This document shows, piece after piece, positions 1 through 57,132 of a DNA stretch of 57,132 bases. Numbering within the stretch: the stretch's first letter is position 1; every line of letters begins with the position of its first letter. The DNA is taken from positions 1-57,132 of the forward strand of contig JAWXAX010000190.1 in NCBI GenBank assembly GCA_034439735.1. The letters are read 5' to 3'. This stretch comes from Rhodothermales bacterium. GTDB taxonomy: Bacteria > Bacteroidota > Rhodothermia > Rhodothermales > JAHQVL01. The notes below the pieces were generated by a model. The model saw only the letters and a list, made by a program, of their open reading frames with translations, was not told the origin of the DNA and searched no databases. A program made the translations under genes and the position numbers.

Positions 1-1070
1 CGCCGCCGGAGGTAATCCCGACGCAGCCGTCGAAACAGTGCGGCCTGGTCGTCCGCCGGCGTCGTCAGTGCTTCGCGAAAAGCCCGGTCATCTACCAGAA
101 TGTCGTACATGGCGCGCACAACCAAACGCAGACCGGCCTCCTGGCTGCGCGCCGTTGCCGGCCAGGTCAACGAGAGCCGGTCGCCAGGCCCCGGGGCGAG
201 CATCGTTTGGGCATCCCAGTCGCCCCGAACGCCAAGGTAGCGCTGCAACGCTTCGTATAACTGGATCGTGCCATTCACTTTGCCCTCGTACGAGTGCCCG
301 GCGATATGCGGGGTCGCGAGATCGACCTTGCGCATGAGGCTGAGGTCGACCTCCGGCTCTCCTTCCCACACGTCCAGCACGACGGCCCCTAGCCGGCCAT
401 GGTCGATCGCTTCGCCCAGGGCACGGCCGTCAACTACGGAGCCGCGCGACGCATTGATAAGCCAGGCGCCCGGTTTCATCCTCCGCAGCGCATCGGCATC
501 CATCAGGTGAAAGGTCGGGTGCTCGCCTTCCCGAGCGAGAGGGGTATGTAAGGTGATGATATCCGAAGCCGCGAGAATGTCCGCATAGGCGTGATACTCC
601 GCGCCACCCGTCGCCTCGGCCAGAGGGGGATCGCAGCACAGCACCCGGAGGCCCAGCGCCGGCGCCCGCCGCGCCAGCCGGCCGCCAACATGGCCGCATC
701 CCACGATCCCGAGCGTCTTGCCTTCAAGCTGACTCCCCCGTTCCGCCGCCAGATGAAATAACGCCGCGAAGACATACTCGACCACCGAATCCGCATTACA
801 TCCCGGTGCAAAGTCGAACGGGATGCCCCGGCCGGCCAGGTAGGCGCGATCCACGTGATCGGTGCCGGCCGTTGCACTGGCCACATACCGCACCGGCGTC
901 CCATCCAGCAACGTAGCATCGACGCGGAGCCCACTCCGGACCAACAAGATGTCGGTTTCCATTACGGCTTCGCGCACAATGTTATGTACGGGTAACGTAA
1001 CGACCGTTCCAAGGCTCGCAAACGCCTCCCGTGCGTGCGGCATCTTTTCATCACAGAGTATGCGAAGCAT
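1..1070 (-). CDS. pdxB: Erythronate-4-phosphate dehydrogenase (3' end outside window)
   Basis: Oxidises 4-phosphoerythronate to 2-oxo-3-hydroxy-4-phosphobutanoate in the DXP-independent pyridoxal phosphate pathway, in the cytosol. About 356 codons are visible from the ATG at 1068-1070; the family is about 380 residues, so only the last few residues lie beyond the left edge. The start MLRILCDEKMPHAREAF, the segment TATAGTDHVD, the Rossmann loop GIVGCGHVGGRLARR, PGCNADSVVEYV and the catalytic region LDVWEGEPEV...TPHIAGHSYEGK follow E. coli PdxB closely, including the C-terminal dimerisation part, which separates it from generic D-2-hydroxyacid dehydrogenases. No other vitamin B6 gene is in the window. 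Start chosen because it matches the family N-terminus exactly. Confidence 0.93.
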   Translation of the reverse strand, partial: MLRILCDEKMPHAREAFASLGTVVTLPVHNIVREAVMETDILLVRSGLRVDATLLDGTPVRYVASATAGTDHVDRAYLAGRGIPFDFAPGCNADSVVEYVFAALFHLAAERGSQLEGKTLGIVGCGHVGGRLARRAPALGLRVLCCDPPLAEATGGAEYHAYADILAASDIITLHTPLAREGEHPTFHLMDADALRRMKPGAWLINASRGSVVDGRALGEAIDHGRLGAVVLDVWEGEPEVDLSLMRKVDLATPHIAGHSYEGKVNGTIQLYEALQRYLGVRGDWDAQTMLAPGPGDRLSLTWPATARSQEAGLRLVVRAMYDILVDDRAFREALTTPADDQAALFRRLRRDYLRR

Positions 1071-1415
1071 AGTTTCGGGGGTTATGGTCACGGGTTTCGG
1101 GGTTGAAATATCGAAAAACACGCGGGGATTCGCGTAGTCCCGGCGATTGGCGATAACGGATTCACTTCCTGTTCAAGCCATAGTCACTACTACGTTACAA
1201 TTGACCCTTGCCTCCCACGTTGAGACCCGGGGTGAGCCCCAGCCGCATGAAACACCGGCCGGTTTTCATCGTTGAGCAGGCTTCCCGAGGGGTCGGCATG
1301 ATATATGCTGATTGGCAAACTACTCTGTAGATGCCGTAACCAGTACGTGAAACCCGTCAGTTTCGGGTTCACACGAATGAGTATTCTCGGCCTTTGAAAC
1401 CATCCCAACAGGGCA
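1071..1415. other. Intergenic, divergent promoters expected
   Basis: Between the divergent starts of pdxB and the SleB-like gene. I see no convincing ORF. The only structure is an imperfect inverted repeat at 1348-1371 (TGAAACCCG / CGGGTTCA with one extra A), 45 bases upstream of the next start, which could be an operator or a hairpin. I could not pick a convincing -35/-10 pair on either strand. Confidence 0.4.
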
Positions 1416-2102
1416 TTGAGTACATCTCATACAGCTCGTACGATCATATACGTTCTGGCATTAGTCGCCATCGTATTAAGCACCAGCGGATCGTTCTCCC
1501 AGTTGTCCGCCAGCACCTTTATGGTACCGTTGATGGCGCGAACGGAGACTTCGAACGTAGACCCATTCGCCTCGCGTTTCGATTCGCTTGCGGTGTGGCC
1601 GGCTCCCGATGGCTCCATTCAACTCCAGCCTCACCGCCTGCCTGTCGTTCCGGATTCCGTGATCGACCACGAAACTCTCTGGCTCGCCCGCTGCATTTTT
1701 TCGGAGACCAAGCGCCCGGAAGAACAGGAACTGATCGCATGGGTGGTCCGGAACCGGGTTGAATCCGCCTATCGGGGCAAATCATCCTACCGGGATGTCG
1801 TGCTCGATCCGTTCCAGTTCAGCGCGTTTAATGTCGAATCGACGGAGTCCACCTACTATTCGTCGATTCCGCTACAGTACGACGAGACGGGCTGGCAACG
1901 CGCCCTCAGTATAGCGTATTACGTACGCCACGCACGCCCCCAGTATCGGCCCTTCTCGGCGGAGACCTTACATTTTTACAGCCAGCAATCGATGATCGGC
2001 CAGCGCGAACCGGTCTGGGCCCGCGGGCTGACCCCCATCCGGCCGCCCGAACACTTCCGGCTCGACGATCGCCGCTTCCGCTTCTTTGCGGGAATCTCGT
2101 GA
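1416..2102 (+). CDS. SleB-like cell wall hydrolase (Hydrolase_2 family)
   Basis: A 228-residue protein with an N-terminal hydrophobic segment (residues 8-24, signal anchor or signal peptide) and a C-terminal domain resembling SleB/CwlJ-type peptidoglycan hydrolases: LARCIFSETKRPEEQELIAWVVRNRVES corresponds to the family's 'ArtvyGEArge..egq.aVAwVvlNR' core with the conserved Glu, and DVVLDPFQFSAF to the later 'Vv..p.QFs' motif. It is likely to act on peptidoglycan in the periplasm. The start is a TTG at 1416; the next ATG (residue 36) would remove the hydrophobic segment, so TTG is preferred. Two hairpin terminators follow. Substrate is not readable from sequence; in non-sporulating bacteria such proteins have wall-remodelling roles. 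Confidence 0.75.
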   Translation: MSTSHTARTIIYVLALVAIVLSTSGSFSQLSASTFMVPLMARTETSNVDPFASRFDSLAVWPAPDGSIQLQPHRLPVVPDSVIDHETLWLARCIFSETKRPEEQELIAWVVRNRVESAYRGKSSYRDVVLDPFQFSAFNVESTESTYYSSIPLQYDETGWQRALSIAYYVRHARPQYRPFSAETLHFYSQQSMIGQREPVWARGLTPIRPPEHFRLDDRRFRFFAGIS

Positions 2103-2145
2103 GAGCGGTGGCGAATCGCAAATGACTGATTGGAGCCATCCCCAG

Positions 2146-2176
2146 AAACCTCCGAGCGCCAGACGCCCGGAGGTTT
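2146..2176 (+). terminator. Rho-independent terminator A
   Basis: Nine-base perfect arms AAACCTCCG / CGGAGGTTT around a 13-base loop beginning AGCGCCAG, followed by T. It sits 44 bases after the SleB-like stop codon and probably ends that transcript. Its loop is shared with terminator B. Confidence 0.7.
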
Positions 2177-2217
2177 TCAGTTTAGCCGTGCCGTTCCTGA
2201 CCTACGGAAACCTTGCC

Positions 2218-2239
2218 GAGACGCCCCGCGGGGCGTCTC
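2218..2239. repeat. 22-bp perfect palindrome
   Basis: GAGACGCCCC-GC-GGGGCGTCTC, a perfect dyad lying between two terminators and followed by TACATA. A half copy (AGACGCCCCGCGGG) occurs at 52399-52412. It looks like a dispersed palindromic repeat rather than a gene-specific site. Confidence 0.6.
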
Positions 2240-2302
2240 TACATACGAGGTCAGAAGCCGTCAGGCGAGGCGACGTTCCCAACATAGACGAGGCTGTAAA
2301 GC

Positions 2303-2339
2303 AAAAACCCTCCAAGCGCCAGGCACTCGGAGGGTTTTT
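2303..2339. terminator. Bidirectional terminator B
   Basis: Eleven-base perfect arms AAAAACCCTCC / GGAGGGTTTTT around a 15-base loop containing AGCGCCAG. The T-run on both strands lets it serve the SleB-like gene (+) and the outer-membrane protein gene (-), whose stop codon is at 2398. Confidence 0.8.
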
Positions 2340-2397
2340 CACGTTACCATTACGACAACTCGTGGGCCACGGCTGCCGATGAGCATCCCGTCATATA

Positions 2398-3030
2398 TTA
2401 CTTCAACCCGATTCCGAGGCGAATCATGACGCCGTTCAACTGCTGATTCTCGTCAGCCGTGAAGGCGATGTTCTCGATCTCAAACGTTTCTTCGGTGAAC
2501 GAGGTGATGCCGAAGGTGAACTTGAGCTCCGGATAAAGCAGGACGGCGCCCAGGTCCATCTCAAGCCCAACGCCGAAGCCGCCACCAATGTTGAGCGACT
2601 TCATCCCGGAGACCTCCCCGCGGCCGGCGGACGGAAACCGGATCACCGGCCCTATGGCTACGTACGGCGTGGCAATTTCCATGTTGAATCGAAACCGGAA
2701 ATCCAGCGGCACCTCAAACATGCTCACGTTAAAATCATCCCTGAAGTTGGCGTTCGCGTCGTTGGCGAATTCAAACACGCTGCCCGCTTGCATGTACCGC
2801 AAACCGGGCCGCATCGCCAGGGGGCCGATGGGCATATCGAACCAGATCTCCGCATGCCACCCGGAGGCATCTTCGAAGCGAGTAGCCCCGCTGCCGAGGT
2901 CGATATCCGACAATTTACTATAGTTCACGCCCACCGAGAAGCCCAACTGGCCGGCCGCCTCTTGCGCGGGCGTCAGACCCATCATCACTCCAACGAGTAC
3001 CGCTATACCATACAAACGTATCATTTTCAT
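2398..3030 (-). CDS. Outer-membrane beta-barrel protein
   Basis: About 210 residues: signal peptide (MKMIRLYGIAVLVGVMMGL...AAGQ), then alternating amphipathic strands typical of the small 'porin family / OMP_b-brl' proteins of Bacteroidota, such as GFSVGVNYSKL, MRPGLRYMQAGSVFE, VPLDFRFRFN, TPYVAIGPVIRF and a final strand ending in RLGIGLK. It should insert in the outer membrane as an eight-stranded barrel; no ligand or function can be read. The upstream in-frame start at 3051 would add seven residues before the signal peptide, so the ATG at 3030 is preferred. Single gene, ended by terminator B. Confidence 0.8.
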   Translation of the reverse strand: MKMIRLYGIAVLVGVMMGLTPAQEAAGQLGFSVGVNYSKLSDIDLGSGATRFEDASGWHAEIWFDMPIGPLAMRPGLRYMQAGSVFEFANDANANFRDDFNVSMFEVPLDFRFRFNMEIATPYVAIGPVIRFPSAGRGEVSGMKSLNIGGGFGVGLEMDLGAVLLYPELKFTFGITSFTEETFEIENIAFTADENQQLNGVMIRLGIGLK

Positions 3031-3274
3031 CGGTCCAGAGCACAGGCCCATTTATCGTGAGAAGAGTGCACGGCCACGGAGGCTCCGCACGAACATGCCG
3101 AAACGTCGACGACCACGCCACACAAAAAGCAAGCCGCAACCACTCACCCAAAGCCCGGGCGGATTCGTAGGGGGTGCAACCTGCTTCAACCTATCGAGTT
3201 TCTCCGTCGACCCGCCGGGTGGCGGGGCCGGCCAGACCCTCTTGCCGGCTCATTTGGGCTTTTGATCCGAACTC

Positions 3275-4420
3275 ATGCGCATCGGTATCACCTGTTACCC
3301 GGTTTATGGCGGAAGTGGCGTAGTCGCCACTGAGCTCGGCAAGGCCCTCGCCGCCAGAGGCCACGAGATTCACTTTATCGCCTACGCTCTGCCCTTCCGT
3401 CTCGGCAAGCTGACACAGAATCTCTATTTCCATGAGGTCAGCGTCACCTCGTACCCCCTATTCGAATACCCGCCCTACACCCTCAACCTGACGAGTATGA
3501 TGACGGATCTGGTCCGCCATCAGAAACTGGATCTGCTCCACGTCCACTACGCCATCCCGCATGCCACGAGCGCTGTCCTCGCCCGTCAGATCCTACAAAA
3601 AGAAGGGATCCGGATCCCGGTCGTAACCACCCTGCACGGGACCGATATCACGATCGTCGGGCGGGACCCCTCGTTCGCCCCCGTCGTCAATTATTCGATC
3701 AACGAATCCGACGCCGTCACGGCGGTATCCGAATACCTTCGCCGGGAGACCATCGACTACTTCGATATCAAGCAAGACATCGAGGTCATCCCTAACTCGA
3801 TCGACTCCCGCCAGTTCAGACGGCTCGCGGCCGAGGAACTCCGGATGCATCTGTGCCCGAATTGCGAGAAGGTGCTCGTGCACATCTCCAATTTCCGGCC
3901 GGTGAAAAATACGTTGCACGTCGTTCAGATCTTTCACCGGCTCCGCATGGAAGGCCACAGCATCAAGCTGTTGCTGGCGGGCGACGGTCCGGATCGAGTA
4001 CCGGCGGAGCATCTCGCGCGCGAACTCGGGGTCTACGAAGATATCCGCTTCCTGGGTAAACAAGACTCCGTCGAAGAGGTACTCTCCATCTCCGATGTTT
4101 TCCTGATGCCCAGCGGTTCGGAGACCTTCGGCCTGGCGGCGCTGGAGGCCATGGCGTGCGAGGTGCCGGTCGTGGCGAGCGACATTGGAGGACTACCCGA
4201 ACTGGTAGTAGACGGCGAAACCGGGTTCCTGTGCCCGCTCGGCGATATCGACGCCTTCGTGGAACGCACCCGCCGCATCCTCACCGACGACGCCCTGGCG
4301 GCACGGATGAGCAAGGCCGCGCGTGAGCGTGCGCTGCAACTGTTCGACGAGACGGCCATCGTCCCGATGTACGAGGCGCTGTACGAACGCACGATCGAAC
4401 GGGTGCGATCGGCCGGCTAA
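3275..4420 (+). CDS. bshA: N-acetyl-alpha-D-glucosaminyl L-malate synthase BshA
   Basis: First enzyme of bacillithiol synthesis: joins GlcNAc from UDP-GlcNAc to L-malate. 381 residues, the normal family length, GT4/GT-B fold. The N-terminus [35 protein letters not shown] is the BshA signature with the glycine-rich loop, followed by [43 protein letters not shown] and the GT4 nucleotide-binding region [29 protein letters not shown]. Low-molecular-weight thiol in this organism is therefore probably bacillithiol. bshB and bshC are not in the window. Starts at ATG 3275; no Shine-Dalgarno sequence seen. Convergent with the next gene, 18 bases apart. Confidence 0.95.
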
Positions 4421-4438
4421 CCGCCCGGACCCACGCAT

Positions 4439-4792
4439 CTAGTACAACGAATAACCGGGAATGTAATCGTCCCACTGCGGGATGTGATCCAGGCCTTCTT
4501 TTGCCAGCTGGTATTCCGTGCCGGCGACCCAGGCAAAGGCGAGTCCCACCCAGAGGCCGCAGAGCAGACTCTCGCCCGGGGTAAACATCGTCAGAAAAAA
4601 CAGACCATAAAAGAAGCCGAACAAGGCGCCTTCGAGAACGGACAGTCGAGCCGTGTGATGGAAAAGCGGGGGTGGAACGTCGATGCCGAGTCGCCACAAG
4701 AGGCGAAAATGCGCCGGCGCCGCCACCCAGGGAGAGATACCGGCCGCTTCCGCTTCACGAACGAAAGCCGCCACTTTATCCCGGTGCATCAT
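4439..4792 (-). CDS. DUF6404 family membrane protein
   Basis: 117 residues from the MM start at 4792. The N-terminal half resembles the DUF6404 pattern (KVAAFVREAEAAGISPWVAAPAHFRLLWRLGIDVPPPLFHH), followed by two adjacent hydrophobic helices (LFGFFYGLFFLTMF and LLCGLWVGLAFAWVAG) and a polar tail. Probably a small inner-membrane protein; function unknown for the family. An upstream in-frame start at 4888 would add 32 residues of proline- and glycine-rich sequence that does not look like part of the domain. It lies 191 bases downstream of the DUF5916 gene on the same strand; co-transcription is possible but not shown. Confidence 0.7.
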   Translation of the reverse strand: MMHRDKVAAFVREAEAAGISPWVAAPAHFRLLWRLGIDVPPPLFHHTARLSVLEGALFGFFYGLFFLTMFTPGESLLCGLWVGLAFAWVAGTEYQLAKEGLDHIPQWDDYIPGYSLY

Positions 4793-4983
4793 GCGATTGG
4801 AGGGGGCAAGTCGCGATAGTACGGTGGGGAGACTGGGGCCTCCTCCAGGTATCGGCCGGAGCATCCAACATCTTGAATGCCCCACCACGCACGATCGCGG
4901 CGCCGGCTGTGGAACGAATCATCGTACCGGCCATGCACGCGCGAAACGTCCCTCCAACGTTCAACGCGGAACGCCACGCACGA

Positions 4984-7293
4984 TTATGACCGGAACAGGT
5001 ACTGGAATTTGAAGAAGATCTGCCGTTCCGTCTGCACGTAATACCGCGCGTCGCCCGGGTTTCGTCCATTGAACGAATCGAGTCCATGCGTCGAGCCGAT
5101 GTAGAACGCAGAAAACGGGTTGATCCGGAAGGTCAACAAGGGATCGATGTCCAATCGGTTGGAAAAATCGTTGTACTGCGCAACGGCGCGCAGGGAAAGC
5201 TGGCGCGTAAACTGATACGTCGTCAGCAACCGGGCGATATAACCGTCAAAAAAGGCCTCGCCGGAATCCAGATCGGTCAGGCGCGAATAGCTGATCTGGG
5301 GGGAAAGTCGAAGCCGCGCCGTCGGGCGGATCGTGGCATATGCACCCAGATTCAAGCTTTTGCCAATCTCTGGCGACGCTACGTTACGAGCGATGTCCCG
5401 CCCTCCTTCATAGTTCACGCCCAGGCTCACCGGCTCGCTGAAATTACTCTCCAATTCCAGGTTGAGGCTACGGAGTCCGTCAAACGCGACACCCCTAAAA
5501 CGCTCCCACGAATGGGTGTACCCGGCAAACAAAAACGTCTGCCGCTTCATCTGGGTGAACACGCTGGCTCGCACGAACTCCTCCTTCTGGAGGCCGCCGT
5601 AATTCCACTGCCGCATGGCCTGGACGCGAGGACCGATTCGATCGATCAGCGCGATCTTTTTCGGGAAGAAGTTAAACCCCTGCATCAAGAATAAGCCACG
5701 GGCATCGTTCTGGTTGACAAACCCATTATCCGCCCTGAATGTGGGACTGAACTGTTCGTATTCCACGTAGGTAAACGCGTTGCGGCTCTCGCGGCTCAGG
5801 GTCGTGGAAACCGCCGAGCCACCGTACGACTCGCCGTCGAGGCCGAGCGTGTGCCGGCCGCCGGCAAACAACACGTCGTTGAGTCCTTCTGAAACCTCCG
5901 GGGCATTCGCCTCCACCGTCTGGCTCACGACAAACTGGCTCTGGACGCGGTAGTACTTCAGGAACCGCAACGACGCATCAAGCGCCACCGTCGAGCCGGC
6001 GCCCCCGTTATCCAGCCGGCGATCCGTCACCAGAGCGCCCACGTTGGAGTTATTCGGGAACGTGCGCATCGCGCGGACGATGTTCGACCAGCTTTTCCCT
6101 CCTTGCAGCAACTCGCTGCTTTCCTCGGAAGGCAACAGGAGCGGCGACGTGTTATCTCGCGCGCCGATGTAGGCCACGTTGGTCGAACCAAATTGCCCCG
6201 TCAGCTTGCTGGCGACGATCGGGTCGTTGATCGATCGCGTGTATACGGTTTGAATAGGCGTATCGAACAGATCGCTCCCTTCCTGGAAAAACGGACGGCG
6301 CTCGGGGAAAAACAGCGCGAAGGTGGAGTTGACGTCGATCTGCGCCACGTCGGCCTCGATCTGGCTGAAGTCCGGATTGACCGACAGGTCCGCCGTGAGC
6401 GCCGACGTGAAGCCGTACTTGAGGTCGAGCGAAGGCTCAGCCGTCACCTTGTCGTTATTGAACCCCGCATCAGGATCCCCCGGGACGGCCAGCGCGCCCG
6501 CTTGCGAGCCGGTCAGACCGGGCATGATTTCGAGGTTTCCACCCGACTTGACGCCCTGAATGCCCTCTATATAACCGTACTGGCACGTCCAGCACGGGTC
6601 ATCGCGATCCACGGCCGCCCAGGTGTACTGGCTCCGGCTCGACCTGGGGTGGGTGATCCAGAAGGTGGCGCGCCACGCCTGTTCCTCGCCGGCCTGAAAG
6701 CGGAGGCTGCGAAACGGAATCGCCATCTCCACCTGATACCCTTCGTCCGTGATCCGGCCCTCGGACTTATAAATGAGGTCGAAGCCCAGATCTTCGTTGT
6801 TCGTCGTGATACGCGTATCACCCTGGATTCCCAGGGGATTGGAAGCGATGAAATACACCTCACGCCCGTCTCCCCGCGTATCGAGCAAAAAACCCACATA
6901 ATCGTCCTGCCAGATGTTATCGCGATCGCTCAGATTCGCTCGGATTTGTGTCGGGTCGTCCTCGATGACGAAGGCCACGTAGAGATGCTGCTCGTCGTAC
7001 GTCAGGTAGGAGCGGACGGCGATCGAAGGCCGGCCCTTCTCCACAGGGAAAAATTCAGAGAAGTTCTGCGCGATCGCCGCGGAACGCCACCCCGTATCGT
7101 TTAATTCTCCGTCGACGGCAATATCACCCTGCATGCGGCCTATGGTGAGCCGGGGAAATTCATTGGGTACAAATGTGTCGGCCGTGAGGGGATCGTCGGA
7201 TGTGGTAGGCGCGGACGACTGGGGTTGCGCTTGCGCTGGCAGAACTAGCACGAGAAAAGCGGTCCCAAGGAGGAGTCGTAGTGTGGAGATCAT
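4984..7293 (-). CDS. CBM9-like / DUF5916 outer-membrane protein
   Basis: 769 residues: signal peptide MISTLRLLLGTAFLVLVLPAQA, a carbohydrate-binding-module-9-like domain (about 40-230; IAVDGELNDTGW, VAFVIEDDPTQIRANLSDRD, FLLDTRGDG) and a long C-terminal DUF5916 beta-barrel region. The family hallmark is NPDFSQIEADVAQIDVNSTFALFFPERRPFFQEG (roughly 330-365). The protein ends with an aromatic-terminated strand (FFKFQYLFRS), as outer-membrane barrels do. Function is unknown; related proteins occur in many Bacteroidota. A second family member is at 54675-56912. The ATG at 7293 is chosen because the signal peptide begins there; an upstream frame to 7428 adds 45 unlikely residues. Confidence 0.85.
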   Translation of the reverse strand: MISTLRLLLGTAFLVLVLPAQAQPQSSAPTTSDDPLTADTFVPNEFPRLTIGRMQGDIAVDGELNDTGWRSAAIAQNFSEFFPVEKGRPSIAVRSYLTYDEQHLYVAFVIEDDPTQIRANLSDRDNIWQDDYVGFLLDTRGDGREVYFIASNPLGIQGDTRITTNNEDLGFDLIYKSEGRITDEGYQVEMAIPFRSLRFQAGEEQAWRATFWITHPRSSRSQYTWAAVDRDDPCWTCQYGYIEGIQGVKSGGNLEIMPGLTGSQAGALAVPGDPDAGFNNDKVTAEPSLDLKYGFTSALTADLSVNPDFSQIEADVAQIDVNSTFALFFPERRPFFQEGSDLFDTPIQTVYTRSINDPIVASKLTGQFGSTNVAYIGARDNTSPLLLPSEESSELLQGGKSWSNIVRAMRTFPNNSNVGALVTDRRLDNGGAGSTVALDASLRFLKYYRVQSQFVVSQTVEANAPEVSEGLNDVLFAGGRHTLGLDGESYGGSAVSTTLSRESRNAFTYVEYEQFSPTFRADNGFVNQNDARGLFLMQGFNFFPKKIALIDRIGPRVQAMRQWNYGGLQKEEFVRASVFTQMKRQTFLFAGYTHSWERFRGVAFDGLRSLNLELESNFSEPVSLGVNYEGGRDIARNVASPEIGKSLNLGAYATIRPTARLRLSPQISYSRLTDLDSGEAFFDGYIARLLTTYQFTRQLSLRAVAQYNDFSNRLDIDPLLTFRINPFSAFYIGSTHGLDSFNGRNPGDARYYVQTERQIFFKFQYLFRS

Positions 7294-7507
7294 GCGGTGC
7301 CGTGAGTTGCCTTCCCCCGCGCATCCGGGGAAGAAGTGAGCATATGCTACAATACTAGCACCAAGTACGGGGCGGGATTTGGAAAGGTTACAGGGGAGCC
7401 TGAGCGATTTTTGGAAGGGTCGATACACATCGTGCAGAGACGATATATCGTGGCCCCGCGGGTGGGGTTACGCCAGATCCGAGCCGTATAGATGATGACA
7501 GGGGCGA

Positions 7508-8149
7508 TCAGGCCGTGATCAGGAAGGGATTCTGAGTGCGCTCACGACCAATGGTCGTAGCCGGGCCGTGGCCGGGATAGACCACGACATCGTCGCCGAG
7601 GGGGACCAGTTTCTGGAAGATGGAGGCCATGAGTTGCGGCAGCGAGCCCTTCCACAGGTCGGTTCGGCCAATAGAATCGTGGAAAAGCACGTCCCCGGAA
7701 ACGACGAAGCGGTTCGCGGCATCGAAAAAACAAATCGATCCTGGCGAATGACCGGGGGTGTGGAGGATGTGCCAGGTCGATGCGCCTAGCGAAACGGTAT
7801 CACCCTCTTCGAGAAAGTCCGCCGGCTCGGGAGGCGTCTCCATCGGGATGCCAAACGAGGCGGCCTGGTCGACGGCGCGGGCGATCAACGCGGCGTCCGA
7901 CCGGTGCAGGGCATACCCCACCCCGAGCGCCTGGCAGAGCGCCGCGCACCCAAAAATATGGTCAAGATGGGCGTGTGTAAGCAGGATTCGGACGATCTGG
8001 ATGCGTTCGGTCTCCAGATAGGCAAGCACCGACTTGATCTCGCTGGCGCGCTGGCAGCTGGGGTCTACCAGGATCCCCTCTTTCCCTTCGCTAAAGATGT
8101 AGCAATTGGTGAGAAAGGGGTTAAACGAAAAGGAGTGGATGGTCATCAT
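7508..8149 (-). CDS. MBL-fold metallo-hydrolase (glyoxalase II-like)
   Basis: 213-residue zinc hydrolase of the YcbL/GloB type. The metal motif THAHLDH (H59, H61, D63, H64), then H134 in TPGHSPGS, D153 in SGDVLF and H194 in YPGHGP give the full two-metal ligand set. It lacks the C-terminal HAGH-C domain of true GloB, as expected for the short YcbL-like group. Substrate is unknown; because the window also encodes BshA, a thioester of bacillithiol is a possible substrate, but that is inference only. Two consecutive ATG codons at the start make the first residue ambiguous. Divergent from the metallophosphoesterase gene, with 117 bases between. Confidence 0.88.
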   Translation of the reverse strand: MMTIHSFSFNPFLTNCYIFSEGKEGILVDPSCQRASEIKSVLAYLETERIQIVRILLTHAHLDHIFGCAALCQALGVGYALHRSDAALIARAVDQAASFGIPMETPPEPADFLEEGDTVSLGASTWHILHTPGHSPGSICFFDAANRFVVSGDVLFHDSIGRTDLWKGSLPQLMASIFQKLVPLGDDVVVYPGHGPATTIGRERTQNPFLITA

Positions 8150-8266
8150 TCGGTGCGGCTAGAACACAGGTAGCGGGCGTTCGGTGGAACGCGTTGCGGC
8201 GGGTGAGTTCCGCGAATTATCCGGGCATCCTCGAACCTTCCGAAATCGCAGGCGTTTTTTACCCAT

Positions 8267-9562
8267 ATGACCGACATAAGCGTCTATTTCATATTCCTGG
8301 TCGTCGGGCTTTTTTTGCTCGACTACTATGTGTACGTCCATTGGAAACGTCTGGCGCGGGCTTACAGGAAGCTGCGATGGACACTGCCTGTTTATGGAGC
8401 GGCACTGGTAACCATGCCGCTTACGATGCCGGCCTATTTTGCATTTTCCCGGTGGTGGGAGGTGGAACCCAAGCTGGTCCGCGCCCTGTTTTTCGGCGTA
8501 TGGGTAACCTACTACTTGCCCAAGGCGCTCATCGCTTTGGTCCTGCTCTTCAAGGATCTTGCGCACTACATCACCTGGCTTTTCCGCTGGTTTCAACTGC
8601 AATTAAGCCCTACACCTATCCCATCAGAAGCCGCCGTTACGGTGGCGCCATCCCTGGATCTGACGGACATGAAGCGGATGGGCCGGCGGGCATTCATGCG
8701 GCAAATGGGGTGGTCGGCCGGCTCCGTCCCCTTTGTCATCACTGGCTACGGCGTGTTTCGTTCTCTGTATGACTTTCAGGTGCACAGGGTGATCATCCCG
8801 ATCCCCTCCCTCCCGCCGGCCCTCGACGGCCTCACCATTGCCCAACTCTCGGACCTCCACGCCGGCTCATTCTTCAGTGAGCGGCCCATGCTTGAGGCGG
8901 CCTCACTCACGCAAGCCCTTCGCCCGGACCTTATCGTCATCACGGGCGACTATGTCAACAGGGACGATGCCGAGTTCGACCGCATCGCCCCCGGCTTACG
9001 CCTCCTCAAGGCAGAACTGGGGGTATATGGTTCCCTCGGCAACCACGACCACTACGCCAACGTCGATGCCGTCGCGGCACGGGTTCGTGCGTCAAATGTC
9101 GACCTGCTCGTCAACGCCAATCGAACATTCGATATCAACGGCGCCAGGCTCAACTTGATCGGTACGGACAATACCGGCTTCAACCAGCACTTCGCCGACA
9201 TGCCGAAGGCACTCGCGGGCCTGGCCCCGCCTGAGCCCGGCGCTCAGTTGTCCCTCCTCCTCGCCCACGACCCGACCTACTGGGACGCGCACATCCGGCA
9301 GCAGTACCCGTTCATCGACCTCATGCTAAGCGGCCATACACACGGCGGCCAGATCGGCCTTGAGTTGGGGCCGCTCCGTTGGAGCCTTGCGCGTGTCGCT
9401 TACAGCCGGTGGGCCGGCCTCTATGCCGAAGAACGCGCCGAAGCCGGCGACCCGCAGTTCCTTTACGTAAACCGCGGACTGAGCACGGTCGGACCCCCGC
9501 TCCGTCTCGGCATCCGCCCTGAAATCACCCTGCTCACCCTGCGGCGCACCTCGGCGGCATGA
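8267..9562 (+). CDS. Membrane-anchored metallophosphoesterase (YkuE/YaeI type)
   Basis: 431 residues. N-terminal part has about three membrane helices (residues 5-20, 43-62, 76-100), then a twin-arginine-like stretch GRRAFMRQMGWSAG (around 142-155), then a calcineurin-like phosphoesterase domain with all five blocks: QLSDLHAG, ITGDYVN, GSLGNHDHY, LLAHDP and LSGHTHGGQ. YkuE/YaeI relatives act at the outer face of the membrane on lipid- or envelope-linked phosphoesters, so an envelope substrate is likely. Its stop codon overlaps the start of the next gene by 4 bases (ATGA), so the pair is translationally coupled with the LptF/G-like permease, which fits an envelope lipid role. Confidence 0.9.
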   Translation: MTDISVYFIFLVVGLFLLDYYVYVHWKRLARAYRKLRWTLPVYGAALVTMPLTMPAYFAFSRWWEVEPKLVRALFFGVWVTYYLPKALIALVLLFKDLAHYITWLFRWFQLQLSPTPIPSEAAVTVAPSLDLTDMKRMGRRAFMRQMGWSAGSVPFVITGYGVFRSLYDFQVHRVIIPIPSLPPALDGLTIAQLSDLHAGSFFSERPMLEAASLTQALRPDLIVITGDYVNRDDAEFDRIAPGLRLLKAELGVYGSLGNHDHYANVDAVAARVRASNVDLLVNANRTFDINGARLNLIGTDNTGFNQHFADMPKALAGLAPPEPGAQLSLLLAHDPTYWDAHIRQQYPFIDLMLSGHTHGGQIGLELGPLRWSLARVAYSRWAGLYAEERAEAGDPQFLYVNRGLSTVGPPLRLGIRPEITLLTLRRTSAA

Positions 9563-10968
9563 AACGGATCCATCTTCAGATCCTGCGCATGTTTCCGGGT
9601 CCGTTCCTGGGCTGGCTCGGCACGCTCATCTTCCTGCTGGTTATGCAGTTCTTGATCCGGTACTTACCCGATCTCGTGGGCAAGGGACTGCCGCTGGTCG
9701 TCATCGGAGAGATCATTGCGTACAACCTGGCCTATATGGTGGTACTGGCCGTACCCATGTCTGTCCTCATCGCCAATTTGATGACCTTTGGCCGGCTGGC
9801 GGAGACCAACGTCTATACTGTACTCAAAAGCGCTGGCGTATCCGTACCTCAACTAATCTGGCCGATGCTTCTGCTGGGGGCCGTCATCACAGCCGGCATG
9901 TGGAAATTTAATAGCGAGGTGCTCCCCGCCGCCAACTTCCGGGCGAGCAGTTTATGGAAGGATATTCGGCGGAAGCAGCCAGGATTCGAACTGACCGCCG
10001 GCGTGTTTTATGATGGGATAAACGACTATAGTATCCTCGTGCGGGAGATTCCGCCGGACTCGAGCGATCTGATCGATATCACGATCTTCGATTACTCAGA
10101 CAAGTCCGTCCAGCAGGTACTGATCAAGGCCGCCAGCGGCCGGCTCGTCTCGCTTGAGCAGGGCAGCCAGGTGGATCTCCTCCTCGAAGATGGGGAGATG
10201 CACCGGGTGTTGAATCCTCGTGGGCGCGTCCAGGAGGACCGTTACGAGCGACTGGCGTTCGACCGCCATCGGCTCAGCTTCGATCTCAGTGAGTTTAGTT
10301 TCGAGCGCAGCGATCCGGACGATGGATATCGAACCGATCGCACCATGCGGAGCGACGAGATGATCGGCTATGTGGACTCCCTTGAGGCCAGCATCGCCGA
10401 GCGCTCGGAGTCCTTGCGTACGGTAGGGATGCGCTGGATGCGTGATTCGCTCTACGCACCCGTCGGCGCACCTATTCCTGGCGCAGACCCGCTGGACACC
10501 ACGCGGACGTACGCCGGCAGCCGCATCGCCCTCCGCGGCCTGACCGAGCTGCAGGCAAATCAGGCCTTTGACGGCGCCCTCGGCACCCTCCGGGCCGACC
10601 GCTCTGTGGTCGAGCAGATCAACCGTAGCATCGACTCCGAACAACAACGCGCCGATAAATACCGCGTCGAGATCCACAAAAAGTATTCAATTGCCGTCGC
10701 CTGTCTGATCTTTGTCCTGATCGGCGCCCCCCTCGGCCTGAGCATGCGGCGCGGCGGACTCGGTGTGGTTGGCGCCCTGGCCATGGGCATCTTCCTTTTT
10801 TACTGGGTGACGCTCGTCCAGGGCGAAAAACTGGCGGACCGCGGCATGCTCATTCCGTGGGTCGGGATGTGGGGCGCCAACATCGTAATGACTATCTTGG
10901 GCGCCGGCCTACTCGGCTACGTCATGTTCGATCTCAAGGCGCGCCCTCTCTTCCGACGGGCGGCCTGA
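9559..10968 (+). CDS. LptF/LptG (YjgP/YjgQ) family permease
   Basis: 469-residue inner-membrane component of the lipopolysaccharide export ABC transporter LptB2FG. N-terminal helices (about 15-35, 50-75, 98-118) contain the family pattern PMSVLIANLMTFGRLAETNVYTVLKSAGVS, then a periplasmic beta-jellyroll (about 125-280), then C-terminal helices (KYSIAVACLIFVLIGAPLGLSMRRGG and two more). LptF and LptG cannot be separated confidently here; it is longer than the usual ~360-390 residues because of an insert around residues 255-345 rich in Glu, Arg and Asp. Overlaps the upstream metallophosphoesterase by 4 bases and is 23 bases ahead of rsmI. Confidence 0.9.
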   Translation: MKRIHLQILRMFPGPFLGWLGTLIFLLVMQFLIRYLPDLVGKGLPLVVIGEIIAYNLAYMVVLAVPMSVLIANLMTFGRLAETNVYTVLKSAGVSVPQLIWPMLLLGAVITAGMWKFNSEVLPAANFRASSLWKDIRRKQPGFELTAGVFYDGINDYSILVREIPPDSSDLIDITIFDYSDKSVQQVLIKAASGRLVSLEQGSQVDLLLEDGEMHRVLNPRGRVQEDRYERLAFDRHRLSFDLSEFSFERSDPDDGYRTDRTMRSDEMIGYVDSLEASIAERSESLRTVGMRWMRDSLYAPVGAPIPGADPLDTTRTYAGSRIALRGLTELQANQAFDGALGTLRADRSVVEQINRSIDSEQQRADKYRVEIHKKYSIAVACLIFVLIGAPLGLSMRRGGLGVVGALAMGIFLFYWVTLVQGEKLADRGMLIPWVGMWGANIVMTILGAGLLGYVMFDLKARPLFRRAA

Positions 10969-10991
10969 ATCGCACCGATTGAATTCGCCCG

Positions 10992-11705
10992 ATGATGCTC
11001 TACCTCGTCCCTACTCCCGTCGGAAACCTCGAAGACATCACACTGCGCGCCCTGCGGGTTCTCAAAGAGGTGCCGCTCATCGCCTGTGAGGACACTCGCA
11101 CGTCCGGCGTGTTGCTCGATCACTTCGGCATCACCACGGCGCGGACGAGTTACCACGACCACAACGAGCGACACAAGGCGCCTCACCTGATCGCACGGAT
11201 GGAGGCCGGCGACGATATTGCCCTCATCACCGACGCCGGCACGCCCGGCATTTCCGACCCCGGCTTTTATCTCGTGCGGGCCTGCCACGAAGCCGGTATC
11301 CCGGTCGTCGCGCTCCCCGGTCCAACTGCCTTTGTCCCGGCGCTTGTAGCTAGCGGTCTACCGGCCGAACGTTTTGTGTTCGAAGGATTTCTGCCGGCAA
11401 AAAAAGGGCGAAAGACGCGCTTGCTCAGCCTCCAGGCCGAGACGCGCACGATCATCTTCTACGAATCCCCGCATCGGTTGACCCGGATGCTGGAGCAGCT
11501 AAAGGACGCCTTCGGCGAAGAACGGCCGGCGGCGGTTGCTCGTGAGCTGTCAAAGAAGTTCGAAGAAGTTCGCCGCGGCACCCTCGCCGAACTGCTCACG
11601 CACTACGGTGCGCAGGAGAAAGTCCGTGGCGAATGTGTCGTGGTGGTAGCCGGCAGCGGCCGGGAACCCCGTGCGCTTCCCGATGAAAGTGAAGAGGATG
11701 CCTGA
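10992..11705 (+). CDS. rsmI: 16S rRNA (cytidine(1402)-2'-O)-methyltransferase
   Basis: Methylates the ribose of C1402 in 16S rRNA using SAM, tuning the ribosomal P site. 237 residues, a TP-methylase (tetrapyrrole methylase-like) fold. Signature pieces: YLVPTPVGNLEDITLRAL at the N-terminus, ACEDTRTSGVLLDHFGI, ALITDAGTPGISDPGF, ALPGPTAFVPALVASGLP, FEGFLP.KKGRK and IFYESPHRL. It is shorter than E. coli RsmI (286), lacking the last C-terminal segment. Two adjacent ATG codons (10992, 10995). Third gene of the run after the metallophosphoesterase and LptF/G permease. Confidence 0.93.
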   Translation: MMLYLVPTPVGNLEDITLRALRVLKEVPLIACEDTRTSGVLLDHFGITTARTSYHDHNERHKAPHLIARMEAGDDIALITDAGTPGISDPGFYLVRACHEAGIPVVALPGPTAFVPALVASGLPAERFVFEGFLPAKKGRKTRLLSLQAETRTIIFYESPHRLTRMLEQLKDAFGEERPAAVARELSKKFEEVRRGTLAELLTHYGAQEKVRGECVVVVAGSGREPRALPDESEEDA

Positions 11706-11901
11706 CCCATACGAAGCGCCCTCGTTGGTGCGTTAAGCAGAGACCTGCTTCCGAGCAACTTCACCCCCTGATATGGCGTTGGATGCGCGGACCTGAGCGG
11801 CCGGCCGACGCACGCCGGCGCCATCCCGGTCTCCGCACGCCTGACACGACGACGTACGTCCCACCCATTCCGACGGCCGGACCACTCCGCCCACCGAACG
11901 C

Positions 11902-14769
11902 ATGAACTGGAATAAAACCGAACGCATCCTGGCCGCATTCGTCTTTCTCTGGGCGCTCGTGTTATACCTCGCGACCGTGGCTCCGACGGCATCGTTCTGG
12001 GATTCGGGCGAGTTTATCGCGATCGCCAACCAGCTCCAGGTGTCGCATCCGCCGGGCGCACCGTTTTACATGTTGATCGGGCGGCTCTTTTCCATGTTTT
12101 CGTCGCCGGCGTATGTAGCACTCGCCGTCAACCTGGTCTCCGTACTCTCCAGCGCGCTGACCGTGTTGTTGACGTTTCTTATCATCGTGCGTATCGCCCG
12201 CGAATGGCAGCCGGCGGATCGGGAGCAGACGTTTCAGGACCACATCACCGTCTGGGCCGGCGGCGTGATCGGCGCCATCACCTACGCGGCCACGGACTCG
12301 TTCTGGTTCAACGCCGTCGAGGCCGAAGTCTACGCCATGTCGATGTTCTTCACGGCCGTCGTCGTGTGGCTCATCATGAAGTGGAGCGAACTGGCCCGCC
12401 GGGAAGAAGCCCAGTTCACCGGCAAACACCAGCACCCATTTGGCCTGAGCGCCAATCGCTACCTCATTCTGATCGCCTACATGTTTGGCCTGGCGATCGG
12501 GGTGCACCTGCTGAACCTGCTGGCGGTGTTTTTTGTCGCGCTCATCTTCTTCTTCCAGGAGATCGACCGACGAGACTGGTCGACCGGGCAGCGGATCGTC
12601 GGCCTCATCGTCACCGGCGTCGTATCGGTGCTCATCTTCCTGTTGATCTACCCCGGCATGATCCAGTGGCTGCCGTCGCTGATCGGGGATAGCGGCGCGC
12701 CCATTTTCTTGACGGTAGCGTTGATCCTGGCCGTCGTGGCCGGCATCTATTTTACACAGAAGCGGCAGATGCAGGTGCCCAATCTTGCGTTCCTCTATGT
12801 CGCGATGGCGCTGATTGGCTATACGACCTATGCGCTGATCTTCATTCGGAGCGCGGCCAACCCGCCCATCGACGAGAATGATCCCGAGACGGTAGAAGCC
12901 ATCGTATCCTACCTCAAGCGCGAACAATACGGCGATACGCCGCTGTTGAAGGGGTCGACATACGACAACGCCACCGCGAAGATCAACTACGACGAGGAGA
13001 CCCTATTCCCGCGCCGGCACTCCCCTGCCCCACCGCACCTCGCGTTTTACGCCCAATTCGATTCCGATTGGGATTTCTTTTGGGAGTACCAGGTGCGCGA
13101 CATGTACTTCCGATACTTCCTCTGGAATTTCTCTGGACGAGGGAGCGACGAGCAAGATGCGCCGGCGATCACGGGGATCAGCGCCATCGACCACCCCGAT
13201 TACGGGCCCGATCGATTCGTTCAGACCCCCAGCGAGCGTGAAAGTCGCAACGCCTATTTCGCGCTGCCGCTCCTACTGGGTCTCTTTGGAGCCATATTCC
13301 ACTTCATGCGCGACTGGCGCCGCGCGTTCAGTATTTTTGTCCTTTTCTTCGTGACCGGCATCGGGATCATCCTGTACCTGAACCAGACCCCGATGCAACC
13401 GCGCGAGCGCGACTATTCGTACGTGGCCAGCTTTTTTGCCTTCACCCTGTGGATCGGCATCGGCGCGACAGGCGTCCTCCAGCTGATCCGCGAGTCGATG
13501 GAGAAGTCGTTACGAGACGGCGCCAGCAACGCGATCCTGATCGGCGTCGCCGCGTTATTATGTGTGGCCGTTCCGCTCTGGATGACGATCGAGAACTACC
13601 ACGATCACGACCGTTCGGGCAACTATGTCGCCCCGGAGTATGCCTATAATATGTTGATGAGCGTCGCCGACGATGCGATCCTGATCACCAACGGCGACAA
13701 CGACACCTTTCCGCTGTGGTACCTGCAGGAGGTCGAGGCCGTGCGCCGGGATGTGAGAGTCGTGAACGTATCGCTCTTAAACACACCCTGGTATATCAAA
13801 CAGCTCAAGAACCAGTCCTCACGGGACTCCGCGCCGTTGCCGTTTTCGATGAGCGACGAGGAAATCGACAAGCTGAACATCCGGCCATGGCAGCCTCGGG
13901 AAATTAGCCTTCCGGTGGATGTCGATGCGTTGATGCAGGATAGCGAAGTGCCGCTTGCGCCGGGCGATACGAGCCGATTCGAAAGCCCGATGTCATGGAC
14001 ACTGCAGGGCCGGCCGTACGACGAGCGCATGAACCTGCTGTATATATCGGACCTCGCGCTCTACGATATCCTCTTGACGAACGCCGAGAAGAACTGGGAG
14101 CGGCCGTTTTATTTTGCCGTGACCGTGAGTTCGGATGGGTTGATGGATCTGGACAACTACTTTCAACTCGAAGGCCAGGCCTTCCGGATCGTCCCGATCA
14201 AACACAATGAGCAACTGGGGCGCGTGGTCCCTGGGATCACGCCGCAGCGGTTGAGTCAGTTCAAGTTTACCGGACTGAACGACCCGGAGGTATATTTCGA
14301 CGAGAACGTGCGGCGAATGGTCGACAATTACCGCAATATTTTTGCAACGACCGCACAGACGGTGGGTGAAGCGGGCGACCAGGTGCAGGCTGTCGCACTG
14401 ATGGATCGGCTCATGAACGAAGTCCCGTTCCAGACCATCCCCGGCACACCCCAGTCGTACCTCGTCGTCGCCCGCGCGCTCCAGTTGATCGGGGAGACCG
14501 AGCGCGCGGTGTCCGTATGGAAAAACGCCGAGCCGGTTGTGCTGGACCAGCTGAAGCGCGCCCAGACGCGCCGGCAGGTGGACTCGCTCATTCGCTTTAT
14601 TCAAATGATCCAGCTCGGCTACATCGAAGTAAGCGATTTCGAGGCGGCATCGACCTTCAGCGACCGCATCGCCGAGGCCCTCGACGACGACATTTACCGT
14701 CAGACTCCGGAACAGCTGCGCGCCGAACGCGACCGCCTCTTCTCCCCGGATTCCGCCTCTGCACCCTGA
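11902..14769 (+). CDS. DUF2723 / GT117 membrane glycosyltransferase-like protein
   Basis: 955-residue polytopic protein of the DUF2723 family (GT117, protein O-mannosyltransferase-like GT-C fold) common in Bacteroidota. The N-terminus has the hallmark catalytic-loop sequence ATVAPTASFWDSGEFIAIANQLQVSHPPGAPFYMLIGRLFSMF, with the Asp and Glu expected of GT-C enzymes in the first periplasmic loop. About ten to twelve helices occupy roughly residues 8-560, with a further motif QTPMQPRERDYSYVASFFAF, followed by a long soluble C-terminal region (about 570-955) containing NGDNDTFPLWYLQEVE. The donor and acceptor are unknown; O-glycosylation of secreted proteins or lipid-linked glycan transfer are the usual proposals. 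Preceded by 196 bases without visible signals. Confidence 0.88.
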   Translation: MNWNKTERILAAFVFLWALVLYLATVAPTASFWDSGEFIAIANQLQVSHPPGAPFYMLIGRLFSMFSSPAYVALAVNLVSVLSSALTVLLTFLIIVRIAREWQPADREQTFQDHITVWAGGVIGAITYAATDSFWFNAVEAEVYAMSMFFTAVVVWLIMKWSELARREEAQFTGKHQHPFGLSANRYLILIAYMFGLAIGVHLLNLLAVFFVALIFFFQEIDRRDWSTGQRIVGLIVTGVVSVLIFLLIYPGMIQWLPSLIGDSGAPIFLTVALILAVVAGIYFTQKRQMQVPNLAFLYVAMALIGYTTYALIFIRSAANPPIDENDPETVEAIVSYLKREQYGDTPLLKGSTYDNATAKINYDEETLFPRRHSPAPPHLAFYAQFDSDWDFFWEYQVRDMYFRYFLWNFSGRGSDEQDAPAITGISAIDHPDYGPDRFVQTPSERESRNAYFALPLLLGLFGAIFHFMRDWRRAFSIFVLFFVTGIGIILYLNQTPMQPRERDYSYVASFFAFTLWIGIGATGVLQLIRESMEKSLRDGASNAILIGVAALLCVAVPLWMTIENYHDHDRSGNYVAPEYAYNMLMSVADDAILITNGDNDTFPLWYLQEVEAVRRDVRVVNVSLLNTPWYIKQLKNQSSRDSAPLPFSMSDEEIDKLNIRPWQPREISLPVDVDALMQDSEVPLAPGDTSRFESPMSWTLQGRPYDERMNLLYISDLALYDILLTNAEKNWERPFYFAVTVSSDGLMDLDNYFQLEGQAFRIVPIKHNEQLGRVVPGITPQRLSQFKFTGLNDPEVYFDENVRRMVDNYRNIFATTAQTVGEAGDQVQAVALMDRLMNEVPFQTIPGTPQSYLVVARALQLIGETERAVSVWKNAEPVVLDQLKRAQTRRQVDSLIRFIQMIQLGYIEVSDFEAASTFSDRIAEALDDDIYRQTPEQLRAERDRLFSPDSASAP

Positions 14770-14796
14770 TCGACCGCCACGTTCGATGTCCCATTC

Positions 14797-14818
14797 TCAG
14801 TAAGCGTCTACTTACTGA
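14797..14818. repeat. Perfect hairpin after the DUF2723 gene
   Basis: TCAGTAAG / CTTACTGA, eight-base perfect arms with a six-base loop (CGTCTA), 27 bases after the DUF2723 stop codon. There is no T-run, so it may be a 3'-end stabiliser, an operator or a weak terminator. Confidence 0.5.
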
Positions 14819-14890
14819 ACTCATATGGAGATTTCCCTAATTTTCTCGGGATTTATGATCAAGTTTTTGCAGGGATGTTGCTTTTTCAGG

Positions 14891-14920
14891 TTGACATAGA
14901 GGCATACAGGGTTCTATAAT
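14891..14920 (+). promoter_or_regulatory. Consensus sigma-70 promoter of csp
   Basis: TTGACA at 14891-14896 and TATAAT at 14915-14920, both perfect consensus hexamers, separated by 18 bases. Transcription would start near 14927, giving a leader of about 115 bases before the csp ATG. It is the strongest promoter match I see in the window and does not follow the TAnnTTTG type common in other Bacteroidota. Confidence 0.85.
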
Positions 14921-14926
14921 GCGTAT

Positions 14927-15042
14927 TCCGGCACTAAAAATGCCGATAACCCTGAACTCCACTCTATCACCCAGCGCCAGGGGACGAAGCTCATCTGTAG
15001 GCCTCAGGCGCGCGCAACATAAAACGTAGAAGGAGGCTTTCT
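14927..15042 (+). promoter_or_regulatory. csp 5' leader with hairpin and strong ribosome binding site
   Basis: The predicted mRNA leader begins with a small hairpin CGGCA / TGCCG (14929-14945, loop CTAAAAA) and ends with AAGGAGG about seven bases before the ATG. Long structured leaders of cold-shock mRNAs act as thermosensors in E. coli cspA; a similar role here is inference. The ideal Shine-Dalgarno sequence stands out, because most starts in this window have none. Confidence 0.55.
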
Positions 15043-15312
15043 ATGTCTGACATTACTGGTGTCGTCAAGTGGTTCGACGCGAAGAAAGGGTACGGCTTCA
15101 TTCTCCATCCGGACGATGGCAGCGATATCTTCGTGCACTACTCTCAAATCGATTCAAGTAAGCGATTCAAAACCCTGAGGACGGGAGAAGTAGTTTCGTT
15201 CGATCTTGTCAATGGCCCCAAAGGCCTCCACGCACACAATGTGATGGCATTCGGCGACGAGAGCGAAGGAGCGGAAGAAGGTGTGCTATTAGCGCACGAC
15301 GAGGCACACTGA
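15043..15312 (+). CDS. csp: Cold-shock domain protein (CspA family)
   Basis: 89 residues; single-stranded nucleic-acid chaperone of the OB fold. RNP1 is KGYGFI (residues 16-21) and RNP2 is DIFVHYSQI (about 30-38), after the standard start TGVVKWFDAKKG. The domain covers residues 3-69, and an acidic tail (GDESEGAEEGVLLAHDEAH) extends it beyond the usual 65-70 residues. Its loop between RNP2 and the fourth strand (DSSKRFKTLRTGE) resembles Bacteroidota Csp variants. Monocistronic, driven by a consensus promoter with a ~115-base leader. The position next to no other cold-shock gene gives no further hint. Confidence 0.95.
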   Translation: MSDITGVVKWFDAKKGYGFILHPDDGSDIFVHYSQIDSSKRFKTLRTGEVVSFDLVNGPKGLHAHNVMAFGDESEGAEEGVLLAHDEAH

Positions 15313-15688
15313 GCCCACGAATCGCGTCCCCGTCCCTGGGCACGATTCGTATGACTCCGCCGGAGCGCCCCCCACACCTCGGGTGTTCCGGCGTGTAGGC
15401 CGGCCGCACCTCGACGCGGCTTCTTCCTATAACGACCGTCTCATCCCCAATTCCCTGAAAGGCCTCGCCCGGCGTCCCGTCGGGTGCCAGGTGGTGTGTA
15501 TCGTCGCCCGACCCCCTTACCGGGTTCGGGCGAGGCTGCTTCGAACCCAGGCGCAGGTAATCTCACCTGACGTTCCGGCTTTTGTACGTTGTATTTGCAC
15601 ATCGCAGCCCCTATTTTGCGGCGGCTGCCGGAAGGCCGTAGGATGGCAGCTCCTGTTAAAACGGCACTAACCACGTGGTACGGAATCG
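15313..15688. other. GC-rich intergenic region with hairpins
   Basis: No ORF looks real here. Two dyads are visible: ACGAATCG / CGATTCGT (15317-15350, 18-base loop) right after the csp stop, possibly its 3' end, and CGCCCGACCC / GGGTTCGGGCG (15505-15532, one bulge, seven-base loop). Neither is followed by a T-run. A small RNA cannot be excluded. I found no tRNA cloverleaf. Confidence 0.4.
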
Positions 15689-16144
15689 ATGAGTTTTTCC
15701 TTTTCCGACGGGGATATGAATCGTATCGCGGCGGTGTTGGGCGTTACGCCCAAATACGACGCCGCTCTGGTGCGCTTGGAGTTATACGACGAAGAAAGTG
15801 GGCGATCGCTGGCGCTGGAGGTGCTCCGCGAGCTGGTGTTGCCTATCGGGTTACTCAAGGATCAGCCGGCGAACCTGGTGTCCGTCTATACAGCCGGCTC
15901 ATTCCTGCAACTACAGGGCTGCACAGGCTTTATCGCCAGTGAGGAGCTCGGGGAGGTGATCTTCGTAGCCCGCCGTTCCGGGACCACCAGCGGCCTCGTC
16001 GTCGAGCGCCAGGCCGGCGCCTCGCTTTTTGCACATGTGGACGAACGTCTGTTGTCAACCGACTTCGAGAAGCTGCCGCCGGAGATGATCATGAGCAGTG
16101 TCGCCCTCTCGCTGGCGGAAACCCTCTTCAACGATCTGGGCTGA
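15689..16144 (+). CDS. Hypothetical protein, 151 residues
   Basis: Not recognised. The sequence is a soluble, mixed alpha/beta protein with no signal peptide and no membrane segment: an N-terminal strand-rich half (AALVRLELYDEESGRSLALEVLRELVLPIGLL), a middle NLVSVYTAGSFLQLQGCTGFIASEELGEVIFVARRSG, and a helical C-terminus ending LSLAETLFNDLG. Codon use is like the neighbours and the stop lies 13 bases before the likely GTG start of ybeY, so the two probably form one transcript. Good ORF quality and placement support a real gene; a function cannot be assigned. Confidence 0.65.
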   Translation: MSFSFSDGDMNRIAAVLGVTPKYDAALVRLELYDEESGRSLALEVLRELVLPIGLLKDQPANLVSVYTAGSFLQLQGCTGFIASEELGEVIFVARRSGTTSGLVVERQAGASLFAHVDERLLSTDFEKLPPEMIMSSVALSLAETLFNDLG

Positions 16145-16157
16145 AGCTCCCGACCGC

Positions 16158-16595
16158 GTGACACGCTCCTCGCTGCCCTGGCTCGAACTCGTCCACGCCC
16201 ACGCGACGCTCCGGATTGACGACGACCGTCTCACCCGACTCATCCTGGCGCTCCTGGAGGATGAAAACCGCACCTGCGAGTCACTCGGCGTTATCCTCGC
16301 CGACCGCCAGACGGTGCTCGAACTCAACCAGACCTATCTCCAACACGACTACCCTACCGACGTCCTCTCCTTCCTCCTCGAACCCGACGACGGCGTTTCG
16401 CCACTTCAGGGAGAGATCTACGTCGACCTTGATACCGCCCTCGAACGCCACGAAGAATTCAGCGCGTCCTTCGAGGATGAAGCCCTGCGGTATGTGATCC
16501 ATGGGTTACTTCACCTGCTCGGATACGAGGACGACTCGCAGGATGCGAGGCAGCGAATGCATGAGATCGAGAACAGGTACCTCGGGCGCCCGTGA
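16158..16595 (+). CDS. ybeY: Endoribonuclease YbeY
   Basis: Zinc-dependent RNase for 16S rRNA 3'-end maturation and ribosome quality control. About 145 residues from the GTG at 16158, which avoids overlap with the upstream gene; an ATG at 16098 would overlap it by 47 bases and add unrelated residues. The core motif is VIHGLLHLLGYEDD: the first two zinc ligands (His, His) are present while the third position is Asp instead of the usual His. As I recall, this HGxLHLxGYxD form is normal in Bacteroidota YbeY, so it is not a defect. Upstream motifs LNQTYLQHDYPTDVLSF and GEIYVDLDTA agree with the family. Confidence 0.92.
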   Translation: MTRSSLPWLELVHAHATLRIDDDRLTRLILALLEDENRTCESLGVILADRQTVLELNQTYLQHDYPTDVLSFLLEPDDGVSPLQGEIYVDLDTALERHEEFSASFEDEALRYVIHGLLHLLGYEDDSQDARQRMHEIENRYLGRP

Positions 16596-16796
16596 AGAAA
16601 GTGCAACAAAGTCGTCACGCGATAGACCAACTACTGCACCCTACCTTCGTTTCATGTTCGCTAGGGGCATTCTGGCGTGCCCTTGTTTCCAGACAGTCCC
16701 CCATTCTCCGACACCCCCTCTTTTTTCAAGGGTAACAATTTCTTATCGTTCCTTCACCGCGTCTTCAAATACCTTCCTTTACACCACTTCATATCC

Positions 16797-16802
16797 AGGA
16801 GG
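16797..16802 (+). promoter_or_regulatory. Ribosome binding site fixing the hpf start
   Basis: AGGAGG, six bases before the ATG at 16809. It settles the start against the in-frame upstream ATG at 16677, which would add 44 residues without homology. It is one of only two strong Shine-Dalgarno sequences I noticed (the other precedes csp). Confidence 0.75.
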
Positions 16803-16808
16803 TTACTT

Positions 16809-17105
16809 ATGGACACAAGAATCACGGCACGGCACTTCAGCGCACCCCCCAAACTGAAAGACCATGTGAACATGCGGATGTCAAAATTGGAACGGTACTA
16901 CAACGGCATCACCGACGCCCACGTGGTGTTGAGCTTGCCGAATACCGGTAGCGTCAGTAAATCCGCTGAAATCACCGTGCAAGTGTATCGACAAGCCTTG
17001 ACCGCTCAGGATCGCGCCTCTACCTTCGAAGAAGCTGTCGACCGCTGCGTCCTTCGTCTTCGCCGGCAAGTGCTCAGGTATAAAGACAAGCTTCGGGGAA
17101 ATTAA
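16809..17105 (+). CDS. hpf: Ribosome hibernation promoting factor (short form)
   Basis: 98 residues, the short HPF/RaiA (sigma-54 modulation, S30AE) fold that binds the 30S decoding channel in stationary phase. The start MDTRITARHFSAPPKLKDHVNMRMSKLERYYNGITDAHVVL matches the family's first strand and helix; EITVQVYRQALTAQDRASTFEEAVDRCVLRLRRQVLRYKDKLRG matches the second half with its basic C-terminal helix. The long-form C-terminal dimerisation domain is absent, so it would promote 100S formation only in the short-HPF manner. It begins after a strong AGGAGG. Ends 57 bases before a long inverted repeat. Confidence 0.92.
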   Translation: MDTRITARHFSAPPKLKDHVNMRMSKLERYYNGITDAHVVLSLPNTGSVSKSAEITVQVYRQALTAQDRASTFEEAVDRCVLRLRRQVLRYKDKLRGN

Positions 17106-17161
17106 ACGCCACAGGCACCCTGCCATCACGCCGGCATCAAGCCGGTAGCCCGTTCACCACA

Positions 17162-17232
17162 CGGCAGATTGCAGGATGTACCGGTACGATCGCCTTTCAG
17201 GCGGCACACACCCTGCATCCTGCAATCTGCCG
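17162..17232. repeat. 17-bp inverted repeat with nested palindromes
   Basis: Perfect arms CGGCAGATTGCAGGATG (17162-17178) and its complement (17216-17232) enclose 37 bases that contain a palindrome GTACCGGTAC (17178-17187) and a hairpin CGCC-TTTCA-GGCG (17191-17203). It lies between the convergent ends of hpf and metF, so it may act as a bidirectional transcript end, but has no T-run. Its word TTGCAGGATG resembles the TTGCAACCT words at 52487-52519. Confidence 0.7.
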
Positions 17233-17241
17233 ACCATCCTC

Positions 17242-18198
17242 TCAGGCCATCTTTCGGCACGCTTTCACCACGCGCTTCACCACATCCGCCGACTGGATAA
17301 TATAAAAGTGGATACACGGCAGATTGGCGCTCATCAGCTCCTCCACCTGACGCAACGTCCACTCCACCCCGATATCGATCACATGCTCGGGCCTGGCGGC
17401 TTCCACTTCCGCGGCCAGCGCTTCTGGGATTTCCAGGTAGAATTTACTTGGCAGCGACTGCAACTGCGCCTTGCTCGTCAGGATCTTTAAGCCCGGGATG
17501 ATAGGCACGGTGATGCCCACTTCGCGGCATCGTTCGACAAACTCGAAGTAGTGTCGGTTATCAAAAAACATCTGCGTCGTTACAAATTCCGCCCCTGCGT
17601 CCACCTTTCGTTTCAGATTGAGGATATCCCAGGTGATATTCGGCGCTTGAACATGCTTTTCGGGATAACCGGCCACGCCCACACAAAACTCCGTCGGCGT
17701 CGCGTCCATGATATCCTCCATGTAATGCCCGCAATTCATCTCATGGATCTGGCTCACGAGGTCTACCGCGTACTCATTAACCGTACGATCCGGCGCCACC
17801 CGTTTCTGATACTCCGAGGTATCGCCTCGCAACGCCATCACATTCTGGATGCCCAGATAGTTCAGCTCGATGAGGGCGTCCTCCGTTTCTTCCCGGGTGA
17901 ACCCCATACACAGCAGATGAGGGACGGGCTCGATGTTATAGCGATGTTTGATCGCCGCGCAGAGACCCAGCGTACCCGGGCGCTTACGTTTGACGTGCCG
18001 GCGCCAGGCCCCGGTGGGCATTTCCTCATAATATACCTGCGCCGAATGGCTCGTGACATCGATAAATGGGGGCTCGAACTCCACCAGATCCGACACGATC
18101 CGCATGATCTGCTGGGCGGAGCTGCCTCGTTTGGGCGGTACAATCTCGTAGGAGATGAGCGTCTCGGAGGTACGATCGAGGATTTCGCTGATCTTCAT
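17242..18198 (-). CDS. metF: Methylenetetrahydrofolate reductase
   Basis: Reduces 5,10-methylene-THF to 5-methyl-THF for methionine synthesis; FAD-dependent TIM barrel. 318 residues. Recognisable blocks: ISYEIVPPKRG near the N-terminus (catalytic Glu region), FIDVTSHSAQ, HLLCMGFTREETEDALIELNYLGIQNVMALRGDTSEYQ (folate-binding and the RGD segment), CVGVAGYPEKHVQAPN, EFVTTQMFFDN and PIIPGLKILTSKAQLQSLP. Monocistronic and divergent from the phosphorylase-like gene. I looked for a SAM-riboswitch-like leader in the 140 bases upstream and saw none. Confidence 0.95.
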   Translation of the reverse strand: MKISEILDRTSETLISYEIVPPKRGSSAQQIMRIVSDLVEFEPPFIDVTSHSAQVYYEEMPTGAWRRHVKRKRPGTLGLCAAIKHRYNIEPVPHLLCMGFTREETEDALIELNYLGIQNVMALRGDTSEYQKRVAPDRTVNEYAVDLVSQIHEMNCGHYMEDIMDATPTEFCVGVAGYPEKHVQAPNITWDILNLKRKVDAGAEFVTTQMFFDNRHYFEFVERCREVGITVPIIPGLKILTSKAQLQSLPSKFYLEIPEALAAEVEAARPEHVIDIGVEWTLRQVEELMSANLPCIHFYIIQSADVVKRVVKACRKMA

Positions 18199-18338
18199 GT
18201 ACTCAAACAGATTAACGGTTCAGGATTTGGCGAGACAGGCAAAATATCATAGCTTGCGGGCCCGACCTTGATGCCAATGGCGGGCATCTCTGGCAACCGG
18301 CCGAGCGACGTGTAACCAGCAACCACTCCTTCTGTTCG

Positions 18339-18938
18339 ATGAATGCTATTGTCTTTGCCACGGAGCAGGAGGCTCGCCCGTTCCTCAAGAAGTACGAACG
18401 GGGACGCTTCGATGGCCTTGAGGAAGGAGAGATCGTGCGAGACGACGCACTGGTGGTCACCATCACCGGCCTGGGCAAAATCAAAGCCGCCCTTCGCACG
18501 GACCAGCTGCTGCGGGGCCACCGTGTCCGCCGGCTCATCCACGCCGGCACCTGTACCGCCCTGACCACAAGCCTTGCCCTGGGCGAGTTGGTCGCAGCGG
18601 ATCAGGTGTTTGAGGGCGATCGGATCGAATTGTCCGCCCCCACCTACCCTCGGATGCCGCTGGACGTGTTTGACCCCTCGATGAAGCAGGGGACGCTGGT
18701 CACCCAGGATCACACTCCTCAGGACGAAAAAGAGCGCACCTACTGGCAGCGCATCGCCCAGATGAGCGATATGTCCGGTTATGCCGTCGCTTACGTTTCC
18801 GCCACGTACGGGGTACCCTGTTTTATCATTAAGGCCATCGCCGGCTATCTCTTCGGGCAAGACGAGAACTTCCAGCGCTCACTCGAGCGGGCCCACGAAT
18901 CCATCGGAGACTTCCTGATGCGCCATGCTACCGCCTGA
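18339..18938 (+). CDS. Nucleoside phosphorylase / MTAN-like protein
   Basis: 199 residues of the PNP_UDP_1 superfamily (purine nucleoside phosphorylase, MTA/SAH nucleosidase and futalosine hydrolase relatives). Visible family pieces: MNAIVFATEQEARPFL, ITGLGKIKAALRTDQLL, LIHAGTCTALTTSLALGELVAADQVFEGD, and near the end YVSATYGVPCFIIKAIAG. It is shorter than classical MTAN (about 230) and lacks the standard catalytic Asp motif 'SD' at the expected C-terminal place in a form I can be sure of, so substrate is open. Divergent from metF; the methionine/SAM-cycle link to metF is suggestive. Convergent with the DUF420 gene, nine bases apart. Confidence 0.75.
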   Translation: MNAIVFATEQEARPFLKKYERGRFDGLEEGEIVRDDALVVTITGLGKIKAALRTDQLLRGHRVRRLIHAGTCTALTTSLALGELVAADQVFEGDRIELSAPTYPRMPLDVFDPSMKQGTLVTQDHTPQDEKERTYWQRIAQMSDMSGYAVAYVSATYGVPCFIIKAIAGYLFGQDENFQRSLERAHESIGDFLMRHATA

Positions 18939-18947
18939 GCCGCCCAT

Positions 18948-19484
18948 TCAGGAATAGACACGCAGTAGAACGAATACCAGCACGCCAGTAACCGACACGT
19001 ACAGCCAGAGCGGCAGGGTTATCCTGGCGATACGAGGATGTCGGTCGAAACGCCCCTTGAGCGCAAAAAACAGGGTAATCAGCGCGAGGGGGAGCACCGC
19101 GATCGACAAGGCGATGTGGCTGATCAAAATACTGAAATAGACCGGCCGGATAAAGCCCACACCCGTAAACGGCGTATCGCCGTGGTGGTAGTGGTAAATG
19201 AGGTAACTGACGAGGAACAGCCCGGAGAAGACAAATGCGCCTAGCATAAACCGGCGGTGCATCTGGATATTGCGGCGACGAATGAACACGTAGCCGATCA
19301 GGAGGCACAATGCGCTCAGCGAATTTAGGAGCGCGTTCACAGCGGGTAAAAACGACACATCGACCGCCTCGCCCGCCGCCGGCTCGTTGAAGTAGATCAA
19401 CCAGATGAGAAACCCACTGGCCGCGGCACTGGCCAACAGGATTGTACGGATGGCGCCGTCGCCGGCTCTGCTGGATTCAAACAT
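18948..19484 (-). CDS. DUF420 membrane protein (CtaM/YozB-like)
   Basis: 178 residues with five predicted helices. The sequence FLPAVNALLNSLSALCLLIGYVFIRRRNIQMHRRFMLGAFVFSGLFLVSYLIYHYHHGDTPF...RPVYFSILISHIALSIAVLPLALITL is typical DUF420, with conserved His residues in the third and fourth helices. A Bacillus/Staphylococcus member (CtaM) is required for heme-copper oxidase activity, which fits the oxidase cluster 2 kb away on the same strand, though cheV lies between. The ATG at 19484 is chosen; a GTG at 19496 would add four residues. Confidence 0.85.
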   Translation of the reverse strand: MFESSRAGDGAIRTILLASAAASGFLIWLIYFNEPAAGEAVDVSFLPAVNALLNSLSALCLLIGYVFIRRRNIQMHRRFMLGAFVFSGLFLVSYLIYHYHHGDTPFTGVGFIRPVYFSILISHIALSIAVLPLALITLFFALKGRFDRHPRIARITLPLWLYVSVTGVLVFVLLRVYS

Positions 19485-19588
19485 ACGGATGACCACTTCG
19501 GGCGAGACGGATACAGTTGCGTTAAGCGTTTGCGAGAAAAAGCCGATGATCCAGGTTTATCGTGTCGAGAACAAACCCCGGGGATCCC

Positions 19589-20551
19589 ATGTCGGCCGCA
19601 CTATCCAATATACTGAAGCCAGGTACCAACGAATTCGAGATCATCGAATTTGCTCTGGGACATGTCACCGACGAAGGCGAGGAGGTCATCCAATCGCTCG
19701 CCCTCAATGTTGCCAAGGTTAGGGAGATCATTCCCATGCCGACATTGACGCGCCTCCCCCAGATGCCCCCTGGCGTGTGCGGGATCACCCATTTGCGCGA
19801 TCGAATCATCCCGGTAATTGATCTAGGTTATTTCCTGTACGGCCAGGCAAGAATCTCAAAGGCAGAGCACTTGATCGTCAGTGAGTTCAACGGGACACGC
19901 CTGGGCCTCGTCATCGACTCCGTCAAGCGCATCCACCGCTTGAGCTGGCAGGCATTTACGCCACCAGAATCGCTTAAAGGTGTCGCCCCCAACTGCGACT
20001 CGATCGTGGGTATCCTCATGATCGACAACCGCACGATCATGATGATCGATATCGAACGCATCCTCGCCGAGATCCATCCGAAGTTCGCGTTTGTCAACAC
20101 CTCGAATGTGCCCGCGGACTTTGGCGTCAAGCACCGTGTCATGACCGTGGAGGACTCCGCCATCATCCGCAAGCTCATTCATAACGAACTCAACTCGGTC
20201 GGTTTCCAGATCATCTCGCTCAACGATGGGCAGGAGGCGTGGGAACTACTCCAGTCGTACGCCAGGCGCGTCAGCGAGGGCGACGCGTTATCCGATATCG
20301 TCAATCTGGTCATCACCGACATCGAGATGCCGCGGATGGATGGGTACACGTTGACCAAGAACATCAAAACCCATGAGATTCTCAAGCGGATACCGGTCGT
20401 GATCTTCTCTTCGATGATCAGTGATGACAACCTCCACCACGGCGAACACGTCGGGGCGGACGCGCAGCTGGCCAAGCCTCAGATCACCCGGTTGCTGGAT
20501 TGTTCGCGATCGCTGCTGACGGGTAAAAAAGTAGAGCCCCAGCTCGCGTAG
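19589..20551 (+). CDS. cheV: Chemotaxis coupling protein CheV
   Basis: About 320 residues: CheW-like domain (1-170) fused to a response-regulator receiver domain (about 190-315). The start MSAALSNILKPGTNEFEIIEF aligns with B. subtilis CheV, so the ATG at 19589 is preferred over a GTG at 19562. The receiver shows acidic residues VED (near 187-189), the phosphoacceptor D244 in VITDIEMPRMDGY, a Ser/Thr position in VVIFSSM and a Lys in LAKPQ. CheV couples receptors to CheA and is tuned by phosphorylation. No receptor, CheA or flagellar gene is in the window, so it is an orphan here. Confidence 0.93.
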   Translation: MSAALSNILKPGTNEFEIIEFALGHVTDEGEEVIQSLALNVAKVREIIPMPTLTRLPQMPPGVCGITHLRDRIIPVIDLGYFLYGQARISKAEHLIVSEFNGTRLGLVIDSVKRIHRLSWQAFTPPESLKGVAPNCDSIVGILMIDNRTIMMIDIERILAEIHPKFAFVNTSNVPADFGVKHRVMTVEDSAIIRKLIHNELNSVGFQIISLNDGQEAWELLQSYARRVSEGDALSDIVNLVITDIEMPRMDGYTLTKNIKTHEILKRIPVVIFSSMISDDNLHHGEHVGADAQLAKPQITRLLDCSRSLLTGKKVEPQLA

Positions 20552-20565
20552 GCGAACCGGGGCTC
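20534..20565 (-). terminator. Terminator of the azurin/ctaA unit
   Basis: Read on the minus strand, GAGCCCC / GGGGCTC arms are followed three bases later by TTTTTT. It lies 25 bases beyond the azurin-like stop codon and overlaps the last codons of cheV on the other strand. Confidence 0.75.
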
Positions 20566-20589
20566 GAGTAAGATGTCGACCAGAACCAA

Positions 20590-21099
20590 CTACTCGACCG
20601 AGTGCATCACGCCTTTCATCAGGGCGAAGTGCCCGGGGAAGGTGCAGATAAACGGGTAGTCCCCGGCCGGCGGGGCCGTGAATTCGACCGATTTGGTCTC
20701 ACCCGGCATAGCGATGGCCGTCGCGAACAGAACGGCGTCGCTCTCTGGCACATACTGCTTGGCCGCGCCAGCTTGCATGCCGGCCATGCCCACAGCATTG
20801 ATGTCCGATGCTGGTTTCAGCACCACGACATTGTGCTGCATCGCCGGGCTCTTGGCCGTGTTTTTCATGGTCAGCTTGACTGTCGTGCCGGCCTTCACCG
20901 TGAACTCGGTCGTGGCGAACTTCATCTCGTCACCCACCGGTTCGATGATAATCTCCTGAACCGCTTCCTCGCGAACGGATACGGCACGCATCGTATCCTG
21001 TTCATCGGAAGGCGCCGAGGCAACCTGGGAATTCGGTTCCGTGGTGCAAGCGCCGAGCGCGAGCAGGGTAACCAGTACGGGTACGGTATATCGTTTCAT
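20590..21099 (-). CDS. Azurin/auracyanin-like blue copper lipoprotein
   Basis: 169 residues. Signal peptide with lipobox LGAC (lipidated Cys18), a variable linker, then a cupredoxin domain (about 55-169). Type 1 copper ligands are all visible: H89 in QHNVVV, and C152, H157, M161 in FICTFPGHFALMKG. It is probably anchored to the periplasmic face and carries single electrons, here most plausibly between alternative complex III and the caa3 oxidase as proposed for auracyanins. It is the last gene of the 22.9-20.6 kb unit, 51 bases after ctaA. No cofactor partner is directly shown. Confidence 0.92.
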   Translation of the reverse strand: MKRYTVPVLVTLLALGACTTEPNSQVASAPSDEQDTMRAVSVREEAVQEIIIEPVGDEMKFATTEFTVKAGTTVKLTMKNTAKSPAMQHNVVVLKPASDINAVGMAGMQAGAAKQYVPESDAVLFATAIAMPGETKSVEFTAPPAGDYPFICTFPGHFALMKGVMHSVE

Positions 21100-21150
21100 A
21101 ATCGTTTTCCTTGTCTTGATGCCCGAATGACGGCGTCGTAGATCGAACGC

Positions 21151-22086
21151 CTACTCTCTCAGGTGTTGTTCAGGGAGTGGTTTTCGTACTCCCAGTATCG
21201 TTAACATAACGGTGGCCGCCATCAGGCTGGCGCCCACAACCATGTGAGTGGTATTCAGTAACACTTGTAGGCCGCTGCGTCCGATGCCCGCTTCTTGAAG
21301 CAGCACCGCATACGCAACAAACCCTAAACCGATCTGCGCTACTAATAAAACGGCCATGACACCCGACACATGGTGCACCAGTGTGCCCCGTGTGGACGAC
21401 AGGCGCACCCACCGGATGGCCATGAGGAGGATGCCGAACACCAGAAACGCCCCGGTCATGTGAATCATCGCCAGGGCCACATCCACTCCCTGCCCGACAT
21501 GTCTCAGGACCGCGCCCAACACGACCTGTCCATACAATGCGCTAACCGGTAGCCAGAAGTAGCGACGCAGCGCATCGCCCGCCTCTCCTTCCGCAAGCCC
21601 CTCCCTGTTTAACCACGTTGGGGTCGTAAACACCCACATGGCCGCTAACAGTGAGAAGTATAGCTGCGCCACGCAGGCGTGGATCACCGCCAGGTTAAGC
21701 GACTGCCATAGGACGCGAAAACCACCGAGTGTCCCCTGTACGATGACGAGGACAAGGGCTATCATCCCCAGATACTTCATCCAGCGCCGTGGATCTGCGT
21801 ACCAGGTCCACCCCGCCAGTACGATCGTACAAAAGCCCACGAGCATCCCGAGCAACCGATGGCCATGTTCGGCCAGTACCGGCGGAATGGCATACCACTG
21901 GGGCATCGGGTTGATGGGGTCGTAAGAATCAAACGAAGTGGGCCAGTCGGGCACGGCCAGGCCGGCATCAATGCTGGTCACGACCGCTCCCCAGGAAAGA
22001 AGAACAATCGTGCAGCCCAGGGTAACAAGGGTGAAGCGTCGCCGCCGGCGCAGATCGGGAGAGAGAAGCGTGGCCTGATCGGGCAT
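21151..22086 (-). CDS. ctaA: Heme A synthase (COX15/CtaA)
   Basis: Converts heme O to heme A for cytochrome aa3-type oxidases; inner membrane. 311 residues with eight helices. Family landmarks: GAVVTSIDAGLAVPDWPTSF (the first helix-loop with the conserved Pro-Asp-Trp-Pro), AEHGHRLLGMLVG (conserved His pair), LAVIHACVAQLYFSLLAA, and in the second half VDVALAMIHMTGAFLVF and LLNTTHMVVGASLMAATVM. Sequence before the first helix is arginine-rich. ATG at 22086 preferred; a GTG at 22095 adds three residues. Lies between the CusF-like and azurin-like genes and serves the oxidase encoded just upstream; ctaB is elsewhere. Confidence 0.95.
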   Translation of the reverse strand: MPDQATLLSPDLRRRRRFTLVTLGCTIVLLSWGAVVTSIDAGLAVPDWPTSFDSYDPINPMPQWYAIPPVLAEHGHRLLGMLVGFCTIVLAGWTWYADPRRWMKYLGMIALVLVIVQGTLGGFRVLWQSLNLAVIHACVAQLYFSLLAAMWVFTTPTWLNREGLAEGEAGDALRRYFWLPVSALYGQVVLGAVLRHVGQGVDVALAMIHMTGAFLVFGILLMAIRWVRLSSTRGTLVHHVSGVMAVLLVAQIGLGFVAYAVLLQEAGIGRSGLQVLLNTTHMVVGASLMAATVMLTILGVRKPLPEQHLRE

Positions 22087-22206
22087 GTGAAGCACAGAGG
22101 GTGCAAATCGGAAGGCGGGCTGAATAGATTCGAGAGCCCCGTAGTTAATCCTGCTTCCAACAACGAGACCGGGAAGAGGCAGTTCCGTTAAAAGCCCTTG
22201 AAGGCG

Positions 22207-22548
22207 TTACCCCGGGAGCCGGTCGACCCGGACGATCGCGACGCCATCCAACGCCACGCGAACGTCGAAAACCACGGAATCGGCCATGCCAATGCCGGTG
22301 AGCAGGGACGTGTCCATCACCGCAAAATGCATGGACATTGCGTCCATGAACCCCGGGATGTCTTCGTGATCAATCTGGACGAACTGGCGTGACGGGGTGA
22401 TGCGCTCGACGACACCGATACCCGTATAAGTCTTCACGGCCGAAGCATCTTGCGAATCAGCGGAAGGGCCGCAAGAAGCGCCCGATATCAGCATGAGGCT
22501 ACCGGCAACCATGAGACGGAAAGTGGAGGAGCGGAGGGGCGTCAGCAC
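22207..22548 (-). CDS. CusF-like copper-binding lipoprotein
   Basis: 113 residues from a GTG at 22548: lipoprotein signal MLTPLRSSTFRLMVAGSLMLISGASC and a CusF-type OB-fold copper domain, GVVERITPSRQFVQIDHEDIPGFMDAMSMHFAVMD...GMADSVVFDVRV. The metal-binding pattern is the His in IDHEDIPGFM and the two Met residues of M-D-A-M-S-M, as in CusF (His, Met, Met). It should carry Cu(I) in the periplasm; the position between oxidase genes and ctaA argues for copper delivery rather than efflux. The GTG is preferred because the ATG at 22512 would remove the positively charged start of the signal peptide. No efflux pump genes are nearby. Confidence 0.8.
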   Translation of the reverse strand: MLTPLRSSTFRLMVAGSLMLISGASCGPSADSQDASAVKTYTGIGVVERITPSRQFVQIDHEDIPGFMDAMSMHFAVMDTSLLTGIGMADSVVFDVRVALDGVAIVRVDRLPG

Positions 22549-22591
22549 ACGGAACGGGGAGAAAAAGGGAGCCCGCGCGGGGCAAGGCGCG

Positions 22592-22903
22592 TCAATTCCG
22601 GCGGCCGTGGAGGTCTTCGAACCAGCAGAGCGGAAGCCCTTCCGAGTCGCCGTGCGCGAAGTGATAGGTCGACTGCGGCGCATCATGGCTGAGGTAACGC
22701 TGGTCCTCCCGTATTTCCCGGATCCCGACGGGGATGCTGGCGCCCTCCTGGGTGGCGTGCCGGCGGAATAAGGCGGCATCACGATCGACCAGAAGCGGCT
22801 TTTCAGGAAAAAAGATCCGGCATGCTGTCACCACGACCCAGGTGAGCATGAAAAACAGAATCGGAACAGCGATGATGGCGAATAGTGCAAAAACAGTCAG
22901 CAT
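22592..22903 (-). CDS. Small membrane protein of the copper/heme A unit
   Basis: 103 residues, not recognised. One N-terminal hydrophobic span (VFALFAIIAVPILFFMLTWVVVTACRIFF, long enough for one helix or a hairpin) is followed by a polar, His- and Arg-rich domain (PEKPLLVDRDAALFRRHATQEG...YLSHDAPQSTYHFAHGDSEGLPLCWFEDLHGRRN). It is the first gene after a good promoter (22946-22974) and is followed by CusF-like, ctaA and azurin-like genes, so a role in oxidase assembly is a reasonable guess. The C-terminal His and Cys residues could bind metal; that is speculation. Confidence 0.65.
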   Translation of the reverse strand: MLTVFALFAIIAVPILFFMLTWVVVTACRIFFPEKPLLVDRDAALFRRHATQEGASIPVGIREIREDQRYLSHDAPQSTYHFAHGDSEGLPLCWFEDLHGRRN

Positions 22904-22945
22904 GGAGCACAGAGGGGCCGGAAACCAATCTGATTATCTCACTGG

Positions 22946-22974
22946 ATTGTAGTTGCTTCCCGGCACTCTTTCAA
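22946..22974 (-). promoter_or_regulatory. Promoter of the copper/heme A unit
   Basis: On the minus strand TTGAAA (22974-22969), 17 bases, TACAAT (22951-22946): five of six matches in each hexamer. The start point would be near 22939, about 36 bases before the ATG at 22903. It lies beyond the oxidase terminator, so the downstream genes form a separate unit. Confidence 0.7.
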
Positions 22975-23076
22975 GGGGTGCTGCAAAAACCCTGACGAGG
23001 TGCGGACAGAAAAGCCAACAGGAGGAGGAACAGCCTATCTGACAACGCGCTTTGCTCGAGGTTCCGATACAAAATA

Positions 23077-23102
23077 GGCGGTGCGACAAAAGCCGCACCG
23101 CC
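23077..23102 (-). terminator. Terminator of the act-cox operon
   Basis: GGCGGTGCG / CGCACCGCC nine-base arms with an eight-base loop, followed on the minus strand by TATTTTGT. It is 34 bases after the stop of the subunit IV gene. Confidence 0.8.
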
Positions 23103-23135
23103 CGGAATCATCATTCAAAATAGCGCTAGAGGAGC

Positions 23136-23528
23136 TTAGTGAGCCGCCGGCGGCGCGGCCTCATCCACGCCTTCCAGCGCACGTCGTTCTTCTTCGATCG
23201 TCTGTTTACCCACATTCCCGATATCGCCGCGGAAGGCGGTGTCGAATATGGTGAAGGTGAGGAACACGATGACAAAGATGCAGCCTACGGCGAAGATGAG
23301 GGCATTCACCCGGTTGTCCCACTTCAGCCCCATGAAGAACGTGACGACCAGACCCGCCTTCATGATGGCAATCACGATAGCGAGGACAATGTTAAACGGC
23401 CCGAGATCAACGAATTCGGCCGTCAACACGGTAAAGATAGTCAGGAACACCAGCCCGCCGAATACGGAGAGCAGCAGTTTGAGCGGGATGATGTGGTGTC
23501 CGTGATTCGCTGCGTGTGCGTGTGCCAT
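23136..23528 (-). CDS. coxD: Cytochrome c oxidase subunit IV (caa3 type)
   Basis: 130 residues. His-rich N-terminus (MAHAHAANHGHHIIPLK), three helices (about 17-38, 45-68, 75-98: VFGGLVFLTIFTVLTAEFV, NIVLAIVIAIMKAGLVVTFFMGL, ALIFAVGCIFVIVFLTFTIF) and an acidic tail. This is the bacterial COX4 / CyoD-like subunit IV family that stabilises the oxidase. Last gene of the long respiratory operon, 63 bases after subunit III and directly before a terminator. Confidence 0.9.
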   Translation of the reverse strand: MAHAHAANHGHHIIPLKLLLSVFGGLVFLTIFTVLTAEFVDLGPFNIVLAIVIAIMKAGLVVTFFMGLKWDNRVNALIFAVGCIFVIVFLTFTIFDTAFRGDIGNVGKQTIEEERRALEGVDEAAPPAAH

Positions 23529-23591
23529 AGTGCCTGGAAGAAATCTGGAAGCGTGTCCTGATACAACAGTGGGTGTGCGTTTATGCGCGCG

Positions 23592-24275
23592 CTAGATGAG
23601 ATACATCAACGGGAAGAGGAATATCCAGATGATGTCGACGATGTGCCAGTACAGACCGGTGAGTTCGACCGGGGTGTACCAGCTGCTCGAAAAGTGGCCG
23701 CGCATGGCGCGAAAGACCAGCCAGCTCATCAAGAACATCCCGACGAGCACGTGTACGCCGTGGATGCCGGTCATGATGAAGTAGATGCTGAAGAACTGCG
23801 GAGCATACAGCATTTCGAGGTCGTGGCTGGCGTAATGCGCCCCCGGGAAGATACCGTGTTCGAACTTGGATGTATACTCGAAATACTTGACGACCATGAA
23901 GACGCCGGCGAGCAGCACCGTGATCACCAGGTTGGTGATCAGCATCTTCCGGTTGTCCTTCTGTGCAAAGTGGATGGCCATGGCGACCGTAAGCGAAGAC
24001 GCCAGCAGGACGAGCGTGTTAAAGCCGCCGAGGCGCCAGTCCAGCAGCTTGCTGGCGGCCTGAAACACTTCCGGGTGCCATACGCGGTAGACCGTGTAGG
24101 CCACGAACATACCGCTGAAAAGCAGGATTTCCGTAACGAGGAAGAGCCACATGCCCATCTTCGCAGCGTCAAATTGCTGTTCGGACGTCACGAAGTGGTG
24201 TTGCAGGTGCGAGGGATGCGCCGGCTCCGCGTGTCCGCTACCCATGGAGGATGTTACGGTTGAAGTCGTTGCCAT
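23592..24275 (-). CDS. ctaE: Cytochrome c oxidase subunit III
   Basis: 227 residues, five helices, as in caa3 oxidases whose subunit III lacks the first two helices of the mitochondrial form. Markers: KMGMWLFLVTEILLFSGMFVAYTVYR (conserved Glu in the lipid/proton-channel region), NTLVLLASSLTVAMAIHFAQ, FSIYFIMTGIHGVHVLVGM (conserved His-Gly-x-His) and GLYWHIVDIIWIFLFPLMYLI. Integral to the inner membrane beside subunit I. 77 bases after ctaD. Confidence 0.95.
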   Translation of the reverse strand: MATTSTVTSSMGSGHAEPAHPSHLQHHFVTSEQQFDAAKMGMWLFLVTEILLFSGMFVAYTVYRVWHPEVFQAASKLLDWRLGGFNTLVLLASSLTVAMAIHFAQKDNRKMLITNLVITVLLAGVFMVVKYFEYTSKFEHGIFPGAHYASHDLEMLYAPQFFSIYFIMTGIHGVHVLVGMFLMSWLVFRAMRGHFSSSWYTPVELTGLYWHIVDIIWIFLFPLMYLI

Positions 24276-24352
24276 ACGTCAGCTGTTGGTTGGAGTGCGT
24301 CGCCGAAGCGGCGCGGTTTCCCAAAAGGGTGTATTGAAACGGTAGTCGAGGA

Positions 24353-26047
24353 TCAGTGGCGGATCCGAGGTTCAGGCTCGGCCTGGTTCGCGCCATCACC
24401 GGCGAAGGAGTCGCGGAGTACTTCGAAGTCGTACGGTCCGTGCGTCACGATCGGCTGCGCGCTGAAGTTGTGCGCGACGGGCGGCGACGTGGCGTTGGTC
24501 CACTCGAGCGTGGCGGCGCCCCACGGATTGGCCGGCGCGCGTTGACCGCGCCTCAGCGAATGGATGAGGCATCCCAGCACAGTGAACAACCCGAGCGCGA
24601 GCACCCAGGAGCCGATCGTCGAGGCCAGGTGGAGGTTCGCGAATTCCGGCACATAATCGTAATACCGGCGCGGCATGCCCTGGCTGCCGAGGATCAGCTG
24701 CGGGAAAAACGTCAGGTTGAATCCGAAGAAGATCAACAGCGCCGCGATGCGGGCCGAGGCTTCGTGGTACATCTTGCCCGTGATCTTGGGCCACCAGTAG
24801 TGTAACCCGCCCAGGGCGGCAATCACGGTGCCGCCCATCATTACGTAGTGGAAGTGGCTGACCACGAAGTACGTATCGTGCAAGTGTACGTCGATCGCCA
24901 GCACACCCAGCATGATGCCTGTAAGCCCACCGATGGTAAACAGAAAGAGAAAGCTCAGCGCATACAACATGGGCGTCATGAGCCAGATCGAGCCCTTGTA
25001 CATCGTGGCCACCCAGTTACACACCTTGACACCTGTAGGAATCCCGATGAGATAGGTGATCAGGGAGAAAACGATGGACGAGACGGCGGACTGTCCTGAG
25101 ACAAACATGTGGTGGCCCCAGACGAGGAAGCCCAGGAACGCGATGGCCACGGATGACAGCGCGACGAACTTGTAGCCGCTGATGGCCCGGCGCGAGAACG
25201 GCGCGATAAGCTCCGAGATCACCCCGAACGCCGGCAGAATCATGATGTAAACGGCCGGGTGGGAGTAAAACCAGAAGAAATGCTGGTAGAGCACCGGATC
25301 GCCGCCGAGGAGCGGGTCGAAGATGCCGATCTGCAGGAAGCGTTCGGCGAACAGGAGGATCATCGTGATGCCGATCACGGGGGTCGCCAGCACCTGCACG
25401 ATGCTGGTGGCGTAGATGCTCCACGAAAAGAGGGACAGCCGATTCCAGGTGAGGCCCGGGGCGCGCATCTTGTGGATCGTCACGACAAAGTTGATACCGG
25501 TGAAGATTGACGAGAAGCCGGCTACAAAGACCGCCATCGTCAGGAATAGGACCGAAGAGTTCGTCGTGGTCGAATAGGGCGCGTAAAACGTCCATCCCGA
25601 ATCCACGCTGCCGGCGAACAGACCCAGCAGGACTAACACTCCGCCGGCGAGGTACACATAATAACTCGCCAGGTTTAGCCGTGGGAACGCCACGTCGATC
25701 GCGCCCAGGTGCATCGGCAGGATGAAGTTGCCGAAGATGGCCGGAATCGAGGGCACCAGGAACAGGAAGACCATCACGATGCCGTGCATCGAGAAGACCT
25801 GGTTATAGGCATCCGGCCCCATGATCGTCTGCCCCTGCGTCATCAACTCGAGACGTACGAGCAGGGCGAGTATGCCGCCGATGAAGAACATGATCGAGAG
25901 CGTGATCATATACATCACGCCGATCCGCTTGTGGTCGATCGTAGACATCCACGACCACACCGTCTTGACGTGGTTGAGGTAGTTCTCCGACCCCTGATGG
26001 GTTGCCGTGGCTTCAGCGCTGTGCGCCGACGAGGCAGAATGACTCAT
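24353..26047 (-). CDS. ctaD: Cytochrome c oxidase subunit I, A2 type
   Basis: 564 residues, twelve or more helices; holds heme a, heme a3 and CuB and reduces oxygen. The start is a short His/Ser-rich tail, then [16 protein letters not shown]. Heme a ligand region [10 protein letters not shown]; CuB region [22 protein letters not shown]-channel [16 protein letters not shown]; and [19 protein letters not shown] with heme ligands. The motif YSHPAVY replaces the Glu-containing HPEVY of A1 oxidases, so it belongs to the A2 group, as described for Rhodothermus marinus caa3. Third cox gene after sco and subunit II. Confidence 0.97.
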
Positions 26048-26086
26048 GTTCGTAGGGTGTATTAACGCATTCGGGGAGGCGGGGCG

Positions 26087-27028
26087 TTACTGCTGCAGCT
26101 CAATAAATTCGATCAGGGCCGACACCTGACGTTCGTCCAGGCTGCTGTAGCTGGCCGGCATGATCGGCGAGAATCCCTGGACGATATGCGCCATCGGATT
26201 CAGAATCGATTCGCGGATGTAGTTGTCGTCGGCCGTTGCCGTCGACCCATCTTCAAACGTCCGCTGAGAGCCGTAGAGACCTTTAAACGAAGGTGCGATG
26301 ACCTGGGTGCCGTCGATCGAGTGGCACGTGAAACACGCCTGCTGCTGATACAGCGTCGCGCCGTATTCTGGCAGGGGCATCTCGTCGAAATTCCCACCTC
26401 CAGACTCGACCCATTCGGTAAACTCTTCCTGCGGCAACACGATCACCTTGGCTAACATGCCGGAGTGCTGCGTGCCGCAATATTCCGTACAGAAGATATG
26501 CTTCTCCCCTTCGGTGGTTGCGTTGAACCAGACCGCTGTGTACCGGTTGGGCAGCACATCGTGTTTGACGCGGAAGGCCGGCACGAAAAAGCTGTGGAGC
26601 ACATCTTCACTGCTCATCACGAGGCGGACATTCCGACCGACCGGCACGCGCAGTTCGTTGGTGGCGCGGGTGCCGTTCGGGTATTCGAACTCCCACAGCC
26701 ACTTCTTGGCGCGCACCGTGATTTCGTACGAATCCGGAGGCGCGGTACTAAGTCGCAGGAACGATTGGAAGCCCCAGGTGAAGACGATGAGGCAGAGGAT
26801 GGTCGGCACTACGATCCAGGAGAGCTCCATGAGCTTATTTTCCTCGACATGCGGCGGCATCTCGTCGGCCTTGCGCCGGCGATACTTCACCACGAAGATT
26901 AACATGGCGAGCACCACCAGCGCGAAGATGATCACGCTGATCCAGTAGACGAAATAAAAAAGACTGTCGATCTCGGGCGCCAGCGTCGATTCTGCCGGTG
27001 GCAGCCAGAGGGTTCCTTTAGGTTCCAT
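26087..27028 (-). CDS. ctaC: Cytochrome c oxidase subunit II fused to cytochrome c (caa3)
   Basis: About 313 residues: two helices (about 22-48 and 68-92), a cupredoxin CuA domain, and a C-terminal class I cytochrome c. CuA ligands: H145 (VLHSFFVP), C180, E182, C184, H188, M191 (IFCTEYCGTQHSGM). Heme c: C232-F-T-C235-H236 with a Met in SPIMPASY as likely axial ligand. The fusion defines a caa3 oxidase that accepts electrons directly from ACIII or a soluble carrier. ATG at 27028 is chosen because the upstream extension to 27076 would overlap the sco stop and lacks homology. No lipobox at the N-terminus. Confidence 0.96.
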   Translation of the reverse strand: MEPKGTLWLPPAESTLAPEIDSLFYFVYWISVIIFALVVLAMLIFVVKYRRRKADEMPPHVEENKLMELSWIVVPTILCLIVFTWGFQSFLRLSTAPPDSYEITVRAKKWLWEFEYPNGTRATNELRVPVGRNVRLVMSSEDVLHSFFVPAFRVKHDVLPNRYTAVWFNATTEGEKHIFCTEYCGTQHSGMLAKVIVLPQEEFTEWVESGGGNFDEMPLPEYGATLYQQQACFTCHSIDGTQVIAPSFKGLYGSQRTFEDGSTATADDNYIRESILNPMAHIVQGFSPIMPASYSSLDERQVSALIEFIELQQ

Positions 27029-27038
27029 GGTATTGGTG

Positions 27039-27878
27039 TTAATGGAGAGCCGCCGCGGCCAGCCGCATTCGCTCACGTCGCCAGAACAGAGTCAGCGCCA
27101 GACCGAGCGCCAGCACGGTCAGCCCTCCTCCGAGCTTCATTACATTGGAGGCCTGCAAGACGTACGAATTGGCATCCGGATCGTACTTGAGGCAGTAGAG
27201 AATGATCTGGTCGATCGGTGTGCCGATCGTACCGTTCGAGGCTTCGAGCAGGGCCAGCCGTACCGCACGAGGTTCGAAGCTGAGTCCCTGAATATACCGG
27301 GAAATCCGGCCATCCGCCGTCAAGAACGTGAGGGCCGCCGGATGGGCATACTGCTGGATCTCCTCGATCCACTTAAACCGAAAGCCGACCGCATTCGCCA
27401 GGGCGAGGATGGAGGCCTCGCTCCCTGTCAAAAAGTGCCAGCCCGCGCCGGCCTCGGGTTTCCCGAGCATAGCGAGGTAGTGCGCCTTCTGGCGCGCCGC
27501 ATCTGCGGGCGTATCCTGAGCCGAGAAGCTGATCGACAGCACCTCGAACTCCACCCCGGGTGTCCAATCCATCTGGCCCAGGGTGCCTGTCAGGCCCGTC
27601 AGCAGGATACTGCACACCATCTCACATGTGTGGTATACAAAAGAGAGCAGCACCGGTTTTCCGGTCGTGAAATAACTCCCCAGCGTCACCGGCTCGCCGG
27701 CTTCGTTATAAAAAACCAGCGTATCGGGAATAGCGGCGCCGAGGCGTTGATCCAGCCCGACCCCATCAAACACCGCCGGGAGTTCGCCTGATTTCTGGGC
27801 GTACACCCTCCCTGCGCCGGCACCCGCATGTAGGGCCAGTAGGACGAGGAGCGATATGAGGGATAGGGCTCGCGGCAT
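27039..27878 (-). CDS. sco: SCO1/SenC family copper chaperone
   Basis: 279 residues: signal peptide, thioredoxin-like domain and a C-terminal membrane helix (about 248-268). The copper site is complete: C-E-M-V-C in YHTCEMVCSILL (CxxxC) and the His in YAHPAALTFL. It metallates CuA of subunit II, the next gene 10 bases downstream. The C-terminal helix after the thioredoxin fold is unusual, since Sco1 is usually anchored at its N-terminus, but this form occurs in related caa3 clusters as far as I recall. Start ATG at 27878. Confidence 0.93.
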   Translation of the reverse strand: MPRALSLISLLVLLALHAGAGAGRVYAQKSGELPAVFDGVGLDQRLGAAIPDTLVFYNEAGEPVTLGSYFTTGKPVLLSFVYHTCEMVCSILLTGLTGTLGQMDWTPGVEFEVLSISFSAQDTPADAARQKAHYLAMLGKPEAGAGWHFLTGSEASILALANAVGFRFKWIEEIQQYAHPAALTFLTADGRISRYIQGLSFEPRAVRLALLEASNGTIGTPIDQIILYCLKYDPDANSYVLQASNVMKLGGGLTVLALGLALTLFWRRERMRLAAAALH

Positions 27879-27903
27879 GCCGCTTCGGTGTCCGTTCTGC
27901 TTG

Positions 27904-28302
27904 TTACTTAATCGGTTGCGCGAGTCGGGGTTCCGACGAATGGGCCGCTTGCATGCCCTTCGCGTAAGCTTCGTTTGCGATCGCCTTCATGGCCTCCTGA
28001 ATGGGGATCTGGTAGACCCCGCTTCCCGCGTCCACGGTGGCGTAGTGCGAAAGCCGGCTCGCGGCATCAGCGCGAAGACTACGTAATTCTGGATACTGGA
28101 TGGCGGCGGTAGCCACGTTCCGGATTTCCAGGCTTTTCACGCTCGTGACGGTGAAGCCCACCGCGACCAGCATGATCACGATGACGATCGTGCCGAGCAT
28201 GATGCCGAAGACAAAGCTGGCATTGATGCCCTCGTTCTCGATATCGGTCGGGCCGCCGTGGTGGTCGTGCGCGTCGTGCGTCGTAGGAGAGGTAGGATTC
28301 AC
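27904..28302 (-). CDS. Small one-helix protein of the act operon (possible ActG)
   Basis: 132 residues from a GTG at 28302. A His-rich N-terminus (THDAHDHHGGPTDIENEGI), one helix (SFVFGIMLGTIVIVIMLVAVGFTV, about 29-52) and a periplasmic-side tail with YPELRSLRADAASRLSHYATVD...YQIPIQEAMKAIANEAYAKG. It lies 25 bases after actF and 25 before sco, so it is almost certainly a member of the operon. A seventh subunit, ActG, has been described in some alternative complex III preparations; this could be its counterpart, but sequence alone does not prove it. Confidence 0.7.
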   Translation of the reverse strand: MNPTSPTTHDAHDHHGGPTDIENEGINASFVFGIMLGTIVIVIMLVAVGFTVTSVKSLEIRNVATAAIQYPELRSLRADAASRLSHYATVDAGSGVYQIPIQEAMKAIANEAYAKGMQAAHSSEPRLAQPIK

Positions 28303-28327
28303 TGCGTTGTACCTGGCAAAGTGACGA

Positions 28328-29599
28328 TTACGAGTTTGTAAAGCGGAGCGACTTCTGCAGATTCGGGTCGTTCACGGGCACCAGGCTGTGCCGGCTGAGG
28401 CGGTACATGAACACCCCGAAAAACACCCCGAAGAGGCCGAGCCAACTGGTGAAGTCGAGCCAGTGGAAGCCGGCATGACCGCCACGGGCGATATCGAGCA
28501 CCGGCATGACGATCCAGTGCAGATCGAACCAGTGCATCACGAGCATCCAGACAGTCATGAACCCCAGCACGGCCGGCGACCGCTTGGCGCCGCGCGAAAT
28601 CAGCACGATGAACGGGATGATGAAGTGCATGGCGAGGAGGGCCGCGCTATGGTACTCCCACCCATGCTCCAGGCGATGCCGGAACCAGACGGTTTCCTCG
28701 GGGAGGTTACCGTACCAGATGAGCATGTACTGGCTGAACGCGATGTAGGTCCAGAAAACGGTAAAGCCGAACAGCAGCTTGCCCAGGTCCTGATAGTGCT
28801 CCAGGGTGACGACGCCGGGCAGCATCCCGCCGGGGCCCTGCACCAGGAGCGAGGTAAATGTGATGAGGGCCAGGGCGCTCACGAAGCAGCCAGCGAAGAA
28901 ATACACGCCGAACATAGTGGAGAACCAGTGCGGATCCAGCGACATCAGCAGGTCGAACCCGGCAAAGGCGGTCGTTATGGCAAAGAGCGGGAGCCCCCAG
29001 GCGCTCGTTTTGCGCTGCATTGCAGGAATCGCCGGATCGCCGGTGACGTCCTGACGCAGAGATAGGCTGTAGAGCCGGTAGGTGACGAGGGTCCAGACGG
29101 CGAAATAAAACAGCAGACGGAGGAGGAAGAAGGGAACGTTCAGGTACGCCTCTTTGCCGGCGATGACACGGTCGTAGGCCGGATTGGTGGGATCGAACAG
29201 CTCGTGGTGCGTCCAGTGGTAGAGGTCATGCATCCCGTAAATCACCGGGAACGCGAGGATCGCGAGCAGTGGGAAGGTCCACATGAGCGCTTCCGGGATA
29301 CGGCGGACGACCACGCTCCAGGCGGACCTCGTGAGGTGCTGGATAAGCACGAAAAAGAGCGCGCCGAGGGCGATCGTCAGGCAGAACACCCAGCCGATCA
29401 GGTACGAAAAGAAGAACTGCTGCCGGTCCGCCGCGCCGCCGATGGCGGTGATGACCAGCAACACGATGCCGATCGCGAGTGGCGCGAGCCACCACGCCGA
29501 CCCGCCGGAGAAGCGATAGGTCGCGTCGGTATCCGCGCCGGTGGGCCGAAAGGGGTCGGCCAGCCAGGTCAGGGGCGAATTAGATTTGATCTCAGCCAT
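28328..29599 (-). CDS. actF: Alternative complex III subunit ActF (NrfD-like)
   Basis: 423 residues with about ten helices; one of two NrfD/PSR-type membrane subunits of the quinol:cytochrome c oxidoreductase. N-terminal half: [25 protein letters not shown] and [50 protein letters not shown], the typical ActF start with conserved His and Arg. Later [26 protein letters not shown] and [28 protein letters not shown] are strong ActF marks. The quinol site is generally assigned to ActC, so ActF is presumed structural or proton-translocating. 63 bases after actE. Confidence 0.95.
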   Translation of the reverse strand: [423 protein letters not shown]

Positions 29600-29662
29600 G
29601 GAAACTCAGTATGCGGCGGGCCTACGCCCGCGCTCGCTAGGAAGTCGAATCCGTGAAGGGGT

Positions 29663-30325
29663 TCAGCCGCCGGTTTGTAGCCGGCTCAGCTCGCTCTGCG
29701 GCACATCGGTCGCCGGCGCGTTCTGGCTGCGCTGGAGCGCGCGGACATAGGCGACGATGGCCCACCGATCGGCCACGGGAATCTGCGGCGCATACGGCGG
29801 CATGTTTCGGATGCCGTTCGTGATCACATCGTAGATATAGCCGTCTTCGATCGTGCGCAGGCGGTCCACATGGAAATCCGGCGCCGGCACGTAGCCGTAG
29901 CCGGCCCCACCGTTGCCCACCATGATGATGCCCTTGCCGTCGCCGGCCTGGCCGTGGCACACGGCGCAGTAGATGTCGTACCGATTCTGACCACGGGACA
30001 GCAGGTCCGCCGTGGCCGGAAGCGGCATGGCGGCCACCAGCGCGCCACTCGCTTCGCGGCCGAAATAAAACCGGCTGTCTTCTCGAAGGAATCCGCGCGC
30101 CACCGTTCCGGGAACGGGCGGCCGCATGGCCATCCGGTTCTCAAAGAATCGGTTCTCCTGTTGGCCGATAAATTTCTCCTGGCGGTCCATGTTCGGGTTG
30201 ATGTGGATCGGAGGCTTGCTGGACTCCGTTCCGCGGCATCCCGTCAGCACCAGGAGGCTGGCCAGTAGTCCGTATGTCGCCACTATTCGCTTTAACGGGA
30301 TTCGCTTCATCGGTATGCGCTTCAT
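29663..30325 (-). CDS. actE: Alternative complex III subunit ActE (monoheme cytochrome c lipoprotein)
   Basis: About 220 residues from the ATG at 30325. Lipoprotein signal with Cys30 (LLVLTGC), then the ActE-specific stretch PPVPGTVARGFLREDSRFYFGRE and a cytochrome c domain with heme motif C120-A-V-C123-H124 and GYGYVPAPDFHVDRLRTIEDGYIYDVITNGIRNMPPYAPQIP. Carries electrons from the ACIII heme chain to the oxidase. The N-terminus is a five-residue tandem repeat (MKRIP-MKRIP-LKRI) encoded by 15-base DNA repeats, so either of two ATGs (30325 or 30310) could be used. An upstream frame to 30427 would overlap actD. Confidence 0.92.
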   Translation of the reverse strand: MKRIPMKRIPLKRIVATYGLLASLLVLTGCRGTESSKPPIHINPNMDRQEKFIGQQENRFFENRMAMRPPVPGTVARGFLREDSRFYFGREASGALVAAMPLPATADLLSRGQNRYDIYCAVCHGQAGDGKGIIMVGNGGAGYGYVPAPDFHVDRLRTIEDGYIYDVITNGIRNMPPYAPQIPVADRWAIVAYVRALQRSQNAPATDVPQSELSRLQTGG

Positions 30326-30362
30326 CAGTATCGATCGATCGGATCGTGAATAACTCGGAACG

Positions 30363-31016
30363 TCAGTGGGTTGCCGCGTGGGTATCGGCGGCGGCCGGGG
30401 CGGGGGCGATGCCCATGTCGGCAACACCGTGATCGTGGATAACCTCGACGCTCATCGCACCGATGCGCTTCAGGAATTCCGTGGTCTTCTCCAGATCAAA
30501 CTGCGCATCCGAAGCCGCGATATGGAGAAAAAAGCCGTCGTCCGTCACACGGGTAAAGGCCTCCGAATAAAAGAGCGGATTGTAAGGACGAGGGAGGCCG
30601 TTGAAGGCAAACATCGCGGCCACCGCCGCAAAGGCCGAAAACAGGATCGTCAACTCGAACATCACCGGGATGGAAGGCTCGACGGCAAAAAAGGGCTTGC
30701 CGCTGATGTTGATCGGGTAGTCGATCTGCGATGTCCACCACTGGAGCCAGGTGGCCAGCGCGAGGCCGGTTGCTCCGCCAAGGATGACCACATACCCGAT
30801 ATTCGAATTACCCAGCCCCATCGCCTTATCCATGCCGTGGACAGGAAACGGGCTGTGGGCATCGTAATCCGAGTAGCCGGCCTGGTGTGTATCGGCGGCG
30901 GCGTGGAGCAGCGTGCTCGGGTTCGAAAACTCGGCGAGCAGGCCGTAGACACCGTCGGCATTGCTGTCGAAGATGCCCATCGAGGTTTTCGAGGAGCGGA
31001 TGAGATTTTTAAACAT
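30363..31016 (-). CDS. actD: Alternative complex III subunit ActD (DUF3341)
   Basis: 217 residues. DUF3341: an N-terminal soluble part with GVYGLLAEFSNPSTLLHAAADTHQAGYSDYDAHSPFPVHGMDKAMGL, two membrane helices (about 72-92 and 117-137, GYVVILGGATGLALATWLQW and PVMFELTILFSAFAAVAAMFAF) and a ferredoxin-like C-terminal domain (FFLHIAASDAQFDLEKTTEFLKRIGAMSVEVI). It clamps ActC, ActE and ActA in the known ACIII architecture. 53 bases after actC and 37 before actE. A His/Ala-rich tail ends the protein. Confidence 0.95.
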   Translation of the reverse strand: MFKNLIRSSKTSMGIFDSNADGVYGLLAEFSNPSTLLHAAADTHQAGYSDYDAHSPFPVHGMDKAMGLGNSNIGYVVILGGATGLALATWLQWWTSQIDYPINISGKPFFAVEPSIPVMFELTILFSAFAAVAAMFAFNGLPRPYNPLFYSEAFTRVTDDGFFLHIAASDAQFDLEKTTEFLKRIGAMSVEVIHDHGVADMGIAPAPAAADTHAATH

Positions 31017-31069
31017 GGCTCGAGAGATCGCGTGTCGTCAAAACCGTTGTCCAGATGGGCCGCGCCGGC

Positions 31070-32512
31070 TTAATGTCCGCCGGGCTTCACCTGGTGGGCA
31101 GCGTGGCCGGAGTGGCCGTCGCCGTGATGCTCGTCATAATAGTGAGGATCCGCCTCGGGCATGACGCCCTTCACCTCGGCAATGGCCACCATCGGCACCC
31201 AGCGCAAGAAGAGGAGGAAAAGCGTTAGAAAGAGGCCGAACGTGCCTACAAACGTAAAGACGTCGACAAAGGTCGGCGAGTAATAATCCCACGCGCTGGG
31301 CATGTAATCCCGATGCAGGGAGATAACGGTGATCACGAAGCGCTCGAACCACATCCCGATGTTGACGATGATCGACGTCACGAACATAAACGGGATGCTC
31401 CGGCGAAGCTTCTTGATCCAGAAGAACTGCGGGAAGAGCAGGTTACAGGACATCATGGTCCAGTACGCCCAGGCGTACGGCCCCGTCGCGCGGTTGAGGA
31501 AGGCGTAGAATTCGTACTGGCTGCCCGAATACCAGGCGATGAAGAACTCGGTGATGTAGGCAAAACCGACCATCGTGCCCGTCACCAGGATGATGATGTT
31601 CATCTTTTCCAGGTGCGCGATCGTGATGAGGTTCTCGATGCCATACACCTTCCGCGAGATGACCATCAGGGTCACCACCATGGCGAAGCCGGAGAAGATA
31701 GCGCCGGCGACGAAGTACGGCGGGAAGATGGTGGTGTGCCAGCCCGGGACGACCGATACGGCGAAGTCGAACGACACGACCGAGTGCACCGAAAGCACCA
31801 GCGGGGTGGCGAGCGCTGCCAGGATCAGGTACGTCTTTTCGTAGTTGCGCCAGTGCCGGTTCGCACCCGTCCAGCCCATCGAGAAGAACGAGAGCACCTT
31901 ATGCCGCCACACCTTCCGGGTGCGGTCGCGCAGGGTGGCGAGGTCCGGAATGAGACCTACATACCAGAACACGAGCGACACGAGGAAGTAGCTGGAAACC
32001 GCAAACACGTCCCAGAGCAGCGGGCTCTTGAACTGCGGCCACATGTCCATCTGATTCGGAATGGGAAGCATCCAGTACGCGGCCCAGATACGGCCGACGT
32101 GAATACCCGGGAAGACGAGCGCGCAGATGACGGCGAAGAGCGTCATGGCTTCCGCGGCGCGGTTGATCGACGTCCGCCATTTCTGCCGAAAGAGAAAGAG
32201 GATCGCCGAAATCAGCGTGCCGGCGTGGCCGATACCCACCCAGAACACGAAGTTGACGATAGCCCACCCCCAGCCGACCGGGTTATTGAGGCCCCAGACG
32301 CCGGTGCCGTTCCAGACGAGGTAGGCGATCATGATTAGCAGCAGCCCCGCGATGCTGCTCGCAAAGCCGAAGGCGGCGTACCACGCCAGCGGCGTCTTCT
32401 TCTCCGTATGCAGCGACACCATGGTGGTGATGTCGTGAAACGAAAGGTTTCCGGTGATAAGCGGGGGATCAAGGTGGACCCCTTCTCCGTGTGTCGTTGC
32501 TGGTTTGCTCAC
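31070..32512 (-). CDS. actC: Alternative complex III subunit ActC (NrfD-like, quinol site)
   Basis: 480 residues from a GTG at 32512, ten helices. NrfD/PsrC family; forms the quinol-oxidation site with ActB on the periplasmic side. Marks: [28 protein letters not shown] at the start, [49 protein letters not shown] (conserved His, Gly and Arg), [33 protein letters not shown], and [29 protein letters not shown]. The start was placed after the actB stop; a later ATG at 32422 would lose the conserved 'FHDIT' segment. Ends in a His-rich tail. Confidence 0.94.
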
Positions 32513-32573
32513 GATACGTTCTGTTGCTAATGCGCTGGGTAGCGGGTCAACCGATCGGGCCGATCCTTTCGGA

Positions 32574-35500
32574 TCAGGCCGTGGCGGCCTCAAGTTCTGG
32601 ATTGGGATTCATCACGCGCCCCAGGTAGGAAGTCCGGGGCTTCGTGCTGAGTTCGGCAAGCATCTCGTAGCGCCGGTTGTCCTGGCGCGCCTTCGACACG
32701 TCGCTATTCGGATCGTTGATATTGCCGAACACGATGGCGCCGGCGGGGCATGCCTGCTGGCAGGCCGTCTTCACCTCGCCATCCTGTATCGCGCGATTCT
32801 CGAGGCTGGTGCGGATGTTCGCCTGACGCACGCGCTGGATACAGAACGAACATTTCTCCATGACGCCGCGCGAGCGGACCGTCACGTTGGGGTTCTGCAC
32901 CATGTGTACTTCGAGCGGCAGTGTCTTCGCCCAGTTGTAGAAGTTGAACCGGCGCACCTTGTACGGGCAGTTGTTCGCGCAGTAGCGCGTGCCGATGCAC
33001 CGGTTGTAGATCATCTGGTTCGTGCCATCCGGCGAATGGACCGTCGCGGCCACCGGACAGACGGCCTCACACGGGGCGTTTTCGCAGTGCATGCACAACA
33101 CAGGCTGCATGACCATCTTCGGGTTTGCCTCCTGGCCCTCCTCGCTCACGAAGTAGCGGTCCATTCGGATCCAGCTCAATTCGCGGCCCCGGCTCACCTG
33201 GTCTTTTCCGACAACCTGGATGTTGTTTTCCGACTGGCAAGCGACCACGCAGGCGTTACAGCCGGTGCACGTGTTGAGGTCGATCACCATTCCCCACTGG
33301 TAGACATGGTACGGGTTGTCCTTCAGCGCCGGCTCGGTCGTCGGGTGGCGCTCCTGCCACAGGGCGGGATAATCCGCCCAGGGCTCGCCGCCCGGCAAGG
33401 TCTTGATGGCGTCTGCCGCGAAACCGGGGTCTTCGCGATACGTGTCGACGGTGGCCATGCGGTAAAACGGCCGGCCTTCCATGTAGCCGTGATCCTGCGT
33501 GGTGGCCACCAGGTAACCGCTCGACACTTTGCTCACCGTTGCACCCGTCGCGATGCGCATGGCGCCCGGGGTGCGGAGCGTGGCGACGTTGGCGCCCACG
33601 CCCGTAGCGACCGCCCCCTTGCCGTAGATGTCGGTCTTATCGTCTGTATCGAAGAAGTTCGTGATCCGCTCCGCACGATGTGAAACGATCTGGCGACCGT
33701 AGCCTAGCGTCACGGTAACCGAGTCGTCCGCATGGCCGGGAAGGATCCAGATCGGCAACTGCACGACACCGCCACCGGCCGTGATCTCGACCACGTCGGC
33801 GTAGTGCATGCCTTTATCGTAGGGCACTTCGAGGCCGAGGCGTTCCGCCGTGGCCGGGCTCATCAGGGCCACGTTATCCCACACCACCTTAGAGGCCGGA
33901 TCGGGTAGTTCCTGGCACCAGGCGTTGTTCGAGAAGCTGCCATCGAGCACCTTGTTGTCGAGCCGAATGACCACTTCGATTTCATCGCCGCTGACCGTAT
34001 ACGGGCTGGCGCCCGCGACGGGGCGAAGGGCCGGGTCTACGATGGCGAAGCCACTGTTCGGGAGGAAGCCGTCGTGTATCACCTTTTTCCAGGCCGCCTC
34101 GATATCGCCTTCGAGCACCGTCCGCCACTGCTCGCGAACGAGGTCGTAACCCGACACGTCGAGGCCCGTGGCGAACGTGTGGAGCACTTCTATGTCCGAC
34201 TTTCCGTCGTGCAGCGGGGCGATGAGCGGCTGGATGACCGAGAGGGTGCCGTCGTAGGCGCGTCCGTCGCCCCAGGCTTCCAGGTAGTGCGCGAGCGGGA
34301 TGTGCCAACCGCTGGCGACAGCCGTCTCGTCCTGATGGAAGCCGAGGTGGATCGTCGTCGGTACCCGCGCGAGGGCGCCGGCGAAATCGATCTCACCCGG
34401 CATGTCGTACACCGGGTTCACACCGATCATGAGCAGCGCATCGACCGAGCCGTTGCTCATGTCGAACACCAGCTGTTGGAGCTGTTCAGCCTGCGCGGGC
34501 TTGACTTCTTCGTTCGTCTCGTACAGAAAGACCGTATTGCCGATGCTGCTGAGCCGCTTGTTGATGGCCATGCACAGCGCGTGGACCGAGGCCGGCTGGG
34601 TTTCGCCGGCGAGCACCACCCCGTTCGAGCCGGCGCGGAGCAGATCGCGCTCGATGGCCTGGACGTACGGGTGGTCGATAAATTCTGCGCCCACCCCCTG
34701 GACGCCCTCAACCCCGAGGCGCACCGCCAGGGCGGCGGCAAACGCGGGGATCTGACTGGAGCGCAGGCGGAGCCGGTTGTCCGCCGTGCCGCCGGTGACC
34801 GAATAGGTGCTTTCGACGACGTAGAGCCGGCTGATGTCGTCCTGCGCGGAGGTCATGCGCCGGCTGGCGGCAAATCCGCGCGTATTTGCGACGAAGTTGC
34901 GTTCGGCGGGACTCAGGAAATCGGCGTCGAGGCTGACGATCACTTCCGCCGATTCAAAACGGTAGGACGGGCGCAGCGCCATCCCGAACGCTTCTTGCAT
35001 GCCCATGCGGGCCGGGTCGTCCCCTTCGGCGGCGTAGGTCACCCAGCGAAGCTGCGGGTACACCTGCGCGAGCCGGCCGCGGAGCGCGTTCACCGTTGGC
35101 GACGAGGTCTGCTCGCATAACACCGCCACTTTGCGAGTACCGGCCTGGGCGAGGAAGCCCTGGCAGAACGCGACAAAGTCCGACCAGGTGGCTTCGTTCC
35201 CGTCGCGCAGCACGTGCTTGGAGCGGTCCGGATCGTACAGATTCAGGACTGACGCCTGCTCGAACAGACCGGACGCGCCCTGGCTGACCGGATGTTCGGG
35301 ATTACCTTCAACCTTGGTCGGCCGGCCTTCGAAGCTCTGCACCAGCAGGCCCGACACCACGCCGCGGAACGGCATCGCCGTCGCGTAAAAAAGCGGAATC
35401 CCGGGGATGATCTCCTCAGGCTTCCGCGCATAGGGCAGTGTAAGTTCAACCGGCCGGCGACACCCCGTCAACCCGGCCAGCGCCACCGAAGCACCCATCA

Positions 35501-35681
35501 GTTGTAGGAACTGACGCCGGGAGCTGCCGCCGGGGGAATCACTCGCGCCCGGCATGAACTCCTCATTCCCGAGGCGCTTAAACTGTGGATCCTGCCGCAG
35601 GTGCTGCAGGCTGCGCCAAAAGTGCTGCTTCTGGTCTCCCTCTGCCGACGAGGCGGCGTCAATCACGGGTAGTTCGATCAT
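32574..35681 (-). CDS. actB: Alternative complex III subunit ActB (molybdopterin-like + iron-sulfur)
   Basis: 1035 residues. Twin-arginine-like signal [22 protein letters not shown] (53-74) with a lipobox-like Cys74; a large domain related to molybdopterin oxidoreductases (about 90-750), which in ACIII binds no molybdenum cofactor; and a C-terminal ferredoxin-like domain with four cysteine clusters: [39 protein letters not shown] and CSFCIQRV...CQQACPAG, fitting three [4Fe-4S] and one [3Fe-4S] cluster. Electrons pass from quinol through these clusters to ActA. Located between actA (91 bases) and actC (61 bases). The Tat-variant signal form without cleavage is common in ActB. Confidence 0.96.
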
Positions 35682-35772
35682 AACTGGCTATCGTTTCAGA
35701 CAATATGCGCCGGAGTTCTCAGCCGAACGTCGGGCAGATACCCGAACGTACAACACGGCCCCATGGGGCCGA

Positions 35773-36420
35773 TCAATAATGGCAGGCCGAACAGTTGGTG
35801 GGAGGCGTGATCCCTTCGTTGGCAACCCGATCCAGGTTGCGCTGCACAAAATCCGACGGGTGCACATATCCCATCGTCGTGACTTCTTCCTTCGGGCGGA
35901 GGTACAGCTCGGGCTGACGGTGGCACTCGAGGCACCACCCCATCGAGAGCGGTTCCACCTGAGCTACCACCTCCATCTGGTCGACCCGACCGTGGCACGT
36001 CTCGCAGCCCACGCCCTGGTTCACGTGAACGGCATGGCTGAACTGCACATACTCCGCCATGTAGTTTACCTTTACCCACTCCAACGGCTCGCCCGACGCC
36101 CAGCTTTCCCGCACGGGCAGCAGCTTCGTCGACTCCGGCTTGATCTGCGCGTGGCAGTTCATACACGTCTGCGTGTCCGGCACATTGGCGATGGGCGACA
36201 CCTCGACGTTGGTATGGCAATAGCGGCAATCGAGCCCGAGCTGCCCCGCATGTAGCCGGTGGCTGTACGGAACCGGTTGCACCGGTGCGTGCCCCACGTC
36301 GATGAACTCGGGTGAAAAGTAGTACCACACGAGCCCTATGAGAAGAACACCACTGACGAGGGCTCCGAGAAGGGATAGGGCCGGCAACGAGTTGGCCCCC
36401 TTAGAGAAGGACTGCGGCAT
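35773..36420 (-). CDS. actA: Alternative complex III subunit ActA (pentaheme cytochrome c)
   Basis: 215 residues: one N-terminal helix (about 14-34) and five CxxCH heme sites at 65-69 (CRYCH), 86-90 (CMNCH), 139-143 (CETCH), 163-167 (CLECH) and 210-214 (CSACH). Passes electrons along the periplasmic side toward ActE and the oxidase. Further family marks: PYSHRLHAGQLGLDCRYCHTNVE, FSHAVHVNQGVGCETCHG. First gene of a twelve-gene minus-strand operon (actABCDEF, possible actG, sco, ctaC, ctaD, ctaE, coxD). Start ATG at 36420; about 130 bases of leader are predicted. Confidence 0.96.
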   Translation of the reverse strand: MPQSFSKGANSLPALSLLGALVSGVLLIGLVWYYFSPEFIDVGHAPVQPVPYSHRLHAGQLGLDCRYCHTNVEVSPIANVPDTQTCMNCHAQIKPESTKLLPVRESWASGEPLEWVKVNYMAEYVQFSHAVHVNQGVGCETCHGRVDQMEVVAQVEPLSMGWCLECHRQPELYLRPKEEVTTMGYVHPSDFVQRNLDRVANEGITPPTNCSACHY

Positions 36421-36877
36421 TCGAAATCGACGCTCAGTTCATGACACGGGTTATGAAATCCCTGTCGGTGCGCGCGAGGGGATCCCTAGGCTCGTTGCGC
36501 ACCTTCAGAAAATTAGTGGCTGCGAATTTAGCCTAATCGAATGGATATTTTACCCTGTTTCGATTGAATTTCGAGTAAAAAGAAAGCGCATCGTTATAGT
36601 TTCACGCGCTCCTGAAACTCATTGAACATTCACTTCTGACACCCCCGCACCCAGGGGCGCGGGGGGCTGTCGGGAGACAAGCGGACAACCCCTGATCAAC
36701 GTCTGTGCCCGCCCTCGGCGGCGCCGGGTCGAGGAGGGCGCGCACCCTCGCCGTCGCGCAGAACCAATCAAATTCCCCGCCCAACCCGGCAGTCCCGGAT
36801 CGCCGGTCCACCAACCGCCGCCGGAAAGCCGGTCACTTTTTCCGATCGACCTGCGCTAATGTTACCCCGCGCTCGAA
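36421..36877. other. Intergenic region upstream of the act operon
   Basis: Between the actA start and the MATE stop codon. An A+T-rich island at about 36520-36605 holds the best promoter candidate and a dyad (separate entry). A hairpin CCCCCGC / GCGGGGG at 36642-36665 has no T-run. The remainder to 36877 is GC-rich with no ORF or RNA structure that I can support. Confidence 0.45.
36535..36574 (-). promoter_or_regulatory. Candidate act operon promoter with overlapping dyad
   Basis: On the minus strand TCGAAA (36574-36569), 16 bases, TAAAAT (36552-36547) is a fair sigma-70-like pair. A perfect seven-base dyad AATCGAA (36535-36541) / TTCGATT (36559-36565) brackets the -10 box with 17 bases between the arms and could be a regulator site. 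Both are inferences from pattern only. Confidence 0.4.
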
Positions 36878-38266
36878 TCAGGCCGACGCCTCTTCCACCA
36901 TCCGGTTACTCGCCCGCCGCGAGGCAAAGGCGAACCTCCAGATGAGCGCCACCGACGCAAACACCAGCCCCAGCACCAGCCCCGTCCACAGGCCGACGGC
37001 GCCCCGATCGAACCCGAATCCCAGGAGGCATCCCGTGCTCAAGCCGATTCCCCAGTACGACAGGATGCCGATCACCATGGGCCCGCGCGTGTCTTTCAGC
37101 CCCCGCAACGCGCCGGCCGCACTGACCTGGGCGCCATCGAATACCTGAAAGAGCGCGGCAAACCCCAGCAGCCGCACCGCCAGGGCCACCACCTCCGTAT
37201 TGGCGGGGTCGTCCACATCCAGATACAACGCGACAACTGCTTCGGGCGCCGCCCAGAGCAGGATGGCCGCGCACCCCATGAAGCCGATCGCCAGCGCGAT
37301 GCCCACATAACCCGCCCAGCGCGTACCCACAGGATCTCCTCGCCCCACCGCCTGGCCCACGCGCACCGACGTGGCGATCCCGATACCGAGAGGCACCATG
37401 AACGTAAACGCGGCGAACTGGATGGCCACCTGATGGGCCGCCAGATCCGTCGTGCCGATCACGCCAATGAGCAGGGCGGTGATGGCAAAGAGGCCGGCCT
37501 CCACCCCGTGCAACGCCCCGATCGGCCAGCCGATGCGAAACAGTTTACCGAAGTACTCGCGGTCGGGCTTGCGGAGCTTCGTGAATACGGCAAACGGCTT
37601 CAACGTGGGGTGACGGCGCGCCAACATGGCCAGTACGCCGCACATAACCCAGAACACGGTCGCGCTTGCATACCCGGCACCCACCACGCCGAGGGCCGGG
37701 AAACCGAGCTTTCCATACATGAGCACGTAATTGGCCACGATGTTTAGCCCCAGACCCATCAGGGTGATGACGGTCACCGGAAACGGCCGGGAGACGCCTT
37801 CGACAAACCCACGGAGTGCGGCGAACCACAAAAAAGGCACGAATCCCCACACGATCGCCCGCAGATACGCCGTGGCAAGCGTCGCCGTAGCGGGCTCGTG
37901 GCCCATCCATTCAAACACCAGGTTGGCGTTCCGAAGCAGGAAGATGGACGGCACAGCCAGCACGACGCCCATCCACAACCCCTGACGCACACTCCTCCCG
38001 ATCACCTCGTAATCCCGCGCGCCATACGCTTGCGAAACCATTGGCCCAACGGCAAATACGACGCCCATGCAGACAATCGCCATGAAGAAATACAGCGTAC
38101 TCCCTAACGCCACCGCGGCCAGCGCCTCCGGTCCGAGCCGGCCCACCATCACCGTATCCACAAATCCCATCGACATCAGCCCCAACTGCGATCCCACGAC
38201 GGGCAACGCCAGCGCCAGCGTCTCTTTGAGCTCGCGACGAACGATTGGGATACGGTAGTGCGGCAA
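36878..38266 (-). CDS. MATE family efflux transporter
   Basis: About 462 residues, twelve helices, sodium- or proton-coupled multidrug exporter (NorM branch). Marks: LALALPVVGSQLGLMSMGFVDTVMVGRLGPEALAAVALG (first MatE repeat) and PIGALHGVEAGLFAITALLIGVIGTTDLAAHQVAIQFAAFTFMVPLGIGIATSVRVGQAVGRGD (second repeat), with LRGLKDTRGPMVIGILSYWGIGLSTG near the end. The start is uncertain: a TTG at 38266 gives a normal-length protein; the nearest in-frame ATG (38389) would leave only 12 bases to the divergent gene and adds 41 unlikely residues. Substrate not known. Confidence 0.9.
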   Translation of the reverse strand: MPHYRIPIVRRELKETLALALPVVGSQLGLMSMGFVDTVMVGRLGPEALAAVALGSTLYFFMAIVCMGVVFAVGPMVSQAYGARDYEVIGRSVRQGLWMGVVLAVPSIFLLRNANLVFEWMGHEPATATLATAYLRAIVWGFVPFLWFAALRGFVEGVSRPFPVTVITLMGLGLNIVANYVLMYGKLGFPALGVVGAGYASATVFWVMCGVLAMLARRHPTLKPFAVFTKLRKPDREYFGKLFRIGWPIGALHGVEAGLFAITALLIGVIGTTDLAAHQVAIQFAAFTFMVPLGIGIATSVRVGQAVGRGDPVGTRWAGYVGIALAIGFMGCAAILLWAAPEAVVALYLDVDDPANTEVVALAVRLLGFAALFQVFDGAQVSAAGALRGLKDTRGPMVIGILSYWGIGLSTGCLLGFGFDRGAVGLWTGLVLGLVFASVALIWRFAFASRRASNRMVEEASA

Positions 38267-38401
38267 GGGATTCGGGGATCGATGGAGCGCAAAGGGATGA
38301 TGCTGGGTTTCGAAACACCTTTCTAGTGCCGGCGATCCCCCGCATCTCTCGGTGTGGAGAATCTTCGTACCTTGTTCACGTTTAACCACTCCTGCTCACC
38401 C

Positions 38402-39103
38402 ATGAACGATACCGAGCGCCTTGAGCGCTGGAATTTCTTCCACGCTATCGCCCTGCTTGCCGCCGGCGTCGCCGCGTTCGCCGCTGACCGAACGCTTGTG
38501 ACCGCACTGGTCGCTGCTGTTTCGTTCGTGGTACTCGTCGTTGCATGTAGGGATAGCTGGACGCCGACCGGCCGCTTCGGGCCGGCCAACGGACTCACCA
38601 CCCTGCGCCTGGTCATCAGCCTCGCCGCCGCCGTCTCGGCCGATTTCCTGGCCCCTCACCCGGTATATGTGCTGGTCTGGCTCGCCGTCTTCGCCCTGGA
38701 TGGACTCGATGGCTACATCGCGCGAGGGCATGGCGAGACCTCGCTCTTCGGGGAGTATTTCGACAAGGAGAGCGACGCGCTTTTTGTATTGCTGCTGGGG
38801 TTCAGCCTGTATGTTCAGGGTCTACTAGGCCCCTGGGTGCTGATCGCCGGCACGATGCGCTATGTCTTTGTCCTGGCAATGCACTTCGCCCCGGTCGAGG
38901 GTCCACAACGCGAATACAAGTCCTCCTGGGCCCGATACATCTATACGGGGTGTATTCTGTCGTTCATTGCCGTCTACGTACTGCCGCCCTTGCCGGCGAA
39001 GGTGCTCGCGCTGGCCGGCACGGTCGCGCTCGTTTATTCCTTTCTGCGCTATTTCCACTGGCTGTACGCAGACCGCTCCGTTCACGGGGCGTCGGTGAGG
39101 TGA
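38402..39103 (+). CDS. CDP-alcohol phosphatidyltransferase family protein
   Basis: 233 residues, about six helices. The catalytic motif is complete: D100-x2-D103-G-x2-A107-R108-x8-G117-x3-D121-x3-D125 (within FALDGLDGYIARGHG...FGEYFDKESDA). Such enzymes transfer a phosphatidyl (or similar) group from a CDP-alcohol to a second alcohol to make phospholipids; the alcohol acceptor cannot be told. An N-terminal double helix before the catalytic domain (about 12-50) resembles the phosphatidylcholine/phosphatidylserine synthase-like branch. ATG at 38402 chosen; an ATG at 38354 would add 16 residues. Its last 22 bases overlap the convergent glycosyltransferase gene. Confidence 0.88.
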   Translation: MNDTERLERWNFFHAIALLAAGVAAFAADRTLVTALVAAVSFVVLVVACRDSWTPTGRFGPANGLTTLRLVISLAAAVSADFLAPHPVYVLVWLAVFALDGLDGYIARGHGETSLFGEYFDKESDALFVLLLGFSLYVQGLLGPWVLIAGTMRYVFVLAMHFAPVEGPQREYKSSWARYIYTGCILSFIAVYVLPPLPAKVLALAGTVALVYSFLRYFHWLYADRSVHGASVR

Positions 39104-40065
39104 CGCGTGATCACCGACACCGCGTCTTCCCAACGCGGGAAAGACCGGCTGGCCTCCCGGGCGGCGGCCCCGAAGCGATGACGCAGGGCCGGGTCGTCCA
39201 TGAGTCGCTCCACGGCGCCACGCAGCCCACCGAAGTCGCCGGCCGACGCGAGCAAGCCCGTCCGTTCGTGGGCGACGCTCTCCGATACACCGCCTACGTC
39301 AAACGCCACGACCGGGAGGCCGGCCGCCATCGCCTCGCGGATTGCCATGCCCAGGGACTCGAATCGGGAAGGCACGACGAGAAGATCTGCCACGGCCAGC
39401 CGTTGCCGCACTTCGGTATGGGGTCGAGATCCCAGCAGGCGCACACGGCCGGCAAACGGCGGCGCGGAAGCGGCCACCGCCAGGCGCCGGCTGTACGCCG
39501 CGTCAAGCGAATTGTCTCCTACGATATCCCATTGCCAGTCTCGATTCGAGAGCATCGCGAGGGCCTCGACGGCCTCGATCAGTCCTTTTACGGGCAGGTG
39601 GGAAGCCACGGTGAGTAACCGAAGCGAGGAGTCCGCGGGCCGGCGCGGGGCCGGAGGAGCGGGGTCAGTGCCGGGGTAGGCCACGGCGATGCAGCCGGGA
39701 TCCACGCCGTTTCGAATCAATCCCTCTCGCATGAACCGGCTTGGAACCACGTACCGGTCGATGCCCGATGGAAGCGCATTATAACCTGTCGCCGAAGGGT
39801 CGCAGTGGGGCAAATAGTGGGCAAGCAGCGCGATCCGGCGGGCCCCGGCACGGGCGCGGATCGCCGCCAGCGGAGTCGGATTCAACGCCAGAAGGCTATC
39901 GACCAATACGACCGCTTCCGCCGGCCACGGCGCCGGCGCGTTGCCGTCCGTCCACACCTCGGGCTGGCACCGCGCCGGCGTCAGCCGGCGAATCACCTCC
40001 GCGTTGTACCGGTTTCCACCGGTCGGGAGGTCCTGGATGGGAGGAAGTAAAAAAATGATGATCAT
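39082..40065 (-). CDS. Glycosyltransferase family 4 protein
   Basis: About 327 residues of GT-B fold. N-terminal half starts MIIIFLLPPIQDLPTGGNRYNAEVI (sugar-acceptor domain with the Gly-Gly loop) and includes LLAHYLPH and YVVPSRFMREGL; C-terminal half has LTVASHLPVKGL, the donor-binding segment VPSRFESLGMAIREAMAAGLPVVAFDVGGVSESV (E-x7-E motif) and RHRFGAAARE. Donor and acceptor unknown. The ATG at 40065 is chosen because the domain begins there; an upstream frame to 40185 adds 40 residues without domain. Convergent with the CDP-alcohol phosphatidyltransferase gene, overlapping by 22 bases. Probably cell-surface glycan or glycolipid synthesis, given neighbours. Confidence 0.88.
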   Translation of the reverse strand: MIIIFLLPPIQDLPTGGNRYNAEVIRRLTPARCQPEVWTDGNAPAPWPAEAVVLVDSLLALNPTPLAAIRARAGARRIALLAHYLPHCDPSATGYNALPSGIDRYVVPSRFMREGLIRNGVDPGCIAVAYPGTDPAPPAPRRPADSSLRLLTVASHLPVKGLIEAVEALAMLSNRDWQWDIVGDNSLDAAYSRRLAVAASAPPFAGRVRLLGSRPHTEVRQRLAVADLLVVPSRFESLGMAIREAMAAGLPVVAFDVGGVSESVAHERTGLLASAGDFGGLRGAVERLMDDPALRHRFGAAAREASRSFPRWEDAVSVITRHLTDAP

Positions 40066-40285
40066 GCCGGCGTGGCCCGAACTTTGATGTAGATACTCTC
40101 CACACGGCTCAGTATACTCCTCGAACGAGCGAAACAGTTGACGTTTCCCGGGCCGAGTTTCAGGCTGTGTCGTTTTCCGAGGCATTGCAGCTTGCGTCGG
40201 ATATGGCCTCCACCGGTCGACCTTGCTGGCTCACCCTGCCGGCTCACCCCGCCGATCCATCTACCGCAAGCACGATTCGGAGCCT

Positions 40286-42427
40286 ATGTACACTGCGTCC
40301 CCCCCGCATCCGCTCGGGAGCGGCCCAGGCCTCGACGCCGACGCCGATCTGATCGACCTCTCTGTCATCATCGTCAATTATAACGTCCGCGAATTCCTGG
40401 AGCAGGCCCTCCGTTCGGTAGAGCGGGCCTGTGCCGACCTCTCCGTCGAAATTTTTGTCGTAGACAATAACTCCGCAGACAGCTCCACGTCGATGGTGCG
40501 CTCCCGCTTTCCGCGGGTGCATCTAATCGCCAACACCGCCAACACCGGTTTCAGCAAGGCCAACAACCAGGCCATTCGGCTGGCGCGCGGCCGCTTTCTC
40601 CTTATCCTGAACCCCGATACGATTGTCCAGGAGGACACGTTGTCGACCATGGTGCGCTTCATGGAGCGCCACCCGGACGCCGGCGCGCTGGGCTGCAAGA
40701 TCCTGAATCCCGACGGCACGTTCGCGCCCGAGAGCCGGCGCGCCTTCCCCACCCCGAGCGTGGCCTTCTACCGGCTCATTGGCCTGAGCAAACTCTTCCC
40801 GAAGAGCCCTGTCTTCGCGCGCTACAACCTGAGTTATATACCGAACACCGAAACGTCGGAGGTAGACGCACTCAGCGGCTCCTGCATGATGGTTCGCCGC
40901 GCCGCCCTCTTGTTCTCACGCGAGCACGCCGAGCGTCTCAGCCAGGAACAGCCGGGGTTTTCCTTCGACGACCTCGAGCACCTGAACGGCTCGGCCGGCG
41001 CCGGCTTACTGGACGAGGACTTCTTTATGTACGGCGAGGATCTGGACTGGTGTTACCGGATCCAGAAAGCCGGCTGGAAGATCTATTATACCCCCGAAAC
41101 GCAGATCATCCATTATAAAGGGGAGAGCACCAAGAAGGGTGAATTGCGCTACGTGCAGCTTTTTTACGGCGCCATGCTGCTGTTCACCGAAAAACATTTT
41201 CAGAGCGGGTACTCCTGGTTGATTCGGCCGTTGCTCCATGTGGGTATCTTCATCCGGGCCGCGGCGCAGGTCCTCATTAATGGCTACCGGCGGTATCGCT
41301 GGCCGATCGTCGACGCCGTCGTGATCTACCTGCTGATGCTGTTGGCCGGCATCCTGCGCTTCTCGTCGCTCGATATCGCGATGCCGCCCCTGTTCCTCAC
41401 CGTCGTCATCCCGATCTACGTCCTCAGCACCGTCGCCGGAACGGCCGCCGCCGGGGGATACCGAGGGTCCGGGCATACCCGCATCCGGCCGATCGTGGTG
41501 GGTAACGTCCTGGGGATCATGACGCTGGCGACAGCCGCCGTCTTTTTACCGAGCATTGCGTTTTCGCGTCTGGTCGTGCTGATCGCGTTTTCGGCCAGCC
41601 TCGCGTTTGGCTTTCTCATGCGGGTCGTATTGCGCGTCCGCCGGCACTTGATGCGCGACGGCTTCCACCGGGCCATCCTGGTGGGCGGCGCCGGGGAAGC
41701 GAACCGGCTGGAACGGACGCTCATCAGCCATCCCAACCCGCCCTGCAAGCTGGTGGGGTATGTATCGTTGGATGACGAGCCGCCCCGGCCGGCGGAACGT
41801 ATGGTGCCCTACCTTGGAGCGCTACGCCATATACGCGATTTTATCCGGCTCCAGCAGATCGACGCCGTCGTATTCGCTTCAAACGGCATCTCGAACCGGG
41901 TCGTCTTCGCACAGATCCAGGAGTTGCGGGACCTTGATATTGAGTTCAAGATCCTCAGCGAAAGCGGCAAACATATCATCGGCCATTCTACCGTAGACGA
42001 CCTCTCCTACCCGACGCGCGTCACGGCCGACTACACGTTGGGTCGGCGCCGAAGCCAGTTGGGCCGGCGGCTTTTCGAGGTGCCTGTAGCCCTCATCGGA
42101 ATAACGTTGCACCCGCTCATCGTGCTGTGCTCGGACACCTGGGAGCAGTCCCGCTGGTTCCGCGGCCTACGCCGGCGGACCCGCCAGTTCCCCGCCGTCC
42201 TCAACGGCAGCCGGTCGCTCGTCGGCTACCGCGTCAACGAACCCATCGCCATCCCCACCGAGTGGAACCTCAAGCCGGGCGTCTTCACCATCACCGAGAC
42301 CCTCGCCACCGACGACCCCGACGACCACGAGATCAACCGCGCCTACTGGTTCTACGTCCGCCACCAGTGCGCCACCCTCGATCTCGACATTATCCTCCAT
42401 ACAATCAAGAAGAAGCTGCAACGCTGA
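40286..42427 (+). CDS. GT2 glycosyltransferase fused to a degenerate phosphoglycosyltransferase-like module
   Basis: 713 residues from the ATG at 40286. Residues 25-280 are a GT2 (rhamnosyltransferase-like) domain: LSVIIVNYNVREFLEQAL, VVDNNSADSS, LILNPDT and DEDFFMYGEDLDWCYRIQKAGW. Residues about 340-450 form several helices, then a Rossmann-like CoA-binding domain as in WbaP/WcaJ enzymes (AILVGGAGEANRLERTL near 463; DAVVFASNGIS). The C-terminal 125 residues match the ends of a bacterial sugar transferase (GRRLFEVPVALIG; LNGSRSLVGYR; LKPGVFTI; RHQCATLDLDIILHTI) but the KFRSM region is deleted and the Asp-Glu catalytic pair is Arg-Arg. So the GT2 half may be active while the PGT half is probably a non-catalytic scaffold or lipid-linked anchor. 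Confidence 0.85.
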   Translation: MYTASPPHPLGSGPGLDADADLIDLSVIIVNYNVREFLEQALRSVERACADLSVEIFVVDNNSADSSTSMVRSRFPRVHLIANTANTGFSKANNQAIRLARGRFLLILNPDTIVQEDTLSTMVRFMERHPDAGALGCKILNPDGTFAPESRRAFPTPSVAFYRLIGLSKLFPKSPVFARYNLSYIPNTETSEVDALSGSCMMVRRAALLFSREHAERLSQEQPGFSFDDLEHLNGSAGAGLLDEDFFMYGEDLDWCYRIQKAGWKIYYTPETQIIHYKGESTKKGELRYVQLFYGAMLLFTEKHFQSGYSWLIRPLLHVGIFIRAAAQVLINGYRRYRWPIVDAVVIYLLMLLAGILRFSSLDIAMPPLFLTVVIPIYVLSTVAGTAAAGGYRGSGHTRIRPIVVGNVLGIMTLATAAVFLPSIAFSRLVVLIAFSASLAFGFLMRVVLRVRRHLMRDGFHRAILVGGAGEANRLERTLISHPNPPCKLVGYVSLDDEPPRPAERMVPYLGALRHIRDFIRLQQIDAVVFASNGISNRVVFAQIQELRDLDIEFKILSESGKHIIGHSTVDDLSYPTRVTADYTLGRRRSQLGRRLFEVPVALIGITLHPLIVLCSDTWEQSRWFRGLRRRTRQFPAVLNGSRSLVGYRVNEPIAIPTEWNLKPGVFTITETLATDDPDDHEINRAYWFYVRHQCATLDLDIILHTIKKKLQR

Positions 42428-42490
42428 TCTATGATCAATGGTCAATGGCTATGACCTCATTGACAATTGTCAATTGACCATCAACAATTC
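42428..42490. repeat. Word-like repeat with TTGACAATTGTCAA palindrome
   Basis: Starts right at the stop of the GT2 fusion gene. Contains ATGATCAATGGTCAATGG, then the perfect 14-base palindrome TTGACAATTGTCAA (42460-42473) and TTGACCATCAACAATT. ATGGTCAAT and ATTGACCAT form an inverted repeat around it. TTGACA (42460-42465) with AACAAT 17 bases on could serve as an accA promoter, but the repeat character is the main feature. Confidence 0.55.
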
Positions 42491-42625
42491 CCCCTTCTCT
42501 GTGTTCTTTGCCGGCTTCGTCGTACATTAGACGCGCATCCATCCAACGAACTAGCTGGACATTCCGGCTCGCCGCGCCCTTCTCCTCCGAAGCCCATCGC
42601 GCGGCCGGCCCACCCTGATCGCCCC

Positions 42626-43699
42626 ATGGCAAAGCCTAGCCCTACGTATCTTTTGGATTTCGAAAAGCCCCTCATCGAGCTCGAACAGAAACTCGATGAA
42701 ATGCGTGCGTTCGATAAAGAAGATCGTTCGATAGACCTCTCCAAAGAGATCGCCGCCCTCTCGAGTCGTGTCGAGGAGTTGCGCGTGTCCATTTATGCCG
42801 ACCTTACCCGGTGGCAACACGTCCAGATCGCGCGGCACCCGCTCCGGCCCTATGCGCTCGACTACATCGAAACGCTGACGCGCGATTTCATCGAGTTGCA
42901 TGGCGACCGCACGTTCGCGGACGATCCAGCCATCGTTGGCGGCTTCGCCCGGTTTCGGGGGAGCCAGTTTGGTTACCGCGATGCCACGATCATGGTCATC
43001 GGTCACCAGAAAGGCCGGGACACAAAAAGCCGTAAATACCGCCGCTTCGGCATGCCGAACCCCGAGGGATACCGCAAGGCGCTCCGGATGATGAAACTCG
43101 CCGAGAAGTTCAACAAACCGGTCGTCACCCTCCTCGATACGCCAGGCGCGTACCCGGGCCTCGAAGCCGAGGAACGCGGCCAGGCGGAGGCTATCGCCCG
43201 GAATCTGTTCGAAATGGCCCGGTTGAAGGTGCCCATCGTCACCATTGTGATCGGCGAGGGGGCTTCCGGCGGGGCACTGGGCATAGGCGTCGGGGACCGG
43301 ATCCTCATGCTCGAAAATGCCTGGTACTCTGTCATTTCACCGGAAAGTTGCTCGTCGATCCTGTGGCGGTCGTGGGATTTCAAGGAAGAGGCAGCCCGTG
43401 CGCTGAAACTGACGGCGCCGGACCTGATCGACGTCCACGTGATCGATGAGATCATCGCCGAACCCATCGGCGGCGCCCACCGCAACCCGCAGCAAGCGTT
43501 CACTTCCGTCGGCTCGGCTATTGCGCGCCACCTGAAAGAACTCGAAACGCGCTCACCGGCCGAACTCATCGCCAGCCGTCTCGAGAAATTCGACGCGATG
43601 GGGGTATTCTATGACCCGATCGCCCCTGCCGGGTCCCATAACGGCCACTCGGACGTCGGGAAAAAAGCGACGTCTCGCCAGAAAAAGCCGGCAGCGTAA
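42626..43699 (+). CDS. accA: Acetyl-CoA carboxylase carboxyltransferase subunit alpha
   Basis: Transfers carboxyl from carboxybiotin to acetyl-CoA as the alpha half of the AccAD heterotetramer, first step of fatty acid synthesis. 357 residues against about 319 in E. coli; the extra length is at the C-terminus (basic, low-complexity [16 protein letters not shown]). Marks: [100 protein letters not shown], and [39 protein letters not shown]. The ATG at 42626 fits the family start; earlier in-frame starts lie in repeat DNA. accD is not nearby. Confidence 0.97.
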
Positions 43700-43724
43700 C
43701 CGGCCTCCAACCCCTCCCAGGCCC

Positions 43725-44138
43725 ATGTTCGTCTACACCTATCTCCACCGGGTCCGCTATCGGGAATGCGACCCGATGGGCGTCGTGTATCACACCCACT
43801 ACCTGGATTATTTCGAGGCATCGCGCACGGAAGGCCTCCGCGAACTGGGCCTCGCCTACAAGACCCTCGAGGACGAAGGCATCCGCATGCCGGTGATCGA
43901 CCTCGCCGTCCAGTACAAACGCTCCGCGCAATACGACGATCTACTGGAGATCAAGACCGTTTTCGCCGGCGTCCCGTCCACCCGGATCCGCATCGACTAC
44001 GAGGTGCGCCGGCAGGGTGAGCCCGACCTCCTCGTCTCCGGCCACGTCACCCTCTGCTTCTTCGACGCCGCCCGTAACCGCCCCGTCGTCGCCCCCGCCC
44101 GGATCCGCCGGCTATTTGAAGCGCTCCCTTCGGTCTGA
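43725..44138 (+). CDS. Acyl-CoA thioesterase, YbgC/FadM family
   Basis: 137-residue hotdog-fold thioesterase. The active-site helix region is VRYRECDPMGVVYHTHYLDYFEASRTEGLRELG, with the catalytic Asp (in CDPMG) and following Tyr/His typical of the 4HBT/YbgC group, and the C-terminal TLCFFDAARNRPV is a common ending. Likely acts on short- or medium-chain acyl-CoA, or with the Tol-Pal system as in E. coli YbgC; specificity cannot be read. ATG at 43725, 25 bases after the accA stop, so the two are probably co-transcribed, and 11 bases before nadC. Confidence 0.88.
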   Translation: MFVYTYLHRVRYRECDPMGVVYHTHYLDYFEASRTEGLRELGLAYKTLEDEGIRMPVIDLAVQYKRSAQYDDLLEIKTVFAGVPSTRIRIDYEVRRQGEPDLLVSGHVTLCFFDAARNRPVVAPARIRRLFEALPSV

Positions 44139-44149
44139 CTCCGGCCCGC

Positions 44150-45058
44150 ATGCCTGTGAATTCGCTCCCTCCCTATCTCTCGCTCGCTGAAATGGATCGC
44201 CAGATCGATAACGCGCTGGCTGAAGATGTCGGCCCGGGCGACGTGACCACCAGGGCGACCGTTCCCACCGGCCAGCGAGCCACGGGTCGGTTTATCGCCC
44301 GGCAAGAGGGCGTACTCGCCGGCGTGTTCGTCGCGACGCGTGTCTTTCAGCGGGTCGATCCCGAGGTAGCGATCGACTGGGCCGTCGACGACGGCGCGCC
44401 GATCAAACGCGGCGATGTCCCGGGCGTCATCCGCGGCCGAGCGCACAGTCTGCTCATCGGGGAACGCCTCGCGCTCAACCTGTTGCAACGCATGAGCGGC
44501 ATCGCCACCCTCACGCGCCGCATGGCCGACGCCGCGGCGCCGCATCGGGCTCGCATCCTCGACACTCGAAAAACCGCGCCAGGGCTGCGGTTGCTGGACA
44601 AATGGGCCGTGAAGCTGGGGGGCGGCGAGAACCATCGGATCGGGCTGTACGACCGCATCCTCATCAAAGACAACCACATCGCCGCCGCTGGCGGGATCGC
44701 GACCGTCCTCGCCGCCGCACTCGCCTTCCGAAACCGGCGCCCGGATTCCCTCCTGATCGAAATCGAAGCCCGGACGCTCGACGAAGTGCGCGCCGTACTG
44801 GCCGCCGGCGGGGCCGACATCATCTTGCTCGACAACATGGTCCGCCTCACCGACGCCGGCGCGATAGACACCTCGCTCCTGGAGGAGGCTGTGCGCTTCA
44901 TCGCCGGCCGGCTCGTCACCGAGGCCTCGGGAAACGTGACGCTCGCCACCGTGCCGGCCATCGCCGCGACGGGGGTAGATTTTATATCGAGCGGCGCCCT
45001 GACGCACTCCGTTGAGGCGTTAGACATCGCACTTAAGATCGACCTCACGAACGTTTAA
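44150..45058 (+). CDS. nadC: Nicotinate-nucleotide diphosphorylase (carboxylating)
   Basis: Makes nicotinate mononucleotide from quinolinate and PRPP in NAD synthesis. 302 residues (usual 280-300). Marks: ALAEDVGPGDVTTRATVP, ARQEGVLAGV, LNLLQRMSGIATLTRRM, ILDTRKTAPGLRLLDKWAVKLGGGENHRIGLYDRILIKDNHI, IEIEARTLDEVRAVLAAGGADIILLDNM, EASGNVTLATVPAIAATGVDFISSGALTHSVEALDIALKI. These include the PRPP-binding Asp-Thr-Arg-Lys-Thr and the QPRTase lysines. Its stop codon lies inside a repeat word (AACGTTTAACGTTGAACGT), so the last two residues (Asn-Val) come from the repeat. nadA and nadB are not in the window. Confidence 0.95.
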   Translation: MPVNSLPPYLSLAEMDRQIDNALAEDVGPGDVTTRATVPTGQRATGRFIARQEGVLAGVFVATRVFQRVDPEVAIDWAVDDGAPIKRGDVPGVIRGRAHSLLIGERLALNLLQRMSGIATLTRRMADAAAPHRARILDTRKTAPGLRLLDKWAVKLGGGENHRIGLYDRILIKDNHIAAAGGIATVLAAALAFRNRRPDSLLIEIEARTLDEVRAVLAAGGADIILLDNMVRLTDAGAIDTSLLEEAVRFIAGRLVTEASGNVTLATVPAIAATGVDFISSGALTHSVEALDIALKIDLTNV

Positions 45059-45068
45059 CGTTGAACGT
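45049..45068. repeat. AACGTT word repeat at the nadC stop codon
   Basis: GAACGTTTAACGTTGAACGT; contains the nadC TAA. CGTTGAACGT also occurs in the reverse orientation at 4957-4966, and GAACGTTTAAACG occurs at 46427-46439 at the ROK kinase stop. Confidence 0.6.
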
Positions 45069-45083
45069 AATGACGCACAGGCC

Positions 45084-45329
45084 ATGAATCTTGACGGAAC
45101 GTCCCTTCTAGAACTCGCAGGGCATTTCTTCCGACTCGGGTTGATCTCGTTCGGGGGGCCGGCGGCCCACACGGCCATGATGGAAGATGAGTTCGTGACG
45201 CGCCGGGGCTGGTTGACGCGTGAGCACTCTCTGGATCTGGTGGGCGCGACTAACCTCATCCCGGGGCCGAATTCGACCGAGATGACGATGCACGCCGGGT
45301 TCGAGCGCGCCGGCTGGCTCCTTGATTAG
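45084..45329 (+). pseudogene. chrA: Truncated chromate transporter (ChrA N-terminal remnant)
   Basis: Only 81 residues: LAGHFFRLGLISFGGPAAHTAMMEDEFVTRRGWLTREHSLDLVGATNLIPGPNSTEMTMHAGFERAGWLLD. This is the highly conserved first part of ChrA (CHR family; full proteins are about 190 or 390 residues), including the FGGP and GPNSTEM motifs, but everything from the second helix on is missing. The reading frame ends at a TAG inside a GATTAGCGATT repeat. No downstream piece of ChrA is found in the following 200 bases, so it is a deletion remnant, not a frameshift. It is unlikely to function. Confidence 0.85.
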
Positions 45330-45370
45330 CGATTAATCGATTAGCGATTCGTGATTAGCGAATGAAGCGA
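45329..45370. repeat. GATTAGCGATT word cluster
   Basis: Three imperfect direct copies of GATTAGCGAnT (GATTAGCGATT, ATCGATTAGCGATTCG, GTGATTAGCGAAT) at the end of the chrA remnant. The first copy supplies the chrA stop codon. Confidence 0.6.
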
Positions 45371-45388
45371 GTGCCGGAAACAGCTTTA

Positions 45389-45534
45389 GATTTCCCACTT
45401 TTCACGTTCCACTTATCACTTTTCCTTTTACACTTTGCCTTTTACACTTTGCCTTTTTCACTTTGCCTTTTACACTTTGCCTTTTTCACTTTTCCTTTTA
45501 CACTTTGCCTTTTACACTTTGCCTTTTTCCTTTG
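45389..45534. repeat. CACTTTGCC tandem repeat
   Basis: About ten imperfect direct units alternating TTTTACACTTTGCC and TTTTTCACTTTGCC (or ...CACTTTTCC), pyrimidine-rich on this strand. In frame with the ROK kinase it could encode a Phe/Leu/Tyr-rich leader. Ends six bases before the kinase ATG. Confidence 0.8.
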
Positions 45535-45539
45535 AGTCC

Positions 45540-46436
45540 ATGAACACCGACCAACCCTTATACGGAGGCATCGAGGCCGGCGGTACGAAGTTTGTCTGCA
45601 CCATCGCCTCTGGACCCGACGACGTCCGTGCGATCGAGCGGTTTCCGACGACCTCGCCGGCGGAGACGTTTGCCCGTGCGCTGGCGTTTTTTCGTGCGCA
45701 CGACGTGCGTCTGCAAGCCATCGGGATCGCCTCGTTTGGTCCGGTCGACCCCGATCCGTCGTCGCCGTATGTGGGCTACATCACCACGACACCCAAAGCC
45801 GGGTGGGCAAACACCGACTTCGGCGGCTACATCGGAAGGGAACTGGGCGTGCCGGTCGGATTCGACACGGACGTCAACGGCGCCGCGCTTGGGGAGGCGC
45901 GTTGGGGCGCGGCTCGCGGGCTAGACACGGTGCTTTATCTCACGGTGGGCACGGGTATCGGGGGCGGAGCGATTGTTAACGGACGCTGCCTTCATGGACT
46001 CGTCCACCCCGAGATGGGTCACTTGATGCTGCCTCGTGCCGAGGGCGACACGTTCGCCGGCCACTGTCCGTACCACGGGCCGTGCCTGGAAGGGATGGCT
46101 ACCGGTCCGGCGATCGAGGCACGCTGGGGGAAGCCGGCGCCGCAGCTTCCGTCCGACCATCCGGCCTGGGCCATCGAGGCCCATTACCTGGCCATGGCGC
46201 TGGTCAATTATATCCTCACCCTGTCGCCGCAACGCATCGTGATGGGCGGCGGGGTGATGGACCAGCAGCACCTCTTCCCGATGATCCGGTCGCGCGTCCA
46301 GAAGGCGCTCAACGGGTACGTCCAGCATCCCGCCATCCTGCAGAACATGGACGCGTACATTGTCCCGCCCGGCCTGGGCGACCGGGCCGGCGTCTTGGGA
46401 GCGATCGCCCTTGCGATGGACGCATTGAACGTTTAA
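45540..46436 (+). CDS. ROK family sugar kinase (fructokinase-like)
   Basis: 298 residues. ATP-binding loop [16 protein letters not shown] at the N-terminus, sugar site with [19 protein letters not shown] (catalytic Asp), phosphate loop [10 protein letters not shown], and zinc-site region [11 protein letters not shown]...[30 protein letters not shown], which is characteristic of the ScrK/GmuE-type fructokinases of the ROK family. Phosphorylates a hexose, probably fructose, in the cytosol. ATG at 45540 is chosen; the frame remains open upstream through the CACTTTGCC repeat for 35 more codons, beginning at a non-ATG codon at 45435. Its stop lies in an AACGTTTAA word, as in nadC. Followed 52 bases later by the polyprenyl glycosylphosphotransferase. 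Confidence 0.9.
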
Positions 46437-46439
46437 ACG
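46425..46439. repeat. AACGTTTAA word at the ROK stop codon
   Basis: TTGAACGTTTAAACG, containing the palindrome CGTTTAAACG (46430-46439), supplies the last residues (Asn-Val) and TAA stop of the kinase, exactly as in nadC 1.4 kb upstream. Confidence 0.55.
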
Positions 46440-46488
46440 GTGGGGCGTTAAACAGTCGACATCCAACGCTCCAACCCCAGAAGGCCTT

Positions 46489-47877
46489 ATGCTACAGGAG
46501 CAAAGCCGGCTTTTTCAGCGCATGCTGTTCGCGGCGGACCTGGTGATGGTCACGCTGGGCTGGATCGTCGCGTGGTTCATCCGCTTCCAGCTCCTCACCC
46601 CGCCCGAGTGGCTCCCCCTCGAGCGCTATATGGCGATTTTCCCGTGGGTGCTCATTCTGTCGATGGGCGTCTTCACCCTCTCGGGCCTGTATGCGCCGGA
46701 CCGCGCGCAGCGGCTCCCGAGGCTCATCTTCACCGTCGCCCGCGCCGTCTTACTGGGGCTGCTCATCGTCGCCGCGTCGCTTTCGTTTTACCGTGCGCTC
46801 TATTTCTCGCGCCTGCACATGATCCTCTTCGGCCTGCTGACGCCGGGGCTCATGATCGTAGTGCGCGTGATCCTGTTCACCCTGATTCGCCGGGCGCGGG
46901 CGCGGGGGAAGTACCAGCGGAGGGTGTTGATCGCCGGCGCGGGTAAAGCTGGCCGGCGGCTACAGAATGCCTTCGAGGCCTACCCGTGGATGGGCCTCCA
47001 GGTGGTGGGTTTTTTGGATGACCACAAAACCGAGACGGATGTCATCGGCCGCGTGGAAGATGCTTCAGCCATCGTGGATCGATTCGCGGCGGAGGGGAAG
47101 TCCATCGACTACATGTACATCGCCCTCCCCCTCGCCGCCACCGGGAAGATCGAGCAGATGGTGAACGTGCTCTCGACCCGGCTGACCCACGTCTGCCTGG
47201 TGCCGGATCTGCTCCAGTTCGACCTCCTGAACAGCCGCGTGACCGACATCGACGGGCTGCCCGTTTTGCATCTCATCGACGAGGCCCCGGTCGAGTTCCG
47301 GCGGTTCGTGAAGCGGGCTGTGGACGTCGTTTTTTCCGCCCTCTTCCTACTGATCGCCGCGCCGGCGATGCTAGTCATCGCGGTCGGCGTCAAGCTCTCC
47401 TCCCCCGGCCCCGTGTTTTACCGCCAGCAGCGGATGGGGCTGAATGGGCATGTGTTCGACATGCTCAAGTTCCGTTCGATGCCCGTAAACGTCGAGTCCA
47501 CCTCGGGCCCCGTATGGGCGAAAGCCGGCGAGGCGCGAGCGACGCGATTCGGCTCATTCCTCCGCAAATCGTCGCTTGACGAGTTGCCTCAGTTCATCAA
47601 CGTGCTCAAGGGGGATATGTCCGTCGTCGGCCCCCGCCCCGAGCGGCCGGTGTTTATCGAGGCATTCCGGGGGAAGGTGCCGGGGTACATGCTGCGCCAT
47701 AAAATGAAGGCCGGCATCACCGGCTGGGCCCAGGTGAACGGGCTCCGCGGCGATACCTCGATCGAGCGCCGGATCGAGTACGACCTGTACTACATCCAGA
47801 ACTGGTCCATCGGGCTGGATGTAAAGATCATGTGGCTGACGCTGTGGCGGGGGTTTGTGAGTGAGCATGCGTATTAA
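46489..47877 (+). CDS. Polyprenyl glycosylphosphotransferase (WcaJ/WbaP type)
   Basis: 462 residues. Transfers a sugar-1-phosphate from a nucleotide sugar to undecaprenyl phosphate, the first step of exopolysaccharide or O-antigen unit assembly. Four N-terminal helices (about 12-130), a Rossmann-like CoA-binding domain (RRVLIAGAGKAGRRLQNAF, 144-162), then the bacterial sugar transferase domain from about 275: KRAVDVVFSALFLL, SSPGPVFYRQQRMG, KFRSM (327-331), the catalytic pair D364-E365 in SSLDELPQFINVLKGDMSVVGPRPER, and KMKAGITGWAQVNG. All key residues are intact. It contrasts with the degenerate copy inside the GT2 fusion at 40286-42427. No Wzx/Wzy genes are in the window. Confidence 0.93.
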   Translation: MLQEQSRLFQRMLFAADLVMVTLGWIVAWFIRFQLLTPPEWLPLERYMAIFPWVLILSMGVFTLSGLYAPDRAQRLPRLIFTVARAVLLGLLIVAASLSFYRALYFSRLHMILFGLLTPGLMIVVRVILFTLIRRARARGKYQRRVLIAGAGKAGRRLQNAFEAYPWMGLQVVGFLDDHKTETDVIGRVEDASAIVDRFAAEGKSIDYMYIALPLAATGKIEQMVNVLSTRLTHVCLVPDLLQFDLLNSRVTDIDGLPVLHLIDEAPVEFRRFVKRAVDVVFSALFLLIAAPAMLVIAVGVKLSSPGPVFYRQQRMGLNGHVFDMLKFRSMPVNVESTSGPVWAKAGEARATRFGSFLRKSSLDELPQFINVLKGDMSVVGPRPERPVFIEAFRGKVPGYMLRHKMKAGITGWAQVNGLRGDTSIERRIEYDLYYIQNWSIGLDVKIMWLTLWRGFVSEHAY

Positions 47878-47965
47878 CAGGGGGATCGAGCGGGCCATGC
47901 CCCGCCCAAGGAGATCACCTGCATAAACAGTTGCAGGCGGCACAACTCGGTCATAGCTTCTCGCC

Positions 47966-48415
47966 ATGAGAATCTACCTCGACACGTGCAGTCTGCAGCG
48001 CCCTCTGGACGACCGATCGCAGCTTCGCATTCGCCAGGAGGCGGAAGCCATCCTCTATGTATTGGAACGCATCCATTCAGGCACATGCGGTCTCGTGTCG
48101 TCAGAAGTCCTCGACTTCGAGATTGCAAAAAACCCGGATCGGACGCGTTTGGATTTCGCCTCGGAAACCGTATCAACGGCTGAAATCAGCGTACTGGTTA
48201 CCGCCGAAATCGAGAAGCGGGCGCGCGAGTTAAACCAAAAAGGCGTCGATACGTTGGATAGTTTACATCTGGCCTGCGCCGAAGCGGGCGGTGCCAGTTA
48301 TTTCTGCACGAGCGACGATGCGTTACTCAGAAAAGCCAAACGCGAGCTCACAGGGGTAAAAGCCGTTTCCCCTCTGGAACTCGCACAGGAATTGGAATTA
48401 TGGGAGTCCCGGTAA
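47966..48415 (+). CDS. PIN-domain protein, probable toxin
   Basis: 149 residues. PIN (VapC-like) fold with acidic active-site residues: D6 in IYLDTCSLQRPLDD, E47/E52 in SSEVLDFEI, D98 in DTLDSLHLACAEAG, and D117/D118 in CTSDDALLRKAK. PIN proteins of this 'YLDTCSLQRPLDD' subgroup are magnesium-dependent RNases that usually have a small antitoxin gene next to them. The following 70-residue gene overlaps its 3' end by 16 bases and is the likely partner. Gene order (toxin first) is unusual for VapBC. Target RNA unknown. Local base composition is like the neighbours. Confidence 0.82.
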   Translation: MRIYLDTCSLQRPLDDRSQLRIRQEAEAILYVLERIHSGTCGLVSSEVLDFEIAKNPDRTRLDFASETVSTAEISVLVTAEIEKRARELNQKGVDTLDSLHLACAEAGGASYFCTSDDALLRKAKRELTGVKAVSPLELAQELELWESR

Positions 48416-48612
48416 GATCCTTACAAGAAATAACCGAGCAGGCCATCCGCGTACTGGTCCGCGAGCTGGGCGCCGCCGACGCAGCGCGTTTTATCGGTCA
48501 GTTTACGACGGGATATGGGGACTATACGGCCGAACGAAAGGAGCTTTTTAAGGATGTGACGATCGATCACGTCATCCAGGAGATTTACGCCGCCCGGAAG
48601 GAAACCCGCTGA
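48400..48612 (+). CDS. Small partner gene of the PIN protein (possible antitoxin)
   Basis: 70 residues: MGVPVRSLQEITEQAIRVLVRELGAADAARFIGQFTTGYGDYTAERKELFKDVTIDHVIQEIYAARKETR. It is helical, without a recognisable AbrB, MazE, Phd or RHH DNA-binding motif. The segment ARFIGQFTTGYGDYTAER is probably the conserved core of a small family found beside PIN genes. The start overlaps the end of the PIN gene by 16 bases, implying coupled translation. Antitoxin function is inferred from position only. Confidence 0.65.
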   Translation: MGVPVRSLQEITEQAIRVLVRELGAADAARFIGQFTTGYGDYTAERKELFKDVTIDHVIQEIYAARKETR

Positions 48613-48621
48613 AAAAACCCG

Positions 48622-48636
48622 CCGCCCTTCGGGCGG
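48622..48636 (-). terminator. Terminator for the FGE remnant (minus strand)
   Basis: CCGCCC / GGGCGG hairpin with a three-base loop; on the minus strand it is followed within five bases by a run of six T. On the plus strand it follows the PIN partner gene but lacks a good T-run, so it serves the minus strand best and may also help end the plus transcript. Confidence 0.7.
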
Positions 48637-48689
48637 TCTGATCTCCCCACCTATCCCCCACACGGTTCAGAGTACCAGAGATCAGAGGT

Positions 48690-49055
48690 TCATCGGTCAG
48701 AGGGAAAAGGGCGCAGCACAAGCCGAAAACCCACATCGTCGTAGCGGAAGTCCGGATCGCCGCCGTAGCGGTAGGAGCAGCGGCAGTAGTCAACATTGCT
48801 GAGGAAAGCGCCGCCCCGGAGCACGCGCCCGGCCCCGCTTTTGGGCCCGACTGGATCCGTCTCAGATTCGATTCGGTAGGGCCTTTTCAAATCTTCCACC
48901 CTTTCCCAGACATTGCCGAGCATGTCATATAGTCCCCAGGGATTCGGCTTTATTTCCCCGACAGGATGGATGCTATCTTTAGCGTGGGCTTCGCTATAGG
49001 CTTTCTGCCGCTCTCCGCTTGGGTGGTAGTCCTCTATCAACGGATACAGATCGGA
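48690..49055 (-). pseudogene. FGE/SUMF1 domain C-terminal fragment
   Basis: About 116-120 residues: YSEAHAKDSIHPVGEIKPNPWGLYDMLGNVWERVEDLKRPY...GRVLRGGAFLSNVDYCRCSYRYGGDPDFRYDDVGFRLVLRP. This is the C-terminal third of the formylglycine-generating-enzyme (SUMF1/EgtB-like) fold, with NPWGLYDMLGNVWE, RVLRGGAF and GFRLV motifs. Full domains need at least 220 residues; the frame is closed upstream by a TAA about 15 bases beyond the TTG-type start, and no N-terminal half is present before the esterase gene. It probably is a truncated remnant; expression from the residual TTG is conceivable. Confidence 0.75.
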
Positions 49056-49125
49056 TTAGTCGCGTCGGGATAACAGGGATGCGATTCATCGTCACGCCGC
49101 AAAGGCTCACCACGGACATGGCGCG

Positions 49126-52089
49126 CTATTTCACCCGCACTACCGTGCGGCTCTCGGTATACCCGTTCGCTTGCAAGCGCACCATGTATACCCCGGCCGC
49201 CGCCGGCATGCCGCTCTCAGCCGTCCCATCCCAGATGCTCGTCCAACTTCCGGCCGGCATGGCGCCGTTGTCGAGGAGTACGTTCACGCGCTGACCGAAC
49301 ATGTTGAAGATTTCGATCCGCACCGGACTCTCCTCGGGCAGTTGATACGCGATCGTTGTTGTGCTGTTGAATGGGTTGGGGTAGATGGACCCCAGCGCAA
49401 AGCGGTCTGGCACATCAGATGCCAATGCGTAGGGTTGATCCGCGGCTTTTGCTGCCACCCCGGTAACAACCACGAAGGTACCTTGTGGGTAGAACTCTCC
49501 CGTGTCCGGCGCGCCATTCCAGATGTTCGGCGCGATGGTCAGGTCGCCGCTGACGTAGCCGCTGCTTATGCCTTCCACCAGCGTGTCGATCCCCTGAAGC
49601 ATGGTCACGGTATCGCTGGTAAAGTCGACTTCCGCGAGGAGGCGGTCACTTTCAACGGGTGTAAAGGCGTAGTAATCCCGATTGGTGTCGTATTGCCACT
49701 GCCCGGAAAAACGTACGACAATCAGGTGATCTGCCGCCCAGACGCTGGGAGGATTGCCGGCAAAGCGTTCATGTAAATCCTGCTCGCTATACATGATATA
49801 GCCGGTACCGGTAGCACCGTCCTGGCCTGAAATCCCTCTTTTGAGATCTCCCAGCAGCAAAATCGCCGGCTCACTTTCGGTAACGATCCAGGCAAAGGTT
49901 TCGCTATCCGTGGCCCCGTCCGCGTCGCTTACCGTTACCGTTACGGTATAGCTGCCGGCGGTATGGGCCGTGCCTGAAAGGATGGCGCCGGAAAGTGTGA
50001 GGCCATCGGGCAAACCCGAGGCGGTATAGGTTAGCGGATCGCCATCGGCATCGCTGGCACTCAGTGTCATACTGACCACATCATGCAACTCATTGGCCTG
50101 GTCACCAATGGCATTAAGCACCGGTGGCCAGTTATCCGCTTCAAAAACAAGGGCCACTTCCGTTCCTTCCACATAGAATTCGCCCATATCAGGGCTCCCA
50201 TTCCACACATTGGGCGTGATGACCAGGTCGCCGGAGGTATAGCCGCTACCGATTCCTTCTATCGTGTCTAATGCTCCGACCAGCAACGTGGCCGTGTCGT
50301 TGGTGAAGTCCAGCTCAGCCAACAGGCGGTCGGTGGATCGGGGCGTGAAGGCGTAGTAATCGCGGTTGGTGTCATACTCCCACTGACCATTTTTATATCG
50401 AACCACGATCAGGTGATCGGCCGCCCAGAAACTGGGTGGAAAGGCCGCAAAGCGGGTCTTCATATTTTCTTCCGAGTACATCATGTACCCGGTACCCGTT
50501 GCGCCATCCTGACCGGAAACGCCTCGTTTCAAATCTCCCAGTGGAATGGTTACCGGTTCGTCCGGTGGCTCGACGGGCGCGGACACGACAGCTTCAAAAG
50601 GTGCCGCGGGTAACCCCTCGCTGTTGTACAGGTTTGGGTTGATGGGATTATTTTCCCAGGCATAACGAACGAGCACCGGCTCCGGTACGTCATCGTGCCA
50701 TACAACAATCCGGTCACCCTCGATAGCGGCTTCTCCCCTTACGTAGGTGCCATCTTCCCCCAGGAGGGTAAAGCTGCCCGGCACACCATCTGGATCCGCA
50801 ACGAATCCGGCGCCTACCTGGTCGTAATGGATACTCACTCGCCCGTCCTCATGGAAGACATCGCCTGTATGGAGTGGGCCGGAATAAATGATATGCTCTC
50901 CATACACCATCTTGCGGGCGATCAAAGAGAGCCGGTAGCCAACGGGTTCTTTATCCGCAGGATGGATATTGGTAGGATCACCGACATCAATGGTGATGGC
51001 CTGGCCCGTATTGGGAAGTACCCGTACAGCATCTTGACTTGCGCGAAAGAGGGGCCACAGGTGTCCTTGAGGAGGAATCGGACCGGGCACCCCGCCAAAG
51101 TTCGGGAGCTGGACCCAGAGAAAGGGGAGATCTCCGAGGCCCCAGATGCTGCGCCAACCCTGAATCAGCGTCTGAAATTGTGAAGCGTAGGCGGTCACAT
51201 CCGCCAGCGTTGCGTTATTGGATTCACCCTGGTACCACAGGAAGCCTTTAACCGGGAAAGGAAGCAATGGGTGGATCATCGCGTTGTAGGCCATGGTAGG
51301 TTGCCGATGAGCCGCGCCGTCGCCAAGTATGACATCTTGTTCGTCGTAGCCCAGCATCCCCTCACTCATCCAGGTCTCGATACGACTGCCTCCGTAGGTA
51401 GCATTGATGATTCCAATGGGTACATCAACATGTTCGCGAAGATGTTTTGCAAAAAAGTAACCGACCGCGCTAAAGTTACCTACGAAACTGGGTGTCGCCT
51501 CAGTCCAGGAACTGCTAGCCGGCAATGCACTCTTGGGCTCGCTATTTAGCGAACTCGAGACCTTGAACTGACGAATCCGCGGGTCATTGGCGGCAGCAAT
51601 CACGTCAGAAGCGATCGGGAGCTGGCTGACTTTCCACTCCATGTTGGACTGCCCCGAGGCGAGCCATACGTCGCCGATGTACATATCTGTTAGCGTAATC
51701 GTTTCCGCTAACGAGGCAATCACCATGGTGTAAGGTCCGCCGGCATTCATAGCCTGACAATCAACCCGCCAGTTGCCATCGGCTTCCGCGACGGTCGTCT
51801 CGCTGATTCCGTTCAACGAGACCGTGACGCTAGCCCCGGCCAGGGCCGTGCCCCAGACGGGAAAAACCACATCACGCTGCAGCACAGCCCCGGATGTAAA
51901 AATAGGGGGAAGTAGCAGTGGGGCACTGACAGCCTGTGCGACCTCGCCTGAACGATCAGCCACCCCAAGAGCCGTTGATCGACGCAACGCCAGATCATCC
52001 GGGTTGTGATTGACGGGATAGGCTTGAGCGGGGAGCCCGAATAAAACAACCAGGATAAGGGTACTCATCCAGGTTAGTGAGCTGCTCAT
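49126..52089 (-). CDS. Secreted sialate O-acetylesterase with repeat modules and T9SS-like sorting domain
   Basis: 987 residues from the ATG at 52089. Signal peptide (1-23), SGNH-type sialate O-acetylesterase domain (about 60-480): catalytic S146 in SGQSNMEW, WYQGESN and NIHPADK with His376 and Asp378. Residues 517-650 and 746-877 are two copies of an unassigned module (GDLKRG-SGQDGATGTGY-MYSE...AADHLIVVR...DYYAFTP...DRLLAE-DF) separated by a cadherin/He_PIG-like Ig fold (652-738). The end (895-987) is a sorting domain of FlgD/T9SS type (YPNPFNSTTTI, GVYMVRLQANG). It removes O-acetyl groups from sialic acids or related sugars outside the cell. An upstream frame to 52188 is not needed. Confidence 0.88.
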   Translation of the reverse strand: MSSSLTWMSTLILVVLFGLPAQAYPVNHNPDDLALRRSTALGVADRSGEVAQAVSAPLLLPPIFTSGAVLQRDVVFPVWGTALAGASVTVSLNGISETTVAEADGNWRVDCQAMNAGGPYTMVIASLAETITLTDMYIGDVWLASGQSNMEWKVSQLPIASDVIAAANDPRIRQFKVSSSLNSEPKSALPASSSWTEATPSFVGNFSAVGYFFAKHLREHVDVPIGIINATYGGSRIETWMSEGMLGYDEQDVILGDGAAHRQPTMAYNAMIHPLLPFPVKGFLWYQGESNNATLADVTAYASQFQTLIQGWRSIWGLGDLPFLWVQLPNFGGVPGPIPPQGHLWPLFRASQDAVRVLPNTGQAITIDVGDPTNIHPADKEPVGYRLSLIARKMVYGEHIIYSGPLHTGDVFHEDGRVSIHYDQVGAGFVADPDGVPGSFTLLGEDGTYVRGEAAIEGDRIVVWHDDVPEPVLVRYAWENNPINPNLYNSEGLPAAPFEAVVSAPVEPPDEPVTIPLGDLKRGVSGQDGATGTGYMMYSEENMKTRFAAFPPSFWAADHLIVVRYKNGQWEYDTNRDYYAFTPRSTDRLLAELDFTNDTATLLVGALDTIEGIGSGYTSGDLVITPNVWNGSPDMGEFYVEGTEVALVFEADNWPPVLNAIGDQANELHDVVSMTLSASDADGDPLTYTASGLPDGLTLSGAILSGTAHTAGSYTVTVTVSDADGATDSETFAWIVTESEPAILLLGDLKRGISGQDGATGTGYIMYSEQDLHERFAGNPPSVWAADHLIVVRFSGQWQYDTNRDYYAFTPVESDRLLAEVDFTSDTVTMLQGIDTLVEGISSGYVSGDLTIAPNIWNGAPDTGEFYPQGTFVVVTGVAAKAADQPYALASDVPDRFALGSIYPNPFNSTTTIAYQLPEESPVRIEIFNMFGQRVNVLLDNGAMPAGSWTSIWDGTAESGMPAAAGVYMVRLQANGYTESRTVVRVK

Positions 52090-52398
52090 ATATAAATCAG
52101 GCAAAAGGGACAGGCTGCCCCGTGACCAGATGGTATGGGTAATGCAAGAGAGGAAGGGAGACTTGAAATGACACTTTGGGATCAGCAATGAAGCTAGCCA
52201 AACGTGCGATAGTCATGGAGGGGGAATGGATGAACCTCCATTCATTTTTGGCGCTTACTGCTACACTTCTCCGCTTCAATCTCGGAATGACGGGGTGCAT
52301 GTTCACGGGTCACGGCGTCTCTGCGACAATACGTCCGGCGCCGAGCCGGCCACGTTGTCCATGCGAGGTGCGACCTGAAATGGGGGGTGCCCGAAGTC

Positions 52399-52412
52399 AG
52401 ACGCCCCGCGGG
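52399..52412. repeat. Half copy of the GAGACGCCCC palindrome
   Basis: AGACGCCCCGCGGG, identical over 14 bases to part of the perfect palindrome at 2218-2239. The rest of the dyad is absent, so it looks like a decayed copy. Confidence 0.5.
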
Positions 52413-52486
52413 TTAGCCCAAAGTTAACGGATCATCCCCGCCCATTTCGAGTTTTCAGCCCTGCCCTTTTCGGCCCGTTCCAGAGC

Positions 52487-52519
52487 CAACTTGCGACCTG
52501 GAACCTGCCAACTTGCAAC
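52487..52519. repeat. CCAACTTGCAACCT word repeat before the ABC-F gene
   Basis: CCAACTTGCGACCTGGAACC and CCAACTTGCAACCT, near-identical direct copies ending six bases before the ABC-F ATG. A TTG in the second copy offers an alternative start four codons upstream of the ATG. Confidence 0.65.
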
Positions 52520-52524
52520 CTATC

Positions 52525-54594
52525 ATGATCCAGCTTCAAAACATAGACCTCGCCTTCGGCGGCCGGCAGATATTCGACCGGTTGACGTGGACCGTCAAGC
52601 CCGGCCAGTCCATCGGACTCATTGGGCCCAACGGCGCCGGCAAGTCGACACTGCTGCGCGCGATCGCCGGCAGCCAGCCGATCGATGGCGGCGAGGTGAC
52701 CATGGGCGGCACCACCACCGTTGGCTTCCTCGAGCAGGACATCCAGGAAGCCCCCACGGACCGGACGATCAAGGAGGAGGGCATGCTCGCCTTCGCTGAA
52801 ATCTTGAAACTCCAGGCCGACGAGGAGCGGATCGCCCACGAGTTGGACCGGCACCCGGACCACGAGTCGCCGGCCTACCTGAAGCTCCTCCACGCACTCG
52901 ACGACGCCCACGCCCGTCTCGCCGGCTTCGAGTCGCACCGGATCTCGGACCGGACGGAGTCCGTCCTGGCCGGCCTCGGCTTCGAACCCGAGGACATGGA
53001 CCGCCCGCTGCAGACCTTCTCCGGCGGCTGGCGCATGCGCGTCGCCCTGGCCAAGCTGCTCCTCCGCCAGCCCGACTTCCTCCTGCTCGACGAGCCCACG
53101 AACCACCTGGACATCGACAGCATCGCCTGGCTCGAAGAGTACCTGAAGGCCTACCCTGGCACGGTGGTCATCGTCTCGCACGACCGGTACTTCCTCGACC
53201 GGATGGTCCGCACCACGGCCGAACTCATCCGGGGAAAGATCATCGAATACGCCGGCAACTACACGTTTTACCTCAAGGATCGCATCCTCCAGCGCGACAT
53301 CCAGCGCGCGGCCTTCGAAAATCAGCAGAAGCAGATCGCCGAAGCCGAGCGCTTCATCACGCGCTTCAAGGCCAAAGCCACGAAGGCGAAACAGGCGCAG
53401 TCCCGCGTGAAGATGCTCGACAAGCTCGAGCGCGTCCCGCCGCCGCCCGACGAAGAAGCCGGCATCCACTTCCGCTTCCCAGAGCCCAAGGCGTCGGGGC
53501 GCGTCGTCCTCGAATTGACGGACTTCTCCAAGACGTACGAGACCGCGGAAGGGCGCATCGAGGTCTTCAAGAATGCCCGGGGCATGACCATCGAGCGCGG
53601 CGACAAAATCGCGCTGACGGGTAAAAACGGGGCGGGTAAATCCACCCTCGCCCGTATCCTCAACGGAACCGAAGACTTCGACGGCACCCGCAAGCTGGGC
53701 TTCCAGGTCGAGATGACCTACTTCGCCCAGCACCAGGCGGACACACTCAATCCGAATTACACGGTCCTTGAATCGATGCACGAGGTAGGGCGTGGCCATA
53801 CGGAGACTGAGCTGCGCTCCGTCCTCGGCGCGTTCCTGTTTTCGGGCGACGATGTCTTCAAGTATACGAAGGTGCTCTCGGGAGGTGAAAAAAGCCGCGT
53901 CGCCCTGGCTAGGACCCTGCTCCGGCCGGCGAACTTCCTCATCCTCGACGAGCCCACAAACCACCTGGACATCCGCTCGATCAACGTTCTCATCGAGGCG
54001 CTCAAGCAGTATTCCGGCACCTTCGTCGTCGTCAGCCACGACCGCCACTTCCTCGACCAGATCGTCAATAAGGTCTGGCGCGTCGAACATGGCGAGGCAC
54101 GGGAATACCTGGGCAACTACGCCGACTACCTATGGCAGATCGAACACGGCACCGCCGGCCAGGTGGCGCGCCGCGAGGAGACGCAGGCGTTTGTCAAAAA
54201 TGACTCGGGGGAAGACAAGGGCGTCAAGCGCGCTGGCGGCCCCAAGACGAAGGACCAGAAACGCCTGGAGGCCGAGGAACGCCAGCGCCGCCGCGATGCG
54301 GACCGGAATGGCGGCGCGTCGGGAGGCCACTCACCGGCTGCTTCGCCCAAAAAGAACGGATCCAGCCTCTCGCCGCAGCAGCTTCGTTCGGCCCACCGCG
54401 ATCTTGAATCGCGCATCGAAAGGAAAGAGGCTGAAAAACTGAAGCTGGAAGAAGCCCTCGCCTCCCCGTCACTCTACGACAACGCCGAAAAGGCCCGCAC
54501 CACTACCATTGCTTATCAGACGATCAAGGACGAACTGGCATCGCTCTACGCATCGTGGGAAGAACTCGCCGAACAACTGACGAGCATCGAATAA
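52525..54594 (+). CDS. ABC-F family ATP-binding protein
   Basis: 689 residues, two ABC ATPase domains without membrane segments. First domain: Walker A GPNGAGKST (34-42), signature FSGGWRMRVALAKLLL, Walker B LLLDEPTNHLDI. Inter-domain linker with basic helices (ERFITRFKAKATKAKQAQSRVKML). Second domain: Walker A GKNGAGKST, signature LSGGEKSRVALART and LILDEPTNHLDI. The C-terminal coiled coil (about 610-689, rich in Glu, Lys and Arg) resembles Uup/YheS. Such proteins bind the ribosomal E site and act in translation or antibiotic protection. Start ATG at 52525, just after a CAACTTGCAACCT repeat; the TTG at 52513 is an alternative. Confidence 0.94.
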   Translation: MIQLQNIDLAFGGRQIFDRLTWTVKPGQSIGLIGPNGAGKSTLLRAIAGSQPIDGGEVTMGGTTTVGFLEQDIQEAPTDRTIKEEGMLAFAEILKLQADEERIAHELDRHPDHESPAYLKLLHALDDAHARLAGFESHRISDRTESVLAGLGFEPEDMDRPLQTFSGGWRMRVALAKLLLRQPDFLLLDEPTNHLDIDSIAWLEEYLKAYPGTVVIVSHDRYFLDRMVRTTAELIRGKIIEYAGNYTFYLKDRILQRDIQRAAFENQQKQIAEAERFITRFKAKATKAKQAQSRVKMLDKLERVPPPPDEEAGIHFRFPEPKASGRVVLELTDFSKTYETAEGRIEVFKNARGMTIERGDKIALTGKNGAGKSTLARILNGTEDFDGTRKLGFQVEMTYFAQHQADTLNPNYTVLESMHEVGRGHTETELRSVLGAFLFSGDDVFKYTKVLSGGEKSRVALARTLLRPANFLILDEPTNHLDIRSINVLIEALKQYSGTFVVVSHDRHFLDQIVNKVWRVEHGEAREYLGNYADYLWQIEHGTAGQVARREETQAFVKNDSGEDKGVKRAGGPKTKDQKRLEAEERQRRRDADRNGGASGGHSPAASPKKNGSSLSPQQLRSAHRDLESRIERKEAEKLKLEEALASPSLYDNAEKARTTTIAYQTIKDELASLYASWEELAEQLTSIE

Positions 54595-54674
54595 CGGCGG
54601 CCGATTGCTTCACGAAGAGCAGGGGTGTAGCTTAGCGGACATCCCCTACCCCTTCATGTTTGTGGTTTTTTGCC

Positions 54675-56912
54675 ATGCGTTTGCGCTGCCTGCCCTTCTT
54701 TGTTGTTCTGGCCGCCTTTTGTGCGCCCCAAGCCGCCCTTGCCCAGCAGGACGATTCCCCCCTCGTCCTGCACCGAATGACCGGAACCATCGTCCTCGAT
54801 GGATTTAGCGACGAGCCGGACTGGGAGGCCATCGACCCGCTACCGATGGTCCAGTACGAACCCCGGTACGCCGAGCCGGCCACCGAACACACGGAAATCC
54901 GGTTCGGCTACGACGACACCTACATCTACGCCTCGCTCCGCGCGTTCGACAAAGACCAGGACGGCATCCGGGCCAATACCCTCTACCGGGACCGCCTCAG
55001 CGGCGACGACCACTTCGAGATCCTGCTGGACACGTACAACGACAACGAGACCGGCGTCCTCTTCACGACGACGCCGGCAGGAAACCGACTCGATGGGGCC
55101 ATCTCGAACGATGCCACAGGCGGCGGCATCTCGACCAGCGGGTGGATGAACCGTAGTTTCAACACCTTCTGGGACGTAAAAACGCAGATAACCCCCGAGG
55201 GATGGTTTGCCGAGATGCGCATCCCCTTTTCGAGCCTCCGCTTTGAACCGCAAGACGGCAAGGTAATCATGGGGATGACGGTCCAGCGCAAGGTCGCCCG
55301 CCGCAGCGAACGGCTCATCTATCCCGATATCCCCCCAACGGTAAACTGGGCCTTTCTGAAACCCTCGAAGGCGAAGAAGATCGTCATGGAGGACATCACC
55401 CCCAGCAATCCGGTGTATATCACGCCCTATGCCCTAGGCGGCAGCGGCATGGTCCAGAACCTCGACGAACCCAGCGCGCGGTACATCGCGCAGAACGATT
55501 GGAAGCACGAAGTCGGGATCGACATCAAATACGGGCTGACGAGCAACACCAACCTGGACCTGACCGTCAACACGGACTTCGCCCAGGCCGAGGCCGACGA
55601 CCAGCAGGTCAATCTCACCCGGTTTTCGTTGTTCTTCCCCGAAAAACGCCAGTTTTTCCAGGAGCGCTCCAGCTTGTTCGACTTCCGAACGGGCGGCCAG
55701 AGCCGGCTCTTCCACAGCCGGCGCATCGGCCTCACCGAAGGCGGCGTGCCCGTTCGCATCGTCGGCGGCGCACGCGTCGTCGGCCGCGTGGGCGGCTGGG
55801 AATTTGGTTTCCTGGATATGCACACCGCCAAGGCGGATGCCCTGCCGTCGGAGAACTTCGGCGTGCTGCGGGCGCGCCGGCAGGTGATCAACTCGCAATC
55901 GTACGCCGGCGTCATGGGCACCTCGCGTATCGGGGTCGATGGCAGCTACAACGTGGCCTACGGCCTCGACGGCCTGATTCGCCTCTTCGGCGATGACTTC
56001 CTCAATGTCCAGTGGGCGCAGACGTTCGACAAACGCGACCTCGCCGGCGCCGATGTCACCAGCGGCGGCCGGCTCACGGCCGAGGTCGAACGCCGGCGCC
56101 GCGCCGGCTTCGGATACCGGAGCGGCTGGGTGTGGTCCGGCGAGAACTATAACCCGGGCATCGGCTTCATCCAACGGAATGACTTTCTGCTCTCCGATCA
56201 GAGCGTCTCGTACACCTGGCTCCCGGGTGAAGCTTCGAAGTTCATCTGGCACACCCTCGCCCTGGGTGGCAACTCCTACCTCCGCAATGCCGACGGCACC
56301 GCCGAGTCCGCCGAAGGCACCCTCGCGTGGTCGTTCAGCGACAAACGGCTGTCTAGCGGCCTCATCGAAGGACGCGTCGTGTACGAGGATCTGCTCGTCC
56401 CGTTTGTCCTCTCGGAGGATGCCGAGGTGCCGGCCGGCTCGTACACCAATGCCGGCATCTCCATCGAGTACGGGATGCCGCAGACCCAGCTCAAAAAAGT
56501 CAGCTTCGCCCTAGACTCCGGCTCATTCTTCGATGGTTGGCGCAACACGATCACGCTGACGCCCACCTGGTACGTCTCCAAATTTCTCGAACTCACGGGG
56601 GAATACGAATACAGCCGCATCCGTTTCCCGGACCGCGACCAGGCCCTCGACGTCCACGTCAGCCGGCTTCGCATCGGCACAGCGTTGAATACCATGCTTT
56701 CGGCCAACGCCTTCATCCAGTATAACAGCGCGGCCGACCGGTTCTCGACGAACCTACGTCTCCGCTACAACTTCCGCGAGGGGAACGACCTCTGGATCGT
56801 GTACGACGAGCAGCTCAATTCGGACCGCAACCGGTTCAGCGACATCGCCGTGTTGCCGGTCTCCGGCGCACGGACGCTGATCGTAAAATACACCTACACG
56901 TTCGCCCTCTGA
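54675..56912 (+). CDS. CBM9-like / DUF5916 outer-membrane protein (second copy)
   Basis: 745 residues: signal peptide MRLRCLPFFVVLAAFCAPQAALA, a CBM9-like N-terminal domain (IVLDGFSDEPDW; HTEIRFGYDDTYIYASLRAFDKD; FEILLDTYNDNETG) and the DUF5916 region with TNLDLTVNTDFAQAEADDQQVNLTRFSLFFPEKRQFFQERSSLFDF. Ends with a barrel strand RTLIVKYTYTFAL (terminal aromatic and Leu). The same architecture occurs at 4984-7293, with clear similarity at the hallmark motif but divergent elsewhere, so they are old paralogues. Function unknown; outer-membrane location is inferred from signal peptide and strand pattern. ATG at 54675 chosen because the signal peptide starts there. Lies 80 bases after the ABC-F gene. 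Confidence 0.85.
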   Translation: MRLRCLPFFVVLAAFCAPQAALAQQDDSPLVLHRMTGTIVLDGFSDEPDWEAIDPLPMVQYEPRYAEPATEHTEIRFGYDDTYIYASLRAFDKDQDGIRANTLYRDRLSGDDHFEILLDTYNDNETGVLFTTTPAGNRLDGAISNDATGGGISTSGWMNRSFNTFWDVKTQITPEGWFAEMRIPFSSLRFEPQDGKVIMGMTVQRKVARRSERLIYPDIPPTVNWAFLKPSKAKKIVMEDITPSNPVYITPYALGGSGMVQNLDEPSARYIAQNDWKHEVGIDIKYGLTSNTNLDLTVNTDFAQAEADDQQVNLTRFSLFFPEKRQFFQERSSLFDFRTGGQSRLFHSRRIGLTEGGVPVRIVGGARVVGRVGGWEFGFLDMHTAKADALPSENFGVLRARRQVINSQSYAGVMGTSRIGVDGSYNVAYGLDGLIRLFGDDFLNVQWAQTFDKRDLAGADVTSGGRLTAEVERRRRAGFGYRSGWVWSGENYNPGIGFIQRNDFLLSDQSVSYTWLPGEASKFIWHTLALGGNSYLRNADGTAESAEGTLAWSFSDKRLSSGLIEGRVVYEDLLVPFVLSEDAEVPAGSYTNAGISIEYGMPQTQLKKVSFALDSGSFFDGWRNTITLTPTWYVSKFLELTGEYEYSRIRFPDRDQALDVHVSRLRIGTALNTMLSANAFIQYNSAADRFSTNLRLRYNFREGNDLWIVYDEQLNSDRNRFSDIAVLPVSGARTLIVKYTYTFAL

Positions 56913-57132
56913 GCCGATTTGCACGACCGGGATCGATGCGGAATGGCCGGCGTATGCCCTGTGGCGCAGCGGCGATGTGATGGATCACGCATGGCCGGCC
57001 AGCGGAATGGCGTCGTCGGCGTGTGCCTGTACCACGGCCACATTCCGCGTGCGGCTTACGCGCCGGCCCCTCCTGGCGTGTAGTTTGATCGGCGCCTGAT
57101 CTTCAGGAATTCGCGCAGCCTGCTCCCTTTGC
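56913..57132. other. Right edge, no gene seen
   Basis: GC-rich sequence without a supportable ORF. GCGGAATGGC occurs as a direct repeat (starting near 56938 and 57001), each copy followed after several bases by a related TGTGCC/TATGCC stretch, and GGCCACATTCCGCG near 57037 is partly complementary to the first copy. A gene could begin beyond the edge. Confidence 0.35.

Follow-up and report, generated by a model that had tools for sequence, protein, structure and literature searches.

A small conserved gene at the end of the ACIII-SCO1-caa3 cluster of Rhodothermales and the candidate oxidase-support genes behind it

Background

Work on the ACIII-caa3 respiratory supercomplex has used Rhodothermus marinus, whose gene cluster comprises ActABCDEFG and the caa3 genes, with ActH encoded elsewhere. 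The accessible parts of the literature examined make no mention of a conserved gene that closes this cluster: the available text on the R. marinus complex (PMC5928083) names no further small gene after coxD, and titles and abstract openings yielded nothing on a gene in that position. Other described systems bear on the genes treated here, and statements attributed to the cited papers refer to the portions of their texts available to us. PCuAC (PccA) binds Cu(I) through three Met and a His (PMC7558416), in Roseiflexus ActE passes electrons to auracyanin (PMC8552683), and a proposal for Bacillus subtilis has the DUF420 protein CtaM exporting copper for Sco (PMC13344008). According to one review, CusF plays no part in cuproprotein biogenesis (PMC7558416); another source remarks that cusF genes in bacteria lacking the export pump must have another role (PMC6769254). 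Here, we describe a comparable locus in a 57,132-nucleotide stretch of a Rhodothermales genome (hereafter, the window), in which a preliminary description made from the sequence had proposed a separate four-gene copper/heme A unit behind the oxidase genes.

A gene after coxD closes the respiratory cluster

The cluster of the window lies on the minus strand. ActB, ActC, ActD, ActE, and a putative ActF (a 423-aa gene without a Pfam match, so named by position) span 28328..35681, with ActA upstream, and are followed at 27907..28302 by an ORF with one hydrophobic stretch and no Pfam match, which we regard as the ActG candidate because it stands where ActG of R. marinus (PMC5928083) would be expected. 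Next come the SCO1/SenC copper chaperone of the cluster (27039..27878), coxB with its cytochrome c domain (26087..27076), coxA (24353..26047; among solved structures the closest in sequence is 2yev, cytochrome c oxidase polypeptide I+III), coxC (23592..24275; assigned from position and similarity among relatives), and coxD, encoding caa3 subunit IV (23136..23528). In relatives, gene order up to coxD matches that of R. marinus.

Behind coxD, on the same strand, lies ORF103 (22592..22903), which encodes a small protein, predicted to have a single membrane helix, of a family without a name. ORF103 belongs to the respiratory cluster, standing at the end of the ACIII-SCO1-coxBACD order: in all 40 neighbourhoods fetched, which come from many families, it follows coxD with no other recognised gene in between, at a distance of no more than 290 nt in 39 and of 1.8 kb in one, with only 4-20 nt separating the two genes in eight. 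Four genomes beyond these 40 also carry it after coxD, so that in relatives ORF103 is encoded with the caa3/ACIII cluster, as an accessory protein would be. Nevertheless, the gene is missing from 13 genomes in which CoxB is present and the cox locus can be read, and is thus dispensable there. ORF103 was also considered as ActG itself and rejected, since another ORF sits between ActF and SCO1 and the sequences differ.

Conservation and predicted topology of ORF103

The preliminary description had left this 103-residue protein without a family, and that assessment held: neither Pfam, NCBIfam, nor solved structures gave a usable match, and no redox motif or known domain was found. The predicted structure reached a pTM of 0.35, and a Foldseek fold search with it returned 0 matches. 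Single members of the family gave weak Pfam matches to unrelated families. The homologue in L040 has 96 aa. ORF103 is nonetheless a real gene, as relatives occur in 45 of 60 genomes (its own included) and dN/dS is 0.03-0.26 in eight of 11 pairs, those for which dS could be estimated; both pairs containing the window sequence were saturated. These ratios indicate that the gene is under purifying selection. Searches beyond the relatives covered a sample of the phylum Bacteroidota and viral contigs. Within the phylum sample, ORF103 is convincing in this order only (30 of 45 genomes, against two marginal matches in 350 others), and a pattern scan of the viral contigs (P0002) gave 24 pattern matches, of which 0 were confirmed.

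Across an alignment of 36 sequences, W22, R101, and N103 are invariant, and the C-terminus follows the consensus DLWxRRN with a near-invariant RRN (one member, from G011, ends in RHN). The 30 residues that follow the helix contain on average 5.7 Lys or Arg, as against 0.1 ahead of the helix (41 sequences), from which we infer one N-terminal membrane helix with the N-terminus outside and a predicted cytoplasmic tail of about 70 residues. The tail had been described as rich in His and Cys, which is true of the window protein (two Cys and five His) and peculiar to it: Cys occurs in the tail of eight of the 41 sequences, and neither residue is conserved. A metal-binding role was rejected on this ground.

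Judged from its sequence and setting, the ORF103 product most likely serves the caa3 oxidase or the ACIII-caa3 supercomplex as a small accessory protein; as a component or assembly factor of the supercomplex that has not been described before, it is a good candidate. The conserved DLWxRRN terminus might dock the protein as a supernumerary subunit or during assembly; if the product is a subunit, it would bear on how the supercomplex holds together. The unassigned density described in the available text on the R. marinus supercomplex is periplasmic (PMC5928083), whereas the ORF103 tail is predicted to be cytoplasmic. Alternatively, ORF103 could be the gene of a regulator, or of a membrane protein with no relation to the cluster that is carried along at its 3' end, as might be supposed from its own promoter in the window (see below), from the 13 oxidase-bearing genomes without it, and from its want of a redox motif or known domain. 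We consider this unlikely, given that the position of the gene is constant in all 40 neighbourhoods, which span many families, that it lies 4-20 nt from coxD in eight genomes, and that it is under purifying selection.

Transcription signals and the genes behind ORF103

The promoter that had been proposed to follow the oxidase terminator was located upstream of ORF103 as a sigma-70-like TTGAAA-17-TACAAT at 22974-22946 on the minus strand, and it stands out: when the intergenic stretch was shuffled in two-base blocks, five of 2000 shuffles scored equally well. G001 and G002, the two other genomes of the window's family, have weaker candidates with equal spacing in a similar place, which do not exceed their shuffles (193 and 473 of 2000 as good), and the promoter is therefore convincing in the window only. 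Both terminators were likewise recovered as terminator-like minus-strand hairpins, one after coxD (23103-23076; 12 pairs, -25.4 kcal/mol) and one overlapping the 3' end of cheV (20565-20534; 14 pairs). In all three genomes of the family, a hairpin and its T run lie between coxD and ORF103. Over a 12-kb region, site totals were no higher than in shuffles (promoters 8 versus 5.6, terminators 10 versus 10.4), so that the sites are notable individually and not by their number. Searches of the window with Rfam at gathering thresholds and with tRNA scans found nothing.

All four minus-strand ORFs of the proposed unit were found. Behind ORF103 lie genes for a CusF-domain protein (22207..22548, starting at GTG 22548 or ATG 22512), the heme A synthase CtaA (21151..22095), and an auracyanin-like blue copper protein with a lipobox recognised by eye (20590..21099), with Pfam matches to CusF_Ec (9e-11), COX15-CtaA (3e-14), and Copper-bind (7e-16), respectively. 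The promoter and terminators do enclose these four genes, which might accordingly be read as a single copper/heme A supply unit with the cupredoxin as a copper client. The proposal is borne out only in part, and such a unit is, in our estimation, improbable: ORF103 follows coxD in 40 of 40 neighbourhoods and is thus the cluster's own gene, a cytochrome c lipoprotein occupies the slot of the cupredoxin in G001, and the CusF gene of G002 is located elsewhere in the genome. CusF, CtaA, and cupredoxin genes adjoin ORF103 in the window's family only. We therefore lean, with slightly better than even confidence, toward two layers joined at one place, in which ORF103 is an accessory gene of caa3/ACIII and the three genes behind it provide oxidase support. 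In this family, the terminator after coxD, together with the good promoter of the window, would give ORF103 a transcription start of its own, with oxidase-support genes standing behind it.

CtaA scores above the cut-off of the CtaA/Cox15 family (PF02628; 53.1 versus 29.9 bits) and would make heme A for the oxidase. Beyond cheV, a CtaM-like DUF420 gene (18948..19496, minus strand), whose counterpart in G001 is near CtaA, may encode a protein that brings copper out of the cytoplasm. The DUF420 gene of B. subtilis and Staphylococcus aureus also lies near oxidase-assembly genes (PMC9145763, in the part available), although these bacteria belong to another phylum and the window gene is parted from ctaA by cheV and the cupredoxin gene.

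The cupredoxin had been called an azurin, a name that we do not retain. It scores above the cut-off for blue copper proteins (PF00127; 58.8 versus 21.2 bits) but below the equivalog cut-off for azurin (NCBIfam TIGR02695; 80.4 versus 105.1 bits), and its best solved relative by sequence is auracyanin A. In the aligned region, the two proteins share H, C, H, and M, which are type 1 copper ligands. The window protein, known here from sequence, differs from auracyanin A in its gene setting, next to ctaA within an ACIII-caa3 cluster. The cytochrome c lipoprotein in the corresponding slot of G001 makes an electron carrier more likely than a copper client, and the auracyanin-like lipoprotein may carry electrons in the ACIII/oxidase branch. 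CoxB has a cytochrome c domain of its own, which counts against the cupredoxin as carrier, and a weak HiPIP match in the same genome, just above the cut-off, offers an alternative one.

The CusF-like protein between oxidase supply and export

The CusF-like protein exceeds the Pfam cut-off for CusF_Ec (PF11604; 41.9 versus 27 bits), and in its AF2 model (pLDDT 89) five strands form a small beta barrel with the CusF fold, with apo-CusF (1zeq) as the top Foldseek match (TM-score 0.69/0.81). It had been described as a lipoprotein; the CusF domain is clear, and the lipobox is weak (GAS-C, by eye), that of the G001 relative being better (LPA-C). E. coli CusF and SilF share with the window protein the fold and three of its metal ligands (His/Met/Met), but alignments show that the Trp of CusF from CusCFBA systems is replaced by Met, and no CusBA is encoded nearby. 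The resulting His-Met3 set (H49, M56, M59, and M61) is invariant in 21 sequences. Replacing this Trp with Met raises Cu(I) affinity, according to the available text of PMC7558416. The replacement was weighed as a sign of oxidase use and found insufficient, as Met-type CusF also occurs with CusBA.

The preliminary description had inferred copper supply for the oxidase or the azurin from a CusF-type carrier beside ctaA without any efflux pump. Locally this is accurate, and CusBA lies on another contig; the genome does, however, encode a CusA with Met at three triad positions beside CusB (contig C71) and only a single CusF, which may thus serve export. On that reading, the protein would be the periplasmic chaperone of a CusBA-type exporter encoded elsewhere, acting in detoxification as E. 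coli CusF does with CusCBA (PMC7558416), and its adjacency to ctaA would be due to chance. In G210, Met-type CusF is indeed a direct neighbour of CusBA, and in G248 it lies near CusBA; a plasmid search with a Met-type CusF matched five records, two of them annotated as RND efflux adaptors. Yet among the best 80 of 553 loci with the Met-type domain, a set picked by a Met-containing pattern, 67 carry the domain as a fusion with SCO1 and two more have it beside SCO1, which supports copper delivery to the oxidase. Moreover, a further 20 CusF-bearing stretches from the order yielded no detectable CusA or CusB (some only 4-7 kb long, and that of G051 ending inside what is probably a SCO1 fusion), and G001 keeps CusF in the ORF103-ctaA neighbourhood, one gene from ctaA and near DUF420/CtaM. 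We regard the export role as the less likely of the two.

Under oxidase supply, the His-Met3 carrier would pass Cu(I) to SCO1, which would load the CuA site of CoxB. PCuAC and the window protein, members of different families with similar Cu(I) ligands, are both presumed to hand copper to SCO1, and PCuAC (PF04314) was not found in this genome. The furthest-reaching combined version is only tentative: that ORF103 encodes an undescribed, order-specific subunit of caa3 or ACIII-caa3 held by its C-terminal RRN, and that Met-type CusF, often fused to SCO1, is a CuA copper donor replacing PCuAC. A 137-tip tree with E. coli CusF as its root places the window protein in a 129-tip clade (support 0.93) that contains all 90 SCO1-fused CusF domains. 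Co-occurrence of ORF103 and CusF had been proposed as a check, and across 58 genomes both are present in 40, ORF103 alone in five, CusF alone in one, and neither in 12, a pattern built on few independent losses. Neighbours of stand-alone CusF genes showed no common theme in a Pfam scan of 10 chosen by hand among 57. The phrase "CusF domain" was not found in the literature searched, whose titles and abstract openings name no CusF-SCO1 fusion, and the link bears on the remark, in the accessible part of PMC6769254, about cusF genes without a pump.

In Caulobacter vibrioides, oxidase activity needed PccA and not the Sco proteins (PMC12617631, in the part available), a result that counts against a path from CusF to SCO1. 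A plasmid search with E. coli CusF matched 2900 records, and nearly all of the 40 listed are annotated cusF or silF.

A gene of the cox cluster

A preliminary description of the window assigned four minus-strand genes downstream of the caa3 oxidase genes to a separate copper and heme A unit, and all four ORFs, the promoter, and both terminator-like hairpins on which it drew are present. The genes encode ORF103, a single-helix membrane protein of 103 residues (22592-22903, -); a CusF-like protein (22207-22548, -); CtaA (21151-22095, -); and an auracyanin-like cupredoxin, earlier called azurin (20590-21099, -). Pfam matches among the four were CusF_Ec, COX15-CtaA, and Copper-bind, with no match for ORF103. 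Upstream on the same strand lie the alternative complex III (Act) genes, SCO1, which encodes a copper chaperone, and coxB-A-C-D.

Comparison with relatives does not support placing ORF103 in that unit: in 40/40 neighbourhoods fetched (from 41 located by tblastn in other genomes), it instead follows coxD on the same strand with no recognised gene between them, at a distance of at most 286 nt in all but one (1782 nt in L051). The same placement was found in four further genomes (G011, G038, G045, and G058). Stretches long enough to show it have the order Act genes-SCO1-coxBACD-ORF103—four start partway through the cox genes (L022, L025, L027, and L037), and SCO1 was not detected in three of the 40 (L048, L049, and L050)—and MTHFR, often with MTAN, lies farther along in 36. 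CtaA, CusF, and cupredoxin genes adjoin ORF103 among these 40 stretches only in the window's own family. ORF103 is a cox-cluster gene, and its function is probably linked to the oxidase.

CoxB was found in all 60 relatives examined and ORF103 in 45: tblastn recovered 42, own genome included (weakest match 3e-8, next 0.048), and a profile search added G011, G045, and G058. Thirteen relatives, all with a readable cox locus, lack ORF103; in G055 and G059 the contigs end too early to show whether it is there. Within a phylum sample of 395 genomes, ORF103 occurred in 30 of the 45 belonging to the order; the remaining 350 yielded two profile matches (E 0.003 and 0.008), which we take as chance because one lies inside a 5145-aa frame and the other contains a stop. 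The homologue in G018 (L040) has 96 aa. Cox clusters without ORF103 were seen in G012, G020, and families f14 and f15 (L098-L110); the genomes from these two families within the set of 60 gave no CusF or PCuAC match either.

Protein features and transcription of ORF103

ORF103 is a real gene. Estimates of dN/dS were 0.03 to 0.26 in the eight of 11 sequence pairs that gave a dS value; the other three, including both window pairs, were saturated, with pN/pS of 0.16 to 0.32. The protein consists of one N-terminal helix followed by a tail that should be cytoplasmic, as predicted from the enrichment of K/R after the helix (mean 5.7 in 30 residues vs 0.1 before it; 41 sequences). All 36 aligned sequences have W22, R101, and N103, and nearly all have R102; the G011 member, outside this alignment, ends in RHN rather than RRN; the tail contains Cys in 8/41 sequences and between 0 and 6 His. 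A Foldseek search with the AF2 model (mean pLDDT 77, pTM 0.35) gave no match.

A 12-pair hairpin follows coxD in the window, and the other two family members, G001 and G002, also carry hairpins at the coxD 3' side, each of about -20 kcal/mol. An automatic scan, which overlooked the G001 hairpin, detected hairpins in 11 of 41 coxD-ORF103 intergenic stretches vs 1.2% of mononucleotide shuffles. Of 2000 shuffles, 5 scored at least as well as the window promoter; conservation of the promoter in the family is suggestive only, because the G001 and G002 candidates were matched by 193 and 473 of 2000. Eight genomes have a coxD-ORF103 gap of 4-20 nt, and there the two genes are likely co-transcribed. 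Elsewhere in the window, a perfect TTGACA-18-TATAAT promoter match (12/12; 14891-14920, +) precedes an ORF at 15043 that resembles a cold-shock protein by eye.

Variable gene order within the family

G001 has the order ORF103-CusF-DUF2461-CtaA-cytochrome c lipoprotein-DUF420, with its cupredoxin on a separate contig, and G002 has ORF103-CtaA-cupredoxin-cheV, with CusF on a separate contig. The cytochrome c lipoprotein gene of G001 (L022 7153-7563, -) fills the slot that in the window and in G002 belongs to the cupredoxin. Leaders of the G001 cytochrome and G002 cupredoxin are alike (score 86 vs a maximum of 54 in 1000 shuffles), which we treat as a hint, since the DNA aligns over a 15-base stretch only and leaders of this kind can arise by convergence. 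For the cupredoxin, electron transfer is the more probable role.

Among the 60 relatives, CtaA was matched in 43, CusF in 41, and cupredoxin in 48. Genomes with CoxB and no match to the window CtaA (G005, G009-G013, G019, G022, G023, G029, G031, G032, G039, G046, G050, G053, and G059) perhaps have another CtaA type, although some genomes are incomplete.

The CusF-like protein and a likely role in copper supply

When co-occurrence of ORF103 and CusF was scored across 58 genomes, both were present in 40 and neither in 12, with ORF103 only in five and CusF only in one (Fisher 8e-8, a value uncorrected for relatedness). A CoxA tree of 58 sequences required, under parsimony, 4 ORF103 changes and 9 CusF changes, with joint absence in f14, f15, and G020.

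All 21 CusF domains compared within the order keep H49, M56, M59, and M61. Met replaces Trp at the metal site in all 28 loci first readable among 30 fetched, and in 15 of these the ORF also contains a strict SCO1 motif; the remaining two of the 30 are also Met-type, one fused to SCO1 (L227) and one alone (L228). A scan of genome contigs with a pattern requiring Met at the Trp position gave 553 confirmed matches. Among the best 80, 67 were SCO1-fused (including one that has CusBA nearby as well), 2 lay beside SCO1, 2 were near CusA/CusB only, and 9 had none of the tested genes. Many of these loci (L118-L197) are Verrucomicrobiota or Acidobacteriota by record title.

Delivery of copper to the oxidase is a likelier role for the CusF-like protein than delivery to an exporter. 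In a tree rooted on E. coli CusF, built from a short domain with moderate inner support, the window domain has chiefly stand-alone domains from the order as its neighbours; the enclosing clade of 129 tips (support 0.93) contains every one of the 90 SCO1-fused domains, along with 2 of 6 efflux-labelled ones. That the protein works with a copper exporter is a serious rival: its genome encodes a single CusF and, on contig C71, a CusB-CusA pair with the Met triad. Searches of this genome also gave two SCO1 matches and no PCuAC match. The 16 CusF stretches from elsewhere in the phylum give a mixed picture—five are SCO1 fusions (G062, G276, G108, G285, and G321), the first with a weak CusA piece at its edge as well; G248 has CusBA near CusF; G210 (L209) has a CusB frame whose C-terminal end carries a CusF-like domain, beside a second CusF and CusA; seven have neither SCO1 fusion nor CusBA; and two lack metal ligands. 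CusF-like domains without metal ligands lie inside 850- and 943-aa frames at L223 and L224. Within L236 (G021), CusF is near SCO1, with a PCuAC match close by on the same contig, and in L080 (G038) a CusF domain shares its frame with what by eye resembles a thioredoxin-like domain.

Follow-up and report, generated by a model that had tools for sequence, protein, structure and literature searches.

It has long been asked whether the enzymes that start lipid-linked glycans and those that extend them work together in physical complexes, and the question is raised by an open reading frame (40286..42427, + strand, ATG at 40286) in the 57,132-nucleotide stretch of Rhodothermales DNA analysed here, which we refer to as the window. 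The frame encodes a 713-residue protein in which a family 2 glycosyltransferase (GT2) is joined to a region related to phosphoglycosyltransferases (PGTs), and the preliminary description of this gene had proposed that the PGT module is catalytically dead. Such a fusion, in which the membrane body of a PGT is kept, its chemistry is removed and an active PGT adjoins in many genomes, would let that question be tested on a concrete protein that is easy to mutate. What the second half of the protein is, and what it might do for the first, are the questions considered here. Our comparisons indicate that this is a real pseudo-PGT fusion, conserved and ancient. A genome search found a single copy in the source genome, in which Bac_transf matches number eight.

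The N-terminal part is a GT2 catalytic domain (residues 23–283; 40352..41134, + strand) recognised by Pfam (Glycos_transf_2, PF00535, at residues 26–208, 1e-25), by conservation among homologues and by Foldseek, the best matches to the model of the whole fusion being GT2 structures; against viral proteins, too, only GT2 folds were matched. Residues conserved across the homologues (in sets of 119 and of 93) are D60, N109-P-D-T112, E251-D252-x-D254 and H276-Y-K-G-E280, and the GT-A fold, the donor/metal NPD motif and the ED/D catalytic-base region are thus all present. There follow a linker helix and a four-TM-helix bundle (residues 313–457; 41222..41656, + strand), assigned from AF2 helices at 313–361, 368–388, 401–420 and 428–457 and from a match to WbaP, with S427-R428 invariant in this region of the homologue alignment. 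The next domain is Rossmann-like, the DUF of large PGTs (residues 460–575; 41663..42010, + strand); it is supported by conservation, by AF2 and by a Pfam match to CoA_binding_3 (PF13727, residues 401–554, 2e-11), and includes a short hairpin carrying conserved I565-G566. A predicted re-entrant membrane helix of the PGT domain (residues 589–618; 42050..42139, + strand), placed by conservation, hhalign and spacing and predicted by AF2 as a helix at 591–618, keeps the motif K/R-R-x2-D/E-...-P610. Directly after it, at residues 619–634 (42140..42187, + strand), hhalign gaps and spacing place the site of a missing catalytic core of ~60 residues, reaching from KFRSM to Asp-Glu. The remaining residues (635–713; 42188..42424, + strand) are what is left of the PGT domain's C-terminal tail, identified by Pfam, conservation and a match to PglC, in which G647, Y690 and D699 are conserved. 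AF2 modelled the whole fusion with a pLDDT of 90.4 and the C-terminal half alone with 89.7.

The preliminary description had confined the likeness to PGTs to the C-terminal 125 residues, which proved to be too little. When a profile of fusion C-termini was aligned by hhalign with 38 intact PGTs, comprising that of the window and others encoded at fusion loci, the alignment covered residues 332–711 (probability 99.9, E 2e-36), so that the homology spans about 380 residues and the whole large-PGT scaffold; as judged from these profiles, the resemblance is far above chance. Individual family models recover it in parts: Bac_transf (Pfam) matches the tail only (634–711), scoring 20 bits where its threshold is 27, and residues 342–612 match the NCBIfam profiles EPS_sugtrans and WcaJ with scores far below their thresholds. 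Searched against the PDB, the profile of the whole family matched WbaP chains over the TM bundle and Rossmann-like domain (E about 1e-20), and PglC only past its dyad (chain residues 99–184). The model of the C-terminal half had a sole PDB match at E <= 0.001, S. enterica WbaP 8t53 (1.9e-7, TM about 0.43). In the fusion, as in large PGTs, the four-TM bundle and PF13727 domain precede the PGT domain, and the earlier view that the Rossmann-like (CoA-binding) domain and the helices are kept agrees with the PF13727, AF2 and WbaP results. Given the hhalign, PDB-profile and AF2/fold matches, we regard the C-terminal half of the fusion as the entire scaffold of a large PGT from which the catalytic core is missing.

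The intact comparison is at hand in the window itself, where a WcaJ-like large PGT (46489..47877, + strand) with a full-length WcaJ/EPS_sugtrans score carries KFRSM at residues 327–331 (47467–47481, + strand) and, as had been described, the dyad D364-E365 (47578–47583, + strand). Aligned with intact PGTs by hhalign, the fusions have both KFRSM and Asp-Glu in deletions (44 and 8 columns). The spacing from the helix-breaking Pro610 to Gly647, in the VG of ‘SLVG’, is 18–49 residues (median 28) in 93 fusions and 87–90 residues in the 38 intact PGTs, all 38 of which have the Asp-Glu pair. A hidden acidic pair serving the PGT active site was considered and rejected: only two of 93 relatives have an acidic pair within the shortened catalytic stretch, and in both it lies away from the dyad position. 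Nor do the fusion relatives conserve the VGPRP arginine, and no intact PGT domain was found at 1e-10 in any fusion frame of the homologue set. Of the features that define Bac_transf (PF02397), the dyad, KFRSM and a full-length catalytic core are all absent, and the re-entrant KR...P helix pattern is present, K/R-R-x2-D/E-...-P being identical in fusions and intact PGTs. Loss of the KFRSM segment was therefore correctly described, but the proposed replacement of Asp-Glu by Arg-Arg was not: the dyad falls within the ~60-residue deletion, the apparent Arg-Arg at its position arises from gap placement, and relatives have G/R/Q and F/R/L at residues 630–631, so that the pair is not kept by homologues. 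The larger claim, that a complete GT2 is tied to a PGT scaffold predicted to be unable to transfer sugar phosphate, is upheld by the intact GT2 motifs and the deleted core; neither another acidic pair at the dyad position nor a homologue with an intact PGT domain was found, the two observations that the preliminary description had named as telling against it. By the evidence of these alignments, then, the C-terminal half is a pseudo-PGT from which the catalytic motifs of PGTs have been lost.

That homologues retain the fusion, as anticipated, is apparent from 119 full-length proteins of the same architecture from Rhodothermota, Bacteroidota, Ignavibacteriota and KSB1, and a GTDB scan added named Bacteroidales, Flavobacteriales, Ignavibacteria and KSB1 records. 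Matches at E 1e-40 were obtained in 124 of 198 genomes of a phylum sample, an upper bound for the fusion as some matches are GT2-only, and in 86 of 114 genomes of the window's order. In a tree of 74 GT2 domains all 57 fusions formed one clade (support 96/98), which indicates that the fusion arose once, anciently. Mean pairwise identity among fusions is 61% in the GT2 domain and 27–30% in the other regions. Three shorter proteins from one family of the window's order (f3) are nested within the fusion clade in the GT2 tree; they keep the GT2 domain and have neither TM bundle nor PGT tail, and from their position in the tree this loss of the membrane part is secondary. One such natural truncation lies at L022:1147-2400 (minus strand), with others at L023 and L024, and each retains a short, reduced stretch whose likeness to the Rossmann-like domain was judged by eye.

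The fusion gene is followed in the window, on the + strand, by accA, encoding the acetyl-CoA carboxylase alpha subunit (42626..43699, inferred start ATG 42626), and by a gene for a YbgC-like thioesterase (43725..44138, inferred start ATG 43725), both conserved neighbours, and then by nadC, a frequent one (44150..45058). In the window's order the PGT comes after accA, ybgC and nadC; it is syntenic within the order, lying 2.5–10.4 kb downstream of the fusion on the same strand in at least 35 of 64 genomes, and is the candidate partner. Across the phylum sample an intact PGT with Asp-Glu was located 0.7–3.6 kb from the fusion, always on the same strand, at 27 of 40 loci and in 12 of 20 families, against a chance expectation that we estimate ourselves at about one per cent, taking genomes of roughly 4 Mb to encode a few PGTs each. 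The usual core order at these loci is PGT, Dpm1-like GT2, fusion, accA, ybgC, wzx, and a fuller recurrent order, in which several neighbours were identified by Pfam/NCBIfam and others by eye, is glycosyltransferases, PGT, Dpm1-like GT2, fusion, accA, ybgC, (nadC), wzx, dut, dnaE, fabI. Two families of the same class (f11 and f12) have the fusion upstream of tgt and PGT-DPM1-accA. The lipid-glycan core (PGT, Dpm1-like GT2, fusion and wzx) sits among accA, ybgC, dut, dnaE and fabI in many families, for example at L131, L160–L162, L164 and L172.

The expectation that homologues would occur with an intact PGT therefore held at these phylum loci but not at many in Bacteroidales and Flavobacteriales, where the fusion adjoins recR, E2, dnaQ or GNAT genes with no PGT nearby. 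All fusion genomes checked for PF02397 had at least one intact PGT, as did genomes without the fusion. Seven genomes of family f2 have the fusion but no WcaJ closely orthologous to that of the window, and in the f7 genomes listed the WcaJ orthologue and the fusion are both absent, apart from a partial GT2-only match in G245; this co-absence represents a single lineage. In a mirror-tree analysis, the partial correlation with the PGT, accA being held constant, was 0.63 for the C-terminal half and 0.15 for the GT2 domain; over a common 15 loci, again given accA, the C-terminus correlated at 0.67 with the operon PGT and at 0.60 with a Wzx control. Because the control scores almost as high, co-divergence was left out as evidence of contact. 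The suggestion that the GT2 is held next to the real PGT thus gains from gene order and is weakened by the PGT-free loci and by a correlation so near that of Wzx.

Our working interpretation, of moderate confidence, is that the fusion acts early in Wzx-type, Und-PP-linked glycan assembly, as an inverting GT2 docked at the membrane by its pseudo-PGT. The intact large PGT would start the lipid-linked glycan and so make the undecaprenyl-pyrophosphate acceptor, onto which the GT2 half would move a nucleotide-activated sugar, and Wzx would be the flippase of the pathway. The pseudo-PGT, with its four-helix bundle, Rossmann-like domain and predicted re-entrant helix of the cytoplasmic leaflet, would keep the GT2 by lipid binding at the bilayer where Und-PP-sugar emerges; the data suggest that the dead half may guide or hold the growing lipid-linked sugar chain. 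Linkage to an active PGT and to Wzx, the GT2 motifs and the single clade were counted in favour of this docking; the PGT-free loci of Bacteroidales and Flavobacteriales, the f2 genomes, fast C-terminal divergence and the f3 loss were counted against it. The fusion would then be a glycan-initiation pseudoenzyme spread over a superphylum.

Active PGT and pseudo-PGT might also pair, in the way that large PGTs do with each other. WbaP is a homodimer joined through its TM bundle and the same DUF (PMC10942596), and EpsZ activity is raised by a partner protein that is believed to stabilize the EpsZ dimer (PMC12802240). Dimerization of large PGTs through these two regions and the precedent of the EpsZ partner make a mixed dimer a reasonable hypothesis, and by this analogy physical pairing of the fusion with an active PGT is plausible. 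More tentatively, and we think it rather unlikely, a mixed dimer of pseudo-PGT and operon PGT would hand Und-PP-sugar straight to the fused GT2 and would have been kept since the superphylum ancestor. Steps one and two of glycan assembly would then be coupled by a dead enzyme, in an initiation complex that is built in.

The fast divergence of the C-terminal half, the Bacteroidales and Flavobacteriales fusions without a nearby PGT, and the secondary loss of the membrane part in f3, with GT2 and a reduced Rossmann-like stretch retained, would also be expected if the bundle and re-entrant helix had been recruited as a membrane anchor only, with no specific PGT or lipid role. For a plain anchor, however, the Rossmann-like domain, the KRxxD...P helix and the tail would be superfluous, yet they persist clade-wide, and the one-strand linkage to a PGT recurs; we doubt this explanation, while giving it appreciable weight. 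Retention of the Rossmann-like domain would equally fit a regulatory pseudo-PGT that responds to uridine nucleotides or UDP-sugars by adjusting the activity of the GT2 or, in mixed dimers, of the active PGT, since the isolated WbaP DUF is stabilized by UMP, UDP and UTP (PMC10942596) and dimer-stabilizing partners can set the activity of a large PGT (PMC12802240). Identity in this domain averages only about 30%, nucleotide binding here is putative, and we consider such a role distinctly improbable. Persistence of the re-entrant helix and tail could be taken to mean that this half is still a PGT, cryptically active through other residues, but with ~60 core residues including KFRSM and Asp-Glu gone in the relatives, the PRP arginine not conserved and no relative matching an intact Bac_transf domain, this is barely credible. 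That the gene is just one copy, decayed or mis-joined, is refuted by 119 full-length homologues in one clade with conserved motifs and gene order.

Large monotopic PGTs (WbaP, WcaJ, EPS_sugtrans TIGR03025) share with the fusion the four-TM bundle, PF13727 domain, re-entrant helix and tail; the fusion differs in lacking the KFRSM/Asp-Glu core, in the unconserved PRP arginine and in having a GT2 in front. A superfamily survey by O'Toole and colleagues is said to have defined the Bi-PGTs. These bifunctional monotopic PGT fusions, named in PMC10942596, likewise combine a PGT-type module with another glycan enzyme, but their PGT domain is catalytic whereas that of the fusion is predicted to be dead. 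Lacking the required catalysis, the fusion is neither a PGT nor a Bi-PGT. Its GT2 half resembles COG1216-type GT2s (rhamnosyltransferase TIGR01556) in its GT-A fold, NPDT and ED/D motifs and expected lipid-linked acceptors; WbbL-like enzymes are further counterparts, and none of these is known to carry a fused PGT scaffold. The N-terminal part of PglF-like UDP-sugar dehydratases also places a four-TM bundle and the same kind of DUF on a non-PGT enzyme (PMC10942596), without the re-entrant helix and PGT tail of the fusion. A possible homologue with published work, FpgA of Flavobacterium psychrophilum (PMC4293000), was set aside because the fragment used to complement it, 1105 bp long, is shorter than the fusion needs. 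No description of the fusion family was found in the open-licence papers searched, and annotation pipelines are likely to call its members plain GT2s or polyprenyl glycosylphosphotransferases.

Some further features of the window were noted around the intact PGT. A 14-bp tandem repeat, CACTTTGCCTTTTA, is present in 7.9 copies at 45417–45527, upstream of a ROK kinase gene, and because of it the TTG-started frame at 45435–46436 probably begins too early, ATG 45540 being the likelier start. A PIN-domain protein is encoded directly 3′ of the intact PGT (47966–48415), and no partner antitoxin was identified. Beyond it, on the minus strand, a SASA-type acetylesterase (49126–52188) has Ig-like domains, a C-terminal FlgD_ig/Por_Secre_tail region and an internal duplication, the repeated unit (GDLKRG.SGQDGATGTGY) being about 100 residues long.
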